Positions 1-64,000 of a DNA stretch of 64,000 nt are shown one piece after another. The stretch comes from Desulfatibacillum sp. Its GTDB lineage: Bacteria; Desulfobacterota; Desulfobacteria; Desulfobacterales; SpSt-501. A program made the translations under genes and the position numbers. The notes beneath the pieces are model-generated. The model was not told where the DNA came from, searched no databases, and was given only the letters and a program-made list of their open reading frames with translations. The first letter of the stretch is position 1. Every line of letters starts with the position of its first letter. The stretch covers positions 1 through 64,000 of the forward strand of contig DYEU01000032.1 of the NCBI GenBank assembly GCA_020725555.1, in the 5' to 3' direction.

Positions 1-1171
1 CCAGCGAACTCGACGTCTCCTCAATCGAGGCCGCCTGCTCGCTCGAGCCCTCCGCCAACGACTGCGACGCCCCAGACACCTGCCCCGCCGCCGAGGCCAC
101 CTCCTCCGCACCCTCCGACAACCCCACAATCACCCGCCGCACCGGGCCGGTGATCGAGCGCGTGATGAAAACGGCCAGTGCGACCCCGACGATCAGCGCC
201 ACCGCGAGCCCCACGAGCACCGTCGCCGCAGCAGAGCTCAAGGACGCGGCGGCCTGCTTGGCGATATCCTGAGTTTGATCCCCGGCCGCCCGCATCAGGT
301 TCCGGGACTGCTCCAGCGCCTTGTTGGCTGCGGCAAGCCGCGCCGCGGCGATCCGCTCCAGGGCGGCCTGGGTGTCGCTGAACGCCTGCATCCCGGCCTT
401 ATAGGCCGCGGCCGCACTCACGATTTTCTTCAGCTGTTCCTTGTTGGCGGCCTGGCGTGTGATCGGCTCGAGTTCCTTGGTTTTCTTTTCGATGTCGGGG
501 AAAATCTTCTGGATCCCTTCCACCATGACCTTGTTGTCGCGCCAGGCCCGCGAGCCGAGGTTCGCCACGCGTGCGGCGTTCCCCAGGTCGATCAGGTCGT
601 TCACCAGGGTGATCTTCTGCAGCCGCTCCTTCAGCTTGTCGGCTCCGGCGCCCTCCGCGATCTCCTTGGCCATGGCCTCGTTCTGGTCCTTCAAGTAATT
701 GTACGCCTCGGCCATGTAGTTTTTGGCGACCTCGAGCAGGGTGTCGGACGCCTGTTTCTGTGCGGCCACCTCTTTTTCGGTTTCCGCAAGCAGCCGCTCG
801 TATTCGGTCATCGTTTGCTTGATCTCGCCGATCGCCCCTTTCAGAAGGGTGAGGTGTGCGGCTTCGGCCGCCAGTTTCTCGAGCTTGCCGATCGTCTCCT
901 TGACCTGGCCGATGGCCGCGCGGCCATCTTCCAGGAACTTCTGCTCGCCGGTGTACTGGTAGCCGCGGACGGCGAACATCGTGCGGTTCACGCGCCTCTC
1001 CAGCTCGCTTGCCAGCAAGGCCTCAGGGGCGTACTCCTCGGCCAGCCTGACCGAGTCGCCCACGACCCCTTTCATCTTGACCGTCGCCAGCCCGCCAAGC
1101 GCCATGGCGATTGCGAGCATCACCCCAAAACCCACCGCGATCTTGGTCCCCAGCTTCATGTTCTTCAACAT
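1..1171 (-). CDS. Methyl-accepting chemotaxis protein, C-terminus beyond window edge
   Basis: Transmembrane chemoreceptor that would signal to a CheA kinase through CheW. The visible 390 residues start at an ATG preceded by GAGGAG. They show a short basic N-terminus, a first membrane helix (about residues 10-30), a long helical sensor region with no recognisable PAS or Cache motif, a second membrane helix (about 315-340) ending in the ITGPVRR start of a HAMP domain, and then an Ala/Ser/Glu-rich helix typical of the cytoplasmic signalling rod. The conserved hairpin tip and methylation sites lie outside the window. cheW lies 63 bases upstream on the same strand, so the two are probably co-transcribed. 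No cheA, cheY, cheR or cheB is in the window. The ligand cannot be guessed. Confidence 0.9.
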   Translation of the reverse strand, partial: MLKNMKLGTKIAVGFGVMLAIAMALGGLATVKMKGVVGDSVRLAEEYAPEALLASELERRVNRTMFAVRGYQYTGEQKFLEDGRAAIGQVKETIGKLEKLAAEAAHLTLLKGAIGEIKQTMTEYERLLAETEKEVAAQKQASDTLLEVAKNYMAEAYNYLKDQNEAMAKEIAEGAGADKLKERLQKITLVNDLIDLGNAARVANLGSRAWRDNKVMVEGIQKIFPDIEKKTKELEPITRQAANKEQLKKIVSAAAAYKAGMQAFSDTQAALERIAAARLAAANKALEQSRNLMRAAGDQTQDIAKQAAASLSSAAATVLVGLAVALIVGVALAVFITRSITGPVRRVIVGLSEGAEEVASAAGQVSGASQSLAEGSSEQAASIEETSSSL

Positions 1172-1234
1172 CGCCTGTGTCTCCTCATGTTAGGACGGTA
1201 TTGAAAACGTCATGAATCCGCCTCGCCAAGCCGC

Positions 1235-1747
1235 TCAGGCCGCCAGCCGGATCGCCTCCAGATCGTTTGCGCCGAGCACGCGGTCGATGTCGAGAAGCAG
1301 CTTGACACCCTTGCCCATCTTCGCCATGCCGAGGATATAGTCGGTGTTCAGCCGCACGCCGAAGGAGGGGGTGTCCTCGATCTCCTCGGCGCGGATGTTC
1401 AACACCTCGGAGACTGCATCCACCACGATCCCGACGGGCATGACCCCGCCCTCGCCGGCCGTCTCGACCACGATGATGCAGGTGCGGTCGCCGATCTCGA
1501 TCTCGGGCATCCCGAAGCGCAGCCTCAGGTTCACGACCGGGATGACCTTGCCGCGCAGGTTGATCACCCCTTTCACGTAGGTGGGGGTCTCGGGCACGGC
1601 CGTGATCGGGAGGATGCCGATGATCTCGCGGATCTTGAGAATCCCGATCCCGTACTCCTCGCTCCCCAGCGAAAACGTGAGATACTTGCCCTCGCGCTTC
1701 GCCGCCTGGGGCGGCGTATCCCCGCTCGTGCCGCGTTTCGCTTCCAT
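1235..1747 (-). CDS. cheW: CheW chemotaxis coupling protein
   Basis: Adaptor that links chemoreceptors to the CheA kinase in cytoplasmic arrays. The 170-residue protein starts at an ATG with a GGAG ribosome site. After a basic 20-residue leader it carries the CheW fold: EYGIGILKIREI, then YVKGVINLRGKVIPVVNLR, the strongest family signature, then CIIVVE and VDAVSEVLNI. Length is normal for the family. It sits between a lone receiver gene upstream (32 bases) and the chemoreceptor gene downstream, giving a three-gene leftward operon. With no CheA here, it presumably serves a kinase encoded elsewhere. Confidence 0.93.
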   Translation of the reverse strand: MEAKRGTSGDTPPQAAKREGKYLTFSLGSEEYGIGILKIREIIGILPITAVPETPTYVKGVINLRGKVIPVVNLRLRFGMPEIEIGDRTCIIVVETAGEGGVMPVGIVVDAVSEVLNIRAEEIEDTPSFGVRLNTDYILGMAKMGKGVKLLLDIDRVLGANDLEAIRLAA

Positions 1748-1779
1748 CTCTTCTCCTCTCCCTTCTGGGTTCGCTGCGC

Positions 1780-2220
1780 TTAGCTTTCCTCGCCCGGGGA
1801 TCCGCCGCGCCGGCGGTCCAGGTGGGCGAGCAGGCCGAGAACCTCCGCGGCCGCGATCGGCTTGGCCAGGTAACAGACGACCCCCAGCCGCCGGATGCCC
1901 AGCTCGAGCTCGCGGTTGCTGGCGCCCGTCACCGTCACGACCGGCAGCCCCGGCCGGAAGGCCCGCAGGACGGGGATGAGCTCGCAGGCCGTCGCATCCG
2001 GCAAAAAGACATCGACCACCGCGAGGTCGAGCGGCCGCGCCGCGGCGAGGCGGAGCGCCGCACCGGCGGTCTCCGCCGCCAGCACGTGGTGTCCCGCCCC
2101 GCGGATGAGTTCCTCGAGATAGCGCCGCTGCTGCCCATCGTCCTCCACCGCAAGCACCGTAAGCGTAGACGCCCACCCCCTTCGATCGGCCTGCGGCCGG
2201 ATCGCCCCGGGAAAAATCAA
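1780..2220 (-). CDS. Stand-alone response regulator receiver protein
   Basis: Single receiver domain without an output domain, so it probably acts by protein-protein contact or as a phosphate sink. The sequence shows the acidic pair (VEDD), the phospho-acceptor Asp in AVVDVFLPD, the switch Thr region VTVTG and the conserved Lys in YLAKP. The longest reading frame opens at a TTG (2220) with a poor ribosome site; a GTG at 2157 would give a more typical 125-residue receiver, so the start is unsure. It precedes cheW and the chemoreceptor on the same strand. It is closely similar to the receiver at 3041-3436 (shared LPDATA.ELIP and RELE..R.LG motifs), which suggests local duplication. Confidence 0.8.
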   Translation of the reverse strand: MIFPGAIRPQADRRGWASTLTVLAVEDDGQQRRYLEELIRGAGHHVLAAETAGAALRLAAARPLDLAVVDVFLPDATACELIPVLRAFRPGLPVVTVTGASNRELELGIRRLGVVCYLAKPIAAAEVLGLLAHLDRRRGGSPGEES

Positions 2221-2320
2221 GAAGCGTGCCGAAGCCTGCAGATGGACTTAACCAACAGAAATCAATGATCATATTTTTCCAGTCGGGCGGGCGCGGCTTT
2301 CGCCGGACGGTGGCGAAACG

Positions 2321-2404
2321 GTTACGCCGCGGGGGCCGGTTTCAATGACAAAAACTTGTTTTTACTTGATATTCTGTTCATGTGGCTGAAGCGTTACGCC
2401 GCGG
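2321..2404. repeat. 12-bp direct repeat pair and palindrome in a divergent control region
   Basis: The 358-base gap between two divergent regulator genes holds no gene. GTTACGCCGCGG occurs twice, at 2321-2332 and 2393-2404. Between the copies lies a near-perfect palindrome, AAAAACTTGTTTTT (2350-2363). Such an arrangement could be binding sites for a regulator of the chemotaxis operon on the left, but no binding protein can be named from the sequence. Confidence 0.45.
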
Positions 2405-2514
2405 TGCAGGTTCGGCCACAGGGAGGACGGCTCATCGGGGCCGCCGCGTGAGGGCCTGCCCGGAGGACAAGGGGGGATTTGCGCGCAAGGCTTGCGGCGA
2501 GGGGCCGCCGCTGT

Positions 2515-2542
2515 TTGACAGCGATCCGGGGGCTGGTATAAT
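2515..2542 (+). promoter_or_regulatory. Consensus sigma-70 promoter for the response regulator gene
   Basis: A perfect -35 box TTGACA (2515-2520) and a perfect -10 box TATAAT (2537-2542) are separated by 16 bases. Transcription should start near 2549, about 30 bases before the GTG start at 2579, with a GGGGGGAG ribosome site in between. This is the best match to consensus seen in the window and implies strong, factor-independent expression. Confidence 0.8.
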
Positions 2543-2578
2543 TGAAAAAAATCAGCGCCGCAGGGGGGAGCCGACCGA

Positions 2579-2956
2579 GTGGCCCGTCACATCCTCATCG
2601 TCGACGACGACCGCGAGCTGTGCGCCGTGAAAAAGGCCCAGCTCGAGCTCGACGGCGAATTCACGGTCACCGTCACCAACGACCCCCGCCAGGCCCTCAA
2701 GGCGGCGCGCAAGAAAAAGCCCGACCTCATTCTCCTCGACATCATGATGCCGGGGAAGGACGGCTTCGAGGTGCTCGCCGAGCTGAAAAGCGACCTCGAA
2801 ACGGCCGCCATCCCCGTGATCATGCACACCGGGGTCGAGGAGGAGGAAAGCCGCCTCCGGGCGGCCGAGCTCTACAACGAGGACTACGTCCTCAAGTCGG
2901 CCGACCGCGAGACCCTCATCGCCGCCATCCGCCGCGTGCTCGGCCGGAGGCGCTGA
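2579..2956 (+). CDS. Single-domain response regulator
   Basis: CheY-like receiver of 125 residues with no output domain. It shows VDDD acidic residues, the phospho-acceptor Asp in LILLDIMMPGKDGFEVL, the switch Thr in IMHTG and Lys in YVLKSAD; the usual Lys-Pro is Lys-Ser here. The GTG start at 2579 is chosen because GGGGGGAG lies eight bases upstream and a consensus promoter lies just before that. It is monocistronic and convergent with the receiver gene at 3041. The MMPGKDG signature is that of CheY/PleD-type receivers and differs from the two LPDATA-type receivers on either side. Its partner kinase is unknown. Confidence 0.92.
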   Translation: MARHILIVDDDRELCAVKKAQLELDGEFTVTVTNDPRQALKAARKKKPDLILLDIMMPGKDGFEVLAELKSDLETAAIPVIMHTGVEEEESRLRAAELYNEDYVLKSADRETLIAAIRRVLGRRR

Positions 2957-3040
2957 GGGGCAGCAGCGCCGGGCTCCCCCGCCGAATAGACCTCCCCCCG
3001 CCACCGCCTCCGGCAGCAGGAGGAAGGGTAGTTCTTGCCG

Positions 3041-3436
3041 TCAGCAGACGGGGAGAGCGCCCTGCGGCCGCTGCCGCGCCGCGGTGCGGCCCATGTGCTC
3101 GAGGATGCTCCGCAGTTCAACGGCGTCCACGGGCTTGGCCATGTAGTAGGCGATCCCCAGCTCCCGCAGGCGGCGCTCGAGCTCGCGGCTGCTTTGGCCG
3201 GTGAGGGTGATCACCGGGGCGCTTGCGCCGAGGCCGCGCAGGCGCGGGATCAGCTCGACCGCCGTGGCGTCGGGGAGGTAGACGTCGAGCAGGAGGAGGT
3301 CGAAACCCTCGGCCGCCGCGGCCGCAAAAGCCTCCTCCCCGGTCGCCGCGGTGGCCACCTCATGCCCCCACCCCGCGACCTGCGCCGCCAGCACGTCGCG
3401 CTGCAACTCCTCGTCCTCGACGATCAGGATGCGCAT
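3041..3436 (-). CDS. Receiver protein translationally coupled to a sigma-54 activator
   Basis: Receiver-only protein of 131 residues with VEDEE, the phospho-acceptor Asp in LLLLDVYLPD, the Thr in ITLTG and Lys in YMAKP. Its ATG lies 13 bases inside the end of the AAA+ activator gene, so the two are translated from one message. In NtrC-type regulators these two parts are normally one protein (receiver, AAA+, HTH); here the receiver is a separate, downstream cistron. I infer that it controls the activator in trans. It is a close relative of the receiver at 1780-2220. The C-terminus ends in a basic tail after the domain. Confidence 0.88.
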   Translation of the reverse strand: MRILIVEDEELQRDVLAAQVAGWGHEVATAATGEEAFAAAAAEGFDLLLLDVYLPDATAVELIPRLRGLGASAPVITLTGQSSRELERRLRELGIAYYMAKPVDAVELRSILEHMGRTAARQRPQGALPVC

Positions 3437-4515
3437 GCGTCGCTCCGCCCCGGGGGGGTGATCCCGTGTTTTTTCATCTTGGCGAACAGGGTCTTGCGGT
3501 GGATGCCGAGCGCGGCGGCGGTCGCCTCCCGCCGCCAGCGGTTTTCCGCGAGCGCCTCGAGGAGGAGTTTTTTCTCGTAGCGTGCCACCATCGCCTCGAG
3601 CCCCTCCCCGTGCCCAGTACCGGCCGGGGGGGCGGGGCCGGCCGCCTCGCTCTCCCGGCCGCCCGCGAAATCGAGCCGCTTCAGGGCGAGATAGCGGTAC
3701 ACGGCGTTCTGCAGCTCGCGCACGTTTCCCGGCCAGTCGTGGCCGCAGAGCGCCTCGATCAGGCGCGGGGTGAGGGGCGGGGCGGCCGCGCTGCGGCCGA
3801 AGCGGGCGGCGAAATGGTTCGCCAACAGCGGGATGTCCTCGCGCCGCTCCCGCAGCGGCGGCAGATGGATCGGCAGGACATGGATGCGGTAGAAGAAATC
3901 CTCCCGCAGCTCCCCGCGGCGGACCAGCGCGCGCAGGTTGCGGTTCGTGGCGGCGACGATGCGGAAGTCGGGCCGCTTGACTTCCGTGCCGCCGATCGGG
4001 GTGAAGCCGCCGCCGTCGATCGCCCGCAGGAGCTTCACCTGGAGGCGCGGGCCGATCTCGCCCACCTCGTCGAGAAAGAGGGTGCCGCCGTCGGCCAGAT
4101 CGAGATAGCCGTGCTTGTCGATCAGGGCCCCCGAAAAGGCACCCTTGCGGTGCCCGAAGAACTCGGACTCCATCAGCGTCTCGGGAATGGCGCCGCAGTT
4201 CACCGGGACGAAGGAACCCGCCCGGCGGGCGCTCAGCTCGTGGATCGCCTGCGCCGCAAGCTCTTTGCCGGTCCCCGACTCGCCGATGAGCACGACGTTC
4301 GCGTCACAGGCGGCGGCGAGCTCGATCAGGTCGAAGACGTGCTGCATCGCGGGGCTTGCGCCGATGATCTCGCCCAGCCGGTCGCGTTCGCGCCGCGGCG
4401 CGGCGGAGGACCCCACCCGGCCGCGCGGCAGGCCAAGGCGCCCCGCCTCCGCCGGCCGTGTGCCTGAAGCCGGCGCGAGGGCCGCGGCGGGCGCTTGCGG
4501 ATCGGATCCGTACAT
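3424..4515 (-). CDS. Sigma-54-dependent activator (AAA+ and Fis-type HTH) lacking a receiver
   Basis: Enhancer-binding protein that uses ATP to remodel sigma-54 RNA polymerase. The 363 residues begin with about 45 residues of low-complexity Ala/Pro/Arg sequence instead of a sensor or receiver. The AAA+ domain follows: Walker A GESGTGKE (about 78-85), the sigma-54 contact loop GAFSGA (about 125-130, Ser replacing the usual Thr), Walker B GGTLFLDE (about 143-150) and the arginine-finger region. A Fis-type HTH ends the protein (EATAAALGIHRKTLFAKMKK). The ATG at 4515 has GGGGGAG upstream. A sigma-54 promoter and an inverted repeat lie ahead of it, which suggests autoregulation. The receiver gene overlapping its 3' end probably supplies the missing signal input. 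Confidence 0.92.
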   Translation of the reverse strand: MYGSDPQAPAAALAPASGTRPAEAGRLGLPRGRVGSSAAPRRERDRLGEIIGASPAMQHVFDLIELAAACDANVVLIGESGTGKELAAQAIHELSARRAGSFVPVNCGAIPETLMESEFFGHRKGAFSGALIDKHGYLDLADGGTLFLDEVGEIGPRLQVKLLRAIDGGGFTPIGGTEVKRPDFRIVAATNRNLRALVRRGELREDFFYRIHVLPIHLPPLRERREDIPLLANHFAARFGRSAAAPPLTPRLIEALCGHDWPGNVRELQNAVYRYLALKRLDFAGGRESEAAGPAPPAGTGHGEGLEAMVARYEKKLLLEALAENRWRREATAAALGIHRKTLFAKMKKHGITPPGRSDACAS

Positions 4516-4567
4516 GGCGGCTCTCCCCCATGTCCCTTGCCGAACGACCATTGCCGAGGAAATCTTT

Positions 4568-4583
4568 AGCAATAATGATGCCA
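4568..4583 (-). promoter_or_regulatory. Sigma-54 (-24/-12) promoter of the activator operon
   Basis: On the minus strand the sequence TGGCATCATTATTGCT keeps the invariant GG and GC with exactly ten bases between them, and matches TGGCA and TTGCT fully. The predicted start is near 4558, about 43 bases before the activator ATG. A sigma-54 promoter in front of a sigma-54 activator gene fits positive autoregulation. Confidence 0.7.
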
Positions 4584-4616
4584 TAGCCGCGATGCCGCCT
4601 CCGCCATGAGCCTCAA

Positions 4617-4658
4617 CGAAACAAAATGCTAACAAAAATGGTGAATTAGAATGTTTCG
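4617..4658. promoter_or_regulatory. Inverted repeat, candidate enhancer for the sigma-54 activator
   Basis: CGAAACA (4617-4623) and TGTTTCG (4652-4658) form a perfect inverted repeat, extended imperfectly inward (GCTAAC and TTAGAA). Its centre is about 80 bases upstream of the predicted sigma-54 transcription start, the usual place for an upstream activating site. The stretch is A+T-rich compared with its surroundings. Binding by the Fis-type HTH of the neighbouring activator is an inference. Confidence 0.5.
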
Positions 4659-4706
4659 GGGCAGGGCGGGGGAATACATGGCGTGTGGAAGGAAAGCGGC
4701 CGGCGG

Positions 4707-5363
4707 TCAAGGGCTTGACGGCCGCCCCTCCTCGCAGAGCCCGTTGCGCACGGCATAGGCGACCATCTCGGCCGTGGTCGCAAGGCCGGTCTTCACGGCG
4801 ATCCGGCCGCGGTAGGTGGCGACGGTCTTCGCGCTCAGCCCCAGGCGGCGCGCGATCTCGGCCTGGGACATGCCGCCCGCGAGCAGGCGGAGAACCTGGA
4901 GCTCGCGGTCGGAGAGCCGCTCGTGAGGCAGCCGGTCGGCCTTGGCCCCGAGGGAGGTGTAGGCGAGCTTCTCGGCGAAGGCGGCGCTCAGGAAGCGCCC
5001 GCCGGCCGCAACGCGGCGCACGGCCCGGATGAGCTCCTCGGGAGCGCTCTCCTTGGCGAGGTAGCCCGAGGCGCCGGCCTTGAGGGCCCGGAGCGCGAAC
5101 TGCTCCTCGGCGTACACGCTCAGCACAAGGACGGGAAGCCCCGGCCGCAGGCGGCGGATGCGCCGGAGCGCCTCGAGCCCGTCGATCCCGGGGAGCCGGA
5201 TGTCGAGCAGCAACAGATCGCAGGCGAGATCCGCGAGGCAGGCCAGCAGCTCCTCGGCGCTCGCGAACTCCGCCGTAACACGGGCATCGGCGGTTGCCCC
5301 CAGGATCTCCCGCAGCCCGGCGCGGACCACGGGGTGGTCGTCGACGATCACGACCGCGATCAC
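4707..5363 (-). CDS. NarL/FixJ-family response regulator
   Basis: Transcription factor of 218 residues. The receiver has the acidic pair D8-D9, phospho-acceptor D54 in LLLLDIRLPGIDG, Ser in VLVLSVYAEE and Lys in YLAKE. A LuxR/GerE-type HTH follows (LSDRELQVLRLLAGGMSQAEIA then LSAKTVATYRGRI). The GTG start shares GTGA with the stop codon of the histidine kinase gene, a four-base overlap that indicates translational coupling and marks the kinase as its partner. Target promoters are unknown. The 191-base gap downstream holds the sigma-54 promoter region of the next operon. Confidence 0.93.
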   Translation of the reverse strand: MIAVVIVDDHPVVRAGLREILGATADARVTAEFASAEELLACLADLACDLLLLDIRLPGIDGLEALRRIRRLRPGLPVLVLSVYAEEQFALRALKAGASGYLAKESAPEELIRAVRRVAAGGRFLSAAFAEKLAYTSLGAKADRLPHERLSDRELQVLRLLAGGMSQAEIARRLGLSAKTVATYRGRIAVKTGLATTAEMVAYAVRNGLCEEGRPSSP

Positions 5364-6940
5364 AAGACCGTCCTTTGCCCGGGAAGGGCGACGCGCACGC
5401 GCAGGCGGCTTCCGCCGCCGGGTGGGCGCTCGATGGCCAGCGTCCCGCCGTGGGGCCGCAGCCGCTCGCGCATGCCCGCCAGGCCGAGCCCGCTTCCGGG
5501 GAGATCGGCCGTTTCCGGGGGAAACCCCCGGCCGTCGTCCTCCACCGCGAGATCGGCGACCCCGCCCTTGACGCGCAGCGCAATCCGCACGCGGCCGGCG
5601 CGGGCATGGCGGGCGACGTTGCTCAGCGCCTCCTGGACGATGCGGAAGAGGTCGGTGGCGAGTTCCGGGGGGACCTCCGCGCCTTCGGGCTCGACGTGCA
5701 GCCGGGTGTCGATGCCGCTCAGGCGGCGGAACTCGCCCGCCAGCCAGGCGAGGGCATCGGCCAGGCCGAGGGTGTCGAGCACGGCCGGCCTGAGCGCGGT
5801 TGCGATGCGGCGGACGGAGCCCATCGTGCGGCCGGCGATCGCGCGCACGGCGGCGAGCGCTTCGCGCGCCCCCTGCCCCTCGGGCCCCAGGCCTTGCTCG
5901 ACGCGGGCGAGCGCGAAACGCAGGGCGGTGAGCTCCTGGCCGAGCTCGTCGTGGATCTCGCGCGCGATGCGCCGGCGCTCCTCCTCGAGCGCCTCCTGCT
6001 GGCGGCGGTAGAGCCGCAGCAGCTCCTGCCGCGAGCGCCGCTCCTCTTCCTCGGCGCGCCGGCGCAGCACGATGTCCCAGACGAGATCCGCAAGCGAGGC
6101 AAGGCCGGCGACGTCGGCCGCCTCGTAGGCGGCGGGCTTGTTGCCGACCCCGAGGACGGCGACGACCCGGCCGTCGCGCACGACCGGCACCACCAGCTCG
6201 CGCACCACCGGGACGTGGCCGGCGGGCAGCCCCTTGCGGCCGGGACAGGCGGCATAGTCGTTGTGCACCGCCGGCCGCCTCCCGGGGATGCCCTCGGCCC
6301 ACAGGCCGGCCTGGGCGATGGGGTAGTGGCGGCCCGCGCCCGCGGCCCGACAGGCGCGCTCCGTGTTCGTGGACCAGGCCTCAAGCGACAGGGCTCCGGC
6401 CGCCTCGTCCACGAAATGGAAAAACCCGATCCGGCTCTCCGTGATCGCCTCGGCCTCGTCGAGCGCCAGGCGCAACAGCTCCCGGGGCTCGAGCCGGGGC
6501 GCCTCCTCGCTCAGGCGCAGCCGGGCCTCGAGGATCCGCTCGGTCCGCTTGCGCTCGGTGATGTCGGTGACCAGGGCGAAGGCGCCGCCGAAGCCTCCCG
6601 CCTCGTCCTCGAGGGCGCTGGCGGAGACGATCGTCCAGAGGGTCGTGCCGTCGGCGCGTCGGAAGCGGCGTTCGTAGACCTCGCCGACCCCCTTGCGCCG
6701 GGCGCGTATCCGGCGCCGATGGTCCGCGCGATCCTCGGCGAAGAGAAACTCCTCCATCGGCCGCCCGAGAAGCTCGGAGGGCTCCCGGCCCAGCATGGCC
6801 GCCAGGCGCGGGTTCACGTAGCGCGTGCGCAACCGGGCATCCACCAGCCAGACGCCCTCCCGGGCCTGCTCCACGATGCGGCGGAAGAGCGCCTCCTCCA
6901 GGCCGCGGCTCGCACCGCCTTTCGGCGAAGGCCCTTTCAC
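5360..6940 (-). CDS. PAS-GAF sensor histidine kinase (NarX/DegS-type HisKA_3)
   Basis: Cytosolic kinase of 526 residues with no membrane segment. A PAS domain with its PAC tail (about 15-135) is followed by a GAF-like domain (about 150-310) containing HFVDEAAGALSLEAWS and the phrase VRELVVPVVRDGRVVAVLGVGN. The phospho-acceptor is H330 in IAREIHDELGQELTALR of the HisKA_3 class, and the ATPase domain shows the N box (EALSNVARHA) and G boxes (DDGRGFPPE, GSGLGLAGMRERL). The GTG start overlaps the amidohydrolase stop as GTGA with GGGGGAG ahead, and its own stop overlaps the NarL-type regulator. The signal must be intracellular, perhaps a ligand or redox state sensed by PAS or GAF. Confidence 0.92.
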   Translation of the reverse strand: MKGPSPKGGASRGLEEALFRRIVEQAREGVWLVDARLRTRYVNPRLAAMLGREPSELLGRPMEEFLFAEDRADHRRRIRARRKGVGEVYERRFRRADGTTLWTIVSASALEDEAGGFGGAFALVTDITERKRTERILEARLRLSEEAPRLEPRELLRLALDEAEAITESRIGFFHFVDEAAGALSLEAWSTNTERACRAAGAGRHYPIAQAGLWAEGIPGRRPAVHNDYAACPGRKGLPAGHVPVVRELVVPVVRDGRVVAVLGVGNKPAAYEAADVAGLASLADLVWDIVLRRRAEEEERRSRQELLRLYRRQQEALEEERRRIAREIHDELGQELTALRFALARVEQGLGPEGQGAREALAAVRAIAGRTMGSVRRIATALRPAVLDTLGLADALAWLAGEFRRLSGIDTRLHVEPEGAEVPPELATDLFRIVQEALSNVARHARAGRVRIALRVKGGVADLAVEDDGRGFPPETADLPGSGLGLAGMRERLRPHGGTLAIERPPGGGSRLRVRVALPGQRTVL

Positions 6941-7800
6941 GCCACCTCTCCCCCGGCGGTATCGATGCCGAGCAGGCGGGCCGCGTTTTCTCCGCAGATC
7001 AGCGCGCGCTCGGCCGCCGACAGGCCGCCCTCCTCCATGTCGCGGAAGTAGCGCCGCGGCCGGAGCAGCGGAAAGTCGCTCCCGAAGAGGATGCGCCCCG
7101 GGCCGACGATCTGGGCCGCGATGCGGTAGACCGCCGGCTGATAGAGGTAGGGCGAGGCGGCGGTGTCGAAATAGAGGTTGCGGAACCGCTCGCGCACCTC
7201 CCTTTTCAACAGGCCGTAAAAGAAGAGCCCCCCGCCCCAGTGGGCGAGCACGATCTCGTTTTGCGGAAAACGCGTCACGAGGCCGTAGAGCTGGGCGAGG
7301 GTGAGGGGGGTTTTCCCGGGGTAGGCGTGGCCGATCGGTTCGTTGGCGTGGAGCAGGACGGGGCGGCCGCGCTCGCGGCAGAGATCCATCACCGGCGCCA
7401 GCCGCGCGAGCGCCTCGGCGTCCATGCCCGAGCCGTAGAAGGCGAGTTCCCCGATGCCGGCGAGACCAGCCTCCAGGCAGCGCTCCGCCTCGCGCGCCGC
7501 CGCCGGGCTTGCGGGGTCGAAGCAGCCGAACCCGATGAGCCGCCGCGGGTGGCGCGAAACGGCTTCCAGGATGCAGTCGTTGTGACGGCGGAAACGCTCC
7601 GAGTCCCGCCAGGGGAAGCCGAAAACGACCGCGCGGTCGACCCCCTCCTCGTCCAGGGCCGCGAGCAGCTCGGCCTCGCTCACCAGCCGTGCTGCGGGGT
7701 TGCCGTAGAGCAGCGCAAACTCGGGCTCGTCCGCGAAATGGCACTCCCGGTCGGCACAGACGGAGGCGGGGAAGAGATGGACATGAAAGTCGACGATCAT
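6937..7800 (-). CDS. Amidohydrolase_2-family metal-dependent hydrolase
   Basis: TIM-barrel hydrolase or decarboxylase of 287 residues, first gene of the operon with the kinase and regulator. Visible metal-site motifs are DFHVHLFP at the N-terminus, a His in VLLHANEP, the His in VLAHWGGG and the Asp in LFGSDFPLLRPRR, the pattern of the amidohydrolase_2 (ACMS decarboxylase-like) family. The start at 7800 is chosen because the barrel begins at MIVDFHVHL; a longer frame to 7857 adds residues without support. Substrate unknown. Its four-base overlap with the kinase gene suggests that its product or substrate could be the signal sensed, which is inference only. Confidence 0.87.
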   Translation of the reverse strand: MIVDFHVHLFPASVCADRECHFADEPEFALLYGNPAARLVSEAELLAALDEEGVDRAVVFGFPWRDSERFRRHNDCILEAVSRHPRRLIGFGCFDPASPAAAREAERCLEAGLAGIGELAFYGSGMDAEALARLAPVMDLCRERGRPVLLHANEPIGHAYPGKTPLTLAQLYGLVTRFPQNEIVLAHWGGGLFFYGLLKREVRERFRNLYFDTAASPYLYQPAVYRIAAQIVGPGRILFGSDFPLLRPRRYFRDMEEGGLSAAERALICGENAARLLGIDTAGGEVA

Positions 7801-8134
7801 GCGGCCGGGGCCTTCAAAAAAGGTAACGGCCGACCGGGGTTTCCGATCAGCCGTCAAGGAGGAGAACAGATGAAGATCGTTTCAGGCTTTGCATAGAAGG
7901 ACAATCAAACTTCGTGCCAAAAGGTTGCGTTGGGGGCAAAAAAACCGGGCACGTCGAAAAGTCAAATCATTACATCTTCTTGCATCGCATCTTGTTCCGA
8001 TCGCGCGGCGGCCTCGAGGCCGGGGTCATGGCCGCGGGGGCGCGCTTTTGTTCATTTTCGTAAACCGCATTCCGGCCTCGTCATGCAACCCGCCAATTTT
8101 CTTGGTAAATGAAAAACAGGTACGGTTCAAGAAT
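7801..8134. other. 334-base region without a gene; orphan ribosome site and 8-codon frame
   Basis: This gap lies upstream of the amidohydrolase operon and downstream of the radical SAM gene. It is visibly less G+C-rich than its surroundings. On the plus strand a strong ribosome site (AAGGAGGAG, 7857-7865) precedes an ATG at 7870, but the frame closes after eight codons (MKIVSGFA, stop 7894-7896). It may be a leader peptide or the remaining head of a deleted gene. No terminator hairpin was found for the radical SAM operon. Confidence 0.4.
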
Positions 8135-9166
8135 TTAAACCGGCGCCTCCGCGTCGTCCCAGACGCCCGCGATGCGCTGGCCGCAGGACGCGCAGCGGTC
8201 TCCGTTCATGCGCCTGCGGTGCACCCGGAAGCCCCAGCGCTCGACGATCACCGTGCGGCATTGGGGGCAAAAGGTGTTCTCGCCTTCGTCGCCGGGGATG
8301 TTCCCGGTATAGACATGCCGCAGCCCCGCCGCAAGCCCGATCTCGCGGGCGCGCTGCAGCGTCGCCACCGGCGTGGGGGGCCGGTCGGTCATCTTGTAGG
8401 TCGGGTGAAAGCGGCTGACGTGCCAGGGGGTGTCGGTGCCGAGGGTCCGCGCGAGAAAGCCCGCCAGGGCCTCGAGCTCGCCGGGATCGTCGTTGAGGCC
8501 GGGGACGAGAAGGGTGGTCACCTCGACGAAGACCCCGCGCCCTTTGAGGTGGGCGAGGGTGTCGAGCACGCCTTCCAGCCGCGCACCGCAGATCTCGCGG
8601 TAAAAGCGCGGCTGGAAGGCCTTGAGGTCGACGTTCGCCGCGTCGAGGACCGGGGCGATCAGGTCCACGGCCTCGCGGCTCATGTAGCCGTTGGTCACGA
8701 AAACGTTTTTCAGGCCGGCCTCGCGCCCGAGGCGGCAGGTCTCGAGGGCGAACTCGAAGAAGACCGTGGGCTCCGTGTAGGTGTAGGCGATGCTCCGGCA
8801 GCCGGTCGCGCGCGCCTTGGCGACCACCTCCGCGGGGGTCGCCCGGCCGCCCGCGATCGCGCCCCGGCGATCGGCGGGGAACTGGGCGATGTCGGCGTTC
8901 TGGCAGAAACGGCAGCGGAAATTGCAGCCCACGGTGGCGATCGAATAGGAGAGCGAGCCGGGGAGGAAGTGAAAGAGCGGCTTTTTTTCGATGGGGTCCA
9001 CGTGTTGCGCGATCAGCCGCCCGTAGACGAGGGTCTCGAGCACCCCGCCGCGGTTTTCGCGCACGCGGCACAGGCCGCGCTTTCCGGGGTCGATCTCGCA
9101 GCGGTGATTGCACAGAAGGCAGCGCACCCGCCCGTTTTCCAACCGTTCGTAGAGGAGCGCCTCCAT
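8135..9166 (-). CDS. amrS: AmmeMemoRadiSam-type radical SAM enzyme (AmrS-like)
   Basis: Radical S-adenosylmethionine enzyme of 343 residues. The cluster-binding motif CX3CX2C is C81, C85, C88 (CNFRCRFCQN). An N-terminal cysteine set (CLLCNHRC and a later C) and a C-terminal pair (CPQC, CASC) resemble small zinc- or cluster-binding knuckles, the arrangement seen in the AmmeMemoRadiSam family and in pyruvate-formate-lyase-activase relatives. DVDLKAF and HVSRFHPTYKM are typical of that family. The usual Memo and AMMECR1 partners are not in the window, so the system is either split or incomplete here. A methyltransferase gene lies 13 bases upstream. The reaction catalysed by this family is not settled. 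Confidence 0.88.
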   Translation of the reverse strand: MEALLYERLENGRVRCLLCNHRCEIDPGKRGLCRVRENRGGVLETLVYGRLIAQHVDPIEKKPLFHFLPGSLSYSIATVGCNFRCRFCQNADIAQFPADRRGAIAGGRATPAEVVAKARATGCRSIAYTYTEPTVFFEFALETCRLGREAGLKNVFVTNGYMSREAVDLIAPVLDAANVDLKAFQPRFYREICGARLEGVLDTLAHLKGRGVFVEVTTLLVPGLNDDPGELEALAGFLARTLGTDTPWHVSRFHPTYKMTDRPPTPVATLQRAREIGLAAGLRHVYTGNIPGDEGENTFCPQCRTVIVERWGFRVHRRRMNGDRCASCGQRIAGVWDDAEAPV

Positions 9167-9179
9167 CGCCTGGGCCCCC

Positions 9180-9923
9180 CTATCCCGGCACAGCCCCGGG
9201 CGTCCGCGCCCTGCGGGCGCAGCGCACCGCGAGCGGCCGCGTGCGCACCCGGGGCATGAGCACGACCGCGATCCCGACGAAGGCGCCGAAGGGGCAGCGC
9301 TCGAGCAGGGGGTTCTCGAACCGCGCCGCGAACCTCCCCGCGAGGGGGACCTGGCACACGGTGCGCCAGGTGACCGGCACCGGGCCGAGCAGGTCGCGCA
9401 GCATGGCCTTCAGCTGCCAGACGCTGAAGAAGCGCGCGCGGTTGTAGATCGAGGGCGCAAAGAGGCCGCGGATGCGCCGCTCGATGCCCTTGATCGCGTA
9501 GCGGTTGAGGACCCCGATGAAGAGCCGGTCCTTGGCGACGCGGCAGGCCTCGGCCAACGCCCGGCGCGGGTCGTCCACGAACTCGAGGGTGGTGAAGAGG
9601 CAGGCGTGGTGGAAGGCGTTGTCCTCGAAGGGGAGCTCTTCGGCGACCCCCCGGTGGAGTTCCGCCCGCCGGCCCACGCGGCGGGCGGCGAATTCGAGCA
9701 TCGCCTCCGACGGGTCGATCCCGGTCGCCCGCAGGCCGAGCTCGACGAACGCCTCCAGGCACAGGCCCGTGCCGCAGCCGATGTCGAGGATCGTCTCGCC
9801 CGGCCGCGGCTGGAGGAGATCGCGCAGCAGCCGGATCTCCGCCCGGAAGACGGCCTCGTTCTCCGGCTCCCGCATCCATCTCTCGCAGGCGAGGGCGTCC
9901 TGGAAGTCGAAGACGTATCCCAT
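9180..9923 (-). CDS. Class I SAM-dependent methyltransferase
   Basis: Rossmann-fold methyltransferase of 247 residues. Motif I is ILDIGCGTGLCLEAF (about 44-58), the acidic ribose-binding position is in TGIDPSEAMLEFA, and a UbiE/COQ5-like region is seen at GVAEELPFEDNAFHHA and ALAEACRV. The C-terminal half (RYAIKGIERRIRGL, PVPVTWRTVCQVPL) is specific to a group of small anaerobe proteins I cannot name. The ATG at 9923 lacks a clear ribosome site and lies 13 bases after the helicase stop, so translation may depend on coupling. It sits between a DEAD-box helicase and the radical SAM gene in one leftward run. Substrate unknown. Confidence 0.85.
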   Translation of the reverse strand: MGYVFDFQDALACERWMREPENEAVFRAEIRLLRDLLQPRPGETILDIGCGTGLCLEAFVELGLRATGIDPSEAMLEFAARRVGRRAELHRGVAEELPFEDNAFHHACLFTTLEFVDDPRRALAEACRVAKDRLFIGVLNRYAIKGIERRIRGLFAPSIYNRARFFSVWQLKAMLRDLLGPVPVTWRTVCQVPLAGRFAARFENPLLERCPFGAFVGIAVVLMPRVRTRPLAVRCARRARTPGAVPG

Positions 9924-9936
9924 GGGCTCGGGCGAT

Positions 9937-11667
9937 TCAGGGGATGAACCCCTCGGAGGCCTCCGGCGCGGGGGAGGGGTCCGGCCGGGCCGCGGGACCC
10001 GGCTCCTCCGCCGCGCCGCCGGGCTCTTCCGCCGCGGCGGGGGCCGCCCCCCCTTCGGCGGCGGGGGCGCTGCGTTTCTTGCGGCGCCGCCGCCGGCGTT
10101 TCTTCGGCCGCTCGGCCGCCTCGCCTGCGGCGGCGGTCTCCCCGCCGGGCGCCGGCGCCGCGGCCTCGGGGACGACCTCTTCCGCCGGGGCCGCGTTCTC
10201 CGCGGCGGGCTCCTTGGGCCCGAAGCCGAAAAAGGCCCCCGGGACCCGCTTCGCGCGCGGCTTTGCCGGCTCGGCCGGGGCGGCCTCGGGAGCGGCCTTT
10301 TCGCGGCGGCCGCCGCGGGGGCGTCCCGCACGGCGCTCGGGCCGCTCGGCCCCGCGCCGCCCCTCGCGGCGTTCCCCCCCCCGGCGGGGCCGCCGGAGGT
10401 CTTCGGGCCGCGAGAGGTCCTCGACGAACCAATCGTCCTCCGGCCACACGACCGGGATGCGGAAGGCCAAAAACTCCTCGAGCGGCTCGAGGTGGAAAAC
10501 GTACTCCTCGCAGGCGAGCGTGATCGCTTTTCCGGTTCTTCCGGCCCGGGCGGTGCGGCCGATGCGGTGCACGTAATTCTCCGGGTCCTGGGGGATGTCG
10601 TAGTTGACGACGTGGCTGACGTCCTCGACATGGATGCCGCGGGAGGCGACGTCGGTGGCGACAAGGATCCGCACCTCCCCGCTCTTGAAGCGCTCCATCA
10701 GCCGGAAGCGCTGGCGCTGCGGCAGGTCCCCGGTGATCCCCTCGGCCGGGTGGCCGTTGCGCTGCAGGCGCCGCGCGAGGCGCTCGGCCTCGAACTTCGT
10801 GTTGACGAAGATCAGCATGCGCGTGAAGGCCTCGCGCTGGAGGATGCCGAGCAGCAGCGAAAACTTGCGGTCGCTGCCGACGTGGAAGAGGCTCTGGTCG
10901 ATGCCCGCGACCGTCACCCGGTCGGGGACGACCGAGATGAACTCCGGCAGGTTCATGAACTCGTAGGTGAGCTCGAGAACGCGGTGGGAGAGGGTCGCGG
11001 AGAAGAGCATCGACTGGCGCTTCTCGTAGGAGGGCAGCTTCCGCAGCAGAAAGCGCATGTCCTTCTCGAAGCCGAGATCGAGCAGCCGGTCGGCCTCGTC
11101 GATCACGAGGAAGCGGATCTCGCCCGTTTTGAAGATCCCCTGCTTGTAGTAGTCGATGATCCGGCCGGGGGTGCCGATGACGATGTCGACGCCGCGGCGG
11201 AGCGCTTCGGCCTGCTCCTGGTAATCGATGCCGCCGACGACCTCGAGCAGCGAGAGGCCGCTGTGGCGCCCGAGGAGCCGTGCCTCCTCCACGATCTGGC
11301 GCGAGAGCTCGCGCGTGGGGGCGAGGATGAGCGCCTGCGGGAGTCCCGGCGGCCGCTGCCCGCGGCGACGGAGCAGCCCGCTGAGCACGGTCACGAGAAA
11401 CGCGGCCGTCTTCCCGGTGCCGGTGTGCGCCTGGCCGGCGACGTCCCGCCCGGCGAGCAAAACCGGCAGCGCCTCGGCCTGGATCGGCGTGCAGTACTCG
11501 AAGCCGGCGTCGGCCAGGCCCTGCCGCACCTCGGCCGGAAGGTCGAAGGAATCGAAACGGGTGGAGGTCAGAAACTCGGGCTTCGGAGCCCGGGGCGGTT
11601 CGGCGGAGCGTTCGGGTTCGTCGGAGTGTTCGGGCTCGTCGCTCCGGCTCTGGGGTTCGTCGTTCAT
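9937..11667 (-). CDS. DEAD-box ATP-dependent RNA helicase, RhlE/RhlB-like, with long charged tail
   Basis: RNA helicase of 576 residues. All core motifs are present in order: Q motif (EYCTPIQAEALP), motif I AHTGTGKT, Ia PTRELSRQ, Ib GTPGR, II DEAD, III SAT, IV LIFVNT, V ATDVASRGIH and VI HRIGRTARAGR. The core ends near residue 400. The remaining 170 residues form a low-complexity tail alternating Arg/Lys-rich blocks (RPRGGRREK, KKRRRRRRKKR) with Ala/Glu/Pro runs, probably an RNA-binding or condensate-promoting arm. The N-terminus also has an acidic Ser/Glu/Pro repeat. ATG 11667 is used; a TTG six bases upstream has better spacing to AGGAAGG. A promoter with a perfect TATAAT lies upstream. Confidence 0.93.
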   Translation of the reverse strand: MNDEPQSRSDEPEHSDEPERSAEPPRAPKPEFLTSTRFDSFDLPAEVRQGLADAGFEYCTPIQAEALPVLLAGRDVAGQAHTGTGKTAAFLVTVLSGLLRRRGQRPPGLPQALILAPTRELSRQIVEEARLLGRHSGLSLLEVVGGIDYQEQAEALRRGVDIVIGTPGRIIDYYKQGIFKTGEIRFLVIDEADRLLDLGFEKDMRFLLRKLPSYEKRQSMLFSATLSHRVLELTYEFMNLPEFISVVPDRVTVAGIDQSLFHVGSDRKFSLLLGILQREAFTRMLIFVNTKFEAERLARRLQRNGHPAEGITGDLPQRQRFRLMERFKSGEVRILVATDVASRGIHVEDVSHVVNYDIPQDPENYVHRIGRTARAGRTGKAITLACEEYVFHLEPLEEFLAFRIPVVWPEDDWFVEDLSRPEDLRRPRRGGERREGRRGAERPERRAGRPRGGRREKAAPEAAPAEPAKPRAKRVPGAFFGFGPKEPAAENAAPAEEVVPEAAAPAPGGETAAAGEAAERPKKRRRRRRKKRSAPAAEGGAAPAAAEEPGGAAEEPGPAARPDPSPAPEASEGFIP

Positions 11668-11785
11668 CGGCAACGGATCGCCTTCCTCAAAGGGGGATCG
11701 GCCTCCTCCCCCGCGGCGCGTCCGCCGGGGCTGCGGGCCGCGGGGCCCGCGCCCCCCGGCTTCGCGGGGAGGGGCGTGGCGGTGG

Positions 11786-11813
11786 ATTATATCCTGCTTT
11801 CAGGAATTTGCAA
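11786..11813 (-). promoter_or_regulatory. Sigma-70 promoter for the helicase gene
   Basis: On the minus strand TTGCAA (11808-11813) and a perfect TATAAT (complement at 11786-11791) are spaced by 16 bases. The start is expected near 11779, leaving a leader of about 110 bases before the helicase ATG. The promoter is nearly back to back with the one serving moeA on the other strand. Confidence 0.65.
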
Positions 11814-11822
11814 GACGCTCGA

Positions 11823-11852
11823 TTGACTTTCGCGGCCCGAACCCCCTATATT
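11823..11852 (+). promoter_or_regulatory. Sigma-70 promoter for the moeA pair
   Basis: TTGACT (11823-11828) and TATATT (11847-11852) are separated by 18 bases, each matching consensus at five of six positions. The start is expected near 11859, about 58 bases before the first moeA ATG. Confidence 0.65.
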
Positions 11853-11916
11853 TGGAGCGGGCGGGTTGCGGCCGCATGCGGCAGGCCCGCGATTTCATTC
11901 GGCGTCCTCGTTGACG

Positions 11917-13143
11917 ATGGAGTTCTTCAAGGTTCTCGACATCGCCCAGGTTCTCGCCCTGCGCGAGGGGTTCGGCCGCGTCGCCAGCGAGGAGCTCGCG
12001 CTCGAGGAGGCGCTCGGCCGGATCCTCGCCGCCGAGGTGCGCGCTCCGGAAGACCTGCCCCCCTTTCCCCGCTCCACGGTCGACGGCTTCGCCGTGCGCG
12101 CCGCCTCCACCTTCGGGGCCAGCGACGCGAACCCCGCCTGCCTCTCCCTCGCCGGCGCCGTCGCCATGGCGGAGGTGCCGCGCGTGAAGGTCGGGCCCGG
12201 CCAGGCGGTTTGGGTGGCGACCGGGGCCATGCTCCCCGACGGGGCCGACAGCGTCGTCATGCGGGAGCACGCCGAAGCGCTGGACGACACCTCGATCGAG
12301 GTCTTCCGCAGCGTGGCCCCCGGCCAGAACGTGATCGCCGCCGGCGAGGATTTCGCCGCGGGCGCGGTGCTCGCCCCGGCCGGGAGGCGGCTGCGGCCGC
12401 AGGAGCTGGGCGCGCTCGCCGCCTTCGGCCTCCTGCGGGTGCGGGTCTTCCGGCGGCCCGTGGTCGGCATCCTTTCGACCGGCGACGAGATCGTCCCCGC
12501 GGGGGAAGCGCCCGGCCCCGCCCGGATCCGCGACGTCAACCGCTTCAGCCTCTCCGGCCTCACCCTGCAGGCGGGCTGCATCCCGCGGCCGCTCGGCATC
12601 GTGCCCGACCGCTGCGAGGCCCTGCACGCCGCCTGCCGCGAGGCGCTCGCCGCCTGCGATGCGGTGTTGATCTCGGGGGGCAGCTCGGTCGGCACCCGCG
12701 ACTTCACGGTGGAGGCCCTCCAGGCCTTCCCCGACGCCCGCATCCTCGCTCACGGGATCGCCATCAGCCCGGGCAAGCCCACGATCCTCGCCCGCGTGGG
12801 CGACAAGGCGGTCTGGGGGCTCCCCGGCCACGTCGCCTCGGCGATGATCGTCTTCGCACGCATCGTCCGCCCCTTTCTGCTCTCCCTGGCGGGGCTGGCC
12901 CCGGGGGACCCGGAGGAGGTCCGCCTGCCGGCCCGCCTCACCCGCAACCTCGCCTCGGCCCAGGGGCGGACCGACTTCGTGCGCGTGCGGCTGATCCGGC
13001 GCGGCGAGGGCTGGTGGGCCGAGCCGGTGCTCGGCAAATCGGGGCTGATCCGCACGCTCGTCCACTCCGACGGCCTGGTGGAGATCCCCGCCTTCTGCGA
13101 GGGTCTCGACGAGGGGGCGGCGGTCGAGGTGATCCTCTTCTGA
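11917..13143 (+). CDS. moeA: MoeA-family molybdopterin molybdenumtransferase
   Basis: Inserts molybdate or tungstate into adenylylated molybdopterin, the last step of cofactor synthesis. The 408 residues are a normal MoeA length. Recognisable segments are FPRSTVDGFAVRA (substrate-binding loop), ATGAMLPDGADSVVM, the MoCF_biosynth core STGDEIVPAGE ... RDVNRF ... ISGGSSVGTRDF and SPGKPTILA with GLPGHVASAM. A longer frame begins upstream but the family's N-terminus fits ATG 11917; the ribosome site is weak. The second moeA-type gene follows after 25 bases. Having two MoeA proteins next to each other may reflect separate molybdenum and tungsten insertion, in line with the tungsten-type oxidoreductase at 43709. 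Confidence 0.92.
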   Translation: MEFFKVLDIAQVLALREGFGRVASEELALEEALGRILAAEVRAPEDLPPFPRSTVDGFAVRAASTFGASDANPACLSLAGAVAMAEVPRVKVGPGQAVWVATGAMLPDGADSVVMREHAEALDDTSIEVFRSVAPGQNVIAAGEDFAAGAVLAPAGRRLRPQELGALAAFGLLRVRVFRRPVVGILSTGDEIVPAGEAPGPARIRDVNRFSLSGLTLQAGCIPRPLGIVPDRCEALHAACREALAACDAVLISGGSSVGTRDFTVEALQAFPDARILAHGIAISPGKPTILARVGDKAVWGLPGHVASAMIVFARIVRPFLLSLAGLAPGDPEEVRLPARLTRNLASAQGRTDFVRVRLIRRGEGWWAEPVLGKSGLIRTLVHSDGLVEIPAFCEGLDEGAAVEVILF

Positions 13144-13168
13144 ACCCGGAGCCTTCCGGAGGAACCCC

Positions 13169-15109
13169 ATGGCGCGCAACGTCTACCTGAACATGAAAAC
13201 CCTGGCCGAGGCGCGGCGCCTCGTGGTCGAACGGCTCGGACCCCTCGGCCGCCGCGAGCGCGAGACCCTGCCCGTCCCCGAGGCCGTGGGCCGGGTGTTG
13301 GCCGAGCCCGTCTTCGCCGCCCTCTCCTCGCCCGCCTACCCCGCCGCGGCGATGGACGGGATCGCCGTGGCCGCGGAGGCGACCTTCGGGGCCGCCGAGG
13401 GCCGCCCCCGCGGGCTCACCCTGGGCCGCGACGCCTTCTGGGTGAACACCGGCCAGCCCCTGCCCCCCGGCACGGACGCCGTGATCATGGTCGAGCAGGT
13501 CCGCGTCGAGGAGGGGCGCACGGCGTGGATCGAGACGCCGGCCTACCCCTGGCAGCACGTGCGCAAGGTGGGCGAAGACATCGTGGCCACCGAGTTGCTC
13601 TTTCCGCGGCACCACCGCATCACCCCCTACTGCGTGGGCGCGCTGCTCACAGGCGGCGTTTTCCGCGTTCCGGTCTGGAAACGGCCCCGGGTGCGGATCG
13701 TGCCCACGGGCTCCGAGCTGCTCGACTGGCGGACCGCCTCCCTCGCCGAGCTCGCCCCGGGGCGGATCCTCGAGACGAACTCGTTTCTGCTCGCGGCCCT
13801 CCTCGAGCAGGCCGGCGGCACGGCCCGCCGCCGGCCGCCCGTCCCCGACGACCGCGGCCTCATCCGCCGCGAGATCGAGGAGGCCGCCGCCGAGGGCGAC
13901 GACCTGGTGATGATCCTGGGCGGCTCCTCGGCCGGCTCCGAGGACCACGCGCGCGCGGTCGTCGCCGAGATCGGCGAGGTCCTGATCCACGGGGTGGCGA
14001 TGATGCCGGGGAAGCCGGCCGTGGTGGGCACGGTCGGCCGCACCCCGGTGTTCGGCATGCCCGGCTACCCGGTGTCGGCGATCCTCGTCTTCGAGGAGCT
14101 CGTCGTCCCGCTGCTGTGCGCCTGGCTGGGCCTGCCGGAGCCCGTGCGCGAGACGGTGACCGCGCTGCCCACGCGCAAGATCCCCTCGCGCCTGGGCATC
14201 GAGGAGTTCGTGCGCCTCAAGCTGGGCGAGGTGGGCGGCCGCGTGGTGGCGACCCCGCTGCCGCGGGCGGCCGGGTCGATCACCTCGATCACCGAGGCCG
14301 ACGGCCTCCTGCGCATCCCCCCCGACACGGAGGGGATCGCCGAGAACGAACCCGTGCCGGTGGAGCTGCTCCGGCCCCGGGCGGAGCTCGCCCGCACCCT
14401 CGTCGTGGTCGGCAGCCACGACAACACGCTCGACGTCCTGGCCGACCTGCTCAAGGCGGGCCCGGAGCGCATCCACCTCTCCTCGAGCCACGTCGGCAGC
14501 CTGGGCGGGTTGATGGCGGTGAAGCGCGGGGCCTGCCATGTGGCGGGCACCCATCTGCTCGACCCCGAAGACGGCAGCTACAACGTCTCCTACATCCGCC
14601 GCTACCTGCCGGACCGCCGGGTGCACCTCGTCCACCTGGTCGAGCGCGAAAACGGGCTGATCGTCGCCCGCGGCAACCCGCGCGGCATCCGCGGCATCGA
14701 GGACCTGACGCAGCCCGGGATCACCTTCATCAACCGCCAGGGGGGCTCGGGGACGCGCATCCTGCTCGACTGGCACCTGCAGCGGCTGGGCGTCGACCCC
14801 GCGGCGATCCGCGGCTACGGCAACGAGGAGTTCACCCACATGGCGGTCGCGGTCGCCGTGGCGAGCGGCGCGGCCGACTGCGGCCTGGGGATCTACGCGG
14901 CCGCCCGGGCGCTGGGCCTGGATTTCCTCCCCGTGGTCACCGAGAGCTACGAGCTCGTGATCCCCGAGGAGCACCGGGAAAGCGCGCCGGTCAAGGCGCT
15001 GCTGGCGGCGATCGCCTCGGAGGAGTTCCGCCGCCGCGTCGAGGCGCTAGGCGGCTACCACACGACGCGCACCGGCGAGGAGCGCCTCGTCGGCCCCGGG
15101 GGAAATTGA
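13169..15109 (+). CDS. MoeA fused to a periplasmic-binding-protein-like domain
   Basis: Protein of 646 residues in two parts. Residues 1 to about 405 are MoeA-like: SPAYPAAAMDGIAV, NTGQPLPPGTDAVIM, PTGSELLDW, LGGSSAGSEDHA, MMPGKPAVVG, GMPGYPVSAI. From about 410 to the end is a PBP-like (LysR-substrate/ModE-type) domain: VVGSHDNTLDVLADLL, SSHVGSLGGLMAVKRG, HLLDPEDGSYN, FINRQGGSGTRILLD, GAADCGLGIYAAA. This domain occurs with MoeA in anaerobes and archaea and is thought to sense or bind the oxyanion or cofactor. It has no signal peptide, so it is cytoplasmic. A GGAGGAACCCC ribosome site supports the ATG. The usual LysR-type HTH is absent. Confidence 0.9.
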   Translation: MARNVYLNMKTLAEARRLVVERLGPLGRRERETLPVPEAVGRVLAEPVFAALSSPAYPAAAMDGIAVAAEATFGAAEGRPRGLTLGRDAFWVNTGQPLPPGTDAVIMVEQVRVEEGRTAWIETPAYPWQHVRKVGEDIVATELLFPRHHRITPYCVGALLTGGVFRVPVWKRPRVRIVPTGSELLDWRTASLAELAPGRILETNSFLLAALLEQAGGTARRRPPVPDDRGLIRREIEEAAAEGDDLVMILGGSSAGSEDHARAVVAEIGEVLIHGVAMMPGKPAVVGTVGRTPVFGMPGYPVSAILVFEELVVPLLCAWLGLPEPVRETVTALPTRKIPSRLGIEEFVRLKLGEVGGRVVATPLPRAAGSITSITEADGLLRIPPDTEGIAENEPVPVELLRPRAELARTLVVVGSHDNTLDVLADLLKAGPERIHLSSSHVGSLGGLMAVKRGACHVAGTHLLDPEDGSYNVSYIRRYLPDRRVHLVHLVERENGLIVARGNPRGIRGIEDLTQPGITFINRQGGSGTRILLDWHLQRLGVDPAAIRGYGNEEFTHMAVAVAVASGAADCGLGIYAAARALGLDFLPVVTESYELVIPEEHRESAPVKALLAAIASEEFRRRVEALGGYHTTRTGEERLVGPGGN

Positions 15110-15133
15110 CAATCGGCGGCCGTGTATTAAGAT
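15106..15133 (+). promoter_or_regulatory. Promoter for dnaJ overlapping the end of the moeA fusion gene
   Basis: A perfect TTGACA (15106-15111) includes the TGA stop of the preceding gene; TAAGAT (15128-15133) lies 16 bases on and matches four of six -10 positions. The start near 15140 would leave a leader of about 68 bases before the DnaJ ATG at 15208. No CIRCE element is seen. Confidence 0.5.
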
Positions 15134-15207
15134 CGAACCACCTTCCCGTCGGCCGCCCTTGCACCGGGGCGGCGATTCCATGACGACGCACGCGCGGCTT
15201 GAGGGCC

Positions 15208-16314
15208 ATGGGGCAGAAACGGGATTACTACGAGGTCCTGGGCGTCGGGCGCAACGCGACCGAGGAGGAGCTCAAGTCCGCCTATCGCAAGCTGGCGCTC
15301 AAGTACCACCCCGACCGCAACCCCGGAGACAAGGACGCCGAGGAAAAATTCAAGGAGGCGGCCGAGGCCTACGAGGTGCTGCGGGACCGCGAGAAACGCA
15401 GCCTCTATGACCAGTACGGCCACGCCGGGCTCGAGGGGAGCGGCTTTTCCGGCTTCGGCGGCTTCGAGGACATCTTCTCGAGTTTCGGCGACATCTTCGA
15501 GGAGTTCTTCGGCTTCGGCGGCCGCAGCGCCTCCCGCGGCCGCCCCCAGCGCGGCTCCGACCTGCGCGTCGACCTGTCGCTCACCTTCCAGGAAGCCGCC
15601 TTCGGCACCGAGACCGAAATCGAGGTGACCAAGCGCGAGCGCTGCTCGGCCTGCCGGGGCTCGGGCTGCGAGCCGGGCCACGGGCCGGAGCTGTGCCGCG
15701 CCTGCGGCGGAAGCGGGCAGCTCTCGCGCTCGCAGGGCTTCTTCACGATCCGCTCCACCTGCCATGTCTGCCGCGGGGCGGGCCAGGTGATCACCCACCC
15801 CTGCACGCGCTGCCGCGGCGGCGGCCAGGAGACGGTCCGCAAGCGGGTCGCGGTGAAGATCCCCGCCGGGGTCGACAACGGCTCCCGGCTGCGCCTGAGC
15901 GGCGAGGGCGAGGCGGGCGGCCCGGGCGGCCCGCCGGGCGACCTCTATGTCTTCATCCACGTCCAGCCGCACGAGTTCTTCGAGCGCCGCGAAAGCGACC
16001 TCCTCTGCCGCGTGCCCATCTCCTTCGTGCAGGCGGCCCTGGGGGACACGATCACCGTGCCCACCCTGAACGGCACGAAGCCCCTCGAGATCCCCAAGGG
16101 CACGCAGCCGGGCGACGTCTTCACGCTGCCGGGGGAGGGGATCCCCTCGCTGCGCACGCGCCGCCGCGGCGACCTCATCGTCCAGGTCGACATCCGCACC
16201 CCCACCCAGCTCTCCAAACGCCAGGAAGAGCTCCTGCGGGAATTCGCCCGTCTCGAAAAGGGCAAGCTCTCGACGCGCATCAAGTCCATGTTCAAGGGCG
16301 AAACGGCCCGCTAA
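15208..16314 (+). CDS. dnaJ: DnaJ co-chaperone (Hsp40, class A)
   Basis: Stimulates the DnaK ATPase and delivers unfolded substrates. The 368 residues hold the J domain with the HPD motif (KYHPDRNPG, about 32-40), a Gly/Phe-rich linker (about 72-110), four zinc knuckles ([33 protein letters not shown]; about 143-215) and the two C-terminal beta-domains ending with [21 protein letters not shown] 15208 is used; another in-frame ATG three codons upstream has less support. dnaK and grpE are not nearby, so this may be an extra DnaJ rather than the heat-shock one. The QueD-like gene follows after 27 bases, perhaps in the same transcript. Confidence 0.94.
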
Positions 16315-16341
16315 GCCGCAGCACCGCCGGGAGGGGCGGCC

Positions 16342-16797
16342 ATGTACGAGCTCAAGGTGATCACGCGCTTCGCCGCCGCCCATCGCCTGGCGATGGTCGG
16401 CGCCCGCTGCGAAAACCTGCACGGCCACAACTGGAAGATCGAGGTGACGATCGCCGGGGAGGAGCTCGACCCGGCCGGGGTGCTGCTCGACTTCGGCGTC
16501 CTCAAGGAACGCGTGCGCGGGATCGTGGAGCGGCTGGACCACCGCTTCCTGAACGAGCTCGAGCCCTTCGCCGCGGGCCGGCAGCCCTCCTCGGAGCGGA
16601 TCGCCGCCTTCATCGCCCGCGAACTGGAAGGGGTGCTCGCGGAGCCGGGTCTTCGCGTGAGCCGGGTGAGCGCCTGGGAGTCCGAGGACGCCTGCGCGAC
16701 CTACCTGCCCCCCGCCGCCGCTCGCGGCCTCAAGCCCCGCCGCCGTCCTGCGGCCCGCAAAGCTCGCGCCAGCGCGCGAAAAGCTCCTCGCGCGTGA
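16342..16797 (+). CDS. queD: 6-carboxytetrahydropterin synthase / PTPS family (QueD-like)
   Basis: Converts dihydroneopterin triphosphate toward 6-carboxytetrahydropterin in queuosine synthesis, or acts in another pterin route. Zinc ligands are visible as AAHRL and NLHGHNW; the catalytic Cys precedes (ARCENLHGH), and the pterin-anchoring Glu is in [20 protein letters not shown] and LDHRFLNEL are typical. The 151 residues run longer than usual because of a basic Ala/Arg tail. That tail is coded in the 68 bases that overlap the 3' end of pyrE on the other strand. No queC, queE or queF is present, so the pathway assignment is tentative. A GGGAGGGG ribosome site supports the start. Confidence 0.88.
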
Positions 16798-17323
16798 CGA
16801 TCGCGCTCGCCTGCGGAACCGCGGCACGGATCGCCTCGAGGCCCCCCTCCTGCCGGTCGACGAGCACGACGGCGCAGGCCACCTCGAGGCCCTCGGAGCG
16901 CGCGCGCTCGATCGCCGTGAGGGTCGAACCCCCGGTCGTCGCCACGTCGTCGACGACGGCGACCCGCTCGCCGGGCTCGAGATCGCCCTCGATCCAGCGC
17001 ACCATGCCGTGGTCCTTGCGGGTCTTGCGCACGGAGAAGGCCTTGATCGGCCAGCCCTGAAGCTGGGAGACGAAGGCGGCGGCGAAGGCGACCGGGTCGG
17101 CGCCGAAGGTGAGCCCCCCCACCGCGGCGACCCCGGCCCCGGCGAGGGCCTCGTAGACGAGGTGGCCGACGAGGAACATCCCCCGCGGGTGGAGGGTCGT
17201 GGGCTTGCAGTTGACGTAGTAGTGGCTCATGCGGCCGGAGACGAGCCGGAAGACCGGCTCCGCGCGGTACTGGAAGGATTTCCGGCACAGCAGATCGATC
17301 AGCTCGCGTTTCACCTCCGCCAC
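16730..17323 (-). CDS. pyrE: Orotate phosphoribosyltransferase
   Basis: Makes orotidine monophosphate from orotate and PRPP in pyrimidine synthesis. The 197-residue protein carries the PRPP-binding signature [14 protein letters not shown] (about 120-133), the flexible-loop region [16 protein letters not shown] and the N-terminal [18 protein letters not shown]. The frame opens at GTG 17323, with another GTG nine bases on; a G-rich stretch could serve as ribosome site for either. It is convergent with and overlaps the QueD-like gene, and divergent from the tolC-like gene. An inverted repeat at 17377-17433 lies in the divergent control region. No other pyrimidine gene is near. Confidence 0.93.
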
Positions 17324-17346
17324 CCCCTCCCCGGCCCCCCGGCGCC

Positions 17347-17376
17347 TTGACCCTGCGCGGGCTTTGAGGATATAGA
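17347..17376 (+). promoter_or_regulatory. Promoter for the tolC-ftsE-ftsX/envC operon
   Basis: TTGACC (17347-17352) and TATAGA (17371-17376) are 18 bases apart. The start would fall near 17383, inside the left arm of the adjacent inverted repeat, giving a leader of about 150 bases before the tolC-like ATG. Confidence 0.5.
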
Positions 17377-17433
17377 AAAGCCTCCACCGCTCCGGGACGA
17401 CGCCCTCGTGTAAGGGGAGTGGGTGGAGGCTTT
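17377..17433. promoter_or_regulatory. 12-bp perfect inverted repeat between pyrE and the tolC operon
   Basis: AAAGCCTCCACC (17377-17388) is repeated in inverse at 17422-17433 with 33 bases between. It covers the predicted start of the rightward operon and lies upstream of pyrE on the other strand. Read toward pyrE the second arm ends in CTTTTCT, so it could be an attenuator for pyrE; as DNA it could be a two-site operator. The sequence alone does not decide. Confidence 0.5.
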
Positions 17434-17532
17434 GAGCAAGAAAAACCGCGTTCGGCCCTCCTTGAACTCGCCCGTCTCCTTACCAGGTCCGGGCCCCGGG
17501 GTCAACGCCCGCAGGTACCGGAGAGGCGCACC

Positions 17533-18879
17533 ATGACCCGCTTCCTCACCGCCGCGGCCCTGGGCGCGGCGCTGCTGGCGGCCGTCGCGGCCGGCCGGCC
17601 CGCGGCGGCGGGCCCGGCGCAGCCGGCGCAGGCCCCGCTCACCCTCCGGGAGGCCGTCGAGACCGCCCTGCGCGCCAACCTCGCCGTCCAGCGCTCCGCC
17701 GAGGAGATCCTCGCCGCCGAGGCGCAGCGCCGCGTGAGCCTTTCGCGTTTTCTCCCCTCCCTCGGGACGAGCTACAGCGCCGTCCACCGCAACCGCGAAC
17801 GGACCTCCGTGAGCCCGCTCACCGGCCGGGAGGTGGTGAGCCTCCCCGAGAACCAGTACACCTGGACCACGAGCGTCACCCAGCCCGTCTTCACCGGCTT
17901 CGGGCTGATCCAGGAATACCGCCTCGCGGAGCTCGGCCTCGACCGGGCCGAGGTCGCCCTCAAGCTGGCGCGGCAGGACGTCGTCCTGGACGCCCAGAAC
18001 GCCTTTTTCCTGGTCCTCAAGACCCAGAAGCTGGTCGAGGTCGCGCGGCAGACCGTCGCCTCCATCTCGGCCCAGCGCAACGTCGCCGAGGACTTTTACC
18101 GCGTGGGGCTCACCCCGCTCAACGACCTGCTGCAAAGCGAGGTCCAGCTCGCCAACGCCCGGCAGCAGCTCACCAGCGCCTTGAACGACCTGGACATCGC
18201 GCGCGCCCGCTTCAACACGCTGCTGCGCCGGCCGGTCGGCACCCCCGTCGCGCTCGTCGAGGAGGTGGAATTCGCGCGGCTCGACTGGACGCTGGACACC
18301 TGCCTGGCGGAGGCGGCCGCAAACCGGCTCGAGCTGGAGATCGCCGGCCTGGACATCGCCATCGCCGAGCGCCAGGTGAAGCTCACCGAGAAGGACTTCT
18401 TTCCCGCGATCAACCTCACCGGCGCCTACATCCGCACGGGCGAGGAGTGGGACGTGGACGGCGGCGAGGGGATCTCCGATGCGGCGGGCTGGAACGTCCA
18501 GGCCACGGCCACCTGGGAATTCTGGCAGTGGGGCCGCACGGCCTACGGGCGGCGCGAAAAGCTCGCCCGGCTCGCCCAGTCGCGCCTGCGGAAAACCGAG
18601 ATCGAGGATTCCATCCGCCTCGAGGTGCAGCAGGCGTACCTCAAGGCGCGCGAGGCCGAGCAGAACATCGCCACGGTCGAGCGGGCGGTCGAGCAGGCGA
18701 AGGAAAATCTGCGCATCACCGAGGAGCAGTACCGCGAGCAGGTCGCCACCCAGACCGACGTCCTCGTCGCCCAGACGCTCCTCACGCAGACCGAGACGAA
18801 TTACACGAACGCGCTCTACGACTTCAAGATCGCCAAGGCCTTTCTCCTGCGGGCCATGGGCCGCAACCCCTTCGAGTGA
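17533..18879 (+). CDS. TolC-family outer membrane efflux protein
   Basis: Forms a trimeric outer-membrane channel. The 448 residues start with a signal peptide (about 1-26, ending AAAGPA) and show the two repeated OEP halves: LTLREAVETALRANLAVQ at the start of the first, long heptad-like helices (AQRRVSLSRFLPSLG), and a second half with AAANRLELEIAGLDIAIAERQ and ATWEFWQWGRTAYGRREK. The start is ATG 17533 with GGAGAGG seven bases upstream. It is first in an operon with ftsE and ftsX/envC, whose ATG overlaps its stop as TGATG. No membrane-fusion protein or pump is nearby, so its partner may be encoded elsewhere, or it may serve the division genes; the latter is speculation. Confidence 0.92.
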   Translation: MTRFLTAAALGAALLAAVAAGRPAAAGPAQPAQAPLTLREAVETALRANLAVQRSAEEILAAEAQRRVSLSRFLPSLGTSYSAVHRNRERTSVSPLTGREVVSLPENQYTWTTSVTQPVFTGFGLIQEYRLAELGLDRAEVALKLARQDVVLDAQNAFFLVLKTQKLVEVARQTVASISAQRNVAEDFYRVGLTPLNDLLQSEVQLANARQQLTSALNDLDIARARFNTLLRRPVGTPVALVEEVEFARLDWTLDTCLAEAAANRLELEIAGLDIAIAERQVKLTEKDFFPAINLTGAYIRTGEEWDVDGGEGISDAAGWNVQATATWEFWQWGRTAYGRREKLARLAQSRLRKTEIEDSIRLEVQQAYLKAREAEQNIATVERAVEQAKENLRITEEQYREQVATQTDVLVAQTLLTQTETNYTNALYDFKIAKAFLLRAMGRNPFE

Positions 18880-19565
18880 TGCAGCCGCGGGCGGAGCCTC
18901 CCCTCATCCGCCTCCGGGGCGTGCGGGTCTCCTACGGGAGCCGCCCGGTCCTCGAGGGCCTCGAGCTCGAGGTCGGCAAAAACGAGCGCCTGCTGGTCAC
19001 CGGCCCCAGCGGGGCGGGCAAAACCACGCTCATCCGGCTGCTCTGCGGCGCGCTGCGGGCCGAGCGCGGGGAGGTGGAAATCGACGGCGTGCGCCTCGAC
19101 GGCGCGCGGGAGGGGGACCTGCGGCGCCTGCGCCGCCGCCTGGGCATCGTCTTCCAGGACCCCCGGCTGATCGCGGGGTTCACGCTGCGGGAAAATCTCG
19201 CGCTCGCGCTCGAGGCCGCCGGGGAGCGCCCCGAGCGGATGGCGCCGAAGATCGAGCGCGTGCTGGCGCGGGTCGGCCTGGCCGGCCGCGGCGACGCCTA
19301 TCCGCCCGCCCTCTCCGGCGGCGAGCAGCAGCGCGCCGCCCTCGCCCGCGCCCTCGTGCGCGATCCCCGGGTTCTCCTCGCCGACGAGCCGACCGGCAAC
19401 CTCGATGCCGCGGCCGCGGCGGCCGTGACGGCGCTCCTCGAAGACGCCTGGATCCGGGGCGCCACGCTCGTGATCGCCACCCACGACCCGGCGCTCGCCG
19501 CCCGGCTGGGCGGCCGCCTCGTGCGCCTGGAACGCGGCGCGTTCGTTGCCCCGGGCCGCTCATGA
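18879..19565 (+). CDS. ftsE: FtsE-like cell-division ABC ATPase
   Basis: Cytoplasmic ATPase of the FtsEX complex, which drives septal peptidoglycan hydrolysis through EnvC-like activators. The 228 residues show Walker A GPSGAGKTT, Q loop VFQDPRLI, signature LSGGEQQR, Walker B VLLADEPTGNLD and switch His in IATHD. The order RRRLGIVFQDPRLIAGFTLRENLALALE is the FtsE/LolD type. The start overlaps the TolC-like stop (TGATG) and its stop overlaps the next ATG (ATGA), so the three are translationally coupled. FtsX follows directly, which settles FtsE over LolD. Confidence 0.93.
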   Translation: MQPRAEPPLIRLRGVRVSYGSRPVLEGLELEVGKNERLLVTGPSGAGKTTLIRLLCGALRAERGEVEIDGVRLDGAREGDLRRLRRRLGIVFQDPRLIAGFTLRENLALALEAAGERPERMAPKIERVLARVGLAGRGDAYPPALSGGEQQRAALARALVRDPRVLLADEPTGNLDAAAAAAVTALLEDAWIRGATLVIATHDPALAARLGGRLVRLERGAFVAPGRS

Positions 19566-21613
19566 TCCCCCGCCCGCTCCGGCGCCTGGCCGCCGACCTG
19601 CGCGCCCACCGGCTGCTGCACGCCGTGACCGTGCTCACGGTGGCCCTCTCCACGCTGGTCGTCGGCGGCACACTCCTCGCCGGGGTCAACGCCGCCGAGG
19701 CGCTCGCCGCCTGGCGCCGGGAGACGCGGATCCTGGTTCACCTCCGGCCCCTGGCGGCCCCGGAACGGGAGGAGCTCGAGCGGCGGCTCCGGGCCGCGGA
19801 AGGGGTTGCCGCGGTGCGGTTCCTGCCCCGCGAAGAGGCCTTCGCCGAGCTGCGCCGCCACTTCCCGAACCTCGAGCTGCTCTTCGAGCCGTTCGAAGAC
19901 CCCCCCCTGCCCGACGCCTTCGAGGTGGAGCCGCGGGAGCCCGCCCTCGCCGCCGTCGAGCGGCTCGCCCGGGCCCTGCGCGCGCTGCCCGAGGTCGAGG
20001 AGGTCGCCTACCCCCGGCGCGCGCTCGAAGGCCTGCAGGCGTTTCTGGATTTCCTGCGGCGCGGCGGGCTTCTGCTCCTCGGGCTTGCGATCCTCGCCGC
20101 GGTCGCCATGGTGGCGGCGACGACACGGCTCGTGCTCCACGCCCGGCGCGAGGAAATCGAGCTCCTGCGCCTGTTCGGCGCGGGGTGGGGGCTGCTCCAC
20201 GGCCGCTTTCTCCTCGGGGGGCTGCTCCACGGGGCGGCCGGCGGGGGCCTCGGCCTCGGGCTGCTGCGGGGGCTCTTCGACGCCCTCCTGCCGGCCGCCG
20301 CGCCCTTGGCCCACGCCGCCGGCCTTGCGCCGCGGTTTCTCAGCGCCGCCGAGGCCGCGGGCCTCGTGGCCGGCGCCGCCGCCGCCGGGGCGATCGGGGC
20401 GCTCGCCCCGCTGGGCCGGGGGCTCCGGGGCGTTCCGGGCTGGCTGTTCGCCCTTGCCGCAGGCCTCCTCCTCGCCGGGGCCGTGCGCGCGGCGGCTGCG
20501 GAACCGGCCGGAGACGCCGCGGCCGTCGATCCCCTGCAGCAGGAGGCCGAGGCCCTGCGGCGCGGGCAGCGGGAAATGGAAGCCGATCTCGAGCGGCTGC
20601 GGCGCCGCGAAACCGACGTCGCGGCGGCGCTGGATCAGGCGGCGCGGCGGCTCGCCGAGAGCCGCCGCCGCGCCGCCGCCGCCCGCGCCGAGCACGAGGC
20701 GCTCGCCCACCGCGTGCGGCTGCTGCAGGAGGCCCGCAGCGACCTCGAGGGGCGGCTTGCGGAGCTCAAGCGGGCGCTCGCCAAGCGCCTGCGGGCCCTC
20801 TACGGGGTGCACCGGCTGGGACCGGCCGCCTCCGGCGGCGCGCTCGCCGCCTCCCCGGTCGAGCGCCAACGCGCCGAGGCCGGCCTCGAGCGGCTGCTCG
20901 CGCACGACGCCCGGCTGCTTTCCGCCCTGGCCGAAGACGCCGCCGAGCTCGCCGGCCTGCAGGCCGGCATCGAGGCGGACAGCGCGCGCCTCGCGGAGCG
21001 GCTGGCGCGGCTTGAGGAGGAGCTCCGCGCGCTTTCGCTGGCCGCCGCGGAGCGCGAACGGCTGCTTGCGCGGATCCGGCTCGACCGCGACGCCCGCCGC
21101 ACGGCCGCGGCGCGGCTCGAGGAGGCCGGACGGCGGCTCGAGGAACAGATGCGCAGCCTGATTGAGCGGCCGGCCCCGGACGCCGCCACTGCCCCCCCCG
21201 CGCCGCCGATGGCCGCGGCAAAAGGCTTGCTTCTCTTTCCGCTTCAGGGTAGCATGAATGCTGCACGCCTCCTGCAACGGAACCCGGGGCCGGCCGCCGC
21301 CGGGTTCCGCAAGGGGATCGAAATCGCCGCCGAACGCGGCGAGCCGGTCCGGGCCGTGCACGGCGGGACCGTACTCTTCGCCGACTGGTTCGGCGGCTAC
21401 GGCAACATGATCGTCATCGACCACGGAGACCACGTTTACTCCCTCTACGCCCACCTCGAAGACCTCTTCACTGCGCCGGATCGACGCGTCGCCCCCGGCG
21501 ACGTCATCGCCACCGTCGGCGACTCGGGCCCCCTGGGGGTGAGCAGCCTCTACTTCGAGCTGCGGCATCGCGAGCGGAGCCTCGACCCGCTGGAGTGGTT
21601 CCCCCCGCAGTGA
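19562..21613 (+). CDS. ftsX: FtsX-EnvC fusion: division permease joined to a LytM-fold amidase activator
   Basis: One uninterrupted frame of 683 residues. Residues 1 to about 290 are FtsX: a membrane helix (about 18-42), an extracytoplasmic domain with RILVHLRPLAAPEREELE and the FEPFEDPPLPDAFEV motif, then three more helices (about 163-187, 215-238, 263-287). A fifth hydrophobic segment (about 293-312) carries the chain back across the membrane; no ATG, GTG or TTG in frame lies just before it, so it is not an independent signal peptide. A long Arg/Ala/Glu coiled coil (about 320-540) and a LytM domain (about 580-680) follow. The LytM zinc ligands are lost: RKGIEI replaces H.G.D and SLYFE replaces HLHFE, as in EnvC. 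It should therefore activate amidases, not cut peptidoglycan itself. Confidence 0.9.
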   Translation: MIPRPLRRLAADLRAHRLLHAVTVLTVALSTLVVGGTLLAGVNAAEALAAWRRETRILVHLRPLAAPEREELERRLRAAEGVAAVRFLPREEAFAELRRHFPNLELLFEPFEDPPLPDAFEVEPREPALAAVERLARALRALPEVEEVAYPRRALEGLQAFLDFLRRGGLLLLGLAILAAVAMVAATTRLVLHARREEIELLRLFGAGWGLLHGRFLLGGLLHGAAGGGLGLGLLRGLFDALLPAAAPLAHAAGLAPRFLSAAEAAGLVAGAAAAGAIGALAPLGRGLRGVPGWLFALAAGLLLAGAVRAAAAEPAGDAAAVDPLQQEAEALRRGQREMEADLERLRRRETDVAAALDQAARRLAESRRRAAAARAEHEALAHRVRLLQEARSDLEGRLAELKRALAKRLRALYGVHRLGPAASGGALAASPVERQRAEAGLERLLAHDARLLSALAEDAAELAGLQAGIEADSARLAERLARLEEELRALSLAAAERERLLARIRLDRDARRTAAARLEEAGRRLEEQMRSLIERPAPDAATAPPAPPMAAAKGLLLFPLQGSMNAARLLQRNPGPAAAGFRKGIEIAAERGEPVRAVHGGTVLFADWFGGYGNMIVIDHGDHVYSLYAHLEDLFTAPDRRVAPGDVIATVGDSGPLGVSSLYFELRHRERSLDPLEWFPPQ

Positions 21614-21661
21614 CCCGAGGAACCGCCCGGGGCGGCGGCCCCGGGCAAGGAGCGGCACACC

Positions 21662-23029
21662 ATGAAACCGAGGATCCATCGTCCCGTCCGCCTGTGGGTC
21701 GTCATGCTGATCGCGCTGGCGGCGTGGATGCTGAGCGCGGGATTCCAGCGCGCCGATTCGGCCGGCAAGGAACAGCTCTACGAGCAGCTCAAGATCTTCT
21801 CCGACGTGCTCGAGCTGATCCAGCGGGACTATGTGGAGGAGGTCGATCCCAAGGACCTCATCCAGAAGGCCATCCAGGGCATGCTCCAGGGGTTGGACCC
21901 CCACTCCTCGCTGCTCCCGCCCGATGCCTACGAGGACCTCCAGATCGACACCAAGGGCAAGTTCACGGGCATCGGCATCCACATCACGATGCAGAACGGC
22001 TTCGTCACCGTCATCTCGCCGATCGAGGACACCCCCGCCCACCGCGCCGGGATCGAGCCGGGCGACCGCATCATCAAGGTGGACGGCCAGCTCACCAAGG
22101 ACCTGCGCGAAGCCGTGCGCATGATGCGCGGGCCCAAGGGCTCCAAGGTCACGGTGACCATCCTGCGCGAAGGGGTGAAAAAGCCGATCGATTTCGAGCT
22201 CACCCGCGACGAGATCCCCATCCAGAGCGTCAAGCACGTGCTGCTCCGCCCCGGCTTCGGCTACGTGCGCATTTCCAACTTCACCGGAACGACGACCCAG
22301 GACTTCGAAAAGGCGCTCGAGCAGCTCGAATCCTCCGACCCCCCGCTCAAGGGGCTGATCCTCGACCTGCGCAACAACGGCGGGGGCCTGCTCAACCAGG
22401 CGATCAGCATCGCCGACGAGTTCCTCGAGCAGGGCACGATCGTCTCCATGAAGGGCCGCGACAAGCGGAACACCAAGGTCTTCAGCGCCACCGCCTCGCG
22501 CACCCCCCGCACCTACCCGATCGTGGTCCTGATCAACGGCGGCACGGCCAGCGCCTCCGAGATCGTGGCCGGCGCCCTGCAGGACCAGAAGCGCGCGCTG
22601 ATCCTCGGGACGACCTCCTTCGGCAAGGGCTCGGTGCAGACCGTCGAGACGCTGCGCGACGGCTCCGGCGTCAAGCTGACCATCGCCCGCTACTACACCC
22701 CGAGCGGCCGCTCGATCCAGGCGAAGGGCATCGAGCCCGACATCGTCCTCAAGTTCAAGCGCCTGGACGAATCCGAAACGGCCGCCGCCGAGGACGGCAC
22801 CCTCAAGGAGAAGGACCTCGAAAACCACCTCGAGGATGAGGGCCCCTCGCGCAAGCCCCGCCCCGCCCGGCCGCCGGCCAAGCCCGAGGAGGACGCCAAG
22901 AAGCGCCTGAAGGAAGCCGAGTCGCGGGTCGGGCCGCTGCAGGTGGAGACGCTGCAGAACGACAACCAGGTGATGCGGGCGCTGGAGATCCTGATCGGCC
23001 ACGACGTGCTGCGCCAGGCCCGGCGCTGA
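21662..23029 (+). CDS. ctpA: C-terminal processing protease (S41A, CtpA/Prc-like)
   Basis: Periplasmic serine protease with a Ser-Lys dyad that trims or degrades envelope proteins. The 455 residues begin with a signal or anchor helix (about 11-30), then a helical region (LIQRDYVEEVDPKDLI, GMLQGLDPHSS), a PDZ domain (about 95-180, GIGIHIT to FELTRDEI) and the protease core: VRISNFTGTT, LDLRNNGGGLL, catalytic S297 in GGTASASEIV and K322 in GTTSFGKGSVQT. A Lys/Glu-rich region precedes a helical C-terminus. It lies 48 bases after ftsX/envC. In other bacteria Ctp proteases regulate peptidoglycan hydrolases, so co-transcription with an EnvC-like activator is meaningful. Confidence 0.94.
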   Translation: MKPRIHRPVRLWVVMLIALAAWMLSAGFQRADSAGKEQLYEQLKIFSDVLELIQRDYVEEVDPKDLIQKAIQGMLQGLDPHSSLLPPDAYEDLQIDTKGKFTGIGIHITMQNGFVTVISPIEDTPAHRAGIEPGDRIIKVDGQLTKDLREAVRMMRGPKGSKVTVTILREGVKKPIDFELTRDEIPIQSVKHVLLRPGFGYVRISNFTGTTTQDFEKALEQLESSDPPLKGLILDLRNNGGGLLNQAISIADEFLEQGTIVSMKGRDKRNTKVFSATASRTPRTYPIVVLINGGTASASEIVAGALQDQKRALILGTTSFGKGSVQTVETLRDGSGVKLTIARYYTPSGRSIQAKGIEPDIVLKFKRLDESETAAAEDGTLKEKDLENHLEDEGPSRKPRPARPPAKPEEDAKKRLKEAESRVGPLQVETLQNDNQVMRALEILIGHDVLRQARR

Positions 23030-23038
23030 ACCGCGGCC

Positions 23039-24094
23039 ATGGCCCCGACGCCTTCCTCCCCGCGCCGGCGGCCGCGGCGGCCCGGGCCGCGCCGCCGGGC
23101 CAAGGCCCCCGCCTGGCCCCGCCGGCTGGCCTGGTTCGGGGTCTTTCTGCTCACGACCGCGGCGCTGCTCTGGGGCCTGCACCGGCTGGGGTACCGGCCC
23201 GAGGCGCCGCCCGCCGCAAGGACGGACCGGAGCACCGCGAAGCCCGCCCCGCCGCGGGCCGCCGCCCCGCCCGCCGCCCCGCGGCCGGCGGAGGCCCCCC
23301 CCGGCCGCACGCCTCCCCCTTCCGCCCCGGCTCCCGCCCCCGCGCCCTCGCCGGGAGCGGCGCCCGCCGAGCTCCACGCCGCCCTGCCGCCCGGGCCGCC
23401 TCCGGGGCCCCCCGTTCCCCGCGCCCGGCCGCGCGTCGCCCTCATCATCGACGACATCGGCTACGACCGGTCGCTCGCCGAAAAGCTGATCGCGCTCGAC
23501 GCCCCGCTCACCTTCGCCGTGCTCCCCCACAGCCCGCACCGCAAGGCGCTCGCGCGGCTGGCCGACGAGCGGGGCCGCGAGGTCCTGCTGCACCTGCCCA
23601 TGGAGCCGCGCGAGTACCCCGCGGTCGACCCGGGGCCGGGCGCGCTGCTCGCCGCGATGACGCCCGATGAGCTGCTGCAGGAGCTCGAGCGGGACCTTCA
23701 GGCCGTGCCCTTCGCCCGCGGGGTGAACAACCACATGGGCTCGCGCCTCACGGCCGACGCCGACCGGATGAACCAGGTCTTCTCCGTCCTCAAGCGGCGC
23801 GGGCTCTTCTTCGTCGACAGCCGCACGAGCGAGGAGAGCGCCTGCCGCTCCGCGGCGCGCCTCTTTCAGGTCCCCTTCGCCCAGCGCGACGTCTTCCTCG
23901 ACCACCGCCCCGAGCCCGAGTTCATCCGCCGGCAGCTCTCCGCGCTCGTGCGGCTCGCCCGCAGCCGGGGCGAGGCGATCGGCATCGCCCACCCGCACCC
24001 GGCGACCTACGCCGTGCTGCGCGAGGAGATGCCGCGGCTCAAGGAAGAGCTCGAGTTCGTGCCCGCCTCGCGGCTCGCGCGGCTCATCGAGTAA
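23039..24094 (+). CDS. YibQ-like divergent polysaccharide deacetylase-fold protein
   Basis: Protein of 351 residues with a basic N-terminus, one membrane helix (about 29-50), a long Pro/Ala linker (about 55-130) and a domain of the divergent polysaccharide deacetylase family. Motifs are VALIIDDIGYD, PLTFAVLPHSPH, EVLLHLPMEP, GVNNHMGSRLT, FFVDSRT and AIGIAHPHPAT. In enterobacteria yibQ is next to envC, and here it is in the operon of the FtsX-EnvC fusion, which supports a conserved role in septal wall processing. It starts nine bases after the protease stop with no clear ribosome site, so coupling is likely. Its 3' end overlaps the convergent FHA gene by 11 bases. Activity on a substrate is not proven for the family. 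Confidence 0.88.
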   Translation: MAPTPSSPRRRPRRPGPRRRAKAPAWPRRLAWFGVFLLTTAALLWGLHRLGYRPEAPPAARTDRSTAKPAPPRAAAPPAAPRPAEAPPGRTPPPSAPAPAPAPSPGAAPAELHAALPPGPPPGPPVPRARPRVALIIDDIGYDRSLAEKLIALDAPLTFAVLPHSPHRKALARLADERGREVLLHLPMEPREYPAVDPGPGALLAAMTPDELLQELERDLQAVPFARGVNNHMGSRLTADADRMNQVFSVLKRRGLFFVDSRTSEESACRSAARLFQVPFAQRDVFLDHRPEPEFIRRQLSALVRLARSRGEAIGIAHPHPATYAVLREEMPRLKEELEFVPASRLARLIE

Positions 24095-24734
24095 GGGCCG
24101 GGGCGGTTTCCTGCGGGCGGAGCATGGCCTGGAGCGAGGCGGGGTAGAGCAGGTGGAACCCGTAGCGGGCGAAGCCGACACGGTCCCGGTCGTTCAGGGC
24201 GACGGGGGTGCGGCCGAGTCGCCGGCCGTTCACCCAGGTGCCGTTGGTGGAGCCGAGGTCCTCGAGGAACACGGCCTCGCGGCGCACCTCGATGCGCGCA
24301 TGTTCCTTGGAGACGGCCGGGTCGGGCAGGATGAGGTCGCAGCCCGCGACGCGGCCGATGGTGAAGATCTCCCCGCGGGCGGCGGCGTGCGCGCCCTTGA
24401 CCAGGGGATAGATGGCCGTGCGCAGGCTCTCGGAGGCGAGCGCCCCCGCCGCGGCGTCTTCGGTCGGCTGGAAGAGCACGGTGCGGTTCAGAGCGGGCGA
24501 GCCGCCGCGGCCCGGGCCGCCGAGGGTGCCCTCGAGGATCCCGGAGCCGGCGAGCACCGGGCGGCGGAGGAAGGCCTCGAATTCCGCGGCCGAAAGCCTC
24601 CCGGCCAGCTCCCGGAGCAGATCGAGGGGGATCCGCCCCGCGGGGTTGATGAGCCGGGAGACCCCGCCCGGGGGTCCCGGTTCTGCGGCCGCGGCCGGCG
24701 GGGCGGGTTTCGGCGAAGCCTTGCGGAAAAACAT
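24084..24734 (-). CDS. FHA domain protein
   Basis: Phosphothreonine-binding signalling protein of 216 residues, soluble. The C-terminal half is a classic FHA domain: FTIGRVAGCDLILPDPAVSKEHARIE, with the Gly-Arg and Ser...His that bind phosphopeptide, then LEDLGSTNGTWVNGRRL. The N-terminal half has no recognised domain apart from a helical segment (PLDLLRELAGRLSAAEFEAFL). ATG 24734 is chosen because GGAG lies upstream; a longer frame exists but is poorly supported. It is convergent with the yibQ-like gene. No Ser/Thr kinase is in the window, so the partner is elsewhere. Confidence 0.88.
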   Translation of the reverse strand: MFFRKASPKPAPPAAAAEPGPPGGVSRLINPAGRIPLDLLRELAGRLSAAEFEAFLRRPVLAGSGILEGTLGGPGRGGSPALNRTVLFQPTEDAAAGALASESLRTAIYPLVKGAHAAARGEIFTIGRVAGCDLILPDPAVSKEHARIEVRREAVFLEDLGSTNGTWVNGRRLGRTPVALNDRDRVGFARYGFHLLYPASLQAMLRPQETAPALTR

Positions 24735-24917
24735 GCCCGTGGTTCTCCGGGCCGGGGCGTTCTCCCCGGCCCCCGTGCCAACACCGCCGCCCCCCGGATT
24801 TGACCCCGTCGGGGATCGATCATACAAAGGGAGCGGCTTCCCGAGATCTTCTATCGCCATTTTGCCGCGGACGCTTGAGGGCAAGGGGTGCCCTCGACGG
24901 CCGCGAAGGCAAGGGCC

Positions 24918-26510
24918 ATGTTGCGGATCGCCTTGACGGTTCTGCTGCTCCTCGTCCACCTGCTGGCCGCCTTCGGCGAGGACCTCCTCCTCGTCGTCCG
25001 CCCCTGGCAGGCAGGCGAGCGGGCGCCGGTCACCCTGCGGGCCGGCCGCGACGAACCCGCCGCCCAGGGGCCGGGCCTGCGGGCGGGAGAGGTCCTCGTG
25101 GGCGCCCGGTGGTTGCTCTCCGAGGAGGATCTGCGGCAGATCCGGCGCTGGGAGGCGCTGCGGGCCGATGCCTTCCCGCGCGAGATCCCCGCCGTCCTGC
25201 TGCTCAGCCTCTGGGCGGTCGTGTTCCTGTTCCTCGCCCTGTCCGCTTTGAAGGAGGCGGGACTCCGCGGGCGGGTCTCCCCGTCGCTCCTGCTTGCGCT
25301 GCTTCTGCTGCAGGCCCTGGTCTTCAAGGGGATCCTCGCCTTCACGACGCTTCCGCTCGAGGCGCTGCCGGTCGCCCTGCTCCCCTTCCTGGCCATCGGC
25401 CTGCGGCAGGGGCGGCTGGCCGCGTTAGGCGCCTTTCTGGCGGGCTTTCTGCTCGCGGCGCCGCTGCTCGGCCGCTCGTTCGACACCGCCGGCGGCGTTC
25501 TCCTCGCCGGCACCGCCGCGGTGATGTTCGCCCCCCGGGAGTTCCGCTGGCGCTCGGCCCTGCTTGCCTCCCTCGGCGTGGGGCTGCTTCAGGCCGCGTT
25601 CCTCGCCCTGGCGGGGGCGGACGGGACCGGGCTGGCGGCGGGGGCCTCGGCCGCGGAAGCCTTGCGTCGGCTGGCCGACTCGGCCGGGGCCGGCCGCAGC
25701 GGCTGGGCGTTTCTGGCCGGCCCGGCGGCGGCGGGTCTCGCCTTGTTTCTGCTCCCCGGCCTCCGCGGCCTCACCGCCCTGGGATCCCTCCTCAGCCTGC
25801 GGCGCTTCGCCGATCTCGAGCACCCGCTGCTCAAGCAACTCTTCGCCCAGGCCCCCGGCACCTACCAGCATTCCCTGAACGTCGCCTACCTCGCCCAGGC
25901 CGCGGGCGAAGCCGTGGGGGCCGATGGGGTGCTCCTGCGCGTCGGCGCCTACTTCCACGACATCGGCAAAATGGACCGGCCCGAGGCCTTCGTGGAAAAC
26001 CAGCGCAACGGCCTCAACCCCCACGACCACCTCGACCCGCGGGAGAGCTGCGCGATCCTGTTCGATCACGTCGCGCGCAGCCGGACCGTCTGCCGGGCGG
26101 CGGGCCTGCCGGCCCCGGTCCGGGACCTGGTCGCCCAGCACCACGGCACCCAGTGCGTCGAATACTTTTACCAGAAGGCCCTCGGCCGGGTCCCGCCGGC
26201 CGCCCTCCGGGAGGAGGACTTCCGCTACCCCGGCCCGAAGCCGCGGAGTCTGGAGGCGGCCATCCTGATGATCGCCGACGCGGTAGAGGCGGCCTCGCGC
26301 ACGCTCGAGCGGCCCGGCCGCGAGGCCTTCGAGGAGCTCGTGCGCCGGATCGTCCTCGGCCGCATCGCCGACGGCCAGTTCAGCGAGTGCGTGCTCGACA
26401 CGCGGGAAATCGACGCCGTGATGCGCGCCCTGGTCGAGGCCCTGGAGGCGGCCTTTCACGGCCGGATCGCCTACCCCTGGCAGCGGACCGCGGCCGGCGG
26501 CGGCGCCTGA
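24918..26510 (+). CDS. Membrane-anchored HD phosphohydrolase, PgpH-like (7TM-HD)
   Basis: Protein of 530 residues resembling the PgpH/YqfF family, whose HD domain hydrolyses cyclic di-AMP. One membrane helix (about 5-22) is followed by an extracytoplasmic stretch of only about 75 residues (to about 95); known PgpH proteins have some 300 there. Six or so hydrophobic helices follow (about 95-300), then the HD domain (about 305-515): LLKQLFAQAPGTYQHSLNVA, the HD pair in FHDIGKM, NPHDHL, VAQHHGTQCVEYFYQKA and the distal Asp in IADAVEAASRTL. All metal residues are present. The start is ATG 24918 with an AAGG ribosome site. The reduced sensor domain is unusual. Confidence 0.88.
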   Translation: MLRIALTVLLLLVHLLAAFGEDLLLVVRPWQAGERAPVTLRAGRDEPAAQGPGLRAGEVLVGARWLLSEEDLRQIRRWEALRADAFPREIPAVLLLSLWAVVFLFLALSALKEAGLRGRVSPSLLLALLLLQALVFKGILAFTTLPLEALPVALLPFLAIGLRQGRLAALGAFLAGFLLAAPLLGRSFDTAGGVLLAGTAAVMFAPREFRWRSALLASLGVGLLQAAFLALAGADGTGLAAGASAAEALRRLADSAGAGRSGWAFLAGPAAAGLALFLLPGLRGLTALGSLLSLRRFADLEHPLLKQLFAQAPGTYQHSLNVAYLAQAAGEAVGADGVLLRVGAYFHDIGKMDRPEAFVENQRNGLNPHDHLDPRESCAILFDHVARSRTVCRAAGLPAPVRDLVAQHHGTQCVEYFYQKALGRVPPAALREEDFRYPGPKPRSLEAAILMIADAVEAASRTLERPGREAFEELVRRIVLGRIADGQFSECVLDTREIDAVMRALVEALEAAFHGRIAYPWQRTAAGGGA

Positions 26511-26590
26511 GGGGCCCCCGCTTGCGCGCGCCGGCCTCCCGTGTTAGACAGGCGCGTTTTTTTTCGCGGACCCGAGGAAAGGAATCCCCC

Positions 26591-27712
26591 ATGGCCATGG
26601 TCTGGCTCGACGGCAACGAGGCGGTCGCCCGCGGGGCGGTCGCCGCGGGGTGCCGGTTCTTCGCGGGCTACCCGATCACCCCGGCGACCAGCATCATGAA
26701 CCACATGCTCGCCCTGCTGCCCCCGCGGGGCGGGATCTGCCTGCAGGGCGAGGACGAGATCGCCTCGATCGGCTTCTGCATCGGCGCCTCCATGGCCGGC
26801 CTGCGGGCCTTGACGGCGACCTCCGGGCCGGGCATCAGCCTCTACAGCGAGCAGATCTCCTTCGCCGTGGGGAGCGAAATCCCTCTGGTCATCGTCGACG
26901 TCCAGCGCCTGGGCCCCTCGACCGGCTCGGCGACCCGCGGGGCCGACGGCGACGTCCAGTTCCTCCAGTGGGGCAACAGCGGCGGCCTGCCCGTGGTCGT
27001 CTACGCCCCGGTCGACGCCGCGGATTGCTTCCGGCTCGTCCAGGTCGCCTTCCGCACCGCCGATCGCCTGCGGACCCCGGTCTTCCTCGCCTCCAACAAG
27101 GAAATCGCCCTGACCCGCGAAAGCCTGGACGAGGAGCGGCTGCCCCTCCTGCCCCCGGGCGAACGCCCCGCGCCCGCCGCGGGCCGGCCCTACCTGCCCT
27201 TCGAGACGCCCGCGGGTGCGCGGGTTCCGCCTTTTTTGCCGATCGGCGGCGAAACCCTGGTGCGGCAGACCTCCTCCACCCACGGCGCCGACGGCTACAT
27301 CACGACCGACCCGGCGGAGATCACGCGCATGCTCCGCCGCATGCAGGCGAAAATCGAGGAGGCCGCCGAGGAGCTGGCGATCGTCGACCACCGGCCGGCC
27401 CCGGGGGCCGACACCCTGCTCATCACCTACGGGGTGACCTCGCGCGCGGCCTTCGCCGCCTGCCGGGCGCTCGGCCGGCAGGGCAAGCCCGTGTCCCACC
27501 TCGTGCTCAAGACCCTCTGGCCCGTCCCCGCGGCCGCCATCCGCCGCGCCGCCGAAGGGATGCGCCGCATCCTCGTCGTGGAGATGAACCTCGGCCAGTA
27601 CGTGCGCGAGATCGAGCGCGTCCTGCCCGGCCGCACGGTCGCCTTTCTCGGGCAGATGGACGGCCGGCTGATCGCGCCGGAGACGATCCTCGAGGCGGTG
27701 CTCCATGGATAG
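26591..27712 (+). CDS. korA: 2-oxoacid:ferredoxin oxidoreductase, alpha subunit
   Basis: Alpha subunit of a CoA-dependent 2-oxoacid:ferredoxin oxidoreductase, most like the 2-oxoglutarate type. The 373 residues include GYPITPATSIMNHM at the N-terminus, GEDEIASIGFCIGASMAGLRA, the phrase TATSGPGISLYSEQISFAV and GPSTGSATRGADGDV, and end with the oxidoreductase C-terminal domain (ITYGVTSRAAFAACR ... VEMNLGQYVREIERV). A GAGGAAAGGAA ribosome site supports ATG 26591. It overlaps the beta-gamma gene by eight bases. No separate ferredoxin-like delta subunit gene is found, so electrons must leave through an external ferredoxin. Confidence 0.9.
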   Translation: MAMVWLDGNEAVARGAVAAGCRFFAGYPITPATSIMNHMLALLPPRGGICLQGEDEIASIGFCIGASMAGLRALTATSGPGISLYSEQISFAVGSEIPLVIVDVQRLGPSTGSATRGADGDVQFLQWGNSGGLPVVVYAPVDAADCFRLVQVAFRTADRLRTPVFLASNKEIALTRESLDEERLPLLPPGERPAPAAGRPYLPFETPAGARVPPFLPIGGETLVRQTSSTHGADGYITTDPAEITRMLRRMQAKIEEAAEELAIVDHRPAPGADTLLITYGVTSRAAFAACRALGRQGKPVSHLVLKTLWPVPAAAIRRAAEGMRRILVVEMNLGQYVREIERVLPGRTVAFLGQMDGRLIAPETILEAVLHG

Positions 27713-29003
27713 CCTGTTGAACGCGGCCCGGCCGCCGGTGTTCTGCCCCGGCTGTTCCCACGAACGCATCACCCGGAGCCTGGATCGGGCCTTCGGCCGG
27801 ATGGGCCTGCGCGGCGAGCAGATCGCGATCGTGAGCGACATCGGCTGCTCGGGCCTCTTCGACACCTTCTTCCACACCCACGCGCTCCACGGCCTGCACG
27901 GCCGCGCCCTCACCTACGCCGCCGGCATCAAGCTGGCGCGGCCGGAGACCACGGTCGTGGTCACGATGGGCGACGGCGGGCAGGGCATCGGCGGGGCGCA
28001 TCTGCTCGCCGCCTGCCGGCGCAACCTCGACCTCACGCTGCTCGTCCTGAACAATTTCAACTTCGGGATGACGGGGGGGCAGTACTCGGCCACCACCCCG
28101 CCCGAGGCCGAGGTGGGGTCGGGGTTCCTCAACCGGCTGGAGCGGCCGCTCGACCTCTGCGCGGTGGCCCGCGCGGCGGGGGCGCCCTACGTCGTGCGCT
28201 GCTCGGCCTACCGCGAGGACATCGCCCAGGTCATCGAGCAGGCGATCGCCTACCGGGGGTTTTCGCTGGTGGACATCTGGGGCATCTGCCCCGGCCGCTT
28301 TTCGCGCCGCAACCGCCTGACCGTGCAGGAGATCGACCGCCTGCTCGCCCGGTTGCCCGCCTGCGAGGGGCCGGTGCCCGAAAACGAGCGCCGCGAGTTC
28401 GGCGAGCACTACCGCGAACTCGCCGCCCGGCAGAAGGCGCCGGCGGAGCCGCTCGCCGTGCCGCGGCGGACGCCCCCGCCCGGTGCGGGCCGGGAGGAGG
28501 TCTTCCTGCTGGGAAGCGCCGGACAGCGCATCCTCACGGCGGGCGAGATCCTCTGCCTCGCCGGAATGTCCGCCGGCCTGCACGTCACCCAGAAGAACGA
28601 CTACGACATCACCGTGCTGCGGGGCCCCTCGATCAGCGAGATGATCCTTTCGCCGGAGCCGATCGACTACACCGGGATCGCCCGCCCCACCGTCGTCGTC
28701 GCCCTCGGTCCCGAAGGCGTGGCCCGCCGCAAGGCGCTTTGGCCGGGACTGGACGAGGAATGCCTCGTGCTGCAGGCCGAGGGGGTCGAGATCCCGCCGA
28801 CCCGCGCCCGCCGGGTGGCGCTCGCGCTGAAGTCGCAGGGATTCGCCCGCACCGACTGGGCGCTCGCCGCCTTGGGCGCGCTCGCCAAGTCCGGATGGGT
28901 GATCGGGGAGGAGATGCTCCGGGCCGCGCTCGAGGCACGCCTTGCGGGCGCGGCGCTGGAGGCGGCCCGGCAGGTGGTCGGCCGCGTGGAGGCCGCCCGC
29001 TGA
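27705..29003 (+). CDS. korB: 2-oxoacid:ferredoxin oxidoreductase, fused beta-gamma subunits
   Basis: Protein of 432 residues. Residues 1-250 are the thiamine-diphosphate-binding beta subunit: FCPGCSHERITRSL with cluster cysteines, SDIGCSGLFDTFF, and the TPP motif from MGDGGQGIGGAH to NNFNFGMTGGQYSATTP. After a linker with low conservation (about 220-265), residues 270-432 match the gamma subunit: EVFLLGSAGQRILTAGEILCLAGMSAG, QKNDYDITVLRGPSISEMILS and ARPTVVVALGPEGV. In most organisms these are separate genes. The stop codon is 25 bases from the convergent biotin-carrier gene, with a small GC hairpin between. Substrate choice between 2-oxoglutarate and branched or aryl 2-oxoacids cannot be read from sequence. 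Confidence 0.88.
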   Translation: MDSLLNAARPPVFCPGCSHERITRSLDRAFGRMGLRGEQIAIVSDIGCSGLFDTFFHTHALHGLHGRALTYAAGIKLARPETTVVVTMGDGGQGIGGAHLLAACRRNLDLTLLVLNNFNFGMTGGQYSATTPPEAEVGSGFLNRLERPLDLCAVARAAGAPYVVRCSAYREDIAQVIEQAIAYRGFSLVDIWGICPGRFSRRNRLTVQEIDRLLARLPACEGPVPENERREFGEHYRELAARQKAPAEPLAVPRRTPPPGAGREEVFLLGSAGQRILTAGEILCLAGMSAGLHVTQKNDYDITVLRGPSISEMILSPEPIDYTGIARPTVVVALGPEGVARRKALWPGLDEECLVLQAEGVEIPPTRARRVALALKSQGFARTDWALAALGALAKSGWVIGEEMLRAALEARLAGAALEAARQVVGRVEAAR

Positions 29004-29011
29004 GGGCGGCC

Positions 29012-29028
29012 GCGGGGAAAGCCCCCGC
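29012..29028. terminator. Small GC hairpin between convergent genes
   Basis: GCGGGG (29012-29017) and CCCCGC (29023-29028) can pair around a five-base loop in the 25-base gap between two convergent genes. There is no T run on either side, so it is only a weak terminator candidate. Confidence 0.3.
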
Positions 29029-29244
<216 letters not shown>

Positions 29245-29320
29245 CGGGCGGGTTCCTCCGTCGAACGGGTTGGCTTGTCCCCCGCGGATCCCGGGCTGAG
29301 GGGCCCGCGGGCGGAACCCT

Positions 29321-29349
29321 CTGCTACTGGAAGGATCCCGCGATGTCAA
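29321..29349 (-). promoter_or_regulatory. Promoter for the biotin carrier gene
   Basis: On the minus strand a perfect TTGACA (complement at 29344-29349) is followed after 17 bases by TAGCAG (complement at 29321-29326), which matches only three of six -10 positions. The rest of the 239-base divergent gap holds a possible rightward pair for gcdA, TTGACG (29377-29382) and TTAAAG (29399-29404). Confidence 0.4.
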
Positions 29350-29483
29350 GCCCGGTGCGGCCTGCCGGGGGCCGCCTTGACGCCGCTTTCCGCTTTGGTT
29401 AAAGAATCCGGAACCTCCGGACGGCCGGGTCTCGCGGCTGCAGCCCGCCGGACGGCCATCCCGCCCACGGAAGGAGCCAGCCC

Positions 29484-31217
29484 ATGCGACCGTACTTCGA
29501 GAAGATGAAGGAATTCGGAAGCCCCCTCAAGCCCGGTCTCGTGAAGAGCCGCGAACAGAACGTGCAGCAGATCCGGGAGGTCGAGGAGGAAATCGACCGC
29601 GCCGTAGAGCGTGTGAAGAACGTGGGCATCCCCGCCGAGGAGATCAACAAGCGCGGCCAGTGGACCGTGTGGCAGCGGCTCGACTACCTGGTCGATCCCG
29701 GCACCTGGACCCCGCTCAACACCCTCTACAACCCCTGCCACAACGTCGAGGGAACCAACAACGTCATCCACGGCCTGGGCAAGATCTCGGGCAAATGGGC
29801 CGTGGTCATCGGCTTCGACAACAAGGTCCTCGCCGGGGCCTGGCTGCCGGGGCAGGCCGAGGAGGTCTTCCGCGCCACCAACCTGTCCAAGCGCCTGAAC
29901 ATCCCGCTCGTCTGGCTGGTCAACTGCAGCGGGGTGAAGCTGCCGGAGCAGGAAAAGTTCTACGCCGACCGCCGCGGCTCGGGCACGACCTTTTTCCGCC
30001 ACGCCGAGCTCGAAATCGCGGGCGTCCCGATCCTCGCCGGCATCTACGGCACCAACCCCGCGGGCGGGGGCTACCAGGGCATCAGCCCGACCATCCTCTT
30101 CGCCCACAAGGACGCCAACATCGCCGTGGGCGGCGGGGGCATCCTGAGCGGCATGTCCCCCAAGGGCTACTTCGACCTCGAGGGGGCCGAGCAGCTGATC
30201 GAGGCCGCACGGCAGTACAAGGCCGAACCGCCGGGGTCGGTGAAGATCCACCACCAGGAGACCGGCTTCTTCCGCTACGTCTTCGACACCGAGCAGGGGG
30301 TCCTCGACGGGATCAAGGACTACATGAAGGACATGCCGGCCTACCACCCGAAGTTCTTCCGCGTGGCCGAGCCCAAGGATCCCCGCTTCCCCTCGCAGGA
30401 CCTCTACTACCTGCTGCCGTTCAACCAGAAGCAGATGTACGATTTCGACGAGATCCTCGCCCGGCTCGTCGACGGCAGCGAGCACATGGAATACCGCCCC
30501 GGCTACGGGCCGGAGGTCTACACGGGGCTGGTCAAGATCGACGGCTTCCTGATCGGGGTCATCGGCAACCGTCAGGGGTTCCTCGGCGAACACTACCCCG
30601 AATACGCCCCCTATCCCGGCATCGGCGGCAAGCTCTACCGGCAGGGCCTGATCAAGATGAACGAGTTCGTCGTGCACTGCGGCCGCGACCGGGTGCCCAT
30701 CGTCTGGTTCCAGGACACGACCGGCATCGACGTGGGCGACCTCGCGGAGAAGGCCGAACTCCTCGGCCTGGGCCAGGCCCTGATCTATTCCATCCAGCAG
30801 ACCGACATCCCGATGATGCTCGTCGTGCTGCGCAAGGGGACCGCCGCCGCGCACTACATCATGGGCGGGCCGACCGCGAACCGCCACAACGCCTTCACGC
30901 TCGGCACGGCGACGACGGAAATCTACGTCATGCACGGCGAGACGGCGGCCGCGGCGAGCTACTCCCGCCGGCTGCTGAAAGAAAAACAGAGCGGGCGGCC
31001 CCTCGAGCCGATCATCGAGGAGATGAACCGCCTGGTGCGCTCCTACTACGAAAACTCGCGGCCGCTCTACTGCGCGCAGCACGGGCTCGTGGACGAGATC
31101 GCCCGCCTGAGCGCCGTCCGCGGCTACATGCAGGCGTTCGCCGGCGCGGCCTACCAGAACCCGCGCTCGATCTGCCCGCACCACCAGATGATGCTGCCGC
31201 GCATCATCAAAGGATGA
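29484..31217 (+). CDS. gcdA: Glutaconyl-CoA decarboxylase alpha subunit (biotin-dependent carboxyltransferase)
   Basis: Transfers carboxyl from glutaconyl-CoA (or a similar acyl-CoA) to biotin, the first step of a sodium-pumping decarboxylase. The 577 residues match the GcdA type over their full length: NKRGQWTVWQRLDYLVDPGTW, LAGAWLPGQAEEVFRATNL, CSGVKLPEQEKFYADRRGSG, YGTNPAGGGYQGISPTI, and in the second half GIGGKLYRQGLIKMNEFV, QDTTGIDVGDLAEKAELLG and LRKGTAAAHYIMGGP. GGAAGGAG precedes the ATG. The membrane subunit GcdB and the delta subunit are not in the window; only a minimal biotin carrier is beside it. The enzyme fits glutamate or benzoate-type fermentation through glutaconyl-CoA. Confidence 0.93.
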   Translation: MRPYFEKMKEFGSPLKPGLVKSREQNVQQIREVEEEIDRAVERVKNVGIPAEEINKRGQWTVWQRLDYLVDPGTWTPLNTLYNPCHNVEGTNNVIHGLGKISGKWAVVIGFDNKVLAGAWLPGQAEEVFRATNLSKRLNIPLVWLVNCSGVKLPEQEKFYADRRGSGTTFFRHAELEIAGVPILAGIYGTNPAGGGYQGISPTILFAHKDANIAVGGGGILSGMSPKGYFDLEGAEQLIEAARQYKAEPPGSVKIHHQETGFFRYVFDTEQGVLDGIKDYMKDMPAYHPKFFRVAEPKDPRFPSQDLYYLLPFNQKQMYDFDEILARLVDGSEHMEYRPGYGPEVYTGLVKIDGFLIGVIGNRQGFLGEHYPEYAPYPGIGGKLYRQGLIKMNEFVVHCGRDRVPIVWFQDTTGIDVGDLAEKAELLGLGQALIYSIQQTDIPMMLVVLRKGTAAAHYIMGGPTANRHNAFTLGTATTEIYVMHGETAAAASYSRRLLKEKQSGRPLEPIIEEMNRLVRSYYENSRPLYCAQHGLVDEIARLSAVRGYMQAFAGAAYQNPRSICPHHQMMLPRIIKG

Positions 31218-31225
31218 GGCGCCCC

Positions 31226-31253
31226 GGGGGAGGGGGCGGAAGCGCCCTCCCCC
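31226..31253 (+). terminator. GC-rich hairpin after gcdA
   Basis: GGGGGAGGG (31226-31234) pairs with CCCTCCCCC (31245-31253) around a ten-base loop, nine bases after the gcdA stop. No T run follows, so it may stabilise the message end or act with Rho rather than terminate alone. Confidence 0.4.
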
Positions 31254-31273
31254 CCGTCCCCGCCGCCTGACCG

Positions 31274-32230
31274 ATGCCCCCCCTCGCCGCCTTCCGCCGC
31301 GCCGTCCGCGCCGCCGTCGCGGCGGCGTTCGCCTTCGCCCTGGGGTTGGCCGCGGCCGCCCCGGCGCCGGCCCGCTCCGCCTTGCCTTCCGGCGATCCCG
31401 TTGGGCCCCGGGTTGAGCTGACGCCGGCCGAACCGCGCGCGGGCGAGATGGCCGTGGTCGAAGTCGACTGCCGCCCGCGGGGCGGCCTCTGCCCGGAGGG
31501 GCTGAGCCTCCGGTGGGCGGGGCAGGACATCGCCCTCTTTCCCCATCCCGTCCGCGGGCCCGCGTTCCGCGCCGGGCTGCTCGCCGTCCCGCTGACGGCG
31601 AAGGCCGAAGCCACCGCCCTCGAAGCGCTCTGGTCCGAGGCGGGGCGCCCGGTTTCGCGGCCCGTGGCCTTCCGCATCCGCGCCGGGGTGTTCGCCGAGG
31701 AGGCCCTGCGCGTCGACCCGCGCCACGTGCACCCCTCCCCCCAGGATCGGGAACGCATCCGGCGCGAGCGCGAGGAGCTCGAGCGCATCTACGCCGCGGG
31801 GGCCCCCTCCCCCCTGTGGCGGGGGCGGTTTCTCGCCCCCGTCCCCGGCGAGGTGAGCGGCGCGTTCGGGACCCGCCGCGTGTTCAACGGCGAGCTGATC
31901 AGCCGCCACACGGGCGTCGATTTCCGCGCCGCCGCCGGCGACCCGGTCGCCGCCGCCGCCTCCGGGGTGGTGCGCCTGGGCAAGGAGCTCTTCTATTCCG
32001 GCAACGCCGTCGTCGTCGACCACGGGGCCGGGGTGTTCACGTCGTATTCGCACCTGAGCCGGATCGAGGTCGGTGTCGGGCAGCGCGTCGCACGCGGCGA
32101 GGGGATCGGCCGGGTCGGTGCCACGGGCCGGGCGACCGGCCCCCACCTGCACTGGGGGGTGAAGGTGAACGGCGTCGCGGTCGACCCGCTCGCCTTGCTC
32201 GAGGCGACGGCGCTGCTGGCCCGCGAGTGA
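31274..32230 (+). CDS. M23-family peptidoglycan endopeptidase
   Basis: Exported zinc endopeptidase of 318 residues. A signal peptide (about 1-34) precedes an immunoglobulin-like region with the strand pattern seen in M23 peptidases of this group, a charged helix (RERIRREREELERI) and the LytM domain. Zinc and catalytic residues are intact: SRHTGVDFRA, FTSYSHLS and GPHLHWGVKVNG. It should cut cross-links itself, unlike the EnvC-like domain at 19562. The region between gcdA and it has only the hairpin, and no ribosome site is clear. The TTGACG-TATAAG promoter just after it serves the next gene. Confidence 0.9.
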   Translation: MPPLAAFRRAVRAAVAAAFAFALGLAAAAPAPARSALPSGDPVGPRVELTPAEPRAGEMAVVEVDCRPRGGLCPEGLSLRWAGQDIALFPHPVRGPAFRAGLLAVPLTAKAEATALEALWSEAGRPVSRPVAFRIRAGVFAEEALRVDPRHVHPSPQDRERIRREREELERIYAAGAPSPLWRGRFLAPVPGEVSGAFGTRRVFNGELISRHTGVDFRAAAGDPVAAAASGVVRLGKELFYSGNAVVVDHGAGVFTSYSHLSRIEVGVGQRVARGEGIGRVGATGRATGPHLHWGVKVNGVAVDPLALLEATALLARE

Positions 32231-32255
32231 CGCCTCGTTGCCCCCGGGGCGGGAC

Positions 32256-32284
32256 TTGACGGCGGCCATCGGGCGGCGTATAAG
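32256..32284 (+). promoter_or_regulatory. Sigma-70 promoter for the HD-GYP gene
   Basis: TTGACG (32256-32261) and TATAAG (32279-32284) are 17 bases apart, each matching five of six consensus bases at ideal spacing. Transcription would start near 32291. Confidence 0.7.
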
Positions 32285-32353
32285 AGCCGCCTTGCCGCAA
32301 CGGCGAAATCATTGAACCGACGGCCCGGACGGCCGTTTCGTGTCACCCGAAGG

Positions 32354-32980
32354 ATGCCTGCCTCACCGACCCTGATCTACGCCCCGGATCTGCAGCCCCC
32401 CGGCCTCACCCCCTTGCGCCAGGCGGTCACGCTCGCCGGGCTGCTCGCCGCCCAGGACGACTACCACCGCGGCCACGGCCGCCGGGTCGCCGCCTATGCC
32501 GAGCGGCTGGGCCGCCGGCTCGCCCTGGCCGCGGGGGAGATCGAAATGCTGCGCCTGGCGGGGCTGCTCCACGACATCGGCAAAATCGCCTTCAGCCGCG
32601 AGCTCCTCTGCAATCACCGCCGCCGCCTCAGCCCCGCGATGCGCGAAGAGATCCGCCGCCACCCGGTGCTGGGGGGCGAGCTGTTGCGGGCGATCCGCGT
32701 CGCCGACCCCGTGGTCGACGGGGTGCGCTTCCACCACGAGCGCCGCGACGGCTCCGGCTACCCCTACGGCCTGCGCGATTCCCAGATCCCGCGGGCCGCC
32801 GCCGTGATCGGCCTGGCCGACTGCTTCGACGCCTTGACCACCGACCGCTCCTACCAGCGGGGCCGCGGCGTCGAGGAAGCCCTGGCGCTGCTCGCAACGC
32901 TCGCCGGGCGGGCCTTCGACCGCCGCCTGGTCGAGGCCTTCGCGCAGGAGATCCGCGAGCACGGCCCCGCCGCGGGCTGA
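32354..32980 (+). CDS. HD-GYP domain protein, putative cyclic di-GMP phosphodiesterase
   Basis: Soluble protein of 208 residues that is almost only an HD-GYP domain. Metal and signature motifs: HGRRVAAYAERLG, LLHDIGKI, the conserved His in IRRHPVLGGELL, and HHERRDGSGYPYGL, the family hallmark, then ADCFDALTTDRSYQRG. There is no sensor domain. The start at ATG 32354 follows GAAGG with almost no spacing; a TTG at 32312 would add 14 residues, and the choice is unsure. It has its own promoter. It may hydrolyse cyclic di-GMP, but some HD-GYP proteins are inactive or have other substrates. Confidence 0.88.
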   Translation: MPASPTLIYAPDLQPPGLTPLRQAVTLAGLLAAQDDYHRGHGRRVAAYAERLGRRLALAAGEIEMLRLAGLLHDIGKIAFSRELLCNHRRRLSPAMREEIRRHPVLGGELLRAIRVADPVVDGVRFHHERRDGSGYPYGLRDSQIPRAAAVIGLADCFDALTTDRSYQRGRGVEEALALLATLAGRAFDRRLVEAFAQEIREHGPAAG

Positions 32981-33011
32981 ACCGGCTCTCCCCCTTCTTT
33001 TCTCCGACCGC

Positions 33012-34556
33012 TCAGTCCGGGATCGCCCGCCGGCGCTCGCCCTCGACGCCCACGCGGGTGGGGCCGCCGGCCGGCCGCACCAGCCGCAGCCGGTGGGTGA
33101 TGCAGCCCGGGAGATCCCCCTCCTCGTGGGCGACGCAGATCACCGTCGCCCGGCCCGCCGCGGCGAAGCGGTCGACCGCGTCCAGGAACCGGCGGCGGTG
33201 GAGGGGATCCAGCCCCTGGCAGGGCTCGTCGAGGATGAGGATCCGGGGCGGCTTGACGAGGGCCCGGGCCAGGAGCACGAGGCGCTGCTCCCCGGCCGAG
33301 AGCTGCAGGAAGGGGCGCTCGGCGAGCTCGCGCGCGCCCAGCTCCGCAAGAAGGCGGCAGGCGGCGGCGCACCCCTCCTCCGGCACCCGGCGGTAGAGCC
33401 CGATCGAGTCGAAGCGCCCCGAGAGGACGACGTCCCGGGCCGTGGCGGCGGCGCTGTAGCCCAAGTGCAGCTCGGCCGACACCCAGCCGATGTCGCGGCG
33501 GTGCTCCCGCAGGGTGCGGCCCCCGCCGAGCCGCGCGCCGAGCACCTCGATGCGGTTGGCGTAGGCCTGGGGGTGCTCGCCCGTCACCAGGCGCAGCAGC
33601 GTCGACTTCCCCGACCCGTTCGGCCCGAGGACCGCCCAGTGCTCGCCGGCGCGCACGGTCCAGGAGAAATCCTCGAAGACCGTCGCCCCGCGATGCATCA
33701 CCCGCACCCCCCGCAGGGCGATCCGCACCTCCCCGGTCCGGCCGCCGCCTGCGCCGCACGGCGGCCTTGTGGGCCGCGCGGCCGGCGGCGCGAGCATCTC
33801 CCCCAGCCGCGCCCAGGCCTCCCCGTCCGCCCGCCCCTGGAACACGACGCGGCCCTCCCGCACGGCGAGCAGGTGGGTGATCCCCGCGGGAAGCTCCCCC
33901 GGCCGGTGGGTCACCCAGACGAGGGCGCACTCCCGCGGCAGGCGCTCGCCGAGCTGGGCCGCCAGGGCTTCGCGGGCCTCGGCGTCGAGCCCCTCGCAGG
34001 GCTCATCCAGGATCAACAGGCGCGGCGCGGCGGCGAGCGCGAGCGCGATCTGCAGGCGCCGCAGCTCCCCGGTCGAGAGCTCCGCGATGCGCCGCCCGCG
34101 GAGCCGCTCGATGCCCAGCCCGGCTCCCGCCGCGGCCTCGCGGGCTCCGCTCCTCTCCGGGGGCAGGAGGTCCTCCACGCGCAGCCCGGGGTCGGGGTCG
34201 CCGGCGAAATCGCGCCCCCGGGCGTGCGCCTCCGCCCGGAGAAGCAGCCGGCGGCCGCGCTCGAAGGACACGAGCGCGGACTGGCTCCGCAGGCGCAGGG
34301 GCTCGGCCGGGCGGAGGCGGCCGCAGACCACGGGGACCTCGCCCGTGAGGGCGCGCACCAGAGTTGTCTTGCCCGCGCCGTTCGGGCCCAGGACCGCCCA
34401 GCGCTCGCCGGGGCGGATCGTCCAGTCCGTCCCGGGGAGGATCCGCCGCTCCCGCAGGCGCAGCGTGACCGCCTCGAGCCGGACAACGGGCTCCGGGGCG
34501 CAGGCGTCGTCCCCGCCGGAGGCGGGGGGGTCGGCAAGGGCGTTGTTTTTCGGCAT
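33012..34556 (-). CDS. ModF/PhrA-like tandem ABC ATPase
   Basis: Cytoplasmic protein of 514 residues with two ABC ATPase domains in one chain and no membrane part. First domain: GPNGAGKTT, signature LSTGELRR, Walker B LLILDEPCEGLD and WVTHRPGEL. Second domain: GPNGSGKST, signature LSAGEQRL, Walker B ILILDEPCQGLD and CVAHEEGDLP. The tight Cys-Glu/Gln-Gly D-loop and short length resemble ModF, a protein linked to molybdate uptake operons but of unproven role. No molybdate transporter is near; the link to the two moeA genes and the tungsten-type oxidoreductase in the window is suggestive. The gene lacks a ribosome site, and a TTGACA box at 34589-34594 on this strand would give an almost leaderless message. 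Confidence 0.85.
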   Translation of the reverse strand: MPKNNALADPPASGGDDACAPEPVVRLEAVTLRLRERRILPGTDWTIRPGERWAVLGPNGAGKTTLVRALTGEVPVVCGRLRPAEPLRLRSQSALVSFERGRRLLLRAEAHARGRDFAGDPDPGLRVEDLLPPERSGAREAAAGAGLGIERLRGRRIAELSTGELRRLQIALALAAAPRLLILDEPCEGLDAEAREALAAQLGERLPRECALVWVTHRPGELPAGITHLLAVREGRVVFQGRADGEAWARLGEMLAPPAARPTRPPCGAGGGRTGEVRIALRGVRVMHRGATVFEDFSWTVRAGEHWAVLGPNGSGKSTLLRLVTGEHPQAYANRIEVLGARLGGGRTLREHRRDIGWVSAELHLGYSAAATARDVVLSGRFDSIGLYRRVPEEGCAAACRLLAELGARELAERPFLQLSAGEQRLVLLARALVKPPRILILDEPCQGLDPLHRRRFLDAVDRFAAAGRATVICVAHEEGDLPGCITHRLRLVRPAGGPTRVGVEGERRRAIPD

Positions 34557-34623
34557 GGCGGGAGGATGTAGCGGGGGCCGGCCGCTCCTGTCAACCGCAC
34601 GGGCGCGCCCCCCCCAAAACCGC

Positions 34624-34654
34624 TTGACAGGCCCCCGCCAAGTTTGTATGACAA
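34624..34654 (+). promoter_or_regulatory. Promoter and FadR-type operator of the large operon
   Basis: A perfect TTGACA (34624-34629) and TATGAC (34647-34652) are 17 bases apart. Overlapping the -10 box is TTGTATGACAA (34644-34654), which meets the FadR-subfamily operator pattern TNGTNNNACNA at every fixed position. It lies 36 bases before the regulator's GTG start, so binding would block transcription of the regulator and the operon behind it until an effector is bound. Confidence 0.7.
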
Positions 34655-34689
34655 TCTCACGATCTGATTTTCATAGAAAGGGAGCCGCC

Positions 34690-35439
34690 GTGGCGCGGGT
34701 TGTCCGCAAGAAGGTGTCCGACTCGGTCCTCGAGGAGCTCGTGCGCATGTTTCAGGCGGGCGAGCTCAAGGCAGGCGACAAGCTTCCCAACCAGAACGCG
34801 CTTGCCGCCCAGCTCGGCGTCTCCCGGGCCTCGCTGCGCGAGTCGCTGCACACGCTCGCCATCGCCGGCGTGCTCGAGCAGCGACCCGGCTTCGGGACCG
34901 TGGTCCGCGGCCCGCTCCCGCAAGACTTCGCCGAGCTCTTCAACCTCCCGCTCATCTCGGACCCCAAGGAAACCATCGAGCTCGTCCAGGCCCGCCGCTA
35001 CATCGAGGTCGCCAACGTCGAGCTCGCCGTCGAGCACGCCACCGAGGGGCAGCTCGCCGAACTGGGCCGGCTCTGCCGCGAGATGGCGGCCGCCGCCCGC
35101 CGCGGCGACCAGCAGGCCTACGTGCGCGGGGACGCCGCCTTTCACCACCTGCTTGCGCGCTCCACCGGCAACCGCTTCATGGAACACCTCTTCCTCACCC
35201 TCCGCCGGGTCATGGAACAGTTCATCCACGAATCCTTCCGCGTGCTCCCCCGAATGCTCGACCGCTCCCTCGAGGACCACCGGCGCATCTGCGAGGCCGT
35301 GCGCCGCCGGGACCGCCGCCGGGCGGTGGCCGCCATGACCACCCACATGCACCACATCCGCACCGCCATGAAGAACCTCTACGAGATCACCCGCACCGAG
35401 CCGGCCGCCGCGCCCGCGCGGCGCACGGCGAGCGGGTAA
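34690..35439 (+). CDS. FadR-subfamily (GntR) transcriptional regulator
   Basis: Repressor or activator of 249 residues, first gene of the long operon to 48098. The winged helix reads KLPNQNALAAQLGVSRASLRESLHTLAIAGVLEQRPGFGTVV (in two parts, about 32-72). The all-helical FCD effector domain follows, with metal-binding His and Asp positions in RGDAAFHHLL, DHRRICEAV and MTTHMHHI. FCD regulators bind small organic acids. The GTG start at 34690 is chosen over an upstream ATG because GGGAG lies five bases ahead. The site TNGTNNNACNA on its own promoter suggests autorepression. The effector is unknown and is probably the substrate taken up by the importer downstream. Confidence 0.9.
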   Translation: MARVVRKKVSDSVLEELVRMFQAGELKAGDKLPNQNALAAQLGVSRASLRESLHTLAIAGVLEQRPGFGTVVRGPLPQDFAELFNLPLISDPKETIELVQARRYIEVANVELAVEHATEGQLAELGRLCREMAAAARRGDQQAYVRGDAAFHHLLARSTGNRFMEHLFLTLRRVMEQFIHESFRVLPRMLDRSLEDHRRICEAVRRRDRRRAVAAMTTHMHHIRTAMKNLYEITRTEPAAAPARRTASG

Positions 35440-35453
35440 TTGCGGAGAACCCG

Positions 35454-36194
35454 ATGCTCATCGATCCCGAACGCTGCATCTGCTGCGGAGAGTGCGTCGC
35501 CCTCTGCCCCATGAACGCGATCCGCCTGCGCCCCAAAGACGCCGCCTCCGGCCGCGACGCCCATGCCGCCATCGACCGCGACGAGTGCGTCGAATGCGGG
35601 GTCTGCTTCCGCTCCGGGGTCTGCCCCGAGGCGGCCATTCAGGAAGAGTCCCTCTCCTGGCCGCGGATCCTGCGCAAGGCCTTCTCGGACCCGGTGTTCA
35701 CCCACCCCGGAACCGACATCCCCGGCCGCGGCACCGAGGAAATGAAGACCAACGACGTCACCGGTCGCTTCCGCGCGGGCATGATCGGCATCGGCCTCGA
35801 GTTCGGTCGCCCCGGCGTCGGCACCCGGCTCCGCGAGGCCGAGGCGGCCATCCGGCGCCTGCTGCCCCTGGGGGTCGCGCTCGAGCCCAACAACCCGCTC
35901 ACCCAGCTCATCGCCGACCCGGCCACCGGCGCCCTCAAGCCCGAAGTGCGCGAGGAGAAGGTGCTTTCGGCCATCGTCGAGGCGATCGTCCCCGAAGAGG
36001 CCTTCGAGCGCGTCCTGGCCGAGGTCCGCGCCATCGCCGCGGCGGCCGACACCGTGATCAGCCTCGGGGTGATCGGCAAGGTGGCGGCCGACGGCCGGGT
36101 CCCGGCGGCGGAAGCCATGCGCCGCGCGGGAATTTCCCCGTCGCTGAACGGCAAGGTGAACGTCGGCCTCGGCCGGCCGGCGTATCGTTTCTGA
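35454..36194 (+). CDS. Protein with two [4Fe-4S] ferredoxin motifs and an unknown C-terminal domain
   Basis: Protein of 246 residues. The first 65 hold two cluster motifs, CICCGECVALCP and CVECGVCFRSGVCP; the second has an extra residue before its last Cys. The remaining 180 residues have no domain I can name, but include FRAGMIGIGLEFGRPGVGTRL, EPNNPLTQLIADP and TVISLGVIGKVAADG. GGAGAACCCG precedes the ATG. It may accept electrons from the aldehyde oxidoreductase encoded downstream, which needs a ferredoxin partner. The gap to the regulator is 14 bases, so they are co-transcribed. Confidence 0.82.
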   Translation: MLIDPERCICCGECVALCPMNAIRLRPKDAASGRDAHAAIDRDECVECGVCFRSGVCPEAAIQEESLSWPRILRKAFSDPVFTHPGTDIPGRGTEEMKTNDVTGRFRAGMIGIGLEFGRPGVGTRLREAEAAIRRLLPLGVALEPNNPLTQLIADPATGALKPEVREEKVLSAIVEAIVPEEAFERVLAEVRAIAAAADTVISLGVIGKVAADGRVPAAEAMRRAGISPSLNGKVNVGLGRPAYRF

Positions 36195-36210
36195 ATCCTG
36201 CGGAGGAACC

Positions 36211-36843
36211 ATGTCCCACACGCTGCACCGCTGCGGCGCCGCCGAGGACCTGAAGCAGGACTTCGTGGTCTTCAGCATGTCGGCCAAAACCGTGAACGCC
36301 AAGGGCTCCGGCGAAACGATGAAACGCTTCTTCGAGCTCCTGCGCAACCTCCCCGCGGCGAACTTCGGCGACGTCAAGACCGGAAGCCGCTTCAACACGG
36401 ACTGGCAGACGATCCACGACCGCTTCCGGGACCAGTCCGTCGCCCACTACGTCTTCAGCGACCGCCACGTCGTGGCGCAGGCGCTGCGGGCGCTCAAGGA
36501 CGCCGATCTCGGGCTCTCGGTCATCGTGAGCGGGGTCTTCGCGGAAATCGAGGCGATCTGCCGCGAGGTGGGCCTCCCCGTCCACACCGTGCAGTACTCG
36601 GGCGGGGTGCTCGGCCGCACCGACCGGCTGCCGCCCGGCCCGGTGCTCGCGATCACCACGATGTGCGGCCACGGCCTCGTCTCGGCCCGGCTGGTCGAAA
36701 AGCTTGCCCGCCAGGTGAAGCGCGGCCAGAAGGAGGCCGCCGCGGCCGCGGCAGAGCTCGCCCGCCCCTGCATGTGCGGCGTCTTCAACGTCGAGCGGGC
36801 CGAGCGGCTGCTGCGCGAGCTCGCCGACCGGCGGGACGGGTGA
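36211..36843 (+). CDS. Conserved protein of unknown function (210 aa)
   Basis: I do not recognise this protein. It is soluble, has no signal peptide and no membrane helix. Visible landmarks are QDFVVFSMSAKTVNAKGSGE near the start, FNTDWQTIHDRFRDQSVAHYVFSDR in two pieces, LGLSVIVSGVFAEIEAIC, VQYSGGVLG, ITTMCGHGLVSARLVEKL and the Cys pair in RPCMCGVFNVERAERLL. The several cysteines and the CMCG motif could bind metal. GGAGGAACC precedes its ATG, and it is placed 16 bases after the ferredoxin-type gene, inside the operon. With the ferredoxin-type protein before it and an aldehyde dehydrogenase after it, a part in redox catabolism is likely but not shown. Confidence 0.8.
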   Translation: MSHTLHRCGAAEDLKQDFVVFSMSAKTVNAKGSGETMKRFFELLRNLPAANFGDVKTGSRFNTDWQTIHDRFRDQSVAHYVFSDRHVVAQALRALKDADLGLSVIVSGVFAEIEAICREVGLPVHTVQYSGGVLGRTDRLPPGPVLAITTMCGHGLVSARLVEKLARQVKRGQKEAAAAAAELARPCMCGVFNVERAERLLRELADRRDG

Positions 36844-36905
36844 TGTCCCCCGCCGGGCCGAGACCCGCAGCCCATTCGCCAAGCCAAGGGAGGAGAACGC
36901 GGAAC

Positions 36906-38399
36906 ATGGACTCGAAGATCCGACGGGTGGAAGGATGGCAGACGGGCGTCGGGCGCATCCCGATGCTGATCGACGGGGACTGGGTGGAGGCTGCAGGAGG
37001 CTGGATCCCGGTCGAAAACCCCGCACACCGGGGGACGCTCGCCGGGGAGGTCCCTCGCGGGGGGGAGGCCGAGGTCGACCGGGCGGTGAAGGCCGCCGCC
37101 GCGGCCTTCGGGCCCTGGAAACAGACCCCCGCGCGCGAACGGGGCAGGGCGTTTCTGAAACTCGCCGAGGCCCTCGAGGCCGAGCGCGAGGAGTTCGCCC
37201 GCCTCTATTCGATCGAGACCGGAAACGCGATCGCCACCCAGTCGCGGGGCGAGACGATGCTGACCGCCGATCTCATCCGGTATTTCGGGGGTGTGGCCGG
37301 CGAGATCAAGGGGGAGGTCATCCCCCTCGGCGAGTCGCTCTTCAGCTACAGCCGCCGGGAGCCGCTCGGCGTCGTCGGCGGGATCGTCCCCTGGAACGCC
37401 CCGCTCGCGCTCGCCGCGCTCAAGATCTGCATGGCCCTCGTCGCCGGCAACACGCTCGTGCTGAAACCCTCCGTGGAAGCCCCGCTCGCGGTGCTCAAAC
37501 TCGCCGAGCTCGCCCACCGGTTTCTGCCCAAGGGGGTCCTGAACGTGGTCACCGGGACGGGCACCGAGGCGGGCGAAGCCCTCCTCCGCCACCCCGGCTT
37601 GGCCAAGCTCTCCTTCACCGGCTCGACCGAGGTCGGCCGCAGGGTGATGCAGGCCGCCGCGGAGCGCATCATCCCCGTCTCGCTCGAGCTGGGCGGCAAA
37701 AGCCCCCAGATCGTCTTCCCCGACGCCGACGACGATGCGACCGCGGCCCAGGTCATCAACGGCATGCGCTTCGTGCGCCAGGGGCAGTCCTGCACCGCGG
37801 GGTCGCGCCTCTTGCTGCACGCCTCGATCTTCGACTCCTTCCTCGAGAAACTCACCGCCCGGCTGCGGGCCTTCCGGATCGGCGAGCCGCTCGAGGAAAC
37901 GACCCAGATCGGCGCGATCGTCAACGAGCGGCAGTACCTCACCGTGCTCGACTACCTCCGCGAGGCGCTCGCGCAGCCGGGCGCGCGGGCCCTCTGCGGC
38001 GGGCTTCCGCCCGCGCGCGCGCCCTTCACCGAAGGCTACTTCGTCGAGCCGACCGTCCTGGTCGGGGTGCGGCCCGACTGGCGCGTCTGCCGCGAGGAGG
38101 TCTTCGGGCCGGTGCTCATCGCCCTCCCCTGGAGCGAGGAGGCCGAGGCCGTCCGCATGGCCAACGACACCCACTACGGGTTGGCCGCCTTCATCTATAC
38201 CCGCGACCTCTCCCGGGCCCTGCGCACCGCCCACGCCGTCGAGGCCGGCTTCGTGCAGGTCAACCAGGGCGGCGGGATCGTCCCCGGGCAATCCTACGGC
38301 GGCTTCAAGGCGAGCGGCATCGGCCGCGAGTGGTCGCTCGAGGGCATGCTCGACGCCTTCACCCAGAGGAAAAGCGTGACCGTCAACCTGGCCTCCTAG
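36906..38399 (+). CDS. NAD(P)-dependent aldehyde dehydrogenase
   Basis: Oxidises an aldehyde to a carboxylic acid. The 497 residues hold the family's landmarks: PWNAPLALAALKICMALVAGN (cofactor region, in part), FTGSTEVGRRVM, the catalytic Glu in SLELGGKSPQIVF, the catalytic Cys in FVRQGQSCTAGSRLL and EEVFGPVLIALPW near the end. GGAGGAG lies upstream of ATG 36906; a longer frame starts earlier but has no support. It closes with GGFKASGIGREWSLEGML, typical of the family. It stands in an operon that also has a ferredoxin-linked aldehyde oxidoreductase, so the pathway appears to deal with an aldehyde in two ways or at two steps. Confidence 0.93.
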   Translation: MDSKIRRVEGWQTGVGRIPMLIDGDWVEAAGGWIPVENPAHRGTLAGEVPRGGEAEVDRAVKAAAAAFGPWKQTPARERGRAFLKLAEALEAEREEFARLYSIETGNAIATQSRGETMLTADLIRYFGGVAGEIKGEVIPLGESLFSYSRREPLGVVGGIVPWNAPLALAALKICMALVAGNTLVLKPSVEAPLAVLKLAELAHRFLPKGVLNVVTGTGTEAGEALLRHPGLAKLSFTGSTEVGRRVMQAAAERIIPVSLELGGKSPQIVFPDADDDATAAQVINGMRFVRQGQSCTAGSRLLLHASIFDSFLEKLTARLRAFRIGEPLEETTQIGAIVNERQYLTVLDYLREALAQPGARALCGGLPPARAPFTEGYFVEPTVLVGVRPDWRVCREEVFGPVLIALPWSEEAEAVRMANDTHYGLAAFIYTRDLSRALRTAHAVEAGFVQVNQGGGIVPGQSYGGFKASGIGREWSLEGMLDAFTQRKSVTVNLAS

Positions 38400-38412
38400 A
38401 AAGGAACCGTCC

Positions 38413-38925
38413 ATGAGCCACCCGCACCCCACGCCGGATCCGCGGTTCGTCGAGACCGTCGATCTCTCCGAGGTGATCCTCACCCGCTTCCACCCGGGCG
38501 ACGACCTCTTCCCCACCCTCGTCAGGACCGTGCGGGACCGGGGCTGGGAACGGGCCGTGATCCTCTCGGGAATCGGCAGCCTGGAGGATGTCGTCTTCGT
38601 GGCCCCCAAGCCGGCCTTCCGCATCCCCGTGCAGCCCGCCGAAAACCTCAACCGCATCGAAATGAAAGGCCCCTTCGAGCTCATGAGCATCGAGGGGAAC
38701 ATCGTCCCCCTGGTCGGCGAGTTCGGCCCTCTCAAGGACGGCGACCCGGTGCTGCACGTCCACTGCCTGCTCTCGCACGGCAACGGCGAGTTGACCGGCG
38801 GCCACATGGTCTCGGCCAAGGTCTTCACCACGACGGAGATCTTCATCGCCCATGTCCGCCATTCGCGGGTGAAAAAAACGCGGAGTGCCGTCACCGGCCT
38901 GCTGGAGTTCCGCAACGACCTGTAA
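38413..38925 (+). CDS. PPC (DUF296) domain protein
   Basis: Single-domain protein of 170 residues of the PPC/AF0104 family. Marks of the family are ILSGIGSLEDVVF, GPFELMSIEGNI, the metal-binding pair VLHVHCLLSHGNGELTGGHM (about 113-132) and VFTTTEIFIAHV. In plants the domain is part of AT-hook DNA-binding proteins; the role of free bacterial forms is unknown. The histidines are in the places that bind zinc in solved structures of the family. It has an AAAGGAACC ribosome site and lies 13 bases after the aldehyde dehydrogenase gene. A part in the pathway as a small enzyme or ligand-binding protein is a guess. Confidence 0.85.
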   Translation: MSHPHPTPDPRFVETVDLSEVILTRFHPGDDLFPTLVRTVRDRGWERAVILSGIGSLEDVVFVAPKPAFRIPVQPAENLNRIEMKGPFELMSIEGNIVPLVGEFGPLKDGDPVLHVHCLLSHGNGELTGGHMVSAKVFTTTEIFIAHVRHSRVKKTRSAVTGLLEFRNDL

Positions 38926-38933
38926 CCCGAGCC

Positions 38934-38952
38934 GGCCCCCCCCGGGGGGGCC
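38934..38952 (+). other. Strong intercistronic GC hairpin before the binding-protein gene
   Basis: GGCCCCCCC and GGGGGGGCC stand almost back to back with one base between. It sits nine bases after the PPC gene stop and ahead of the binding-protein ribosome site. It could protect or separate the message of the abundant binding protein. Confidence 0.35.
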
Positions 38953-38978
38953 GTCCCCACGGACGACGGGAGGCAACC

Positions 38979-40244
38979 ATGAGGACCATCAACGGAAACC
39001 GGGCATGGATCGGCGCCCTCTTTCTCACGGCGGTGCTGCTGGCGGCGGGCGCGGCACACGCGGCCGAGACGGTGAAGATCGGCGTCATGTTCTCCACCAC
39101 GGGCGCCGGCGCGGTCATCGGCGTCGGGCAGATGCAGGGGGCCACCCTGGCCATCGCCGAGGTCAACCAGGCGGGCGGGGTGAACCTGGGCGGGAAGAAG
39201 ATGAGGCTCGAGGGGGTCTTCCGCGACGACGAGACCAACCCCCAGGTCGCCGTGGGGCGCTTCAAGGAAATCGTCAAGGATCACGGGGCGACCGCCGTCG
39301 TGGGCGGCACCTTCGGCAACATCTCCATGGCCCTGAACGAGGAAGCCAAGAAGGCCAACGCCTTCTACATGGCCACCAACGGCGTCCCCGAAGGGTTCTT
39401 CAAAAAGGGCACACGCGGGCCGGCCTCGTTCTGCATCGTCGCCGCCGCGGAGTGGGCCGGGCGCGGGGCGGCGGCCTACATGGCCGACCAGATGAAGGCC
39501 AAGCGCATCGCCTGCTTCATGCCGGACTACGCGATCGGCAAGGGGACCATGAAGGGCTTCGAGGAGGTGATCCGCACGCGGGCCGGGGTCGCCTACACGA
39601 GCGTCTGGCACCCGGTGCAGAGCCCGGACATGACGAGCTACCTGATCAAGGCGCTCGAGTTCAACCCCGACGTCCTCTTCATCGGCTCCTGGGGCGGAGA
39701 CGCCATCAACGCCCTCAAGCAGGCGCTGGAGACGGGCGCCGCCCGCAAGGCCCCGCTCTTTCATTTCTGGCTGATGAACGCCTTCGCGACCGGCATCCCG
39801 GCGAACGCCATGCAGGGGGTCAAGGGGCAGATGTTCTGGTACCACGACATGCGCGGCTTCCGGGACGCCGAGGTGGTGGCGGCCTCGGAAGCCTTCGTCG
39901 GCCGCTGGATGAAGGCCCAGAAGGAGCCGCCGGATCCCTACGCGATGAGCACCTACTACGGGGTCAAGGAGACCGTGCGCGCCATGGAGCTCGCCAAGTC
40001 CACCGACCCCAAGAAGATGGCCGCCGCGCTGCTCGCCCACCCCGAGTGGAAGGGCGCCAAGGGGCCGGCCAGGTGGCGGGAGGACGGCGCCTGCATCTAC
40101 CGCTATTCCACCTGGATCGTCGAGGGCAAGGGCGAGGCCGAGCGCAAGGAAGAACGCTACCCCGCGAAATTCGACTACGCCCGGGTCGTCGATGTCTATG
40201 CCGGGGACGCCTTCGTCCCCTCGCTGAAGGATCTGGGCTACTGA
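38979..40244 (+). CDS. Branched-chain-amino-acid-type ABC importer, substrate-binding protein
   Basis: Periplasmic receptor of a HAAT-family importer. The 421 residues start with a signal peptide (about 1-29, cleavage after AHA). The type I fold shows VKIGVMFSTTGAGAVIGVGQMQGATLAIAE (in two parts), LEGVFRDDETNPQVAVGRFKEIV, AVVGGTFGNISMALNEEAKKAN and MPDYAIGKGTMKGFEE. Members bind amino acids, amides, or aromatic and other organic acids. Hairpins flank the gene, one before and one after, as often seen where the receptor is made in excess over the membrane parts. The operon's oxidoreductases suggest a carboxylate ligand, but that is not certain. Confidence 0.92.
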   Translation: MRTINGNRAWIGALFLTAVLLAAGAAHAAETVKIGVMFSTTGAGAVIGVGQMQGATLAIAEVNQAGGVNLGGKKMRLEGVFRDDETNPQVAVGRFKEIVKDHGATAVVGGTFGNISMALNEEAKKANAFYMATNGVPEGFFKKGTRGPASFCIVAAAEWAGRGAAAYMADQMKAKRIACFMPDYAIGKGTMKGFEEVIRTRAGVAYTSVWHPVQSPDMTSYLIKALEFNPDVLFIGSWGGDAINALKQALETGAARKAPLFHFWLMNAFATGIPANAMQGVKGQMFWYHDMRGFRDAEVVAASEAFVGRWMKAQKEPPDPYAMSTYYGVKETVRAMELAKSTDPKKMAAALLAHPEWKGAKGPARWREDGACIYRYSTWIVEGKGEAERKEERYPAKFDYARVVDVYAGDAFVPSLKDLGY

Positions 40245-40253
40245 GGATCCCCG

Positions 40254-40294
40254 CCGCGGGGCCGATCCGCGCCACGATGCGCCCGGCCCCGCGG
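40254..40294 (+). other. Intercistronic hairpin after the binding-protein gene
   Basis: CCGCGGGGCCG (40254-40264) and CGGCCCCGCGG (40284-40294) pair perfectly over 11 bases around a 19-base loop, ten bases after the stop codon. It is well placed to protect the upstream receptor message from 3' decay or to lower read-through into the ATPase and permease genes. Confidence 0.5.
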
Positions 40295-40326
40295 CCCCCC
40301 GCGGTCCTCCACCGGGAGTCCGGAGC

Positions 40327-41091
40327 ATGGCCGAATTGCTCGCCACCGCGGCGCTCACCAAGCGCTTCAACGGCCTGACCGCCGTGAACGAGGTCGATTT
40401 CCGCGTCTCCGAGGGCGAGACCGCAGGCGTCATCGGCCCGAACGGCTCCGGCAAGACGACCCTCTTCAACCTCCTCTCCGGCTTCTTTCCGCCTTCCTCG
40501 GGCGAGATCCGCTTCGACGCCGCATCGATCACCCGGCTGCCCCCGCACCGGCGCGTCGCCCTCGGCATCGCCCGGACGTTCCAGCTCGTCTCCGTCTTCT
40601 CGACGCTCAGCGTCTGGGAAAACGCGGTCCTGGCCGTCCTGCGCTTCCAGCCCGGGGGGATCCGGCCGGGCCCCTTCTTCTTCCGCTCCGCCCGGCGGGC
40701 GCCGGTTCTCGAGCGCTGCGCGGAGGCGCTCGCGCGGGTCGGGCTGACGGGCAAGGCCGCCCTGCCCGTGGCCGGGCTCTCCTACGGCGACAAGCGCATG
40801 CTCGAGATCGGCATCACGCTCGCGCTGCGGCCGCGGCTGCTGTTGCTCGACGAGCCGCTGGCCGGGCTGAGCGACCATGAAATCGCGCGCGTCGTGGAGC
40901 TGATCCGGAGCCTGCGCGGGCAGTTCACCGTGGTGATCATCGAGCACAAGATTTCGAAGATCCTCGAGCTGGTCGAGCGGCTGAGCGTCATGAACGAGGG
41001 CCGCCTGATCTGCGAGGGGGCGCCGGGCGAGGTCCTGGCCGACCCCCGGGTCCGCGCGTGCTACTGGGGGAAGGAGGCGCCCGCGTGCTAG
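40327..41091 (+). CDS. livG: ABC importer ATPase (LivG type)
   Basis: First ATPase of the importer, 254 residues. Walker A GPNGSGKTT, signature LSYGDKRM (a non-canonical form typical of LivG), Walker B LLLLDEPLAGLSD and H loop IIEHKI are present, together with the LivG-typical region IARTFQLVSVFSTLSVWENAVLAVL. It overlaps livF by seven bases. GGAGTCCGGAGC precedes the ATG. Confidence 0.93.
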   Translation: MAELLATAALTKRFNGLTAVNEVDFRVSEGETAGVIGPNGSGKTTLFNLLSGFFPPSSGEIRFDAASITRLPPHRRVALGIARTFQLVSVFSTLSVWENAVLAVLRFQPGGIRPGPFFFRSARRAPVLERCAEALARVGLTGKAALPVAGLSYGDKRMLEIGITLALRPRLLLLDEPLAGLSDHEIARVVELIRSLRGQFTVVIIEHKISKILELVERLSVMNEGRLICEGAPGEVLADPRVRACYWGKEAPAC

Positions 41092-41774
41092 AGGTCGCTC
41101 GCCTGGAGGCGGGCTACGGGTCCGCCCGCGTGCTCCACGACGTCTCCCTGACCGTCGCCCCGGGCGAGATGGTCTTCGTCGTCGGCAGAAACGGCGCCGG
41201 CAAGACGACGCTGCTCCGCACGATCGCCGGGCTTCTCCCCCCGGCGGCGGGGGAGATCCGCTTCGAGGGCCGCTCCGTCGCGGGCCTTGCGCCCGAGAAA
41301 CGCGCCCGCCTGGGGTTCCGCTACGTCAACCAGGAAAAGCGCGTCTTCAGCCCGCTTTCCGTGCGCTCGAACATCGAGCTCGCCGCCCACGGCGCCGGCG
41401 AACCCTTCGACTCGGCCTGGCGCCGCGCCGTCGCGCTCTATCCCAAGCTCGACGAGTTCCGCGAGCTCCCCGCCGGCCGCCTCTCCGGCGGACAGCGCGA
41501 AATCCTGCTCATCGCCCGGGCCCTTGCCGGGCAGCCCCGGCTGCTGCTGATCGACGAGCCGACGGAGGGGCTCGCGGCGATCGTGATCGAGGACATCTTC
41601 CGCATCCTCGAGCGCATGCGCCAGAGTGTCGCGGCGATCATCGTGGAACAGAACCTGGCGATCGTCCGGCGGCTGGCGGACCGGATCTACGTGATGAACG
41701 AGGGGCGCGTCGTGCACGAAATCGCCGACCCGCGAAAGATCGCGGGCGCGGAACCCCTGGAGTGCTTCCTGTGA
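41085..41774 (+). CDS. livF: ABC importer ATPase (LivF type)
   Basis: Second ATPase, 229 residues. Walker A GRNGAGKTT, signature LSGGQREI, Walker B LLLIDEPTEGLA and IIVEQNLAI are present. The GTG start at 41085 has GGAGG seven bases ahead and overlaps the livG stop, so the two are made in equal amounts. Its stop shares GTGA with the next start. Confidence 0.93.
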   Translation: MLEVARLEAGYGSARVLHDVSLTVAPGEMVFVVGRNGAGKTTLLRTIAGLLPPAAGEIRFEGRSVAGLAPEKRARLGFRYVNQEKRVFSPLSVRSNIELAAHGAGEPFDSAWRRAVALYPKLDEFRELPAGRLSGGQREILLIARALAGQPRLLLIDEPTEGLAAIVIEDIFRILERMRQSVAAIIVEQNLAIVRRLADRIYVMNEGRVVHEIADPRKIAGAEPLECFL

Positions 41775-42793
41775 CCTTCATGCCGGAGAGGGCGGCGTTC
41801 TCCGTGCAACCCGCAGCCCGCGGGGCGCTCCTGCGCGAGCTCGCCCTCCTCGCTGCAGGGCTGCTGCTCCTCGCGCTGGTCATCCGGGTCCACTGGATGG
41901 CCGATTTCGCCGTCTTTTTCATCCTGGTGCTCAGCTTCGATCTGCTCTACGGCTACATGGGCCACCTGAGCTTCGGGCACATGCTCTACTTCGGCGCCGG
42001 GGCCTACGGGGCAGCGCTCTGGCTCGTCTACGGGAACGCGAGCGCCTGGGCCGCCCTCGCGGTCGGCCTGGCGGCGGCGGCCGGGATGGCCGCACTGCTG
42101 GGGGGCGTCGTGCTGCGCACCCGCGGGGCCTCCTTCGCCCTGATCAACATGGCCTTCAACGAGATCGGCCATTTCCTGGTGCAGTCGCCGCTCGCGGCCT
42201 ACACGCTCGGGGAAGACGGCCTGAGCTGCACCGCCGACCCCCTTTTCGGGGCGATCTCCCTCTACGAGGACCGCTGGGCGTTCGCCTTTTGCGGTGCGGT
42301 GCTGCTCGCCGTGTACGCGCTCTTGCGCCTGCTCACGCGCTCGCCGTTCGGCCTCCTCGTGCGCTCGATCCGCGAAAACGAGTCCCGGGTGCGGTTCCTC
42401 GGCTACGACACCTTCCGCTTCAAGTGGATCGCCTTCGTGATCGCCTCCACCATCGCGGCCCTCGCCGGCGGCCTCTTCACCCTGGTGCAGGGGTTCGTCA
42501 GCCCCCGGGTCATCAGCCCCTTCGGCAACGTGGACGTGATCTTCGCCGTCCTGATCGGCGGGGCGGGCAGCCTCGCCGGCGCCTTGATCGGGGCGGCGGC
42601 GTTTCTGGCGATCAAGAACTTTCTCCCCGTGATCATCCCGGAGCTCTCGCGGCTTCTCGACGTGAAGCTGCCGCAGTGGGAGCTGTGGCTGGGTGTCGTG
42701 CTGCTTCTGATCGTCTTCTCGCTTCGCGGCGGCATCGTCGGCACGGTGCAGGCGCGGCTCCGGAACCGCAAGCCGGCGGGGGAAGCGCAATGA
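41771..42793 (+). CDS. livM: ABC importer permease (LivM type)
   Basis: Inner membrane permease of 340 residues with about nine hydrophobic helices. The LivM signature is seen in LSFDLLYGYMGHLSFGHMLYFGAGAYG (in two parts), RTRGASFALINMAFNEIG and the EAA-like loop GLLVRSIRENESRVRFLGYDT. The GTG start at 41771 overlaps the livF stop as GTGA, with TGGAG eight bases ahead; other starts at 41762 and 41780 are possible. The next permease gene overlaps its stop as ATGA. Confidence 0.9.
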   Translation: MTFMPERAAFSVQPAARGALLRELALLAAGLLLLALVIRVHWMADFAVFFILVLSFDLLYGYMGHLSFGHMLYFGAGAYGAALWLVYGNASAWAALAVGLAAAAGMAALLGGVVLRTRGASFALINMAFNEIGHFLVQSPLAAYTLGEDGLSCTADPLFGAISLYEDRWAFAFCGAVLLAVYALLRLLTRSPFGLLVRSIRENESRVRFLGYDTFRFKWIAFVIASTIAALAGGLFTLVQGFVSPRVISPFGNVDVIFAVLIGGAGSLAGALIGAAAFLAIKNFLPVIIPELSRLLDVKLPQWELWLGVVLLLIVFSLRGGIVGTVQARLRNRKPAGEAQ

Positions 42794-43626
42794 TCCAGAC
42801 CGTCGTCTACGGCTTGACGATCGGGGCGATTCTGTACTTTTTCTCGGTCGGGCTCGCCCTGACCTTCGGCACGATGCACATCATCAACTTCGCCCACGGG
42901 ATGGTCTACACCCTCGGGGTCTACCTCTTCATCACGTTTCTGCAGGGGGTCGGGCAGTCCTTCCTCCTGGCGCTCGCCGCCAGCCTGCTCGCCATGCTGC
43001 CCGTCGCCTGGGTCATCGAGCGCTTCGTGATCCGCCGCCTCTACGGCGAGAGCCTGGACTACGCCATCATCGCGACCTACGGGGTGCTCCTGATCGGCAC
43101 CGACGCGATCAAGATGATCTGGGGGACGACGCCTTATCCCGTCAACGACCCCGTCGGCATCGCCGTGCCGCTCGCCGGCATGGACCTCCCCGCCTACCGC
43201 ATCGCGGTCGTCCTGAGCGCCTTCGCCCTCTACGGGGCGCTGCGCGCCTTTTTCCGGCGCTCCCTCGTCGGGCGGGTCGTCACCGCGGCCCTCGAGGACG
43301 CCGACGGGGTCCGCTGCCTGGGGATCGACGTCGACCGCCATTTCAGCATCGTCTTCGTCCTCGGCAGCGCGCTCGCCGTGCTGGGGGGCGTCCTCTACGC
43401 CCCGATCTCGACGGCCGACCCCTACATGGGCTTTCACATCCTGCTGCTCGCCTTCGCCGTCGTCATCGTCGGCGGCATGGGCAACCTGAACGGAACGTTT
43501 TTCGCCGCCCTGGCGTTGGGCATGGTCATGGCGGTGACCGGCCGCTTCTGGTCGCAGGCGGCAAACGCCATGGTCTTCGTCGTCATGGCGCTCGTGATCC
43601 TGCTGCGGCCCCAGGAGGCGCATTGA
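42790..43626 (+). CDS. livH: ABC importer permease (LivH type)
   Basis: Second permease, 278 residues and about eight hydrophobic helices. LivH landmarks are LALTFGTMHIINFAHGMVY, RRSLVGRVVTAALEDADGVRCLGIDVDR (loop facing the ATPase, in part) and GGMGNLNGTFFAALALG. The ATG lies in the overlap ATGA with livM, so the four transport genes form a tightly coupled block. Gene order receptor-G-F-M-H differs from the usual receptor-H-M-G-F. Confidence 0.92.
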   Translation: MIQTVVYGLTIGAILYFFSVGLALTFGTMHIINFAHGMVYTLGVYLFITFLQGVGQSFLLALAASLLAMLPVAWVIERFVIRRLYGESLDYAIIATYGVLLIGTDAIKMIWGTTPYPVNDPVGIAVPLAGMDLPAYRIAVVLSAFALYGALRAFFRRSLVGRVVTAALEDADGVRCLGIDVDRHFSIVFVLGSALAVLGGVLYAPISTADPYMGFHILLLAFAVVIVGGMGNLNGTFFAALALGMVMAVTGRFWSQAANAMVFVVMALVILLRPQEAH

Positions 43627-43708
43627 CCCGGCGGGGCGGCGCCCCGGCGGATGGCCGGGGACGCCGCGATCGCCCAACCGTTTCGCCGCAAGGGGAGGGA
43701 ATCGGACC

Positions 43709-45583
43709 ATGAAAGGCGTGTGGAACCAGATCCTCAAGATCGATCTCACGGAGAAGAAGGCCGCGGTCGAGCACGTGCCTGACCCGGTGTACGCGTACTT
43801 CCTCGGCGGGGAGGGGCTCGCCGCCTGGGTGCTCTGGAAGGAATGCCCGCGCGGGGTGACGGCCTTCGACCCGGCCAACCGGCTCACCCTCGCCGCCGGC
43901 CCGATGCAGGGCATCCGCCAAAGCGGCGCCTCCAAGTGGGCCGTGGGCGGGATCTCGCCGTCGATCCAGATGAACGCCGGATCGGCGATCACCCATGCCT
44001 TCGGCGTCGAGATGAAGCAGGCGGGCATCGACGCCGTCGTGATCCACGGCCGCGCGGCAAAGCCGGTCTACATCGTGATCGACGACGACCGGGTCCGGAT
44101 CAAGGACGCCTCGCGGCTCTGGGGGTTGGATGCCTACGAGGCCCAGGACGCGATCCAGGAAAAGGAAGGCGACGGCTTCGAGGTGATCACCACCGGCCAG
44201 GCCGGGGAGCGGCTCGTGCGCTACGCCAACATCCAGACGGCCAAGAAATCCTTCGCCGGGCGCTGCGGCTTCGGCGCGGTCATGGGCTCGAAGCTGCTCA
44301 AGGGGGTCGCCGTGCGCGGGACCCGGCGGTGCCCCATCCACGACCCGGCCGGAAACGACGCCCTGAACAAGGCGATCAACCGGCGGCTCGCCGAGGTCGA
44401 CGCCTCCAAACCCGAGGAGTTCCGCATCTCCTGGCTCGGCACCGCCATGGCGACGGCCCTCTTCGCCCCCCAGGGGAACCTGCCCATCAAGAACTACCGC
44501 CTGGGGACCTTCCCCGAGGGGGTCGCCAAGCTGGGCGGACGCCCCTACGTGGAGACCCTCAACGCCAAACCCTGGCCCTGCAAGTACTGCGTCATCCAGT
44601 GCCACAACAAGTGCGAGGTGAAAAGCGGCCCGTATGCGTATAAGGGCAAGGGCCCGGAGTACGAGTCCTTCGCCATGATGGGCTTCAACCTCCTGATCGA
44701 CGACCAGGCGGCCGTCGCCTACGCGGGCGAGCTCGCCAACCGCTACTCGATGGACACGATCTCCCTGGGCGCCGTTCTCGCCTGGGCCTTCGAGTGCTAC
44801 GAAAAGGGGGTTCTCACGCGGGAGGACACCTACGGCATCGAGCTCACCTGGGGCAACGCCCAGGCGCTCGTGGAGATGACCCGCAAGATCGGCGAACGGG
44901 CCCCGGGCCTGGGCTACCTCCTGGGCGAGGGCTGCAAGACCGCCTCCGAGCGCATCGGTCAGGGCTCCGAGGACTGGGCCGTCCAGATGAAGGGCCAGGA
45001 GATCGCCGCCCACAACTGGCGCGCCCAGTACATCTCCGCCCTCAACTACTGCACCGGCGTCGCCTCCGGCCCCAACCACGAGCGCGGCAACTCCCAGCAC
45101 ATCTGGGTCGGGCACCGCTATCTCCCCGAGTGGGGGATCGACCACGTGGACAACGAGGAGCGCTGGTCCTGGGAGAAGGCCGCCGAGCGCAACGCCAAGT
45201 TCCACGACTACTGCAACGTGATCAACTCCTCCGTGCACTGCAAGTTCCAGGAGTTCGCCGGCTACACGCTGACCGACCTGCTCGCCACCATCAACACCTG
45301 CACCGGCCTCGCCTGGACCCAGGAGGACCTGCAGCGCTGCGGCGACCGGATCACCAACCTGCAGAAGCTGCTGAACCTGCGCTACGGATGGAAACGGGAG
45401 GACGACTTCCGCTACCCCAAACGCTTCATGGAGCCGGTGAGCGACGGGGTCGCGGCCGGCCGGGTCCCCGTCGGCCTGGAGCAGGCGATCGTGGATTACT
45501 ACCGCTACCGCGGCTGGGACGACGACGGCCGCCCCACGGCGCAGAAGCTTAGCGAGCTCGGCATGGAAACCATCCCGGGCTGA
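43709..45583 (+). CDS. Aldehyde:ferredoxin oxidoreductase (tungsten AOR family)
   Basis: Tungstopterin enzyme of 624 residues that oxidises an aldehyde to an acid with ferredoxin, or reduces the acid in reverse. The N-terminal domain has ILKIDLTEKKAAVEHV and FLGGEGLAAWVL; the pterin-binding part has KKSFAGRCGFGAVMGSKLLKGVAV; cluster ligands CKYCVIQCHNKC (CX2CX3C) with a distal Cys in NTCTGLAWTQEDL complete the [4Fe-4S] site. Residues LGTAMATALFAPQG and GVASGPNHERGNSQH lie near the active site. AAGGGGAGGG precedes the ATG. It follows the importer and precedes a MoaD-like gene, a common partner of AOR genes. Substrate unknown; the family also includes carboxylic-acid and aromatic types. Confidence 0.93.
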   Translation: MKGVWNQILKIDLTEKKAAVEHVPDPVYAYFLGGEGLAAWVLWKECPRGVTAFDPANRLTLAAGPMQGIRQSGASKWAVGGISPSIQMNAGSAITHAFGVEMKQAGIDAVVIHGRAAKPVYIVIDDDRVRIKDASRLWGLDAYEAQDAIQEKEGDGFEVITTGQAGERLVRYANIQTAKKSFAGRCGFGAVMGSKLLKGVAVRGTRRCPIHDPAGNDALNKAINRRLAEVDASKPEEFRISWLGTAMATALFAPQGNLPIKNYRLGTFPEGVAKLGGRPYVETLNAKPWPCKYCVIQCHNKCEVKSGPYAYKGKGPEYESFAMMGFNLLIDDQAAVAYAGELANRYSMDTISLGAVLAWAFECYEKGVLTREDTYGIELTWGNAQALVEMTRKIGERAPGLGYLLGEGCKTASERIGQGSEDWAVQMKGQEIAAHNWRAQYISALNYCTGVASGPNHERGNSQHIWVGHRYLPEWGIDHVDNEERWSWEKAAERNAKFHDYCNVINSSVHCKFQEFAGYTLTDLLATINTCTGLAWTQEDLQRCGDRITNLQKLLNLRYGWKREDDFRYPKRFMEPVSDGVAAGRVPVGLEQAIVDYYRYRGWDDDGRPTAQKLSELGMETIPG

Positions 45584-45585
45584 AG

Positions 45586-45653
45586 GCGGACGGCCCGTCA
45601 GGCCCCGCCCGGGAAACCGAGGGGGGCCCGGCCCCCGCCGCCGGGCCGTCCGC
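45586..45653 (+). other. 12-bp inverted repeat between AOR and moaD
   Basis: GCGGACGGCCCG (45586-45597) and CGGGCCGTCCGC (45642-45653) are perfect inverse copies 44 bases apart and fill most of the gap between the two genes. In the message this would be a large stem that may set the ratio of AOR to MoaD-like protein. No T run follows. Confidence 0.4.
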
Positions 45654-45678
45654 GACGGCCCAGAGAGGCTCAAGCGCC

Positions 45679-45924
45679 ATGAGGATCCTGGTCAACGGAA
45701 ACCCCGAGGAGATCGAACCGGGCGCCCGCCTGAGGGTCCTCGTCGATCGCCTGGAGGCGAGGGTCCGCGACGACCCGATGATCGTCGCCTTGATCCAGAA
45801 AACCGGCAAAAGCCAGCTGCTCTACATCCTCAACGGAACGGTCGTCCGCGCCGAAGAGATCGACCGCATCGTGCTGCGCGAAGGGGACGACCTGCGCTAT
45901 GTTCACCCCTTCTTCGGCGGGTGA
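45679..45924 (+). CDS. MoaD/ThiS-like sulfur carrier
   Basis: Ubiquitin-fold protein of 81 residues ending in the Gly-Gly needed for thiocarboxylation (HPFFGG). It reads MRILVNGNPEEIEPGA, LLYILNGTVVRAEEIDRIVL and GDDLRYVHP. MoaD-like genes often sit next to AOR genes; they would give sulfur to the dithiolene of the pterin cofactor or have a special task in tungsten cofactor loading. It is shorter than no member of the family and seems complete. GAGAGGC precedes ATG 45679. Confidence 0.88.
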   Translation: MRILVNGNPEEIEPGARLRVLVDRLEARVRDDPMIVALIQKTGKSQLLYILNGTVVRAEEIDRIVLREGDDLRYVHPFFGG

Positions 45925-45968
45925 ACGCGGCACCGAAGGCCGGGGAACCCCCCCGAGGAGGTCACGTC

Positions 45969-46826
45969 ATGAGTGCGAAGAAGAAAGCGATCCACGATTT
46001 CTGCCGCATGAAGCGGGAGGGCGAAAAAATCACGTTCCTCACCGCCTACGACTACCCCACGGCCCAGTTCGCCGAGGCCGCGGGTCTCGACATGCTGCTC
46101 GTCGGGGATTCGCTCGGCATGTGCGTCTACGGCTATCCCGGGACGGTGCCGGTGGTCATGGACCAGTGCATCCGCCACGCCGAGGCGGTGCGCCGCGGCG
46201 CGCCGAACACCTTCGTCGTGGGGGACATGCCCTTTCTCTCCTATCAGACCTCGATCGAAAAGGCGGTCGAAAACGCGGGCCGCTTCCTGAAGGAAGCCGG
46301 CTGCGACGCGATCAAGCTGGAAGGCGGGGTGCGGGTTGTGCCCCAGATCCGGGCGATCGTGGATGCCGGCATCCTCGTCATGGGCCACGTCGGGCTCACC
46401 CCGCAGAGCTCGGGGCAGCTCGGCGGGCACAAGGCCCAGGGGCGCACGCTCGAGTCGGCCCGCCTGGTGATCGAGGACGCGCTCGCGGTGCAGAACGCGG
46501 GAGCCCACATGATCCTGCTCGAGGCGATTCCGCCCGAGGTCGGGGCCCACATCGCCCGCACCCTCACCATCCCGGCCCTGTCGATCGGCGCGGGCCCCGA
46601 TTGCGACGGGCAGCTCCTGATCGTCTCGGACATGATCGGGCAGTTCCAGGCCTTCACCCCGAAATTCGTCAAGCGCTACTGCAACGTCGCCGCAATCGTC
46701 ACCGAGGCGATGAGGGCCTATGTGGCCGACGTGCGTGCGAAACGGTTCCCTGCCGAAGAGCACGGCTATCCCATGCTGCCGGGGGAACTGGAAAAATTCC
46801 AGGCCGCCTGCAAGGCGAAGGCCTGA
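45969..46826 (+). CDS. panB: PanB-family ketopantoate hydroxymethyltransferase homologue
   Basis: PanB joins a C1 unit from methylene-tetrahydrofolate to 2-oxoisovalerate, giving ketopantoate, and the reaction can be run in reverse. The 285 residues match PanB throughout: TAYDYPTAQFAEAAGLDMLLVGDS, VVGDMPFLSYQ, IKLEGGVRVV, GHVGLTPQSSGQLGGHKAQG, catalytic Glu in ILLEAIPPEV and SIGAGPDCDGQLLI. ATG 45969 has GAGGAGG upstream. No panC, panD or panE is nearby; instead it sits among importer and oxidoreductase genes, so it may have a catabolic role, releasing or accepting a C1 unit from a 2-oxoacid. A housekeeping vitamin role cannot be excluded. Confidence 0.88.
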   Translation: MSAKKKAIHDFCRMKREGEKITFLTAYDYPTAQFAEAAGLDMLLVGDSLGMCVYGYPGTVPVVMDQCIRHAEAVRRGAPNTFVVGDMPFLSYQTSIEKAVENAGRFLKEAGCDAIKLEGGVRVVPQIRAIVDAGILVMGHVGLTPQSSGQLGGHKAQGRTLESARLVIEDALAVQNAGAHMILLEAIPPEVGAHIARTLTIPALSIGAGPDCDGQLLIVSDMIGQFQAFTPKFVKRYCNVAAIVTEAMRAYVADVRAKRFPAEEHGYPMLPGELEKFQAACKAKA

Positions 46827-46841
46827 CGAGGAGGCTCCACC

Positions 46842-48098
46842 ATGGCCGAACTGCGCGATCGACTCCTCCTCGACCCCCGCCGGATCGAGGAGCTGAACGC
46901 CCTGCTGACCGACCCCGGGAACGAGACCGTGGGCGCCCTGCTCGCGCTCGTCAAGCGCCTCGGCGGGCCCGAGGCGATCAACCGCCGCGCGGCCGAGGCC
47001 TCGCGGCTCGAGACCCGGCTGGCCCGCCTCGAGGCGATGGGCTCGCCCTACCTCGCCGATCTCCGCTGGCTGATGGAGCAGCGCGACCGCAAGGCCTTCG
47101 TGCCGCTCTCCGAGTACGCCCGCCGCGTCCGCGGCTCGGCCGAGGGCATCCTCTGGAGCCACGCCGTCACGCTGGAGATCAGCGCGCTGCAATACTTTCC
47201 CTGGCTGATCCGCCAGGCCCGTCACTGCCTCGAGGCGGGCGAGCTCATGCCCGGCCGCTTCATCCGCGTGCGCAAGATGGCCGAGCAGACGCGCGACCGG
47301 GGCGACACGATCGCGGTGGCGGCGGCCATGGAGATCATCGGCGCAAGCTACGTCGAGACCCTGGACACCAAGGGCACCGACGGCGCAAACGTTCATCTCG
47401 GCGGCCCCGAGACGATCACGGGCTACTTCGGGGGGATCGGCCAGCCCAACCACTACCCGCTGCGCTGGGCGGAGGAATACCTCACGCACTACATGGAGTA
47501 CGGCATCCGGCAGGTCCTCAACATCAACTCCGGGACGGTGCTCGTCGGCTACCTGCTCCACCGGCTGGGAATCGACAACGAATTCAAGATCTCGGTGTTC
47601 ATGGGGAACGACAACCCCTTCGCCGTGCTCTGGACGCTGCTCACCGCCCGCCTTTTTGCGCGCGCGGACGGGAGCACCTCGCTCATCGGCTTCAACCTCT
47701 CCAACTCCGTGAACAACGACACCATCCGCCAGGCGGCCTGGATCCGGCGGGCGCTCGGCCTGGAGGACCGGGTCCGCTTCGAGCACCACATCACCGAGAC
47801 CTGGAAATCGATCGTGCGCCAGCCCTACAACCGCCGCGCGGAGCTCCTCCAGATCGCGCGCGAGGTGCCGAACATCTCGGCCAAGCACGAGGGCGGGGAC
47901 CCCGAGATCGAGCAGACCCTCGAGCACCCCTCCGACATTCTCGACTACTTCCTCTCCAAGGAAGAGATCGAGCGCGCGGGCCTCATGCCGGCGCTCGAGC
48001 GGAACTACCTCGAAAAGCAGCGCGCGGTCGAGCGGACCGCGCGGGCCCTGCTCGAGGCCGGCATCGGCGTCGTCTGCGCCGGCCGGCTGCACGGCTGA
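46842..48098 (+). CDS. Conserved protein of unknown function (418 aa), last gene of the operon
   Basis: I do not recognise this protein. It is soluble with no signal peptide. Landmarks that look conserved are the stretches EAINRRAAEASRLETRLARL, WLIRQARHCLEAGELMPGRF, VETLDTKGTDGANVHLGGPETI, YFGGIGQPNHYPLRWAEEYL, NINSGTVLVGYLLHRLGIDNE, MGNDNPFAVLWTLL, IGFNLSNSVNNDTIRQAAW and RFEHHITETWKSIVRQPYNRR. The alternation of hydrophobic strands with Asn/Asp/His ends hints at a TIM-barrel-like or metallo-enzyme fold. GAGGAGG supports the ATG, 16 bases after panB. A hairpin 77 bases beyond the stop seems to end the operon. Its steady pairing with panB could be tested by comparing genomes. Confidence 0.8.
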   Translation: MAELRDRLLLDPRRIEELNALLTDPGNETVGALLALVKRLGGPEAINRRAAEASRLETRLARLEAMGSPYLADLRWLMEQRDRKAFVPLSEYARRVRGSAEGILWSHAVTLEISALQYFPWLIRQARHCLEAGELMPGRFIRVRKMAEQTRDRGDTIAVAAAMEIIGASYVETLDTKGTDGANVHLGGPETITGYFGGIGQPNHYPLRWAEEYLTHYMEYGIRQVLNINSGTVLVGYLLHRLGIDNEFKISVFMGNDNPFAVLWTLLTARLFARADGSTSLIGFNLSNSVNNDTIRQAAWIRRALGLEDRVRFEHHITETWKSIVRQPYNRRAELLQIAREVPNISAKHEGGDPEIEQTLEHPSDILDYFLSKEEIERAGLMPALERNYLEKQRAVERTARALLEAGIGVVCAGRLHG

Positions 48099-48174
48099 GC
48101 CGCCGGCGGGCCGGGGGGACGGAGAACGCCCTTCCGGCCGGTCCCCGCCGCCGCGGGGGAAGCGCGGGCCACGT

Positions 48175-48211
48175 GACGCCGGGGGAACCCCGTTCCCCCG
48201 GCGTCTTCGTT
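48175..48211 (+). terminator. Terminator hairpin at the end of the large operon
   Basis: GACGCCGGGGGAAC (48175-48188) and GTTCCCCCGGCGTC (48192-48205) form a perfect 14-base-pair stem with a three-base loop, followed by TTCGTTT. It is the most stable hairpin seen after the 418-aa gene. The remaining 279-base gap to the acyltransferase gene has only a repeated CGTTTCGGCGGCG. Confidence 0.65.
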
Positions 48212-48377
48212 TCGGCGGCGGGCGGGAAGTTCTTCTTCCTGCCGGTTGCGCCGCCCCGCGGCGTTTCGTTTCGGCGGCGCCGGAAGCCCCCGTCGCGGTT
48301 GAATTTCCGCGGGGTCAATGGTATGGGAGGGGGCCCTGACGCCGCGGCCTGCGCGGCGGACTCCCGGAGCGGCGTGG

Positions 48378-49709
48378 ATGAAAAAGGCGCTCTTCGAAAA
48401 GCTCAAGCCGATGTTCCCCCTGATCGCCCACGAGTACCAGGAGATCGGGCCGATCGAGGAGTTGCTCTACCGCCTGGCGATGGGCAACACCTTCAACACG
48501 CGCGTCGTGGGCCTCGAGGCCGTCAAGCGCCTCCGCCACGAGCAGCCCGGCTGCAGCATCACCTTCAAACCCAGCCACTTCAGCGAAGCCGACTTCGTCG
48601 TCCTGGGGGTCGTGTTCCGGAGAAACGGCCTGCGCGTGGTGATCGAGGGCGGCAACAACCTCTTCATCGAGGAGATCGACATCTTTCGCGACGTGCTCCC
48701 CGCGCTGGTCCACCCGGATCTTAGGCGGCTCGCCGCGGCGCACGCGGCGACGATCGCGGACTACCTGAAGCGGCGGGGCGCCTTCAAGGTCTTCCGCAAC
48801 CCGGTGACCGTGAAGCACCCGCAGGACGGGAGCGAAATCAAGCTCGGCCGCAAGGACATCCTTTCCCTGAGCCGTGCCTACCGCCAGCATCTCGTCGAAC
48901 AGCGCGAGATGTACCTCACCTTCCCCGGGTACTCGGCGCTGCGCGCGAGCCTGCTCGACATCCTGAAGATGGAGTCCGTCAAAACGGGCCGCAGCTACAC
49001 CGGCCGGATCGACGGCTTTCACCACCTGCCCTTCCAGATGGACATCGAGGCGGCGCTCGACAGCGGGGTCGACCTCTACGTCGTCCCGGTGAACATCGCC
49101 TACGAGCGCGTCCTCGAGGACGAGAACTTCGCCGAGCTCGCGCGCATGCACGAGGCGGGGGAGCCCCAGGACAAGATCTACCTCCAGGACATCGGCTACA
49201 TCATCCGCCGTTTTCTGGAGGACAAGCGCAAGGTGAATCTTTCCATCAAGTTCGGCGAGCCGCGCAAGATCGACCTCAAGGCCCACCGCGGCGACGTCCT
49301 CGGCGCGCGCATCAAGTTCGCCGCCCATGCGCTGGCCCGCGAGACCTACGAGCGCATGCTCGCCATGCAGCCGGTCTTCCCGGCGAACATCTACTTCCAC
49401 GCCTTCGACGAGCAGTTCAACCGGCTGCCGACGCGGGTCCTGCGCGAGCGAATCGACGACGTGCGCGAGCGGCTGCGGCAGCTCGTCTGGGGCAAGCAGC
49501 GGCGGCGGATCGACCTGCACTACGTCCTCGGCTACAACCACCAAATCCTGTGCGCCGACGAGATCATCAACCGCACCTTCGAGGTCTTCGCGGCCCTCGA
49601 ACGGCCCATCACCTCCCTCGACGGCGACAACTTCGTGGTCCACAACGTGGACGTCGCCCGTCAATACCGCAATCACATCGCCCACTTCTTCGAACCGGCC
49701 AAAAAATAA
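48378..49709 (+). CDS. Acyltransferase of the glycerol-phosphate type (PlsB-like)
   Basis: Protein of 443 residues. Motif I is the HX4D of KPSHFSEADFVVLG (H67, D72); GLRVVIEGGNNLFIEE resembles motif II, and VDLYVVPVNIAYERVLEDE matches motif IV, as in glycerol-3-phosphate and related acyltransferases. A pattern for the FxEG motif is less clear (YLTFPGYSALRAS). No membrane helix is obvious. ATG 48378 has GGAG eight bases ahead. It follows the operon terminator and stands alone. It could acylate glycerol-phosphate or another lipid precursor; the length is about half that of PlsB, so it is a short relative. Confidence 0.82.
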   Translation: MKKALFEKLKPMFPLIAHEYQEIGPIEELLYRLAMGNTFNTRVVGLEAVKRLRHEQPGCSITFKPSHFSEADFVVLGVVFRRNGLRVVIEGGNNLFIEEIDIFRDVLPALVHPDLRRLAAAHAATIADYLKRRGAFKVFRNPVTVKHPQDGSEIKLGRKDILSLSRAYRQHLVEQREMYLTFPGYSALRASLLDILKMESVKTGRSYTGRIDGFHHLPFQMDIEAALDSGVDLYVVPVNIAYERVLEDENFAELARMHEAGEPQDKIYLQDIGYIIRRFLEDKRKVNLSIKFGEPRKIDLKAHRGDVLGARIKFAAHALARETYERMLAMQPVFPANIYFHAFDEQFNRLPTRVLRERIDDVRERLRQLVWGKQRRRIDLHYVLGYNHQILCADEIINRTFEVFAALERPITSLDGDNFVVHNVDVARQYRNHIAHFFEPAKK

Positions 49710-49714
49710 AAAGA

Positions 49715-49794
49715 GGGGACGTCCATTGTGATATTGGTATCCGTGCTCTACCAATAAAACAATGGACGTCCCCTTACGACCGTCCCCTTACGAC
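49715..49794. repeat. REP-like hairpin with 14-bp tandem repeats
   Basis: GGGGACGTCCATTGT (49715-49729) and ACAATGGACGTCCCC (49759-49773) are perfect inverse copies. Inside them TATTGGTA (49732-49739) pairs with TACCAATA (49749-49756), leaving a nine-base loop. Beyond the right arm CGTCCCCTTACGAC occurs twice in tandem (49767-49780, 49781-49794). Short GGGGACGTCC-type palindromes are common in this kind of genome next to REP-associated Y1 transposases. It separates the acyltransferase from an A+T-richer gene and may end both transcripts. Confidence 0.7.
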
Positions 49795-49802
49795 CCCTTC
49801 CG

Positions 49803-50468
49803 CTAATTTGTCTTTTGAAAAACCAGCACATCCTGAAAAAACAGGCCTGGTATTTCTTTCCAGTTTCCGGGGTGATATTCGAGCACCTGCATGTTTGCAT
49901 GCCCCGCGAGACGTTCCAGCCCCTCCCGTGTCACTCCGATGGCCTGTTCGGGGACTTTGGCCCACCGGGGATGAAACCACATGTCCGATCCGTAGGCCGG
50001 CTGGTCAAAAATCCAATCGTCTTGGGAAGTCATATGAAACTTCCCTTTCTCATGGGTCCGGTTCGCCAGACTTTGATGATAAAGCGCGTCCAGAAGAAAA
50101 AAAGTGATGATCGCCTTTCCTCCCGTTTTGAGCACGCGCGCTACTTCGTTGAAGTAAAAGAGCGCCTCATCTTCGTTCAGGTGGGTCCAAACTGACAAGG
50201 CGGTGACCATATCGAAGAGGCCGCTTTTCATCGGCCAAGCCGTTGGTTCCCTCGTCTGCGCGGGAGCATAGGCGGAGTTGGATTTGTCCAGATGAACGAA
50301 CTCGAAGTGTTTTTGCGGATAATGGCTGCGGCAAAAATCGATGTCCTGCTTTAGGATGTCGATGCCCACATATTTGCCCTCGCCAGCGACATAGGGCTCG
50401 CTGGCAATCGCCAACAGTCCCGTCCCGCAACCCACATCCAGAATGCGGTTGTTCCACTTCTCTTTCAA
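49803..50468 (-). CDS. Class I SAM-dependent methyltransferase, surviving part of a gene broken by an in-frame TGA
   Basis: The open part codes 221 residues from a TTG at 50468. Motif I (ILDVGCGTGLLAIA), the acidic ribose position (VGIDILKQD), FDMVTALSVWTHLNEDEAL and KTGGKAIITFFLLDAL mark a class I methyltransferase. The TTG has no ribosome site and lies in the middle of a helix. In the same frame coding-like sequence continues upstream (GIFQTLLYLHL, RGGKYAYAEWAHV) to a TGA at 50580-50582, and beyond it to an ATG at 50681 with GGAGG ahead. The full gene would be 292 codons. Composition is clearly less G+C-rich than both neighbours, so it was probably acquired. It is likely a pseudogene or a recent mutant. 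Confidence 0.72.
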   Translation of the reverse strand: MKEKWNNRILDVGCGTGLLAIASEPYVAGEGKYVGIDILKQDIDFCRSHYPQKHFEFVHLDKSNSAYAPAQTREPTAWPMKSGLFDMVTALSVWTHLNEDEALFYFNEVARVLKTGGKAIITFFLLDALYHQSLANRTHEKGKFHMTSQDDWIFDQPAYGSDMWFHPRWAKVPEQAIGVTREGLERLAGHANMQVLEYHPGNWKEIPGLFFQDVLVFQKTN

Positions 50469-50681
50469 ATGCAGATACAGGAGCGTCTGGAAAATCCCGA
50501 TGACATGAGCCCATTCGGCGTAAGCGTATTTGCCTCCTCTTCGATTGTCTTCGTGGGGAATGAGCCGGATATTGCGGGTTCAGCGGATGTGCTTTTTGTC
50601 AAAGAGAAGATACAGGCGGTCCAGCAAATGGTAAACTATCTTCTCATCGGCTTCATTTTCCACCATCGAACGTGTTGCCAT
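50469..50681 (-). pseudogene. 5' part of the broken methyltransferase gene
   Basis: ATG 50681 has GGAGG five bases ahead and opens a frame of 33 codons (MATRSMVENEADEKIVYHLL and on) that ends at TGA 50580-50582. The same frame then runs on without further stops into the methyltransferase. No selenocysteine-insertion hairpin is evident after the TGA and the position is not in the catalytic motif, so recoding is unlikely. A sequencing error would give the same picture. Confidence 0.6.
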
Positions 50682-50789
50682 AATTCCCTCCAGAATTCCA
50701 TCGGCGACTCTGCAGAAAGAGCCCAATCGCCATAAAACGGAGTCCGTTCCTTAGTCTTGCATTCATGAATTTCCCGCGTGCAAAAACCC

Positions 50790-51806
50790 TCAGCGTGTGG
50801 AGAAGCGCTGCGCGAGGGCCCACTCGAGGAACTGCGTGTACACGCGCCAGCTCTCGCGGCCGTAGCCGCCGGCCATGACCCAGGCGCCGGGGACGCGGCG
50901 GGCCCGGAGAAACTCCCAGACCGTCCGGTCGCGCTCGAAGAGCTGCGCGAGCGTCAGGCGCAGGCCCGCGGCCGAGGGCAGCTCGTCCTTCTCGTAGGGG
51001 TCGGCACCGCAGACGACGAGCGCGAGATCGGCCCCCGGGCAGCCGGCGGCCAGCCGCTCAAGCCCCTCCCGCAGCCGCGGGTTGTAGTCCGCCTCCTCGC
51101 CCGCGGCGACCGGGATGTCGACCGTGCTGGGGATGAAGGAGGGGTTGGGGACCCCGGCGGCGTCGAGGGGGGGCTGGTCGAGGGGCCAGCCCGCGGCCAT
51201 GTGGATGCTCAGGGTGGCGATCGTGGGGTCCTCCGCGGTCAGGGCGGCCGTTCCGTCGCCCTTGTGGGCGTCGACGTCGATCACCCAGGCGCGGCGGACC
51301 CGCCCTTCGGCCTGAAGCCTGCGCAGGGCGATGACCAGGTCGTTCACCAGGCAGAAGCCCGCGCCGAAGTCGCGATGCGCATGATGCATGCCGCCGCCGA
51401 AATAGAAGCAAAAACCGGTTTGCCGCGCAATCCTCGCCCCCGCCAGGGTTCCGGACGCCCGCTCGAGGATGCGCCCCCAGAGCTCACGCAGGGGCAGTTG
51501 CGCTCGCGTCGGGTCGTAGCGGTGATAGGTCCCGTCGGGGTGCAGGAGCTCGTAGGCGCGGAGGATTTCCTCCTCGAGCCCCTCGGAGGTGAGCCGTGCG
51601 ACGTACTCGGGGGAGTGCGCCCGAAGGAGATCCTCGGCGGTGAGCGTTTCGCTCCAGCGCATGACGTGCCACGCGGCGCGCCGGGGGCCGAGAACGGGGT
51701 GGGCGGAAAGCCGCGCGAAGGTCTCGCGCGCGCGGCTTTCCCGGACCGGAATCAGGATCCCGAATTCCTCCAGGCTGTGCGCCTGGCGGGGATCGTAGAG
51801 GATCAT
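50790..51806 (-). CDS. Histone-deacetylase-family amidohydrolase
   Basis: Zinc deacetylase of 338 residues, of the acetoin-utilisation/acetylpolyamine amidohydrolase group. The catalytic His pair is in GGGMHHAHRDFGAGFC, zinc ligands are Asp and His in VIDVDAHKGDGT and Asp in VCGADPYEKD, and the end has MAGGYGRESW. Start ATG 51806 has GGGGAGG ahead, ten bases after the lipoprotein stop. Substrates in bacteria include acetylated polyamines and acetyl-lysine, and cannot be told apart here. Confidence 0.92.
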   Translation of the reverse strand: MILYDPRQAHSLEEFGILIPVRESRARETFARLSAHPVLGPRRAAWHVMRWSETLTAEDLLRAHSPEYVARLTSEGLEEEILRAYELLHPDGTYHRYDPTRAQLPLRELWGRILERASGTLAGARIARQTGFCFYFGGGMHHAHRDFGAGFCLVNDLVIALRRLQAEGRVRRAWVIDVDAHKGDGTAALTAEDPTIATLSIHMAAGWPLDQPPLDAAGVPNPSFIPSTVDIPVAAGEEADYNPRLREGLERLAAGCPGADLALVVCGADPYEKDELPSAAGLRLTLAQLFERDRTVWEFLRARRVPGAWVMAGGYGRESWRVYTQFLEWALAQRFSTR

Positions 51807-51816
51807 CGCCTCCCCG

Positions 51817-52356
51817 CTAGCGGGCCGCGGCCAGCCGGAAGCTCTGCATCACTTCTTCGAATGTCTTCAGATCCTGCGCGAAATAGTCGTCCCGCGTCGC
51901 GCCGTAGCGGATCGTGTAGTAGGTCTCCCCGCGGATGAACCCGCAGTAGATGGTCTTGAACACGAAGCCGTCCGCGTCGGCGTAGGTGAAGGTGAGCCGG
52001 AAGCCGGGGTTGCCGGCGATCGTCGCCGGAGTGTTCTCGAGCAGCTGGAAATTGCGGATCTGGGTGTCGGCGGAAAGCTCCTGCACGACCAGGGCCGCCG
52101 CCTCGGCGGGCGCCATCTGCGCGTTGAGCGAACGCCGCGTGAACTGGAAGGGCTCGGAAACGGCCCGCTCCCGGATCAGGACGAACTGCTTGTAGCCGCC
52201 GTCCCGGGTCATGAAGAGCATGGCGTCCTCGTTGGGGATCTCCCGCCAGCCCTCGGGCACGACGGCCTGGAAGGATAGCGGCGGTTTGCCCCCCCCGTGG
52301 GCGCAGGCCACGCAGAGCAGCACCAGGCATGTCCAGAGAATCGTTCGCGATTTCAT
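51817..52356 (-). CDS. Putative exported or lipoprotein of unknown function
   Basis: Protein of 179 residues with an N-terminal signal (about 1-18, MKSRTILWTCLVLLCVAC) that ends in a possible lipobox with Cys instead of Leu at -3. The mature part has strand-rich sequence (VVPEGWREIPNEDAMLFM, FRLTFTYADADGFVFKTIY, YYTIRYGATRDDYF) and ends with a helix (FEEVMQSFRLA), a shape like PsbP/DUF1795-type proteins, but I cannot name the family. It is co-transcribed with the deacetylase that follows. Confidence 0.75.
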   Translation of the reverse strand: MKSRTILWTCLVLLCVACAHGGGKPPLSFQAVVPEGWREIPNEDAMLFMTRDGGYKQFVLIRERAVSEPFQFTRRSLNAQMAPAEAAALVVQELSADTQIRNFQLLENTPATIAGNPGFRLTFTYADADGFVFKTIYCGFIRGETYYTIRYGATRDDYFAQDLKTFEEVMQSFRLAAAR

Positions 52357-52538
52357 CTTCCACCTCGCTTTCGGAAAGGCGTGCCGAGGGCCGCGAGGTG
52401 CCTTTCCCGCCTCGCGATCGACCGCTCGGGTGCACCTTAAAACGGCCGCTTCGCCCGCGTCAACCTGCCTGTTCTTCCCGCCCCCCGACGCGGCGGCCGC
52501 CCCTCACGCCGCGGGGATGGACCCGCCGGGAGCGAAAG

Positions 52539-52653
52539 ACCGCAAGGGGCGACGCCGCGCAAGTCCCCACTCGGCTGAAGGATCGGCCGCAACGGTTTAG
52601 GACTTTAGCGAAAAGGCGTTTTTCGGCCGCAGGGCCAGCCCGCCCCTTGCGGT
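52539..52653. repeat. 115-bp element with 13-bp perfect inverted ends
   Basis: ACCGCAAGGGGCG (52539-52551) and CGCCCCTTGCGGT (52641-52653) are exact inverse copies. Inside are further pairs, AAGTCC with GGACTT, and CGAAAA with TTTTCG. It lies in the 439-base gap between a leftward lipoprotein gene and a rightward one and contains no gene. It could be a small MITE-like element or a structured RNA; no known riboswitch or sRNA family was recognised. Confidence 0.5.
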
Positions 52654-52690
52654 TTGCCTTGCTCCTGGGGAGAAAAATCGGCCTCCCCGA

Positions 52691-52718
52691 TGGACATTTG
52701 CGAAATAATGCTTATACT
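52691..52718 (+). promoter_or_regulatory. Sigma-70 promoter for the small lipoprotein
   Basis: TGGACA (52691-52696) and TATACT (52713-52718) are 16 bases apart, five of six matches each. The start near 52725 gives a leader of about 70 bases before the ATG, ending in an AAAGGAGGAG ribosome site. Confidence 0.65.
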
Positions 52719-52795
52719 CAGCGGCCATAGGCAAACGCTTGCGCGGAATGAAGCGCCCAATTCAGCAACCCCACGTACCCAAAGGAGGAGATTCG

Positions 52796-53002
52796 ATGAA
52801 AAAGTTGCTTTTGCTCGTCGCCGCAGGATTGTTGATGGCCGGGTGCACCTCGGAATTCTACAAGCACGACCGCGTGTTTGCGACCAACGCGCACGTGGCC
52901 TACAGCTGGTGGGGATACAAGAACACCAACGCCGATCACGCCAAAATGTCGGCCGAACAGGGCTGGTGGGGCAGGGAAATCCCCTACGTGCCCGCGAAGT
53001 AA
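52796..53002 (+). CDS. Small lipoprotein (68 aa)
   Basis: MKKLLLLVAAGLLMAGC is a complete lipoprotein signal with lipobox LMAGC. The mature 52 residues are rich in aromatic residues (HVAYSWWGYKNTNADHAK, EQGWWGREIPYVPAK). I know no family for it. ATG 52796 has a near-perfect AAAGGAGGAG. The unit has its own promoter and a strong terminator, which together suggest high expression, much like Lpp or other abundant small lipoproteins. Its likely place is the inner face of the outer membrane. Confidence 0.85.
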   Translation: MKKLLLLVAAGLLMAGCTSEFYKHDRVFATNAHVAYSWWGYKNTNADHAKMSAEQGWWGREIPYVPAK

Positions 53003-53033
53003 GGGGCGCGGCACCGCCGCACTCTTTCACCCG

Positions 53034-53076
53034 GGCCGGCCTGAAACCTGCCGCGGTTCAGGCCGGCCTCTTTTTT
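53034..53076 (+). terminator. Rho-independent terminator
   Basis: GGCCGGCCTGAA (53034-53045) and TTCAGGCCGGCC (53057-53068) form a perfect 12-base-pair stem with an 11-base loop, followed by TCTTTTTT. It ends the small lipoprotein transcript 32 bases after the stop. Confidence 0.92.
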
Positions 53077-53147
53077 CCCGCCTCCGAACAGCCCTTTCGC
53101 GAAGGCCCTTTTCGCCGCGAAATCCCCGACCGGCGCCCGGCGCCGGC

Positions 53148-53555
53148 TCACTTTACGCCGCGGGCCGCCAGGAAGGGGCCGTACTGCTTGTCGGTCTCGA
53201 GGATGTGCTTCGCCAGCCAGTCTTTCAGAAAGTTGGTCATCTGGATGGGGCTTGCGAGGGTCCCGGCGCGAAACTGCTCGCTCAGCTCCTTCACCTTCTG
53301 CGTCATGCGTTCGTGGCGCGCGCGGTGGTCCTCGTAGCCGGGGAACCCGTGCGTTTTCATCAGCTGTTCCTCGGCGGCGAAATGCGTCTTCGTGTAGAGC
53401 AGAAGCTCCCCCAGGACCTTGCCGAGCGTCTCGCGTCCTTTGCCGGCCTGCATGGCCTCGTAGAGATCGTTCAGGAACCCGACGAGCCTGCGGTGCTGCT
53501 GGTCGATGCGGTCGATCCCGACGCTGAACTCCTCCCGCCAACTCAAAAACGCCAT
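53148..53555 (-). CDS. Bacteriohemerythrin
   Basis: Oxygen-binding diiron protein of 135 residues. Iron ligands are seen in the order IDRIDQQHRRLV, THFAAEEQLMKTHGFPGYEDHRARHERM and KDWLAKHILETDKQYGPFL, the full H-HxxxE-HxxxH-HxxxxD set. No extra domain. In anaerobes such proteins protect or deliver oxygen to enzymes or sensors. It is divergent from the VWA gene and ends in the gap behind the terminator of the small lipoprotein. Confidence 0.95.
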   Translation of the reverse strand: MAFLSWREEFSVGIDRIDQQHRRLVGFLNDLYEAMQAGKGRETLGKVLGELLLYTKTHFAAEEQLMKTHGFPGYEDHRARHERMTQKVKELSEQFRAGTLASPIQMTNFLKDWLAKHILETDKQYGPFLAARGVK

Positions 53556-53658
53556 GGCCGATTCCTCCCCTGCCGTCTCGTTTTCCTCCGGCCGGAAGCC
53601 GGGTCTTCTCCCCCATTATCGCCCGCGCCGCTCCGGTCCTTGAGCCGCGCCGCGGCAA

Positions 53659-53687
53659 TTGACAGGACCGGGCCGACCGGATAACTT
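53659..53687 (+). promoter_or_regulatory. Possible promoter for the VWA-OmpA gene
   Basis: A perfect TTGACA (53659-53664) is followed after 17 bases by TAACTT (53682-53687), which is a weak -10 box. It lies 32 bases before the ATG, giving a short leader with GGGAG as ribosome site. Confidence 0.4.
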
Positions 53688-53718
53688 CGCGCGCAATCTT
53701 TTCCGACCGGGAGACCCC

Positions 53719-56580
53719 ATGTCCGTCGCCGCAAGACTGGCTGCGGCCGTGCTGGCGGCCGCGGTCTGTTGCGCCCCGGCGCTCGCCGCCGAGGACTTGA
53801 TCGTCGAGATTCCGCTCAGGGAGGCGCACATCCACACCGCCGCCGGCCCCGAGCCCCAGCAGGCGATCCTCGCCGTTTTCGACCCCCAGGGCGAGCCGAT
53901 CCGCGGCCTGCAAGCCCGCGACCTCTTCCTGGCCCGCGGCCTCCGGCAGGGGAAAGTCCTGGCCGTCGAGACGCTTCCCGCGCGGGAGATCCCGCCGCTC
54001 AACCTGATCTGCGTCGTCGACAACTCCTTTTCGATCCAGGAACGGGGGGCGGCCGGCGCCCTGCTCTCCGCCCTGGAGCTCCTGCTCCACGACCTGCGGC
54101 CGATCGACCGCGTGCACGCCGTCGTCTTTGCACACGAGGAGCGCAAGGCCCCGGGAGGCCGCACCCTGCATGTGCGCACCCTGAATGCGCGCACCCCGGC
54201 GGAATGGAAGCGCGGGTTCACCGAGGCCCTGGATCGCGGATCGACGTCGCGCACCTTCCTCTACGAGGCCATGCTGGCCGCCGTCGAGATCGCCCGTTCC
54301 CTGCCGGCGGGCGAGCCGAAATTTCTCGCCGTCTTCTCCGACGGCGAGGACCTGCACAGCCGGATCCGCCCCGCCGAGGTGGAAGCCGCCGCCCAGGGCA
54401 TCCCCCGTCTGCACGCCTACGCCATCGACTTCCGGCCGGTGGAGGCGGCCGATCCGTTCCTCACCGCCTTCGCCCGCAACCAGCGCGGGCGGGTGTGGAA
54501 GGCGCACGCGGCGGCGGACCTGGGGCCGATCTTCCAGACCCTCAGGAACACGATCACCCACCGCTACCGGGTCGCCTACGAGCTCGCCAACCCCGTGGCC
54601 CTCGAACCCCGCCTGTTGCAGCTCGAGGTGCCGGCGACCCTCTCGGGGGACCCCGCACTCGGCATGCTGTTCTTCCCCACCGGCCGCGGGACCCTGCCGG
54701 AGCCCTACATCCAGCTGAAAGGCCGCGAGGAAACCGAGGCCTTCCGCTCCGCGGCCCTGTCGGGGTTTTCCAGCCGTTACTTCAACCTTCTCAACTGGGT
54801 GGGCAAGGGACTGCGCGAGGTCCCCGAGGCGAAACTCCTCCTCACGGGGTGCACCTCGTCCTGGGGCCCCGAGGCCGACAACCTGAAGCTCGCCCAGCAG
54901 CGGGCCGAGGCCGTGCGCGATTACCTGCAGCGGATCTGGGGTATCGAGCGGGGCCGGATCCTGCTTGAGGCCCGGGGGCTTCCGTCCCGGCCGTCGGCCG
55001 AAGACGATCCCGAGCGGCGCCGCGAAAACCAGCGGGTCGAAATGGCGATCGACCCCCCCGCCGCGGCGGCTCGCATCCTCGGGGCGTCCATCGCCGAAAG
55101 CCGGGGCCAGTCCGTCCTGCGGGTGGCCCTCGAGCTCAACCCGCGGCTCGCAATCGGCGAGGGGGAGATCGAGATCCGCTCCGCGGACCAGGTCCTCCAC
55201 CGCATCCGCCTCGGACCGGAAACCGGCGCCCGGGCCTCCTTTCCCGTCCCACTCGATGAGCTGGGCCGCGGCCGGCTGCTCGAGGCGGCTTCTCTCGAAG
55301 CCTTCCTGCGCCTGCGGGACCGGCAGGGGCGCCTTTACGAGGCCTCCTCGGATCTCTGCCACATCCAGACCCGGCCGCGCCCCGTTGTCCGCGAGCTCTC
55401 CCCGCCCCCCTACGGCACCGTGACCCTCGAGCCCGCCACCCTGCGCCTGGAGGAGGTGACGGCGATCGAAAGCGCGCCCCTCCTTCCCTACGTCTACTTC
55501 GAAACGGCGAGCACGGAGATCCCGGAGCGCTACGTGCGCTTCGCCTCGGCGGCGGAGGCCGCCTCCTTCGAGCCCTCCGCCCTGCGGGGAACCCTCGCCA
55601 AGTATCGCCACCTGCTCAACGTGATCGGCAAACGCGCCGCCGAGCGCCCGGGAAGCCGCCTGAGGATCGTGGGCTGCCGATCGGAGAACGGCGAGGAGCG
55701 GGGGCGGGCCGAGATTTCGCGCGGCCGGGCGGCGGCGGTCCGGGACTACCTGCGGGCGGTCTGGGGCATCGACCCCGGTCGCATGACCGTCGAGGCGAGG
55801 GGGTTGCCCGAATTCCCCAGCGCATCCCTCTCGCCGGAAGGACGCGCCGAAAACCGGCGGGTGGAAATCTACGCCGACGACCCCGCGATCCTCGACCCCG
55901 TGACCAGCACCCATCTCGAGATCCGCAGCGACGTGAACGTTCTGCGCATCGCGCCGCTGATCGAGCCCGGGGCCCGGCTCCGCAAATGGGCGCTCGTGGT
56001 CTACGGGGACGACCGCCGCCTGGACGCCCTGGAGGGCGAGGGCGATCTCGAGCCGGCCTACGTGCTGCCGCTGGCGGAGCTCGGTTTGGGGGACATCGGC
56101 CGCCTCCAGTCGATCACCGTCCAGCTCGAGGCCGTCGACGGCCGCGGGCAGGTTCTCCGGGCACGGGACAGCGCGGCGGTCGAGGTGATCCGGCGCGAGG
56201 AGCGCGGCGCTCAGCGGCAAGGCCATCGCGTCGAAGAGCGCTGGGCGCTCATCCTCTTCGACTTCGACCGCGCGGAGATCCGGGACCGCCACCGCCGGGT
56301 GATCGAACGCATCGCGGCCCGCGTCCGCGAAGTGCCCGGGGCGAACGTGCGCGTCGTCGGCCACACCGACGCGATCGGGGCCCCGGCCCGCAACGTGGAG
56401 CTCTCCCGCAAGCGGGCCGAGGCCGCGGCGCGGCTCCTGGCGGCGGCGCTCCCCGACCCCGCCCGCTTGCGCGTCGAGGGCCGGGGACCGCAGGATGCGC
56501 CTTTCGACAACGCCCTTCCGGAAGGACGCGCCTACAACCGCACGGTCACGGTGACCCTCGAATACCAGGAACGCCCTTGA
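53719..56580 (+). CDS. Exported VWA protein with three OmpA-like domains
   Basis: Protein of 953 residues with a signal peptide (about 1-24, ending ALA-AE). A VWA-like domain follows (about 50-300): the metal site appears as VVDNSFSIQ, then TFLYEAMLAAVEIA and FLAVFSDGEDLHS. Three OmpA-like peptidoglycan-binding domains come next, near 325-440 (LTGCTSSWGPEADNLKLAQQRAEAV), 585-700 (IVGCRSENGEERGRAEISRGRAAAV) and 843-953 (VVGHTDAIGAPARNVELSRKRAE). The first two carry an unusual insert (FNLLNWVGKG and RHLLNVIGKR) and appear to be duplicates. Strand-rich linkers lie between them. ATG 53719 has GGGAG ahead. Such a protein would hold a VWA adhesion domain to peptidoglycan at several points. No partner is evident. 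Confidence 0.88.
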   Translation: MSVAARLAAAVLAAAVCCAPALAAEDLIVEIPLREAHIHTAAGPEPQQAILAVFDPQGEPIRGLQARDLFLARGLRQGKVLAVETLPAREIPPLNLICVVDNSFSIQERGAAGALLSALELLLHDLRPIDRVHAVVFAHEERKAPGGRTLHVRTLNARTPAEWKRGFTEALDRGSTSRTFLYEAMLAAVEIARSLPAGEPKFLAVFSDGEDLHSRIRPAEVEAAAQGIPRLHAYAIDFRPVEAADPFLTAFARNQRGRVWKAHAAADLGPIFQTLRNTITHRYRVAYELANPVALEPRLLQLEVPATLSGDPALGMLFFPTGRGTLPEPYIQLKGREETEAFRSAALSGFSSRYFNLLNWVGKGLREVPEAKLLLTGCTSSWGPEADNLKLAQQRAEAVRDYLQRIWGIERGRILLEARGLPSRPSAEDDPERRRENQRVEMAIDPPAAAARILGASIAESRGQSVLRVALELNPRLAIGEGEIEIRSADQVLHRIRLGPETGARASFPVPLDELGRGRLLEAASLEAFLRLRDRQGRLYEASSDLCHIQTRPRPVVRELSPPPYGTVTLEPATLRLEEVTAIESAPLLPYVYFETASTEIPERYVRFASAAEAASFEPSALRGTLAKYRHLLNVIGKRAAERPGSRLRIVGCRSENGEERGRAEISRGRAAAVRDYLRAVWGIDPGRMTVEARGLPEFPSASLSPEGRAENRRVEIYADDPAILDPVTSTHLEIRSDVNVLRIAPLIEPGARLRKWALVVYGDDRRLDALEGEGDLEPAYVLPLAELGLGDIGRLQSITVQLEAVDGRGQVLRARDSAAVEVIRREERGAQRQGHRVEERWALILFDFDRAEIRDRHRRVIERIAARVREVPGANVRVVGHTDAIGAPARNVELSRKRAEAAARLLAAALPDPARLRVEGRGPQDAPFDNALPEGRAYNRTVTVTLEYQERP

Positions 56581-56652
56581 TCCCTCCCCGGCAGGCCTTA
56601 TGTTGCCCAAGCGACACGGCGCGGAGAATTTCGTGCCGGAAAGGATGCCTGC

Positions 56653-56823
56653 ATGAACGCTCCCCTTCGGGAAGACCAGCTCATCACCATCGTGAAAAAC
56701 GTCGTCGAGCAGAACGGCTGCCGGCTGATCGAGATCGACTTCGAAACCCACACCCTGCACATCGACGGTCCGGAGGAAAACCAGGTCCGCTGCGCCATCG
56801 CGCTCCAAGACGTGTTGGGGTAA
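56653..56823 (+). CDS. Small protein of unknown function (56 aa)
   Basis: Frame of 56 codons, ATG 56653 to TAA 56821-56823, 72 bases after the VWA gene. Sequence begins MNAPLREDQLITIVKNVVEQ and continues NGCRLIEIDFETHTLHIDGP. It has a helix-strand-strand pattern with amphipathic character and GGAAAGG upstream, so it looks real in spite of its size. Function is unknown. Confidence 0.6.
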   Translation: MNAPLREDQLITIVKNVVEQNGCRLIEIDFETHTLHIDGPEENQVRCAIALQDVLG

Positions 56824-57198
56824 GAGGCGCCCCGGTTCCCGCCCGCTCCGCCTGCCGGACGGCGACGGGGACCCCCGCCGCAGGGAAGGAATCGGCGCGG
56901 ATCGGGATCGGGAGCTGGCCTTTCCGACCGGTTCCGTGACCCTTCTTCGGCGAATGGCCTGTGCTGTGCCCGGACCAAACGACCGGTCCGGGCCGCTTCC
57001 TATGTCTCGGGAGTGCTGCGGCGTTGTGCCGCGGGGACTGCTTCCGGGGGACCTTGATTCTTCCAGGCGGATGATCGGTTCCTTCAGTCGAAGACGATAG
57101 TCCGGCCGGCTTGTCGGAAGACCGCCCCTCTTCCCCCCGTCAGGGCGCTCCGTTTCTGCCACGCGCAAATCCCCGCTTGGTTCCTCTCCGCGCCCGCT
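56824..57198. other. 375-base region without a gene
   Basis: No gene or known RNA is seen. An eight-base inverted repeat, CCCGGACC (56969-56976) and GGTCCGGG (56985-56992), lies near the middle but lacks a T run. It separates the last rightward gene of one block from the leftward transporter gene and marks a change to a less G+C-rich stretch on the right. Confidence 0.4.
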
Positions 57199-58122
57199 TC
57201 AAGCAGAGCGGTTGCGTGCAAGGATTCGGTTCCGCCACCCGCGGACGAAAACGACCAGCGCGTAGAAAGGAAATGTGTACATCGCCGCCACGGTGGGCTC
57301 CAGCGGCGTGAAAAATCGGGCACTGAACACAATGACCAGAATCTTGTTCATGATCCACAGGCTGACCACCGCCGAGAGCCTGTCCTCGAGTCGCCAGCCT
57401 CGAGAAACGAGCATCCCTGCGCCGATAAACGAAAGGCCGCACGCGAACGCCACCCCAAGGGCTTCGAGAATGCGAAGCGGATGGCCTCGGAAGAAATCGG
57501 CATATTGGGAAAACACCCCCAGATTGGTGAGCGCAAAAAGCAGCAAGGAAAGCGGGTATTGGTTTCTCCGCAGCATGTCCGCCGCGGGGGAAGCGACTTT
57601 TTTCAGGACCTCCGCTGCAGCCAAGGGAAGAAAGATGACGAGACTGAGCAAGCGCATCATGGCTGCCAGAGGAATCTCCAGCTCGCGGCTGAACAACAAC
57701 GCCACCAGAGCCGGGAGCGTAAACGGCACGGCGAGGGAGGAGAAGACGACGACGACCAGAACGAACGAGGGATTGGCCCCAAGCAGATTGGCAAAAAACG
57801 GCGCGACGGCCCCTGTGGAAATCCCTGCCAGAAGCGTCGCCGAAAGGCCGTAGGCGGGCCAGATCAGCCTGAAGAGCCCGGCCATGGCCACCGGAAGCAT
57901 GATCAAGCGGAACCCGAGAAACCCGATGATCCGCAGTGGAAACCGGCGTGTGGTCTGGAAAACATCGACCAAGCGGATCGAAAGAAAACTCAGGAAAAGA
58001 AGCCCCATCATGCATAGAACCGGGTAAGGCCGGAGGGGGGCGAAGATCTCCGATGCCGTGATTCCGGCCAGAAGCGAGCCGAAGCTGACGGCCAGAAGCA
58101 GAAGGTCTTTGACACCCCTCAT
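57199..58122 (-). CDS. BASS-family (bile acid:sodium symporter-like) transporter
   Basis: Inner-membrane protein of 307 residues with nine or ten hydrophobic helices. The segment LLAGISTGAVAPFFANLLGANPSF and the following VVFSSLAVPFTLPALVALLF look like the crossover and sodium-site region of the BASS/SBF family. Members carry organic anions such as pyruvate, pantoate or bile acids with sodium. It is divergent from the RpiR gene, with shared A+T-rich operator DNA in between, so it is probably part of the same regulon as the TRAP cluster. Family assignment is from pattern only. Confidence 0.68.
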   Translation of the reverse strand: MRGVKDLLLLAVSFGSLLAGITASEIFAPLRPYPVLCMMGLLFLSFLSIRLVDVFQTTRRFPLRIIGFLGFRLIMLPVAMAGLFRLIWPAYGLSATLLAGISTGAVAPFFANLLGANPSFVLVVVVFSSLAVPFTLPALVALLFSRELEIPLAAMMRLLSLVIFLPLAAAEVLKKVASPAADMLRRNQYPLSLLLFALTNLGVFSQYADFFRGHPLRILEALGVAFACGLSFIGAGMLVSRGWRLEDRLSAVVSLWIMNKILVIVFSARFFTPLEPTVAAMYTFPFYALVVFVRGWRNRILARNRSA

Positions 58123-58182
58123 GGCTGCCTGCGCATGCGCTCCTTGCGGTTTTCCCCCGAATAGCGAAAATTTTTTTCCTGA

Positions 58183-58230
58183 TCAACTTTTTTGTTGACA
58201 AAAAACATAGATGTTGTAAAAAAACTACAA
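58183..58230. promoter_or_regulatory. RpiR-type operators and promoter in the divergent control region
   Basis: Two inverted repeats are seen. TCAAC (58183-58187) pairs with GTTGA (58194-58198). TTGTA (58214-58218) and TACAA (58226-58230) are separated by seven bases, the same spacing as the published HexR (RpiR family) site TTGTA-N7-TACAA. A perfect TTGACA (58195-58200) with TAAAAA (58217-58222) makes a likely rightward promoter, so the second repeat lies over its -10 box. The region is strikingly A+T-rich. Confidence 0.6.
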
Positions 58231-58278
58231 TTTGGGCTGATGCCCCTTTTCAGCTACACCATGTAAATCAATAACATA

Positions 58279-59118
58279 ATGCGCGACACCCTTGGCCTGA
58301 TCCGCAAGTCCTTGAAAGGACTTCGCAATTCCGAAAAAAAGGTGGCCAAGTGCGTGCTTTCCGACCCGGAAGCGGTGGTCCGCTCTTCCATCACCGAGCT
58401 GGCCGAGAAGGCGGGAACCAGCGAGCCGACCGTTCTGCGCTTTTGCCGCCGACTGGGGCTCGGTGGTTACATGGAACTGCGCCTTAGCCTGGCGCGCAGC
58501 TTGCCTTCCTCCGACTACATCTTTGAAAATGTGCGGGAAAAGGACTCCATCGCCGAGATCGCGGGGAAAATCCTCAATGCGCATCGCGAAGCCATCACCC
58601 ACACCCTGAGCCGCATCAACCTGGACGATCTCGAAGCGGCGGCGAGCGAGCTCGGGCAGGCCCGGCGCATCGAGTTTTATGGCCAGGGTGGATCGGCCAT
58701 TGTCGCCCGAGACGCGCATCACAAGTTTTTCCGGCTCGGGATCCCGTGCATCGCCCATGACGACCCGCATATGCAGGTCATGTCGGCCGCCCTTCTCGGC
58801 CCCGGCGACGTGGTCGTCTCGATCTCCCATACCGGCTCCACCAAAGACATCATCGAAAGCGTCCAGGTCGCCCGAAAAACGGGTGCCACGATCATCGGTG
58901 TCCTCGGAAGCGAAAATTCGCCGCTTTCCAAAATTTGCGACATCGCGCTTTCGGTCTGCTCGCGCGAAGCGGCGCTTCGCCTGGCCCCCATGACGTCGCG
59001 GCTCGCCCAGATTGCCGTGCTCGACGTCCTTTTTGTGGCGGTCGCCATGCGCGACTTCGGTGCCACCCGGGATCGACTGGACAAAGTCAAGATGGCTCTG
59101 GTGGGCAAGCGCTATTGA
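58279..59118 (+). CDS. RpiR-family transcriptional regulator (HTH and SIS domain)
   Basis: Regulator of 279 residues. The N-terminal HTH_6 reads LRNSEKKVAKCVLSDPEAVV and SITELAEKAGTSEPTVLRFC; the SIS domain (about 120-260) reads ARRIEFYGQGGSAIVARDA, VVVSISHTGSTKDIIESVQ and IIGVLGSENSPLSKICD and should bind a phosphosugar. Start ATG 58279 lacks a clear ribosome site. It is divergent from the BASS transporter and leads the TRAP and catabolic genes. With a kinase of the PfkB type in the same run, its effector may be the phosphorylated sugar acid made by that kinase. Confidence 0.92.
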   Translation: MRDTLGLIRKSLKGLRNSEKKVAKCVLSDPEAVVRSSITELAEKAGTSEPTVLRFCRRLGLGGYMELRLSLARSLPSSDYIFENVREKDSIAEIAGKILNAHREAITHTLSRINLDDLEAAASELGQARRIEFYGQGGSAIVARDAHHKFFRLGIPCIAHDDPHMQVMSAALLGPGDVVVSISHTGSTKDIIESVQVARKTGATIIGVLGSENSPLSKICDIALSVCSREAALRLAPMTSRLAQIAVLDVLFVAVAMRDFGATRDRLDKVKMALVGKRY

Positions 59119-59170
59119 ACGAGCATCGCCGCGGGAAGACGGCGGAAATGAAGGGGAAGGCCATCGCGCG

Positions 59171-59689
59171 ATGAACGGGTTCGATCGAACGTTTCTCAGG
59201 CTGAACCGGGCGCTCATCGGTGGCATGATGTTCGCGATGTTCGTTCTGGTCTTCATCAACGTGGTCGGCCGTTATGCGTTCCAGGTCTCTTACGCCCCTG
59301 CCGAGGAAATCTCGACCTTTCTCATGATCTGGGTCGCCTATCTTGGGGCCGGGCTCGCACTGCGCGAGGGCCGGCATGCCGCCATCGACATGCTCCAGGA
59401 CCGGCTGCCCCCTCCCGCACGGCGGCTGCTGCGCATCCTCCTAGCGGGGGTGATGCTCTGTTTTTTTGCCGCGCTCGTGTGGCTCGGGATCTGCATGTCG
59501 ATATTCGGATGGTCCCAGGAGACCATTGCCACCCAGATCCCGACAGGGATCCCCTATCTCGCCGTGCCGCTGGGTGGGGTTTTCTTTTGCATCCACCTCG
59601 TTCTGAGCATCCGCGCCTGGGTTGAGCGCCGGTGGCAGGAAGGCCAACCTGAGGAAACGACCTTCCGCCCGGAGGAGGAATCCCTGTGA
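59171..59689 (+). CDS. dctQ: TRAP transporter small membrane subunit (DctQ)
   Basis: Four-helix membrane protein of 172 residues. It shows LNRALIGGMMFAMFVLVFIN, NVVGRYAFQVSYAPAEEIST, WVAYLGAGLALREGRHAAID, typical of DctQ, with the motif R..A..RG.H as R-E-G-R-H. Start ATG 59171 has GGAAGG upstream. Its stop overlaps the GTG of dctM by four bases. Confidence 0.93.
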   Translation: MNGFDRTFLRLNRALIGGMMFAMFVLVFINVVGRYAFQVSYAPAEEISTFLMIWVAYLGAGLALREGRHAAIDMLQDRLPPPARRLLRILLAGVMLCFFAALVWLGICMSIFGWSQETIATQIPTGIPYLAVPLGGVFFCIHLVLSIRAWVERRWQEGQPEETTFRPEEESL

Positions 59690-60975
59690 GCGCCATCCTC
59701 TTCGGGGTCTTTCTCTTCAGCCTCTTCATCGGCCTTCCCGTATCCGTGAGCATGGGCTTTTCGGGGATGGTCGCCGTCCTGGTCGACGGCCGATTTCCGG
59801 GAATGGTCGTTCCTCAGTACCTTTTCAACGGAATCGGCTCGTTTCCGCTGATGGCCGTCCCCTTTTTCATCCTGGCCGCGGAGATCATGACCGCCAGCGG
59901 CCTGACCCGCTCGCTGCTGAAATTCGCCAACAACCTCGTCGGGCACATCCGTGGAGGCTTGGGGCATGTCAACGTGCTCATCAGCATGCTGTTCGCCGGC
60001 GTGAGCGGCTCGGCGCTGGCCGACGCCGCCGGACCGAGCGCCATCGTCATGAACCTCATGCGGAAGGCCGGCTACGACGCTCCGTATGCCGGCGCCTTGA
60101 GCGCCGCCACCGCCACCATCGGCCCGATCATCCCGCCCAGCATTCTCATGGTGATCTACGCCATCTCGGACAGCCGGGTGACCGTGGGGGGGCTTTTCCT
60201 GGCCGGGATCGCTCCCGGGATTCTGCTGGGGCTGGCTTTATCCGCGGTCAATCACGCGGTATCGCTGCGCAGGGGGTATGTGTTCCGCAGCAGCCGCCCG
60301 AGCCTTTCGGAGCTTTCCCGCAGCTTCTGGGAAGCACTGCCGGCGCTTCTGCTGCCCTTCATCATCTTGTTCGGCATCCTGGGGGGAATCTTCACCCCCA
60401 CCGAAGCCGCCGCCGTCGCGGTCGCCTACGCCCTCGGCGTAGGGCTCTTCATCACGCGGGGGCTCTCCTGGAGGAATGTTCTGCCCGTCTTCACGCGGGC
60501 CGGCGTGATGACCTCGGCGGTTTTGCTGATTGTTTCCATGGCCTCCATCTTCTCCTGGCTGCTCACCATCCTGCAAATCCCGCAATCGCTCGCCGGGGGC
60601 ATCGCGAAGATCACCACCAACCCCGCATTGGTGCTCATCCTCGTTGCCGCCCTCGTTTTCCTCTGCGGGATGGTGATCGACACCCTTCCCGCCCTCATCA
60701 TTCTCGTTCCGGTCCTGGGCCCCCTCGTGGACCGGTTCGGCTTCGACCCTCTGCATTTCGCCATGGCGGTGGTGTTGAATCTGGCGATCGGGCTCGTCAC
60801 CCCTCCGGTCGGTCCCGTCCTGTTCGTCATCAGCACCGTCGGAAGGATCCGCTTCGAAGATCTCGCCAAAGCCGTCCTGCCACTGATCCTTGCCGAGCTG
60901 GCGGTTCTGGCTGCCGTGATCGCCTTTCCCCCCCTCAGCACGTTCGTGCCGAGATCTCTGGGCTTCACCCGTTAA
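59686..60975 (+). CDS. dctM: TRAP transporter large membrane subunit (DctM)
   Basis: Permease of 429 residues with about 12 helices. DctM signatures are LFIGLPVSVSMGFSG, PFFILAAEIMTASGLT, GVSGSALADAAGPSAIVMN and IGPIIPPSILMVIYA, with NLAIGLVTPPVGPVLFV near the end. It starts with GTG in a GTGA overlap with dctQ. It couples sodium entry to solute uptake. Confidence 0.95.
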   Translation: MSAILFGVFLFSLFIGLPVSVSMGFSGMVAVLVDGRFPGMVVPQYLFNGIGSFPLMAVPFFILAAEIMTASGLTRSLLKFANNLVGHIRGGLGHVNVLISMLFAGVSGSALADAAGPSAIVMNLMRKAGYDAPYAGALSAATATIGPIIPPSILMVIYAISDSRVTVGGLFLAGIAPGILLGLALSAVNHAVSLRRGYVFRSSRPSLSELSRSFWEALPALLLPFIILFGILGGIFTPTEAAAVAVAYALGVGLFITRGLSWRNVLPVFTRAGVMTSAVLLIVSMASIFSWLLTILQIPQSLAGGIAKITTNPALVLILVAALVFLCGMVIDTLPALIILVPVLGPLVDRFGFDPLHFAMAVVLNLAIGLVTPPVGPVLFVISTVGRIRFEDLAKAVLPLILAELAVLAAVIAFPPLSTFVPRSLGFTR

Positions 60976-61003
60976 CCCCAACCCGCAGAACGAGGAGGAA
61001 AAG

Positions 61004-62020
61004 ATGAGCGCACGGAAAAAGTTGACGTTCCTGATCGGAATGGTTCTTCTGCTTCCGGGTTTCGCCTTGGCGCAGCCGAAGGTGATCAAGTACGCACATT
61101 TCCAGCCGGCCAAGCTCGATCAGCCCAAACAGGCGGCCGCCCTGGCTTTCAAAAACTATGTCGAGGCCAATTCCAAGGGGACGATCCGTGTCGAGGTCTA
61201 CCCGGCAAGCCAGCTCGGCAACGACAGCGCCACCATGGAAGGGCTTCGGATGGGCACGATCGAGATGGCCGTCGTGCATGACGGACCGATTTCCGCCGTT
61301 TACAAGCCCTTCATGGTCTTCGCCATCCCCTACCTCTTCGACGACCAGACCATGGCCTGGACCATCGTGGACGGCCCCTTCGGTCAGGAGATGGCCCAAG
61401 ACATGACGCGCAAGACGGGAATCCGGCTGTTGGCCATGGCCGACAACGGGATTCGCCATTTCACCAACAACAAACGACCCATCAAGAGCCCCGAGGACAT
61501 GAAGGGCCTCAAGATGCGGGTCATGACCGGGCCGATCTGGACCAAGCTGGTTGAACCCCTGGGAGCGAGCCCCTCGCCGGTTCCGTGGACCGAGCTGCCG
61601 GCCGCCCTGCAGCAGGGCGTGGTGGACGGACAGGAAAACGGCGTCACCAACATCCTCGCCGCGAGTCTTTACCAGCACCAGAAATACATCACGCTCGACG
61701 GCCATGTGTACAGCTGGCATGCCTACATGATGAACGACCGCTTCTTCGGCTCGCTGACCCCGGAGCAGCAGACCATCGTGCTCAAGGGCGTTCAGATCGC
61801 CAAAATCATCCACCGCGGCATGACCGCCGCACAGGACTTGAACGCCCCGGCCATCCTGGGAACGCTCGGCATGGAAGTCACCGCCCTTTCCCCCGAGCAG
61901 GTGGCGGCGTTCCGCGACAAGTCCCAGCCGCCGGTCAAGGCGTGGGTGGAGGAGCAGATCGGCAAAGAGTGGGTCGAAAAGCTCTTCAGCCGAATCGAGG
62001 CGTACCGCAAGGCGAAATAA
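61004..62020 (+). CDS. dctP: TRAP transporter solute-binding protein (DctP)
   Basis: Periplasmic receptor of 338 residues with a signal peptide (about 1-23, cleavage at ALA-Q). DctP marks: KYAHFQPAKLDQPKQAAALA, VEVYPASQLGNDSATMEGLR, the binding Arg in GLKMRVMTGPIWTKLVEPLG, and PVPWTELPAALQQGVVDGQEN. Most members bind organic acids by this Arg. Unusually it follows the two membrane genes instead of preceding them. Its message ends in a hairpin, as for other binding proteins in the window. Confidence 0.93.
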   Translation: MSARKKLTFLIGMVLLLPGFALAQPKVIKYAHFQPAKLDQPKQAAALAFKNYVEANSKGTIRVEVYPASQLGNDSATMEGLRMGTIEMAVVHDGPISAVYKPFMVFAIPYLFDDQTMAWTIVDGPFGQEMAQDMTRKTGIRLLAMADNGIRHFTNNKRPIKSPEDMKGLKMRVMTGPIWTKLVEPLGASPSPVPWTELPAALQQGVVDGQENGVTNILAASLYQHQKYITLDGHVYSWHAYMMNDRFFGSLTPEQQTIVLKGVQIAKIIHRGMTAAQDLNAPAILGTLGMEVTALSPEQVAAFRDKSQPPVKAWVEEQIGKEWVEKLFSRIEAYRKAK

Positions 62021-62050
62021 CGGAATCACGCCCCAGGGCCCGAAAGGCGG

Positions 62051-62074
62051 GCCCCCGCAGACGACCGCGGGGGC
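62051..62074 (+). other. Intercistronic hairpin after dctP
   Basis: GCCCCCGC (62051-62058) pairs with GCGGGGGC (62067-62074) around an eight-base loop, 30 bases after the dctP stop. There is no T run. It may stabilise the receptor message. Confidence 0.45.
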
Positions 62075-62122
62075 GCCGCCCCGAGGGCCATACGGCCACG
62101 CAAGGGCAAGGGAGAGAAAACG

Positions 62123-62773
62123 ATGTACGATCAAGAGATCCTCGATGGGTTTCGCCGCGTCTCCACGGCCTCGGTCTCCGATGCCGTCGACAAGATCGCC
62201 CGGACGCGAGGGTTCATGGACCCTCCGATCAAGCCGCGGATCAACGACAAAAAAATCGTCGGCCCCGCGGTCACCATCTTGGAGGCCCCCACGAACGAGG
62301 CGCTGCCGCCGCAACACGCCTTGGATGCCATCGACGAGTCCCCCCCCGGCAGCATCATCGTCATCGGCGTTCTCGGAGACCGGGAGGTTGCGGTGTGGGG
62401 CGGCCTGATGACGGCCGGGGCCGAAGTCAACGGTCTGGGGGGCGCGGTGCTGGATGCCGGCGTGCGGGATGTTGCGGAAATCCGCCGCGACTCCGGATTC
62501 CCGGTTTTTGCCCGATGCGTCTGCCCGGCCACAACCGTGGGGCGATTCAAAACCCTCTCCTCGAACGAGCCGGTTCTCTGCGGAGGCGTCCTGGTTCGTC
62601 CGGGAGACCTCATCGTGGGCGATCTGGATGGGGTCGTCGTCGTGCCTCAGCGTTCCGTGGAAGCCGTGCTGCGCATGGCCACCGAGATCGAAGAACGGGA
62701 GGCCGAGCAGGCCCGATTGATTCGCCAAAACCGATCGCTGCGCGAGGGCCTGGCCAAGTACGGCCGGATTTGA
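62123..62773 (+). CDS. RraA-like / HMG-aldolase-type protein
   Basis: Protein of 216 residues of the RraA fold, which includes 4-hydroxy-4-methyl-2-oxoglutarate aldolase, oxaloacetate decarboxylase and RNase E inhibitors. The active-site loop is seen in GDREVAVWGGLMTAGAEVNGLGG, with the conserved Arg and Asp in LDAGVRDVAEIR and the C-terminal part in VRPGDLIVGDLDGVVVVP. GGGAGAG precedes the ATG. In this operon a role as aldolase or decarboxylase on a 2-oxoacid is more likely than RNase E control. Confidence 0.88.
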   Translation: MYDQEILDGFRRVSTASVSDAVDKIARTRGFMDPPIKPRINDKKIVGPAVTILEAPTNEALPPQHALDAIDESPPGSIIVIGVLGDREVAVWGGLMTAGAEVNGLGGAVLDAGVRDVAEIRRDSGFPVFARCVCPATTVGRFKTLSSNEPVLCGGVLVRPGDLIVGDLDGVVVVPQRSVEAVLRMATEIEEREAEQARLIRQNRSLREGLAKYGRI

Positions 62774-62784
62774 GGAGGGCAGTC

Positions 62785-63729
62785 ATGCCGCAGCCCGAAA
62801 TCGTCGCGATCGGCGAGCCCATGCTGGAACTGAACGCCGAAGAGGAGGGCCCTCTCTCCGAAGCCACCCGCTTTCTCGTCGGCTGGGGGGGCGATACCTC
62901 CAATTTCTGCATTGCCGCCAGCCGTGCCGGCGGAAACGCAGGATACCTGACCCGTCTGGGGGAAGACGAGTTTGGCGAAAGTTTTCTCGCCCTCTGGCAG
63001 AGGGAGGGGATCGACACCCGCCAGGTCCTCCGCGATCCGAGGGCCTACACGGCCGCCTATTTCATCTCTCGCCGTGGGCGGCAGCATTTCTTTACCTACT
63101 TTCGGAGAGATTCCGCGGCCAGCCGCATGCGCCCCGAGTTCCTCCCTTCCGCCTACATCGCCCAGGCCCGCCTGCTGCATGCCTCCGGCATCAGCCAGGC
63201 AATCAGCACGGGCGCCTGCGACGCCGTGTTCGCCGCGATCGGCATCGCGCGCAGCGCCGGCCGCCTGGTTTCCTACGACCCCAACTTCCGTCCCAAGCTC
63301 TGGCCCCTGGAGCGCGCACGGGCGGTGATCCACGAAACCTGTCGCCTGGCGGACCTCGTTTTTCCCAGCCTGGATGAGGCCCGTCTTCTCACCGGCCTCG
63401 ACGACGCCGAAGAGATCGCCCACTTCTATCTCGGGCTGGGCCCGAAGGTCGTTGCCCTGAAGATGGGGGCCGAGGGCTCGCTCGTCGCCACGGCCGAAGG
63501 GCTCGAGCGGCATCCCCCCTTCCGGGTGGAGTCGATCGACATGTCGGGAGCCGGCGACACCTTCGACGGCGCCTTCGTGACGGCCTTCCTGGAAGGGAAG
63601 TCTCCTTCCGCATGCGCGCGATTCGCAAACGCCGCTGCCGCGTTAACCACGACCGGATTGGGCTGCGTGAGACCGATTCCACGCCGCGAGGCGATCGAGG
63701 ACCTCATGCGCCGTCAGCCGTCGGCCTAA
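62785..63729 (+). CDS. PfkB-family sugar kinase (2-keto-3-deoxygluconate kinase-like)
   Basis: Carbohydrate kinase of 314 residues. Landmarks are VAIGEPMLELNA, LVGWGGDTSNFCIAASRAGG, RLGEDEFGESFLALW, SYDPNFRPKLW, NEAR-type SLDEARLLTG and the ATP/anion-hole signature DMSGAGDTFDGAFVTAFLEG with the catalytic Asp. The DPNFR motif is typical of KdgK. GAGGAGG precedes ATG 62785, 12 bases after the RraA-like gene. It should phosphorylate a keto-deoxy sugar acid. Confidence 0.92.
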   Translation: MPQPEIVAIGEPMLELNAEEEGPLSEATRFLVGWGGDTSNFCIAASRAGGNAGYLTRLGEDEFGESFLALWQREGIDTRQVLRDPRAYTAAYFISRRGRQHFFTYFRRDSAASRMRPEFLPSAYIAQARLLHASGISQAISTGACDAVFAAIGIARSAGRLVSYDPNFRPKLWPLERARAVIHETCRLADLVFPSLDEARLLTGLDDAEEIAHFYLGLGPKVVALKMGAEGSLVATAEGLERHPPFRVESIDMSGAGDTFDGAFVTAFLEGKSPSACARFANAAAALTTTGLGCVRPIPRREAIEDLMRRQPSA

Positions 63730-63749
63730 AAAGCAGGGGAGATCCTGCC

Positions 63750-64000
63750 ATGCCGGCTTTCAAGGTCAGTGTCGTCTCCTTGGGCTATGCCTCGTATGCC
63801 CTCGAACGCTCGTTGTTGAGCCGAATCGACGCCGAACTCGTGCTTGCACCGCGGGACTGCCTGACGGAAGAAGAGGTGATCGCGGCCGCCCGGGACGCAG
63901 ACGCCGTTCTGGTGCGGGAGGCGCCAATCGGCTCCCGGGTCATTCGGGCCTTGACCCGCTGCCGTGCGATTGTCCGCTACGGCGTCGGCGTAGACAACAT
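63750..64000 (+). CDS. D-2-hydroxyacid dehydrogenase family protein, cut by window edge
   Basis: The first 83 residues are seen. They read AARDADAVLVREAPIGSRVI and LTRCRAIVRYGVGVDN, the substrate-binding domain of phosphoglycerate/D-hydroxyacid dehydrogenases. The NAD domain is beyond the edge. ATG 63750 follows GGGGAGATCC. It is the sixth gene of the RpiR run after the regulator and would oxidise or reduce a 2-hydroxyacid or sugar acid. Confidence 0.82.
   Translation, partial: MPAFKVSVVSLGYASYALERSLLSRIDAELVLAPRDCLTEEEVIAAARDADAVLVREAPIGSRVIRALTRCRAIVRYGVGVDN

Follow-up and report, generated by a model that had tools for sequence, protein, structure and literature searches.

A fused ftsX-envC gene in two species of one genus of Desulfobacterales

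In the window, by which we mean the whole 64,000-nucleotide stretch of DNA that was analysed (genome G000), a single stop-free frame on the plus strand (positions 19562 to 21613; 683 codons, translated as 683 residues) encodes a complete FtsX that continues through a fifth hydrophobic segment into a coiled coil of the EnvC type and ends in a LytM domain that has lost its zinc ligands. FtsX is the membrane protein that sets off wall cutting during cell division, and EnvC is the helper that it ordinarily grips. Pfam and NCBIfam matches to both families bear out an earlier note on this DNA, which had described FtsX and EnvC in one unbroken frame, and the same fusion is present in a second genome of the genus (G003; uncultured Desulfobacterales bacterium, contig CALIUY010000046.1), where residues 1 to 683 are likewise read without a stop. 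Since homology extends along the whole length of the frame and the frame is open in the second genome, it exceeds what chance would produce. We regard the fused gene as virtually certain to be real, and it is very probably translated as one chain. In the open-access literature searched, no report of a natural FtsX-EnvC fusion was found.

A complete FtsX and an EnvC-type activator in one frame

The FtsX part (residues 1 to 288; positions 19562 to 20425, plus strand) comprises TM1, a periplasmic domain, and TM2 to TM4, and was assigned from the NCBIfam model FtsX_Gneg and an AF2 fold match. FtsX_Gneg covers residues 8 to 288 (model positions 7 to 291 of 292) with 160.7 bits, below its equivalog cut-off of 255. 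The Pfam model FtsX_ECD matches residues 66 to 148 above its cut-off (48.4 bits), the only such match in a search of the genome, and the Pfam model of the FtsX C-terminal domain matches residues 171 to 283 with 22.1 bits, below its cut-off of 25.5. By sequence search, this half also matches the solved FtsX chains 8i6o, 8ymc, and 8hd0 (E values of 1.8e-15 to 3.9e-13). It thus has the full-length profile of an FtsX, with the periplasmic domain between TM1 and TM2 and an FtsE ATPase encoded alongside, but the chain does not end after the fourth transmembrane helix and continues in frame through a fifth segment into the EnvC half. Consistent with this, hydropathy peaks (19-residue windows) start at residues 24, 168, 217, 238, 266, and 295, which are the usual FtsX segments plus one. 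The X-lobe of the periplasmic domain (residues 88 to 118, with borders of our own choosing; positions 19823 to 19915, plus strand) was located by alignment; in E. coli, according to PMC7668044, this lobe is the element on which EnvC docks. It is still present here and is constrained between the two fused species (omega, ∼0.25).

The EnvC half begins with a coiled-coil hairpin and the helix that follows it (positions 20513 to 21166, plus strand), assigned from the first of two AF2 models, which has helices at residues 318 to 418 and 432 to 535, and from matches to 6tpi_A and 8tzl_E in the PDB; in the second model, the coil helices span residues 339 to 419 and 432 to 531. The docking tip was placed by eye at about residues 408 to 440 from an alignment with E. 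coli EnvC. The chain ends in an M23-fold LytM domain (residues 560 to 683; positions 21239 to 21610, plus strand), identified by PDB matches and by the Pfam model Peptidase_M23 (residues 582 to 676; 90 bits, above the cut-off), and the NCBIfam EnvC model matches residues 448 to 680 with 90.1 bits, below its cut-off of 270. A sequence search returned the solved EnvC chains 8i6o, 8tzk, 6tpi, and 8hd0 with E values of 1.6e-22 to 1.2e-19.

Active M23 enzymes carry the zinc motifs HxGxD and HxH. In the translation, the first is replaced by RKGIEI (residues 583 to 588; positions 21308 to 21325, plus strand) and the last by SLYFE (residues 662 to 666; positions 21545 to 21559, plus strand), which align in E. 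coli EnvC (6tpi) with WKGMVI and with the identical letters SLYFE. The domain is therefore not of the active endopeptidase type, and the EnvC-like loss of zinc ligands proposed in the earlier note holds. Among the six M23 matches in the genome, only the fused one is without ligands; the other five, judged by eye, keep ligand-like motifs. Coiled-coil hairpin, helix, and zinc-less C-terminal LytM domain are all those of an EnvC. What differs is the position of the signal peptide, which lies inside the fused frame and not at the N terminus of a separate gene.

Directly upstream, the partner ATPase gene ftsE (positions 18879 to 19565, plus strand) overlaps the start of the fused gene with its own end (ATGA). 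Its product scores 218 bits against the NCBIfam FtsE model, below the cut-off of 264.85, and contains intact Walker A, signature, Walker B, and H-loop motifs. CtpA is encoded next door to the fused gene, and the genome contains one match to Amidase_3. Because both FtsX_Gneg and EnvC scores fall below the curated cut-offs, an automatic pipeline may miss the name of the fused protein. Long empty reading frames are common in this GC-rich DNA.

The fusion is shared by two species and is otherwise likely absent from the genomes surveyed

Over 676 aligned positions, the fused proteins of G000 and G003 share 465 identities (68%), and their genes have an overall dN of 0.23 and dS of 0.58 (NG86). The linkers around the junction differ in length by 3, 3, and 1 residues with both frames open; the alignment was made on translations, so that these gaps are whole codons by construction. 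In the remaining genus members (G001, G002, G004, G005, and G006), ftsX and envC are separate genes that lie next to each other at this position, the envC of G006 extending past the end of its contig. When 61 loci were read singly, 4 were fused (L007, which is G000, and L008, L037, and L089, which are one G003 contig) and 57 were separate; as five of the latter repeat a genome, they represent 52 distinct genomes, the five genus members included.

Wider surveys gave the same picture. Across the class (389 genomes, 386 with a match), a stop-free match over both halves occurred only in G000 and G003 among the ∼150 matches listed, in a ranking that puts joined matches high and in which G028, with two genes and one stop between them, comes third. 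A survey of the phylum (395 genomes, 376 with a match), in effect an EnvC-only search of a sample outside which G003 lies, gave frames of more than 600 residues only in G000, G389, and G060 among the matches listed. Searches with FtsX_ECD, which cover only the FtsX proteins that this model detects, gave longest frames of 602 residues, not fused, in the phylum of a Sphingomonas genome (249 genomes, 132 with a match), of 365 residues among the matches listed in the phylum of a Bacillota-titled genome (159 genomes, 146 with a match), and of 1183 residues, not fused, among the matches listed in the phylum of the L038 genome (149 genomes, 143 with a match). We conclude that there is likely no FtsX-EnvC fusion beyond G000 and G003.

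Several candidates were rejected as fusions. G389 and G060 hold two genes in different frames; in G012, G025, and G043, each with a shared long frame, a stop separates the two genes, and the same holds for G028 and G006. The 1183-residue frame, from G1303, is a GC-rich open frame that finishes with FtsX and is not continued by an EnvC, and the long frames of G832 and G1219 were dismissed on reading. Six frames of 540 to 580 residues came from the surveys of the Sphingomonas and L038 phyla; one was opened, and the remaining five are apparently not long enough to hold the two proteins.

A predicted former signal peptide and a candidate cleavage site at the junction

In most relatives, the C-terminal end of FtsX is a stretch like VGWLGCYLSLKQFLK. 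In the fused proteins, the stretch that corresponds to it leads directly into a basic loop (GRGLRGVPG in G000; RRARVA in G003) and then by the hydrophobic segment. This short loop (the GRGLRGVP region, positions 20414 to 20437, plus strand; RRAR in G003) leads from TM4 to the fifth segment and would lie on the cytoplasmic side. The fifth segment (residues 294 to 308; positions 20441 to 20485, plus strand) was delimited by hydropathy and by its alignment with the signal peptides of the separate EnvCs of the genus, and as judged from that alignment it is the former EnvC signal peptide. The alignment also supports the earlier placing of the EnvC half in the periplasm, which we consider likely. 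Hydropathy over 19 residues is 1.94 in G000 and 1.78 in G003, near the values both of TM4 (1.74 and 2.3) and of the separate EnvC signal peptides (1.38 to 1.99), and cannot separate a signal peptide from a membrane anchor here.

Downstream of the hydrophobic core lies a candidate signal-peptidase site, A-A-A/E-P (residues 311 to 315, with the bond between 313 and 314; positions 20492 to 20506, plus strand). The pattern [AVSTIL]-x-[AGS]-[QE]-(x)-P, written after the sequences had been seen and with E admitted because of G000, follows the core in 7/7 genus members (AAAEP in G000; AAAQTP in G003; VTGQP, VAGQP, VDAQSP, AAGQVP, and AFGQPP in the other five), at a distance of 1 to 9 residues (7 in G000 and 3 in G003). 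Within the first 80 residues, it was found in 12 of the 52 separate EnvCs, the five of the genus included, and it arose in 10 and 13% of shuffles of the two Ala-rich stretches of the fused proteins. Of the regions compared between G000 and G003, none is less conserved than the junction, where 17 of 34 aligned residues are identical. The fifth segment may be cut, since it aligns with EnvC signal peptides and the genus-wide motif is kept in both fused proteins; on this motif and alignment, we judge cleavage by signal peptidase to be modestly probable.

Docking geometry

Structure models give a confident FtsX and a less settled junction. The first AF2 model (pTM, 0.40; mean pLDDT, 77.3) had an FtsX half based on two sequences, and the second used a rebuilt alignment of 86 rows (pTM, 0.58; mean pLDDT, 76.5). 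In the second, the FtsX part is confident (pLDDT of 77 to 98 by ten-residue blocks) and the EnvC half less so than in the first. Residues 292 to 311 form a helix in the first model at a pLDDT of ∼50 to 60, and residues 296 to 312 and most of 319 to 338 fall below 50 in the second; because confidence at the junction is low in both, neither model decides whether there is a stable helix at the fifth segment. Residues 1 to 287 of the second model superimpose on V. cholerae FtsX with a Z score of 18.4 and an rmsd of 2.6 over 186 aligned residues. For residues 333 to 682 and V. cholerae EnvC, the values are 11.6 and 16.2 over 283 residues, an rmsd that points to a different arrangement of coil and LytM.

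A crystal structure of EnvC and FtsX domains (PMC7668044) has one EnvC bound to two FtsX through EnvC residues 114 to 128 and 141 to 160, and the heptads of EnvC helix I are described as starting at residue 40. A cryo-EM structure likewise contains a single EnvC (PMC11139282), and a review (PMC11627006) describes how the coil comes in between the two FtsX domains from above; by these three sources, the complexes of E. coli and P. aeruginosa have one EnvC for two FtsX. The docking site, as described there, is the end of the coil far from the N terminus; EnvC docks tip-down, and its N terminus is held well away from the membrane, so that a membrane anchor at the N terminus should forbid this pose. 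In the first AF2 model, the docking tip lies some 90 to 100 helical residues beyond the fifth segment, or roughly 140 angstroms at 1.5 per residue. An uncut chain could therefore hardly reach the published pose, which a cut EnvC could adopt. The earlier note had proposed that the fusion removes the docking step. In that form the proposal is not supported: the segment may be cut, the constrained X-lobe is still there, and an N-terminal anchor would prevent the docking pose instead of fixing it permanently.

Common origin and joint acceleration of FtsE, FtsX, and EnvC

With 13 rows per tree, G000 and G003 group as a single clade, supported at 100/100 in each of the FtsE, FtsX, and EnvC trees. 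The EnvC tree has the pair adjoining G004/G005 inside the genus (support of 88/86, and of 83/81 with other outgroups); the FtsE and FtsX trees were midpoint rooted on the pair's long branch, which leaves its place in them unfixed. Expressed in changes per site, that stem measures 1.31 (FtsE), 1.65 (FtsX), and 1.17 (EnvC), compared with 0.52, 0.43, and 0.66, respectively, on the branch leading to six genomes from other families; the tree tool flags the fused FtsX and EnvC rows for unusual amino-acid composition, which may lengthen their branches, and leaves the FtsE tree unflagged. The CtpA stem of the pair is 0.20 versus 0.50 for the genus (12 rows), and the amidase stem is 0.20 (6 rows). The polysaccharide deacetylase has an intermediate stem of 0.88 in a tree that includes a spurious 54-residue row from G006 and two other very long rows. 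Best-segment identities between G000 and G003 are 93% for CtpA, 93% for the amidase, 86% for the upstream outer-membrane protein, 80% for FtsE, 71% for FtsX, 70% for the deacetylase, and 68% for EnvC. As the FtsE, FtsX, and EnvC stems are long and those of CtpA and the amidase short, the fusion accompanied or preceded more rapid evolution of all three components.

Departure from the relatives' consensus was scored region by region in the two fused proteins. The docking tip (z of −6.0 and −6.2) and the X-lobe (−5.7 and −5.5) depart strongly, as do TM3 (−6.2 and −6.3) and LytM (−6.1 and −6.4); the first coil helix departs least (about −0.8). Between G000 and G003, the docking tip is less constrained than the X-lobe, with an omega of 0.59. 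Decay of the interface was considered as proof of lost docking and was rejected as such, because most parts of the fused protein depart from consensus, TM3 and LytM equally with the interface, and the X-lobe is constrained.

Proposed explanations: a cut polyprotein or a permanent tether

The explanation that we favor is that ftsX and envC, neighbors in the relatives, were joined in the common ancestor of the two species. One chain would be made, in which FtsX inserts with four transmembrane segments and the short basic loop remains cytoplasmic; export of the EnvC half to the periplasm would fall to the old EnvC signal peptide, acting as the fifth segment. Signal peptidase I would most likely cut after the Ala-rich stretch, at residue 313 or near it, yielding an FtsX with five segments and, in the same place and in the same quantity, a free EnvC. 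FtsE and FtsX would then work as in the known machine: the ATP cycle would move the FtsX periplasmic domains, and the EnvC coil would relay the motion to LytM, which would activate the sole Amidase_3 protein found in the genome. We give an even chance to this explanation as a whole (joined gene, export by an internal signal, cut EnvC, known machine), within which topology, cleavage, docking, and amidase activation are read from sequence and models. A free EnvC could still bind two FtsX, as in E. coli and P. aeruginosa, which supports the cut form.

The main rival holds that the fifth segment is an uncut anchor, so that EnvC is covalently attached to each FtsX and an FtsX dimer bears two. Standing up from the membrane, the coil would have its docking tip directed away from it, and signaling would dispense with the E. 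coli docking pose. The single open frame kept in two species agrees with this reading, as do the strong joint change of FtsE, FtsX, and EnvC, as if the machine had been rebuilt, and the distance of docking tip and X-lobe from consensus. However, the departure reaches beyond the interface to TM3 and LytM, constraint on the X-lobe persists, both proteins retain the motif at the presumed cleavage site, and an anchor ∼10 residues ahead of a helix of ∼100 residues would leave the docking tip some 140 angstroms off. We consider a permanent tether doubtful, though a serious contender, and slightly more tentative still is its full form, a five-helix FtsX permanently bearing its own EnvC with the coil inverted, in which FtsE, FtsX, and EnvC were rebuilt together and LytM is moved through the covalent linkage in place of docking. 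Cleavage is favored over the tether because the uncut chain hardly reaches the known pose and the motif is kept. Several observations sit badly with the polyprotein all the same. If cutting restored two ordinary proteins, the acceleration of FtsE, FtsX, and EnvC is left unexplained; the docking tip is far from consensus and loosely constrained, and the motif was defined post hoc and recurs in shuffles; and hydropathy is ambiguous between signal peptide and anchor, with neither AF2 model confident at the junction.

A separate EnvC might also be initiated inside the frame, which would make the fusion partial. The earlier note had seen no start codon close to where the two halves meet that would allow a separate EnvC, which holds only in part: TTG 20306, GTG 20366, GTG 20483, and ATG 20576 are present there in frame, though none resembles the start of an exported EnvC. 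An in-frame ATG and GTG also lie near the G003 junction, and by our start rule envC starts overlapping ftsX are frequent in the relatives. Against this, codon positions differ between the two species, starts at 20306 or 20366 would put TM4 ahead of the signal, those at 20483 and 20576 come downstream of the hydrophobic core, and inspection by eye revealed no convincing ribosome-binding site at the in-frame junction codons. We therefore hold internal initiation to be improbable. A sequencing or assembly artefact, such as the frameshift near the junction that the earlier note had named as a risk, could arise from a small error, since the relatives' genes are adjacent and in different frames or separated by a stop, but the same fusion in a second species, on its own contig and 68% identical, reduces its probability to almost nothing.

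Relation to known systems

The layout, an integral membrane protein continued in the same chain by a protein with an internal signal sequence, is that of FbcH, the cytochrome b/c1 polyprotein of Bradyrhizobium, which is cut, as established by experiment. The proteins are unrelated, and for FtsX-EnvC the cut is a prediction.

With the FtsEX-EnvC systems of E. coli, P. aeruginosa, and V. cholerae (6tpi, 8i6o, 8tzl, and 8hd0), the fused system shares the three proteins and their domain order, the FtsE motifs, the X-lobe region, the coiled-coil hairpin, the zinc-less LytM, and an amidase in the genome. It differs in its single frame, its fifth hydrophobic segment, an EnvC half that starts at the membrane, and sequences so diverged that they fall below the NCBIfam cut-offs. 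In the Gram-positive and mycobacterial systems with PcsB, CwlO, or RipC, FtsEX similarly moves a coiled-coil partner outside the membrane (PMC7668044), and there, according to PMC10694151, FtsEX activates hydrolases directly; in the fused system, by contrast, the partner has a degenerate M23 domain and is in one chain with FtsX.

How FtsEX converts its ATP cycle into wall cutting is still under study, and the 2:1 asymmetry of FtsX and EnvC lies at the heart of the structural model. Natural fusion of the two sets their synthesis at 1:1. An uncut chain should be unable to adopt the published pose, and a cut one would be a polyprotein of bacterial division. In both cases, nature has supplied a construct with which stoichiometry, docking, and the need for separate FtsX and EnvC can be tested, and the residues that were free to change can be read from the acceleration that FtsE, FtsX, and EnvC share.

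The fused ftsX-envC gene is followed on its 3' side by genes for a CtpA-type S41 protease and then a divergent polysaccharide deacetylase (21662-24094). Of 12 other regions, 11 have ctpA after envC and 10 have the deacetylase there as well; none was seen in the G016 region, and in that of the genus member G006, where the contig region stops early, the deacetylase match overlaps envC. Upstream of ftsE lies a TolC-type outer-membrane efflux gene (17419-18879, identified by PF02321), which ends in a TGATG that overlaps the ftsE start. A similar outer-membrane efflux gene was found near ftsE in all seven genus members and in two of the six outgroup regions examined, which vary in how far they reach upstream.

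Domain scans placed an N-terminal bacterial SH3 domain ahead of the coil in both of the separate EnvC proteins scanned from two other families of the order (L015:1492-2841 and L036:1492-3006). The same scan detected no SH3 domain in the fused protein of G003, the second species carrying the fusion, and none was found in locus L010, the sole genus mate scanned.

Amidase_3 matches were present in 6/7 genus members; the only exception was G006, in whose genome (80% complete) no match was found.

In trees, the stem of the fused lineage showed very fast change in FtsE, FtsX, and EnvC (18879-21613), whereas the adjoining CtpA (21662-23029) and the genome's amidase showed no such acceleration on the same stem.
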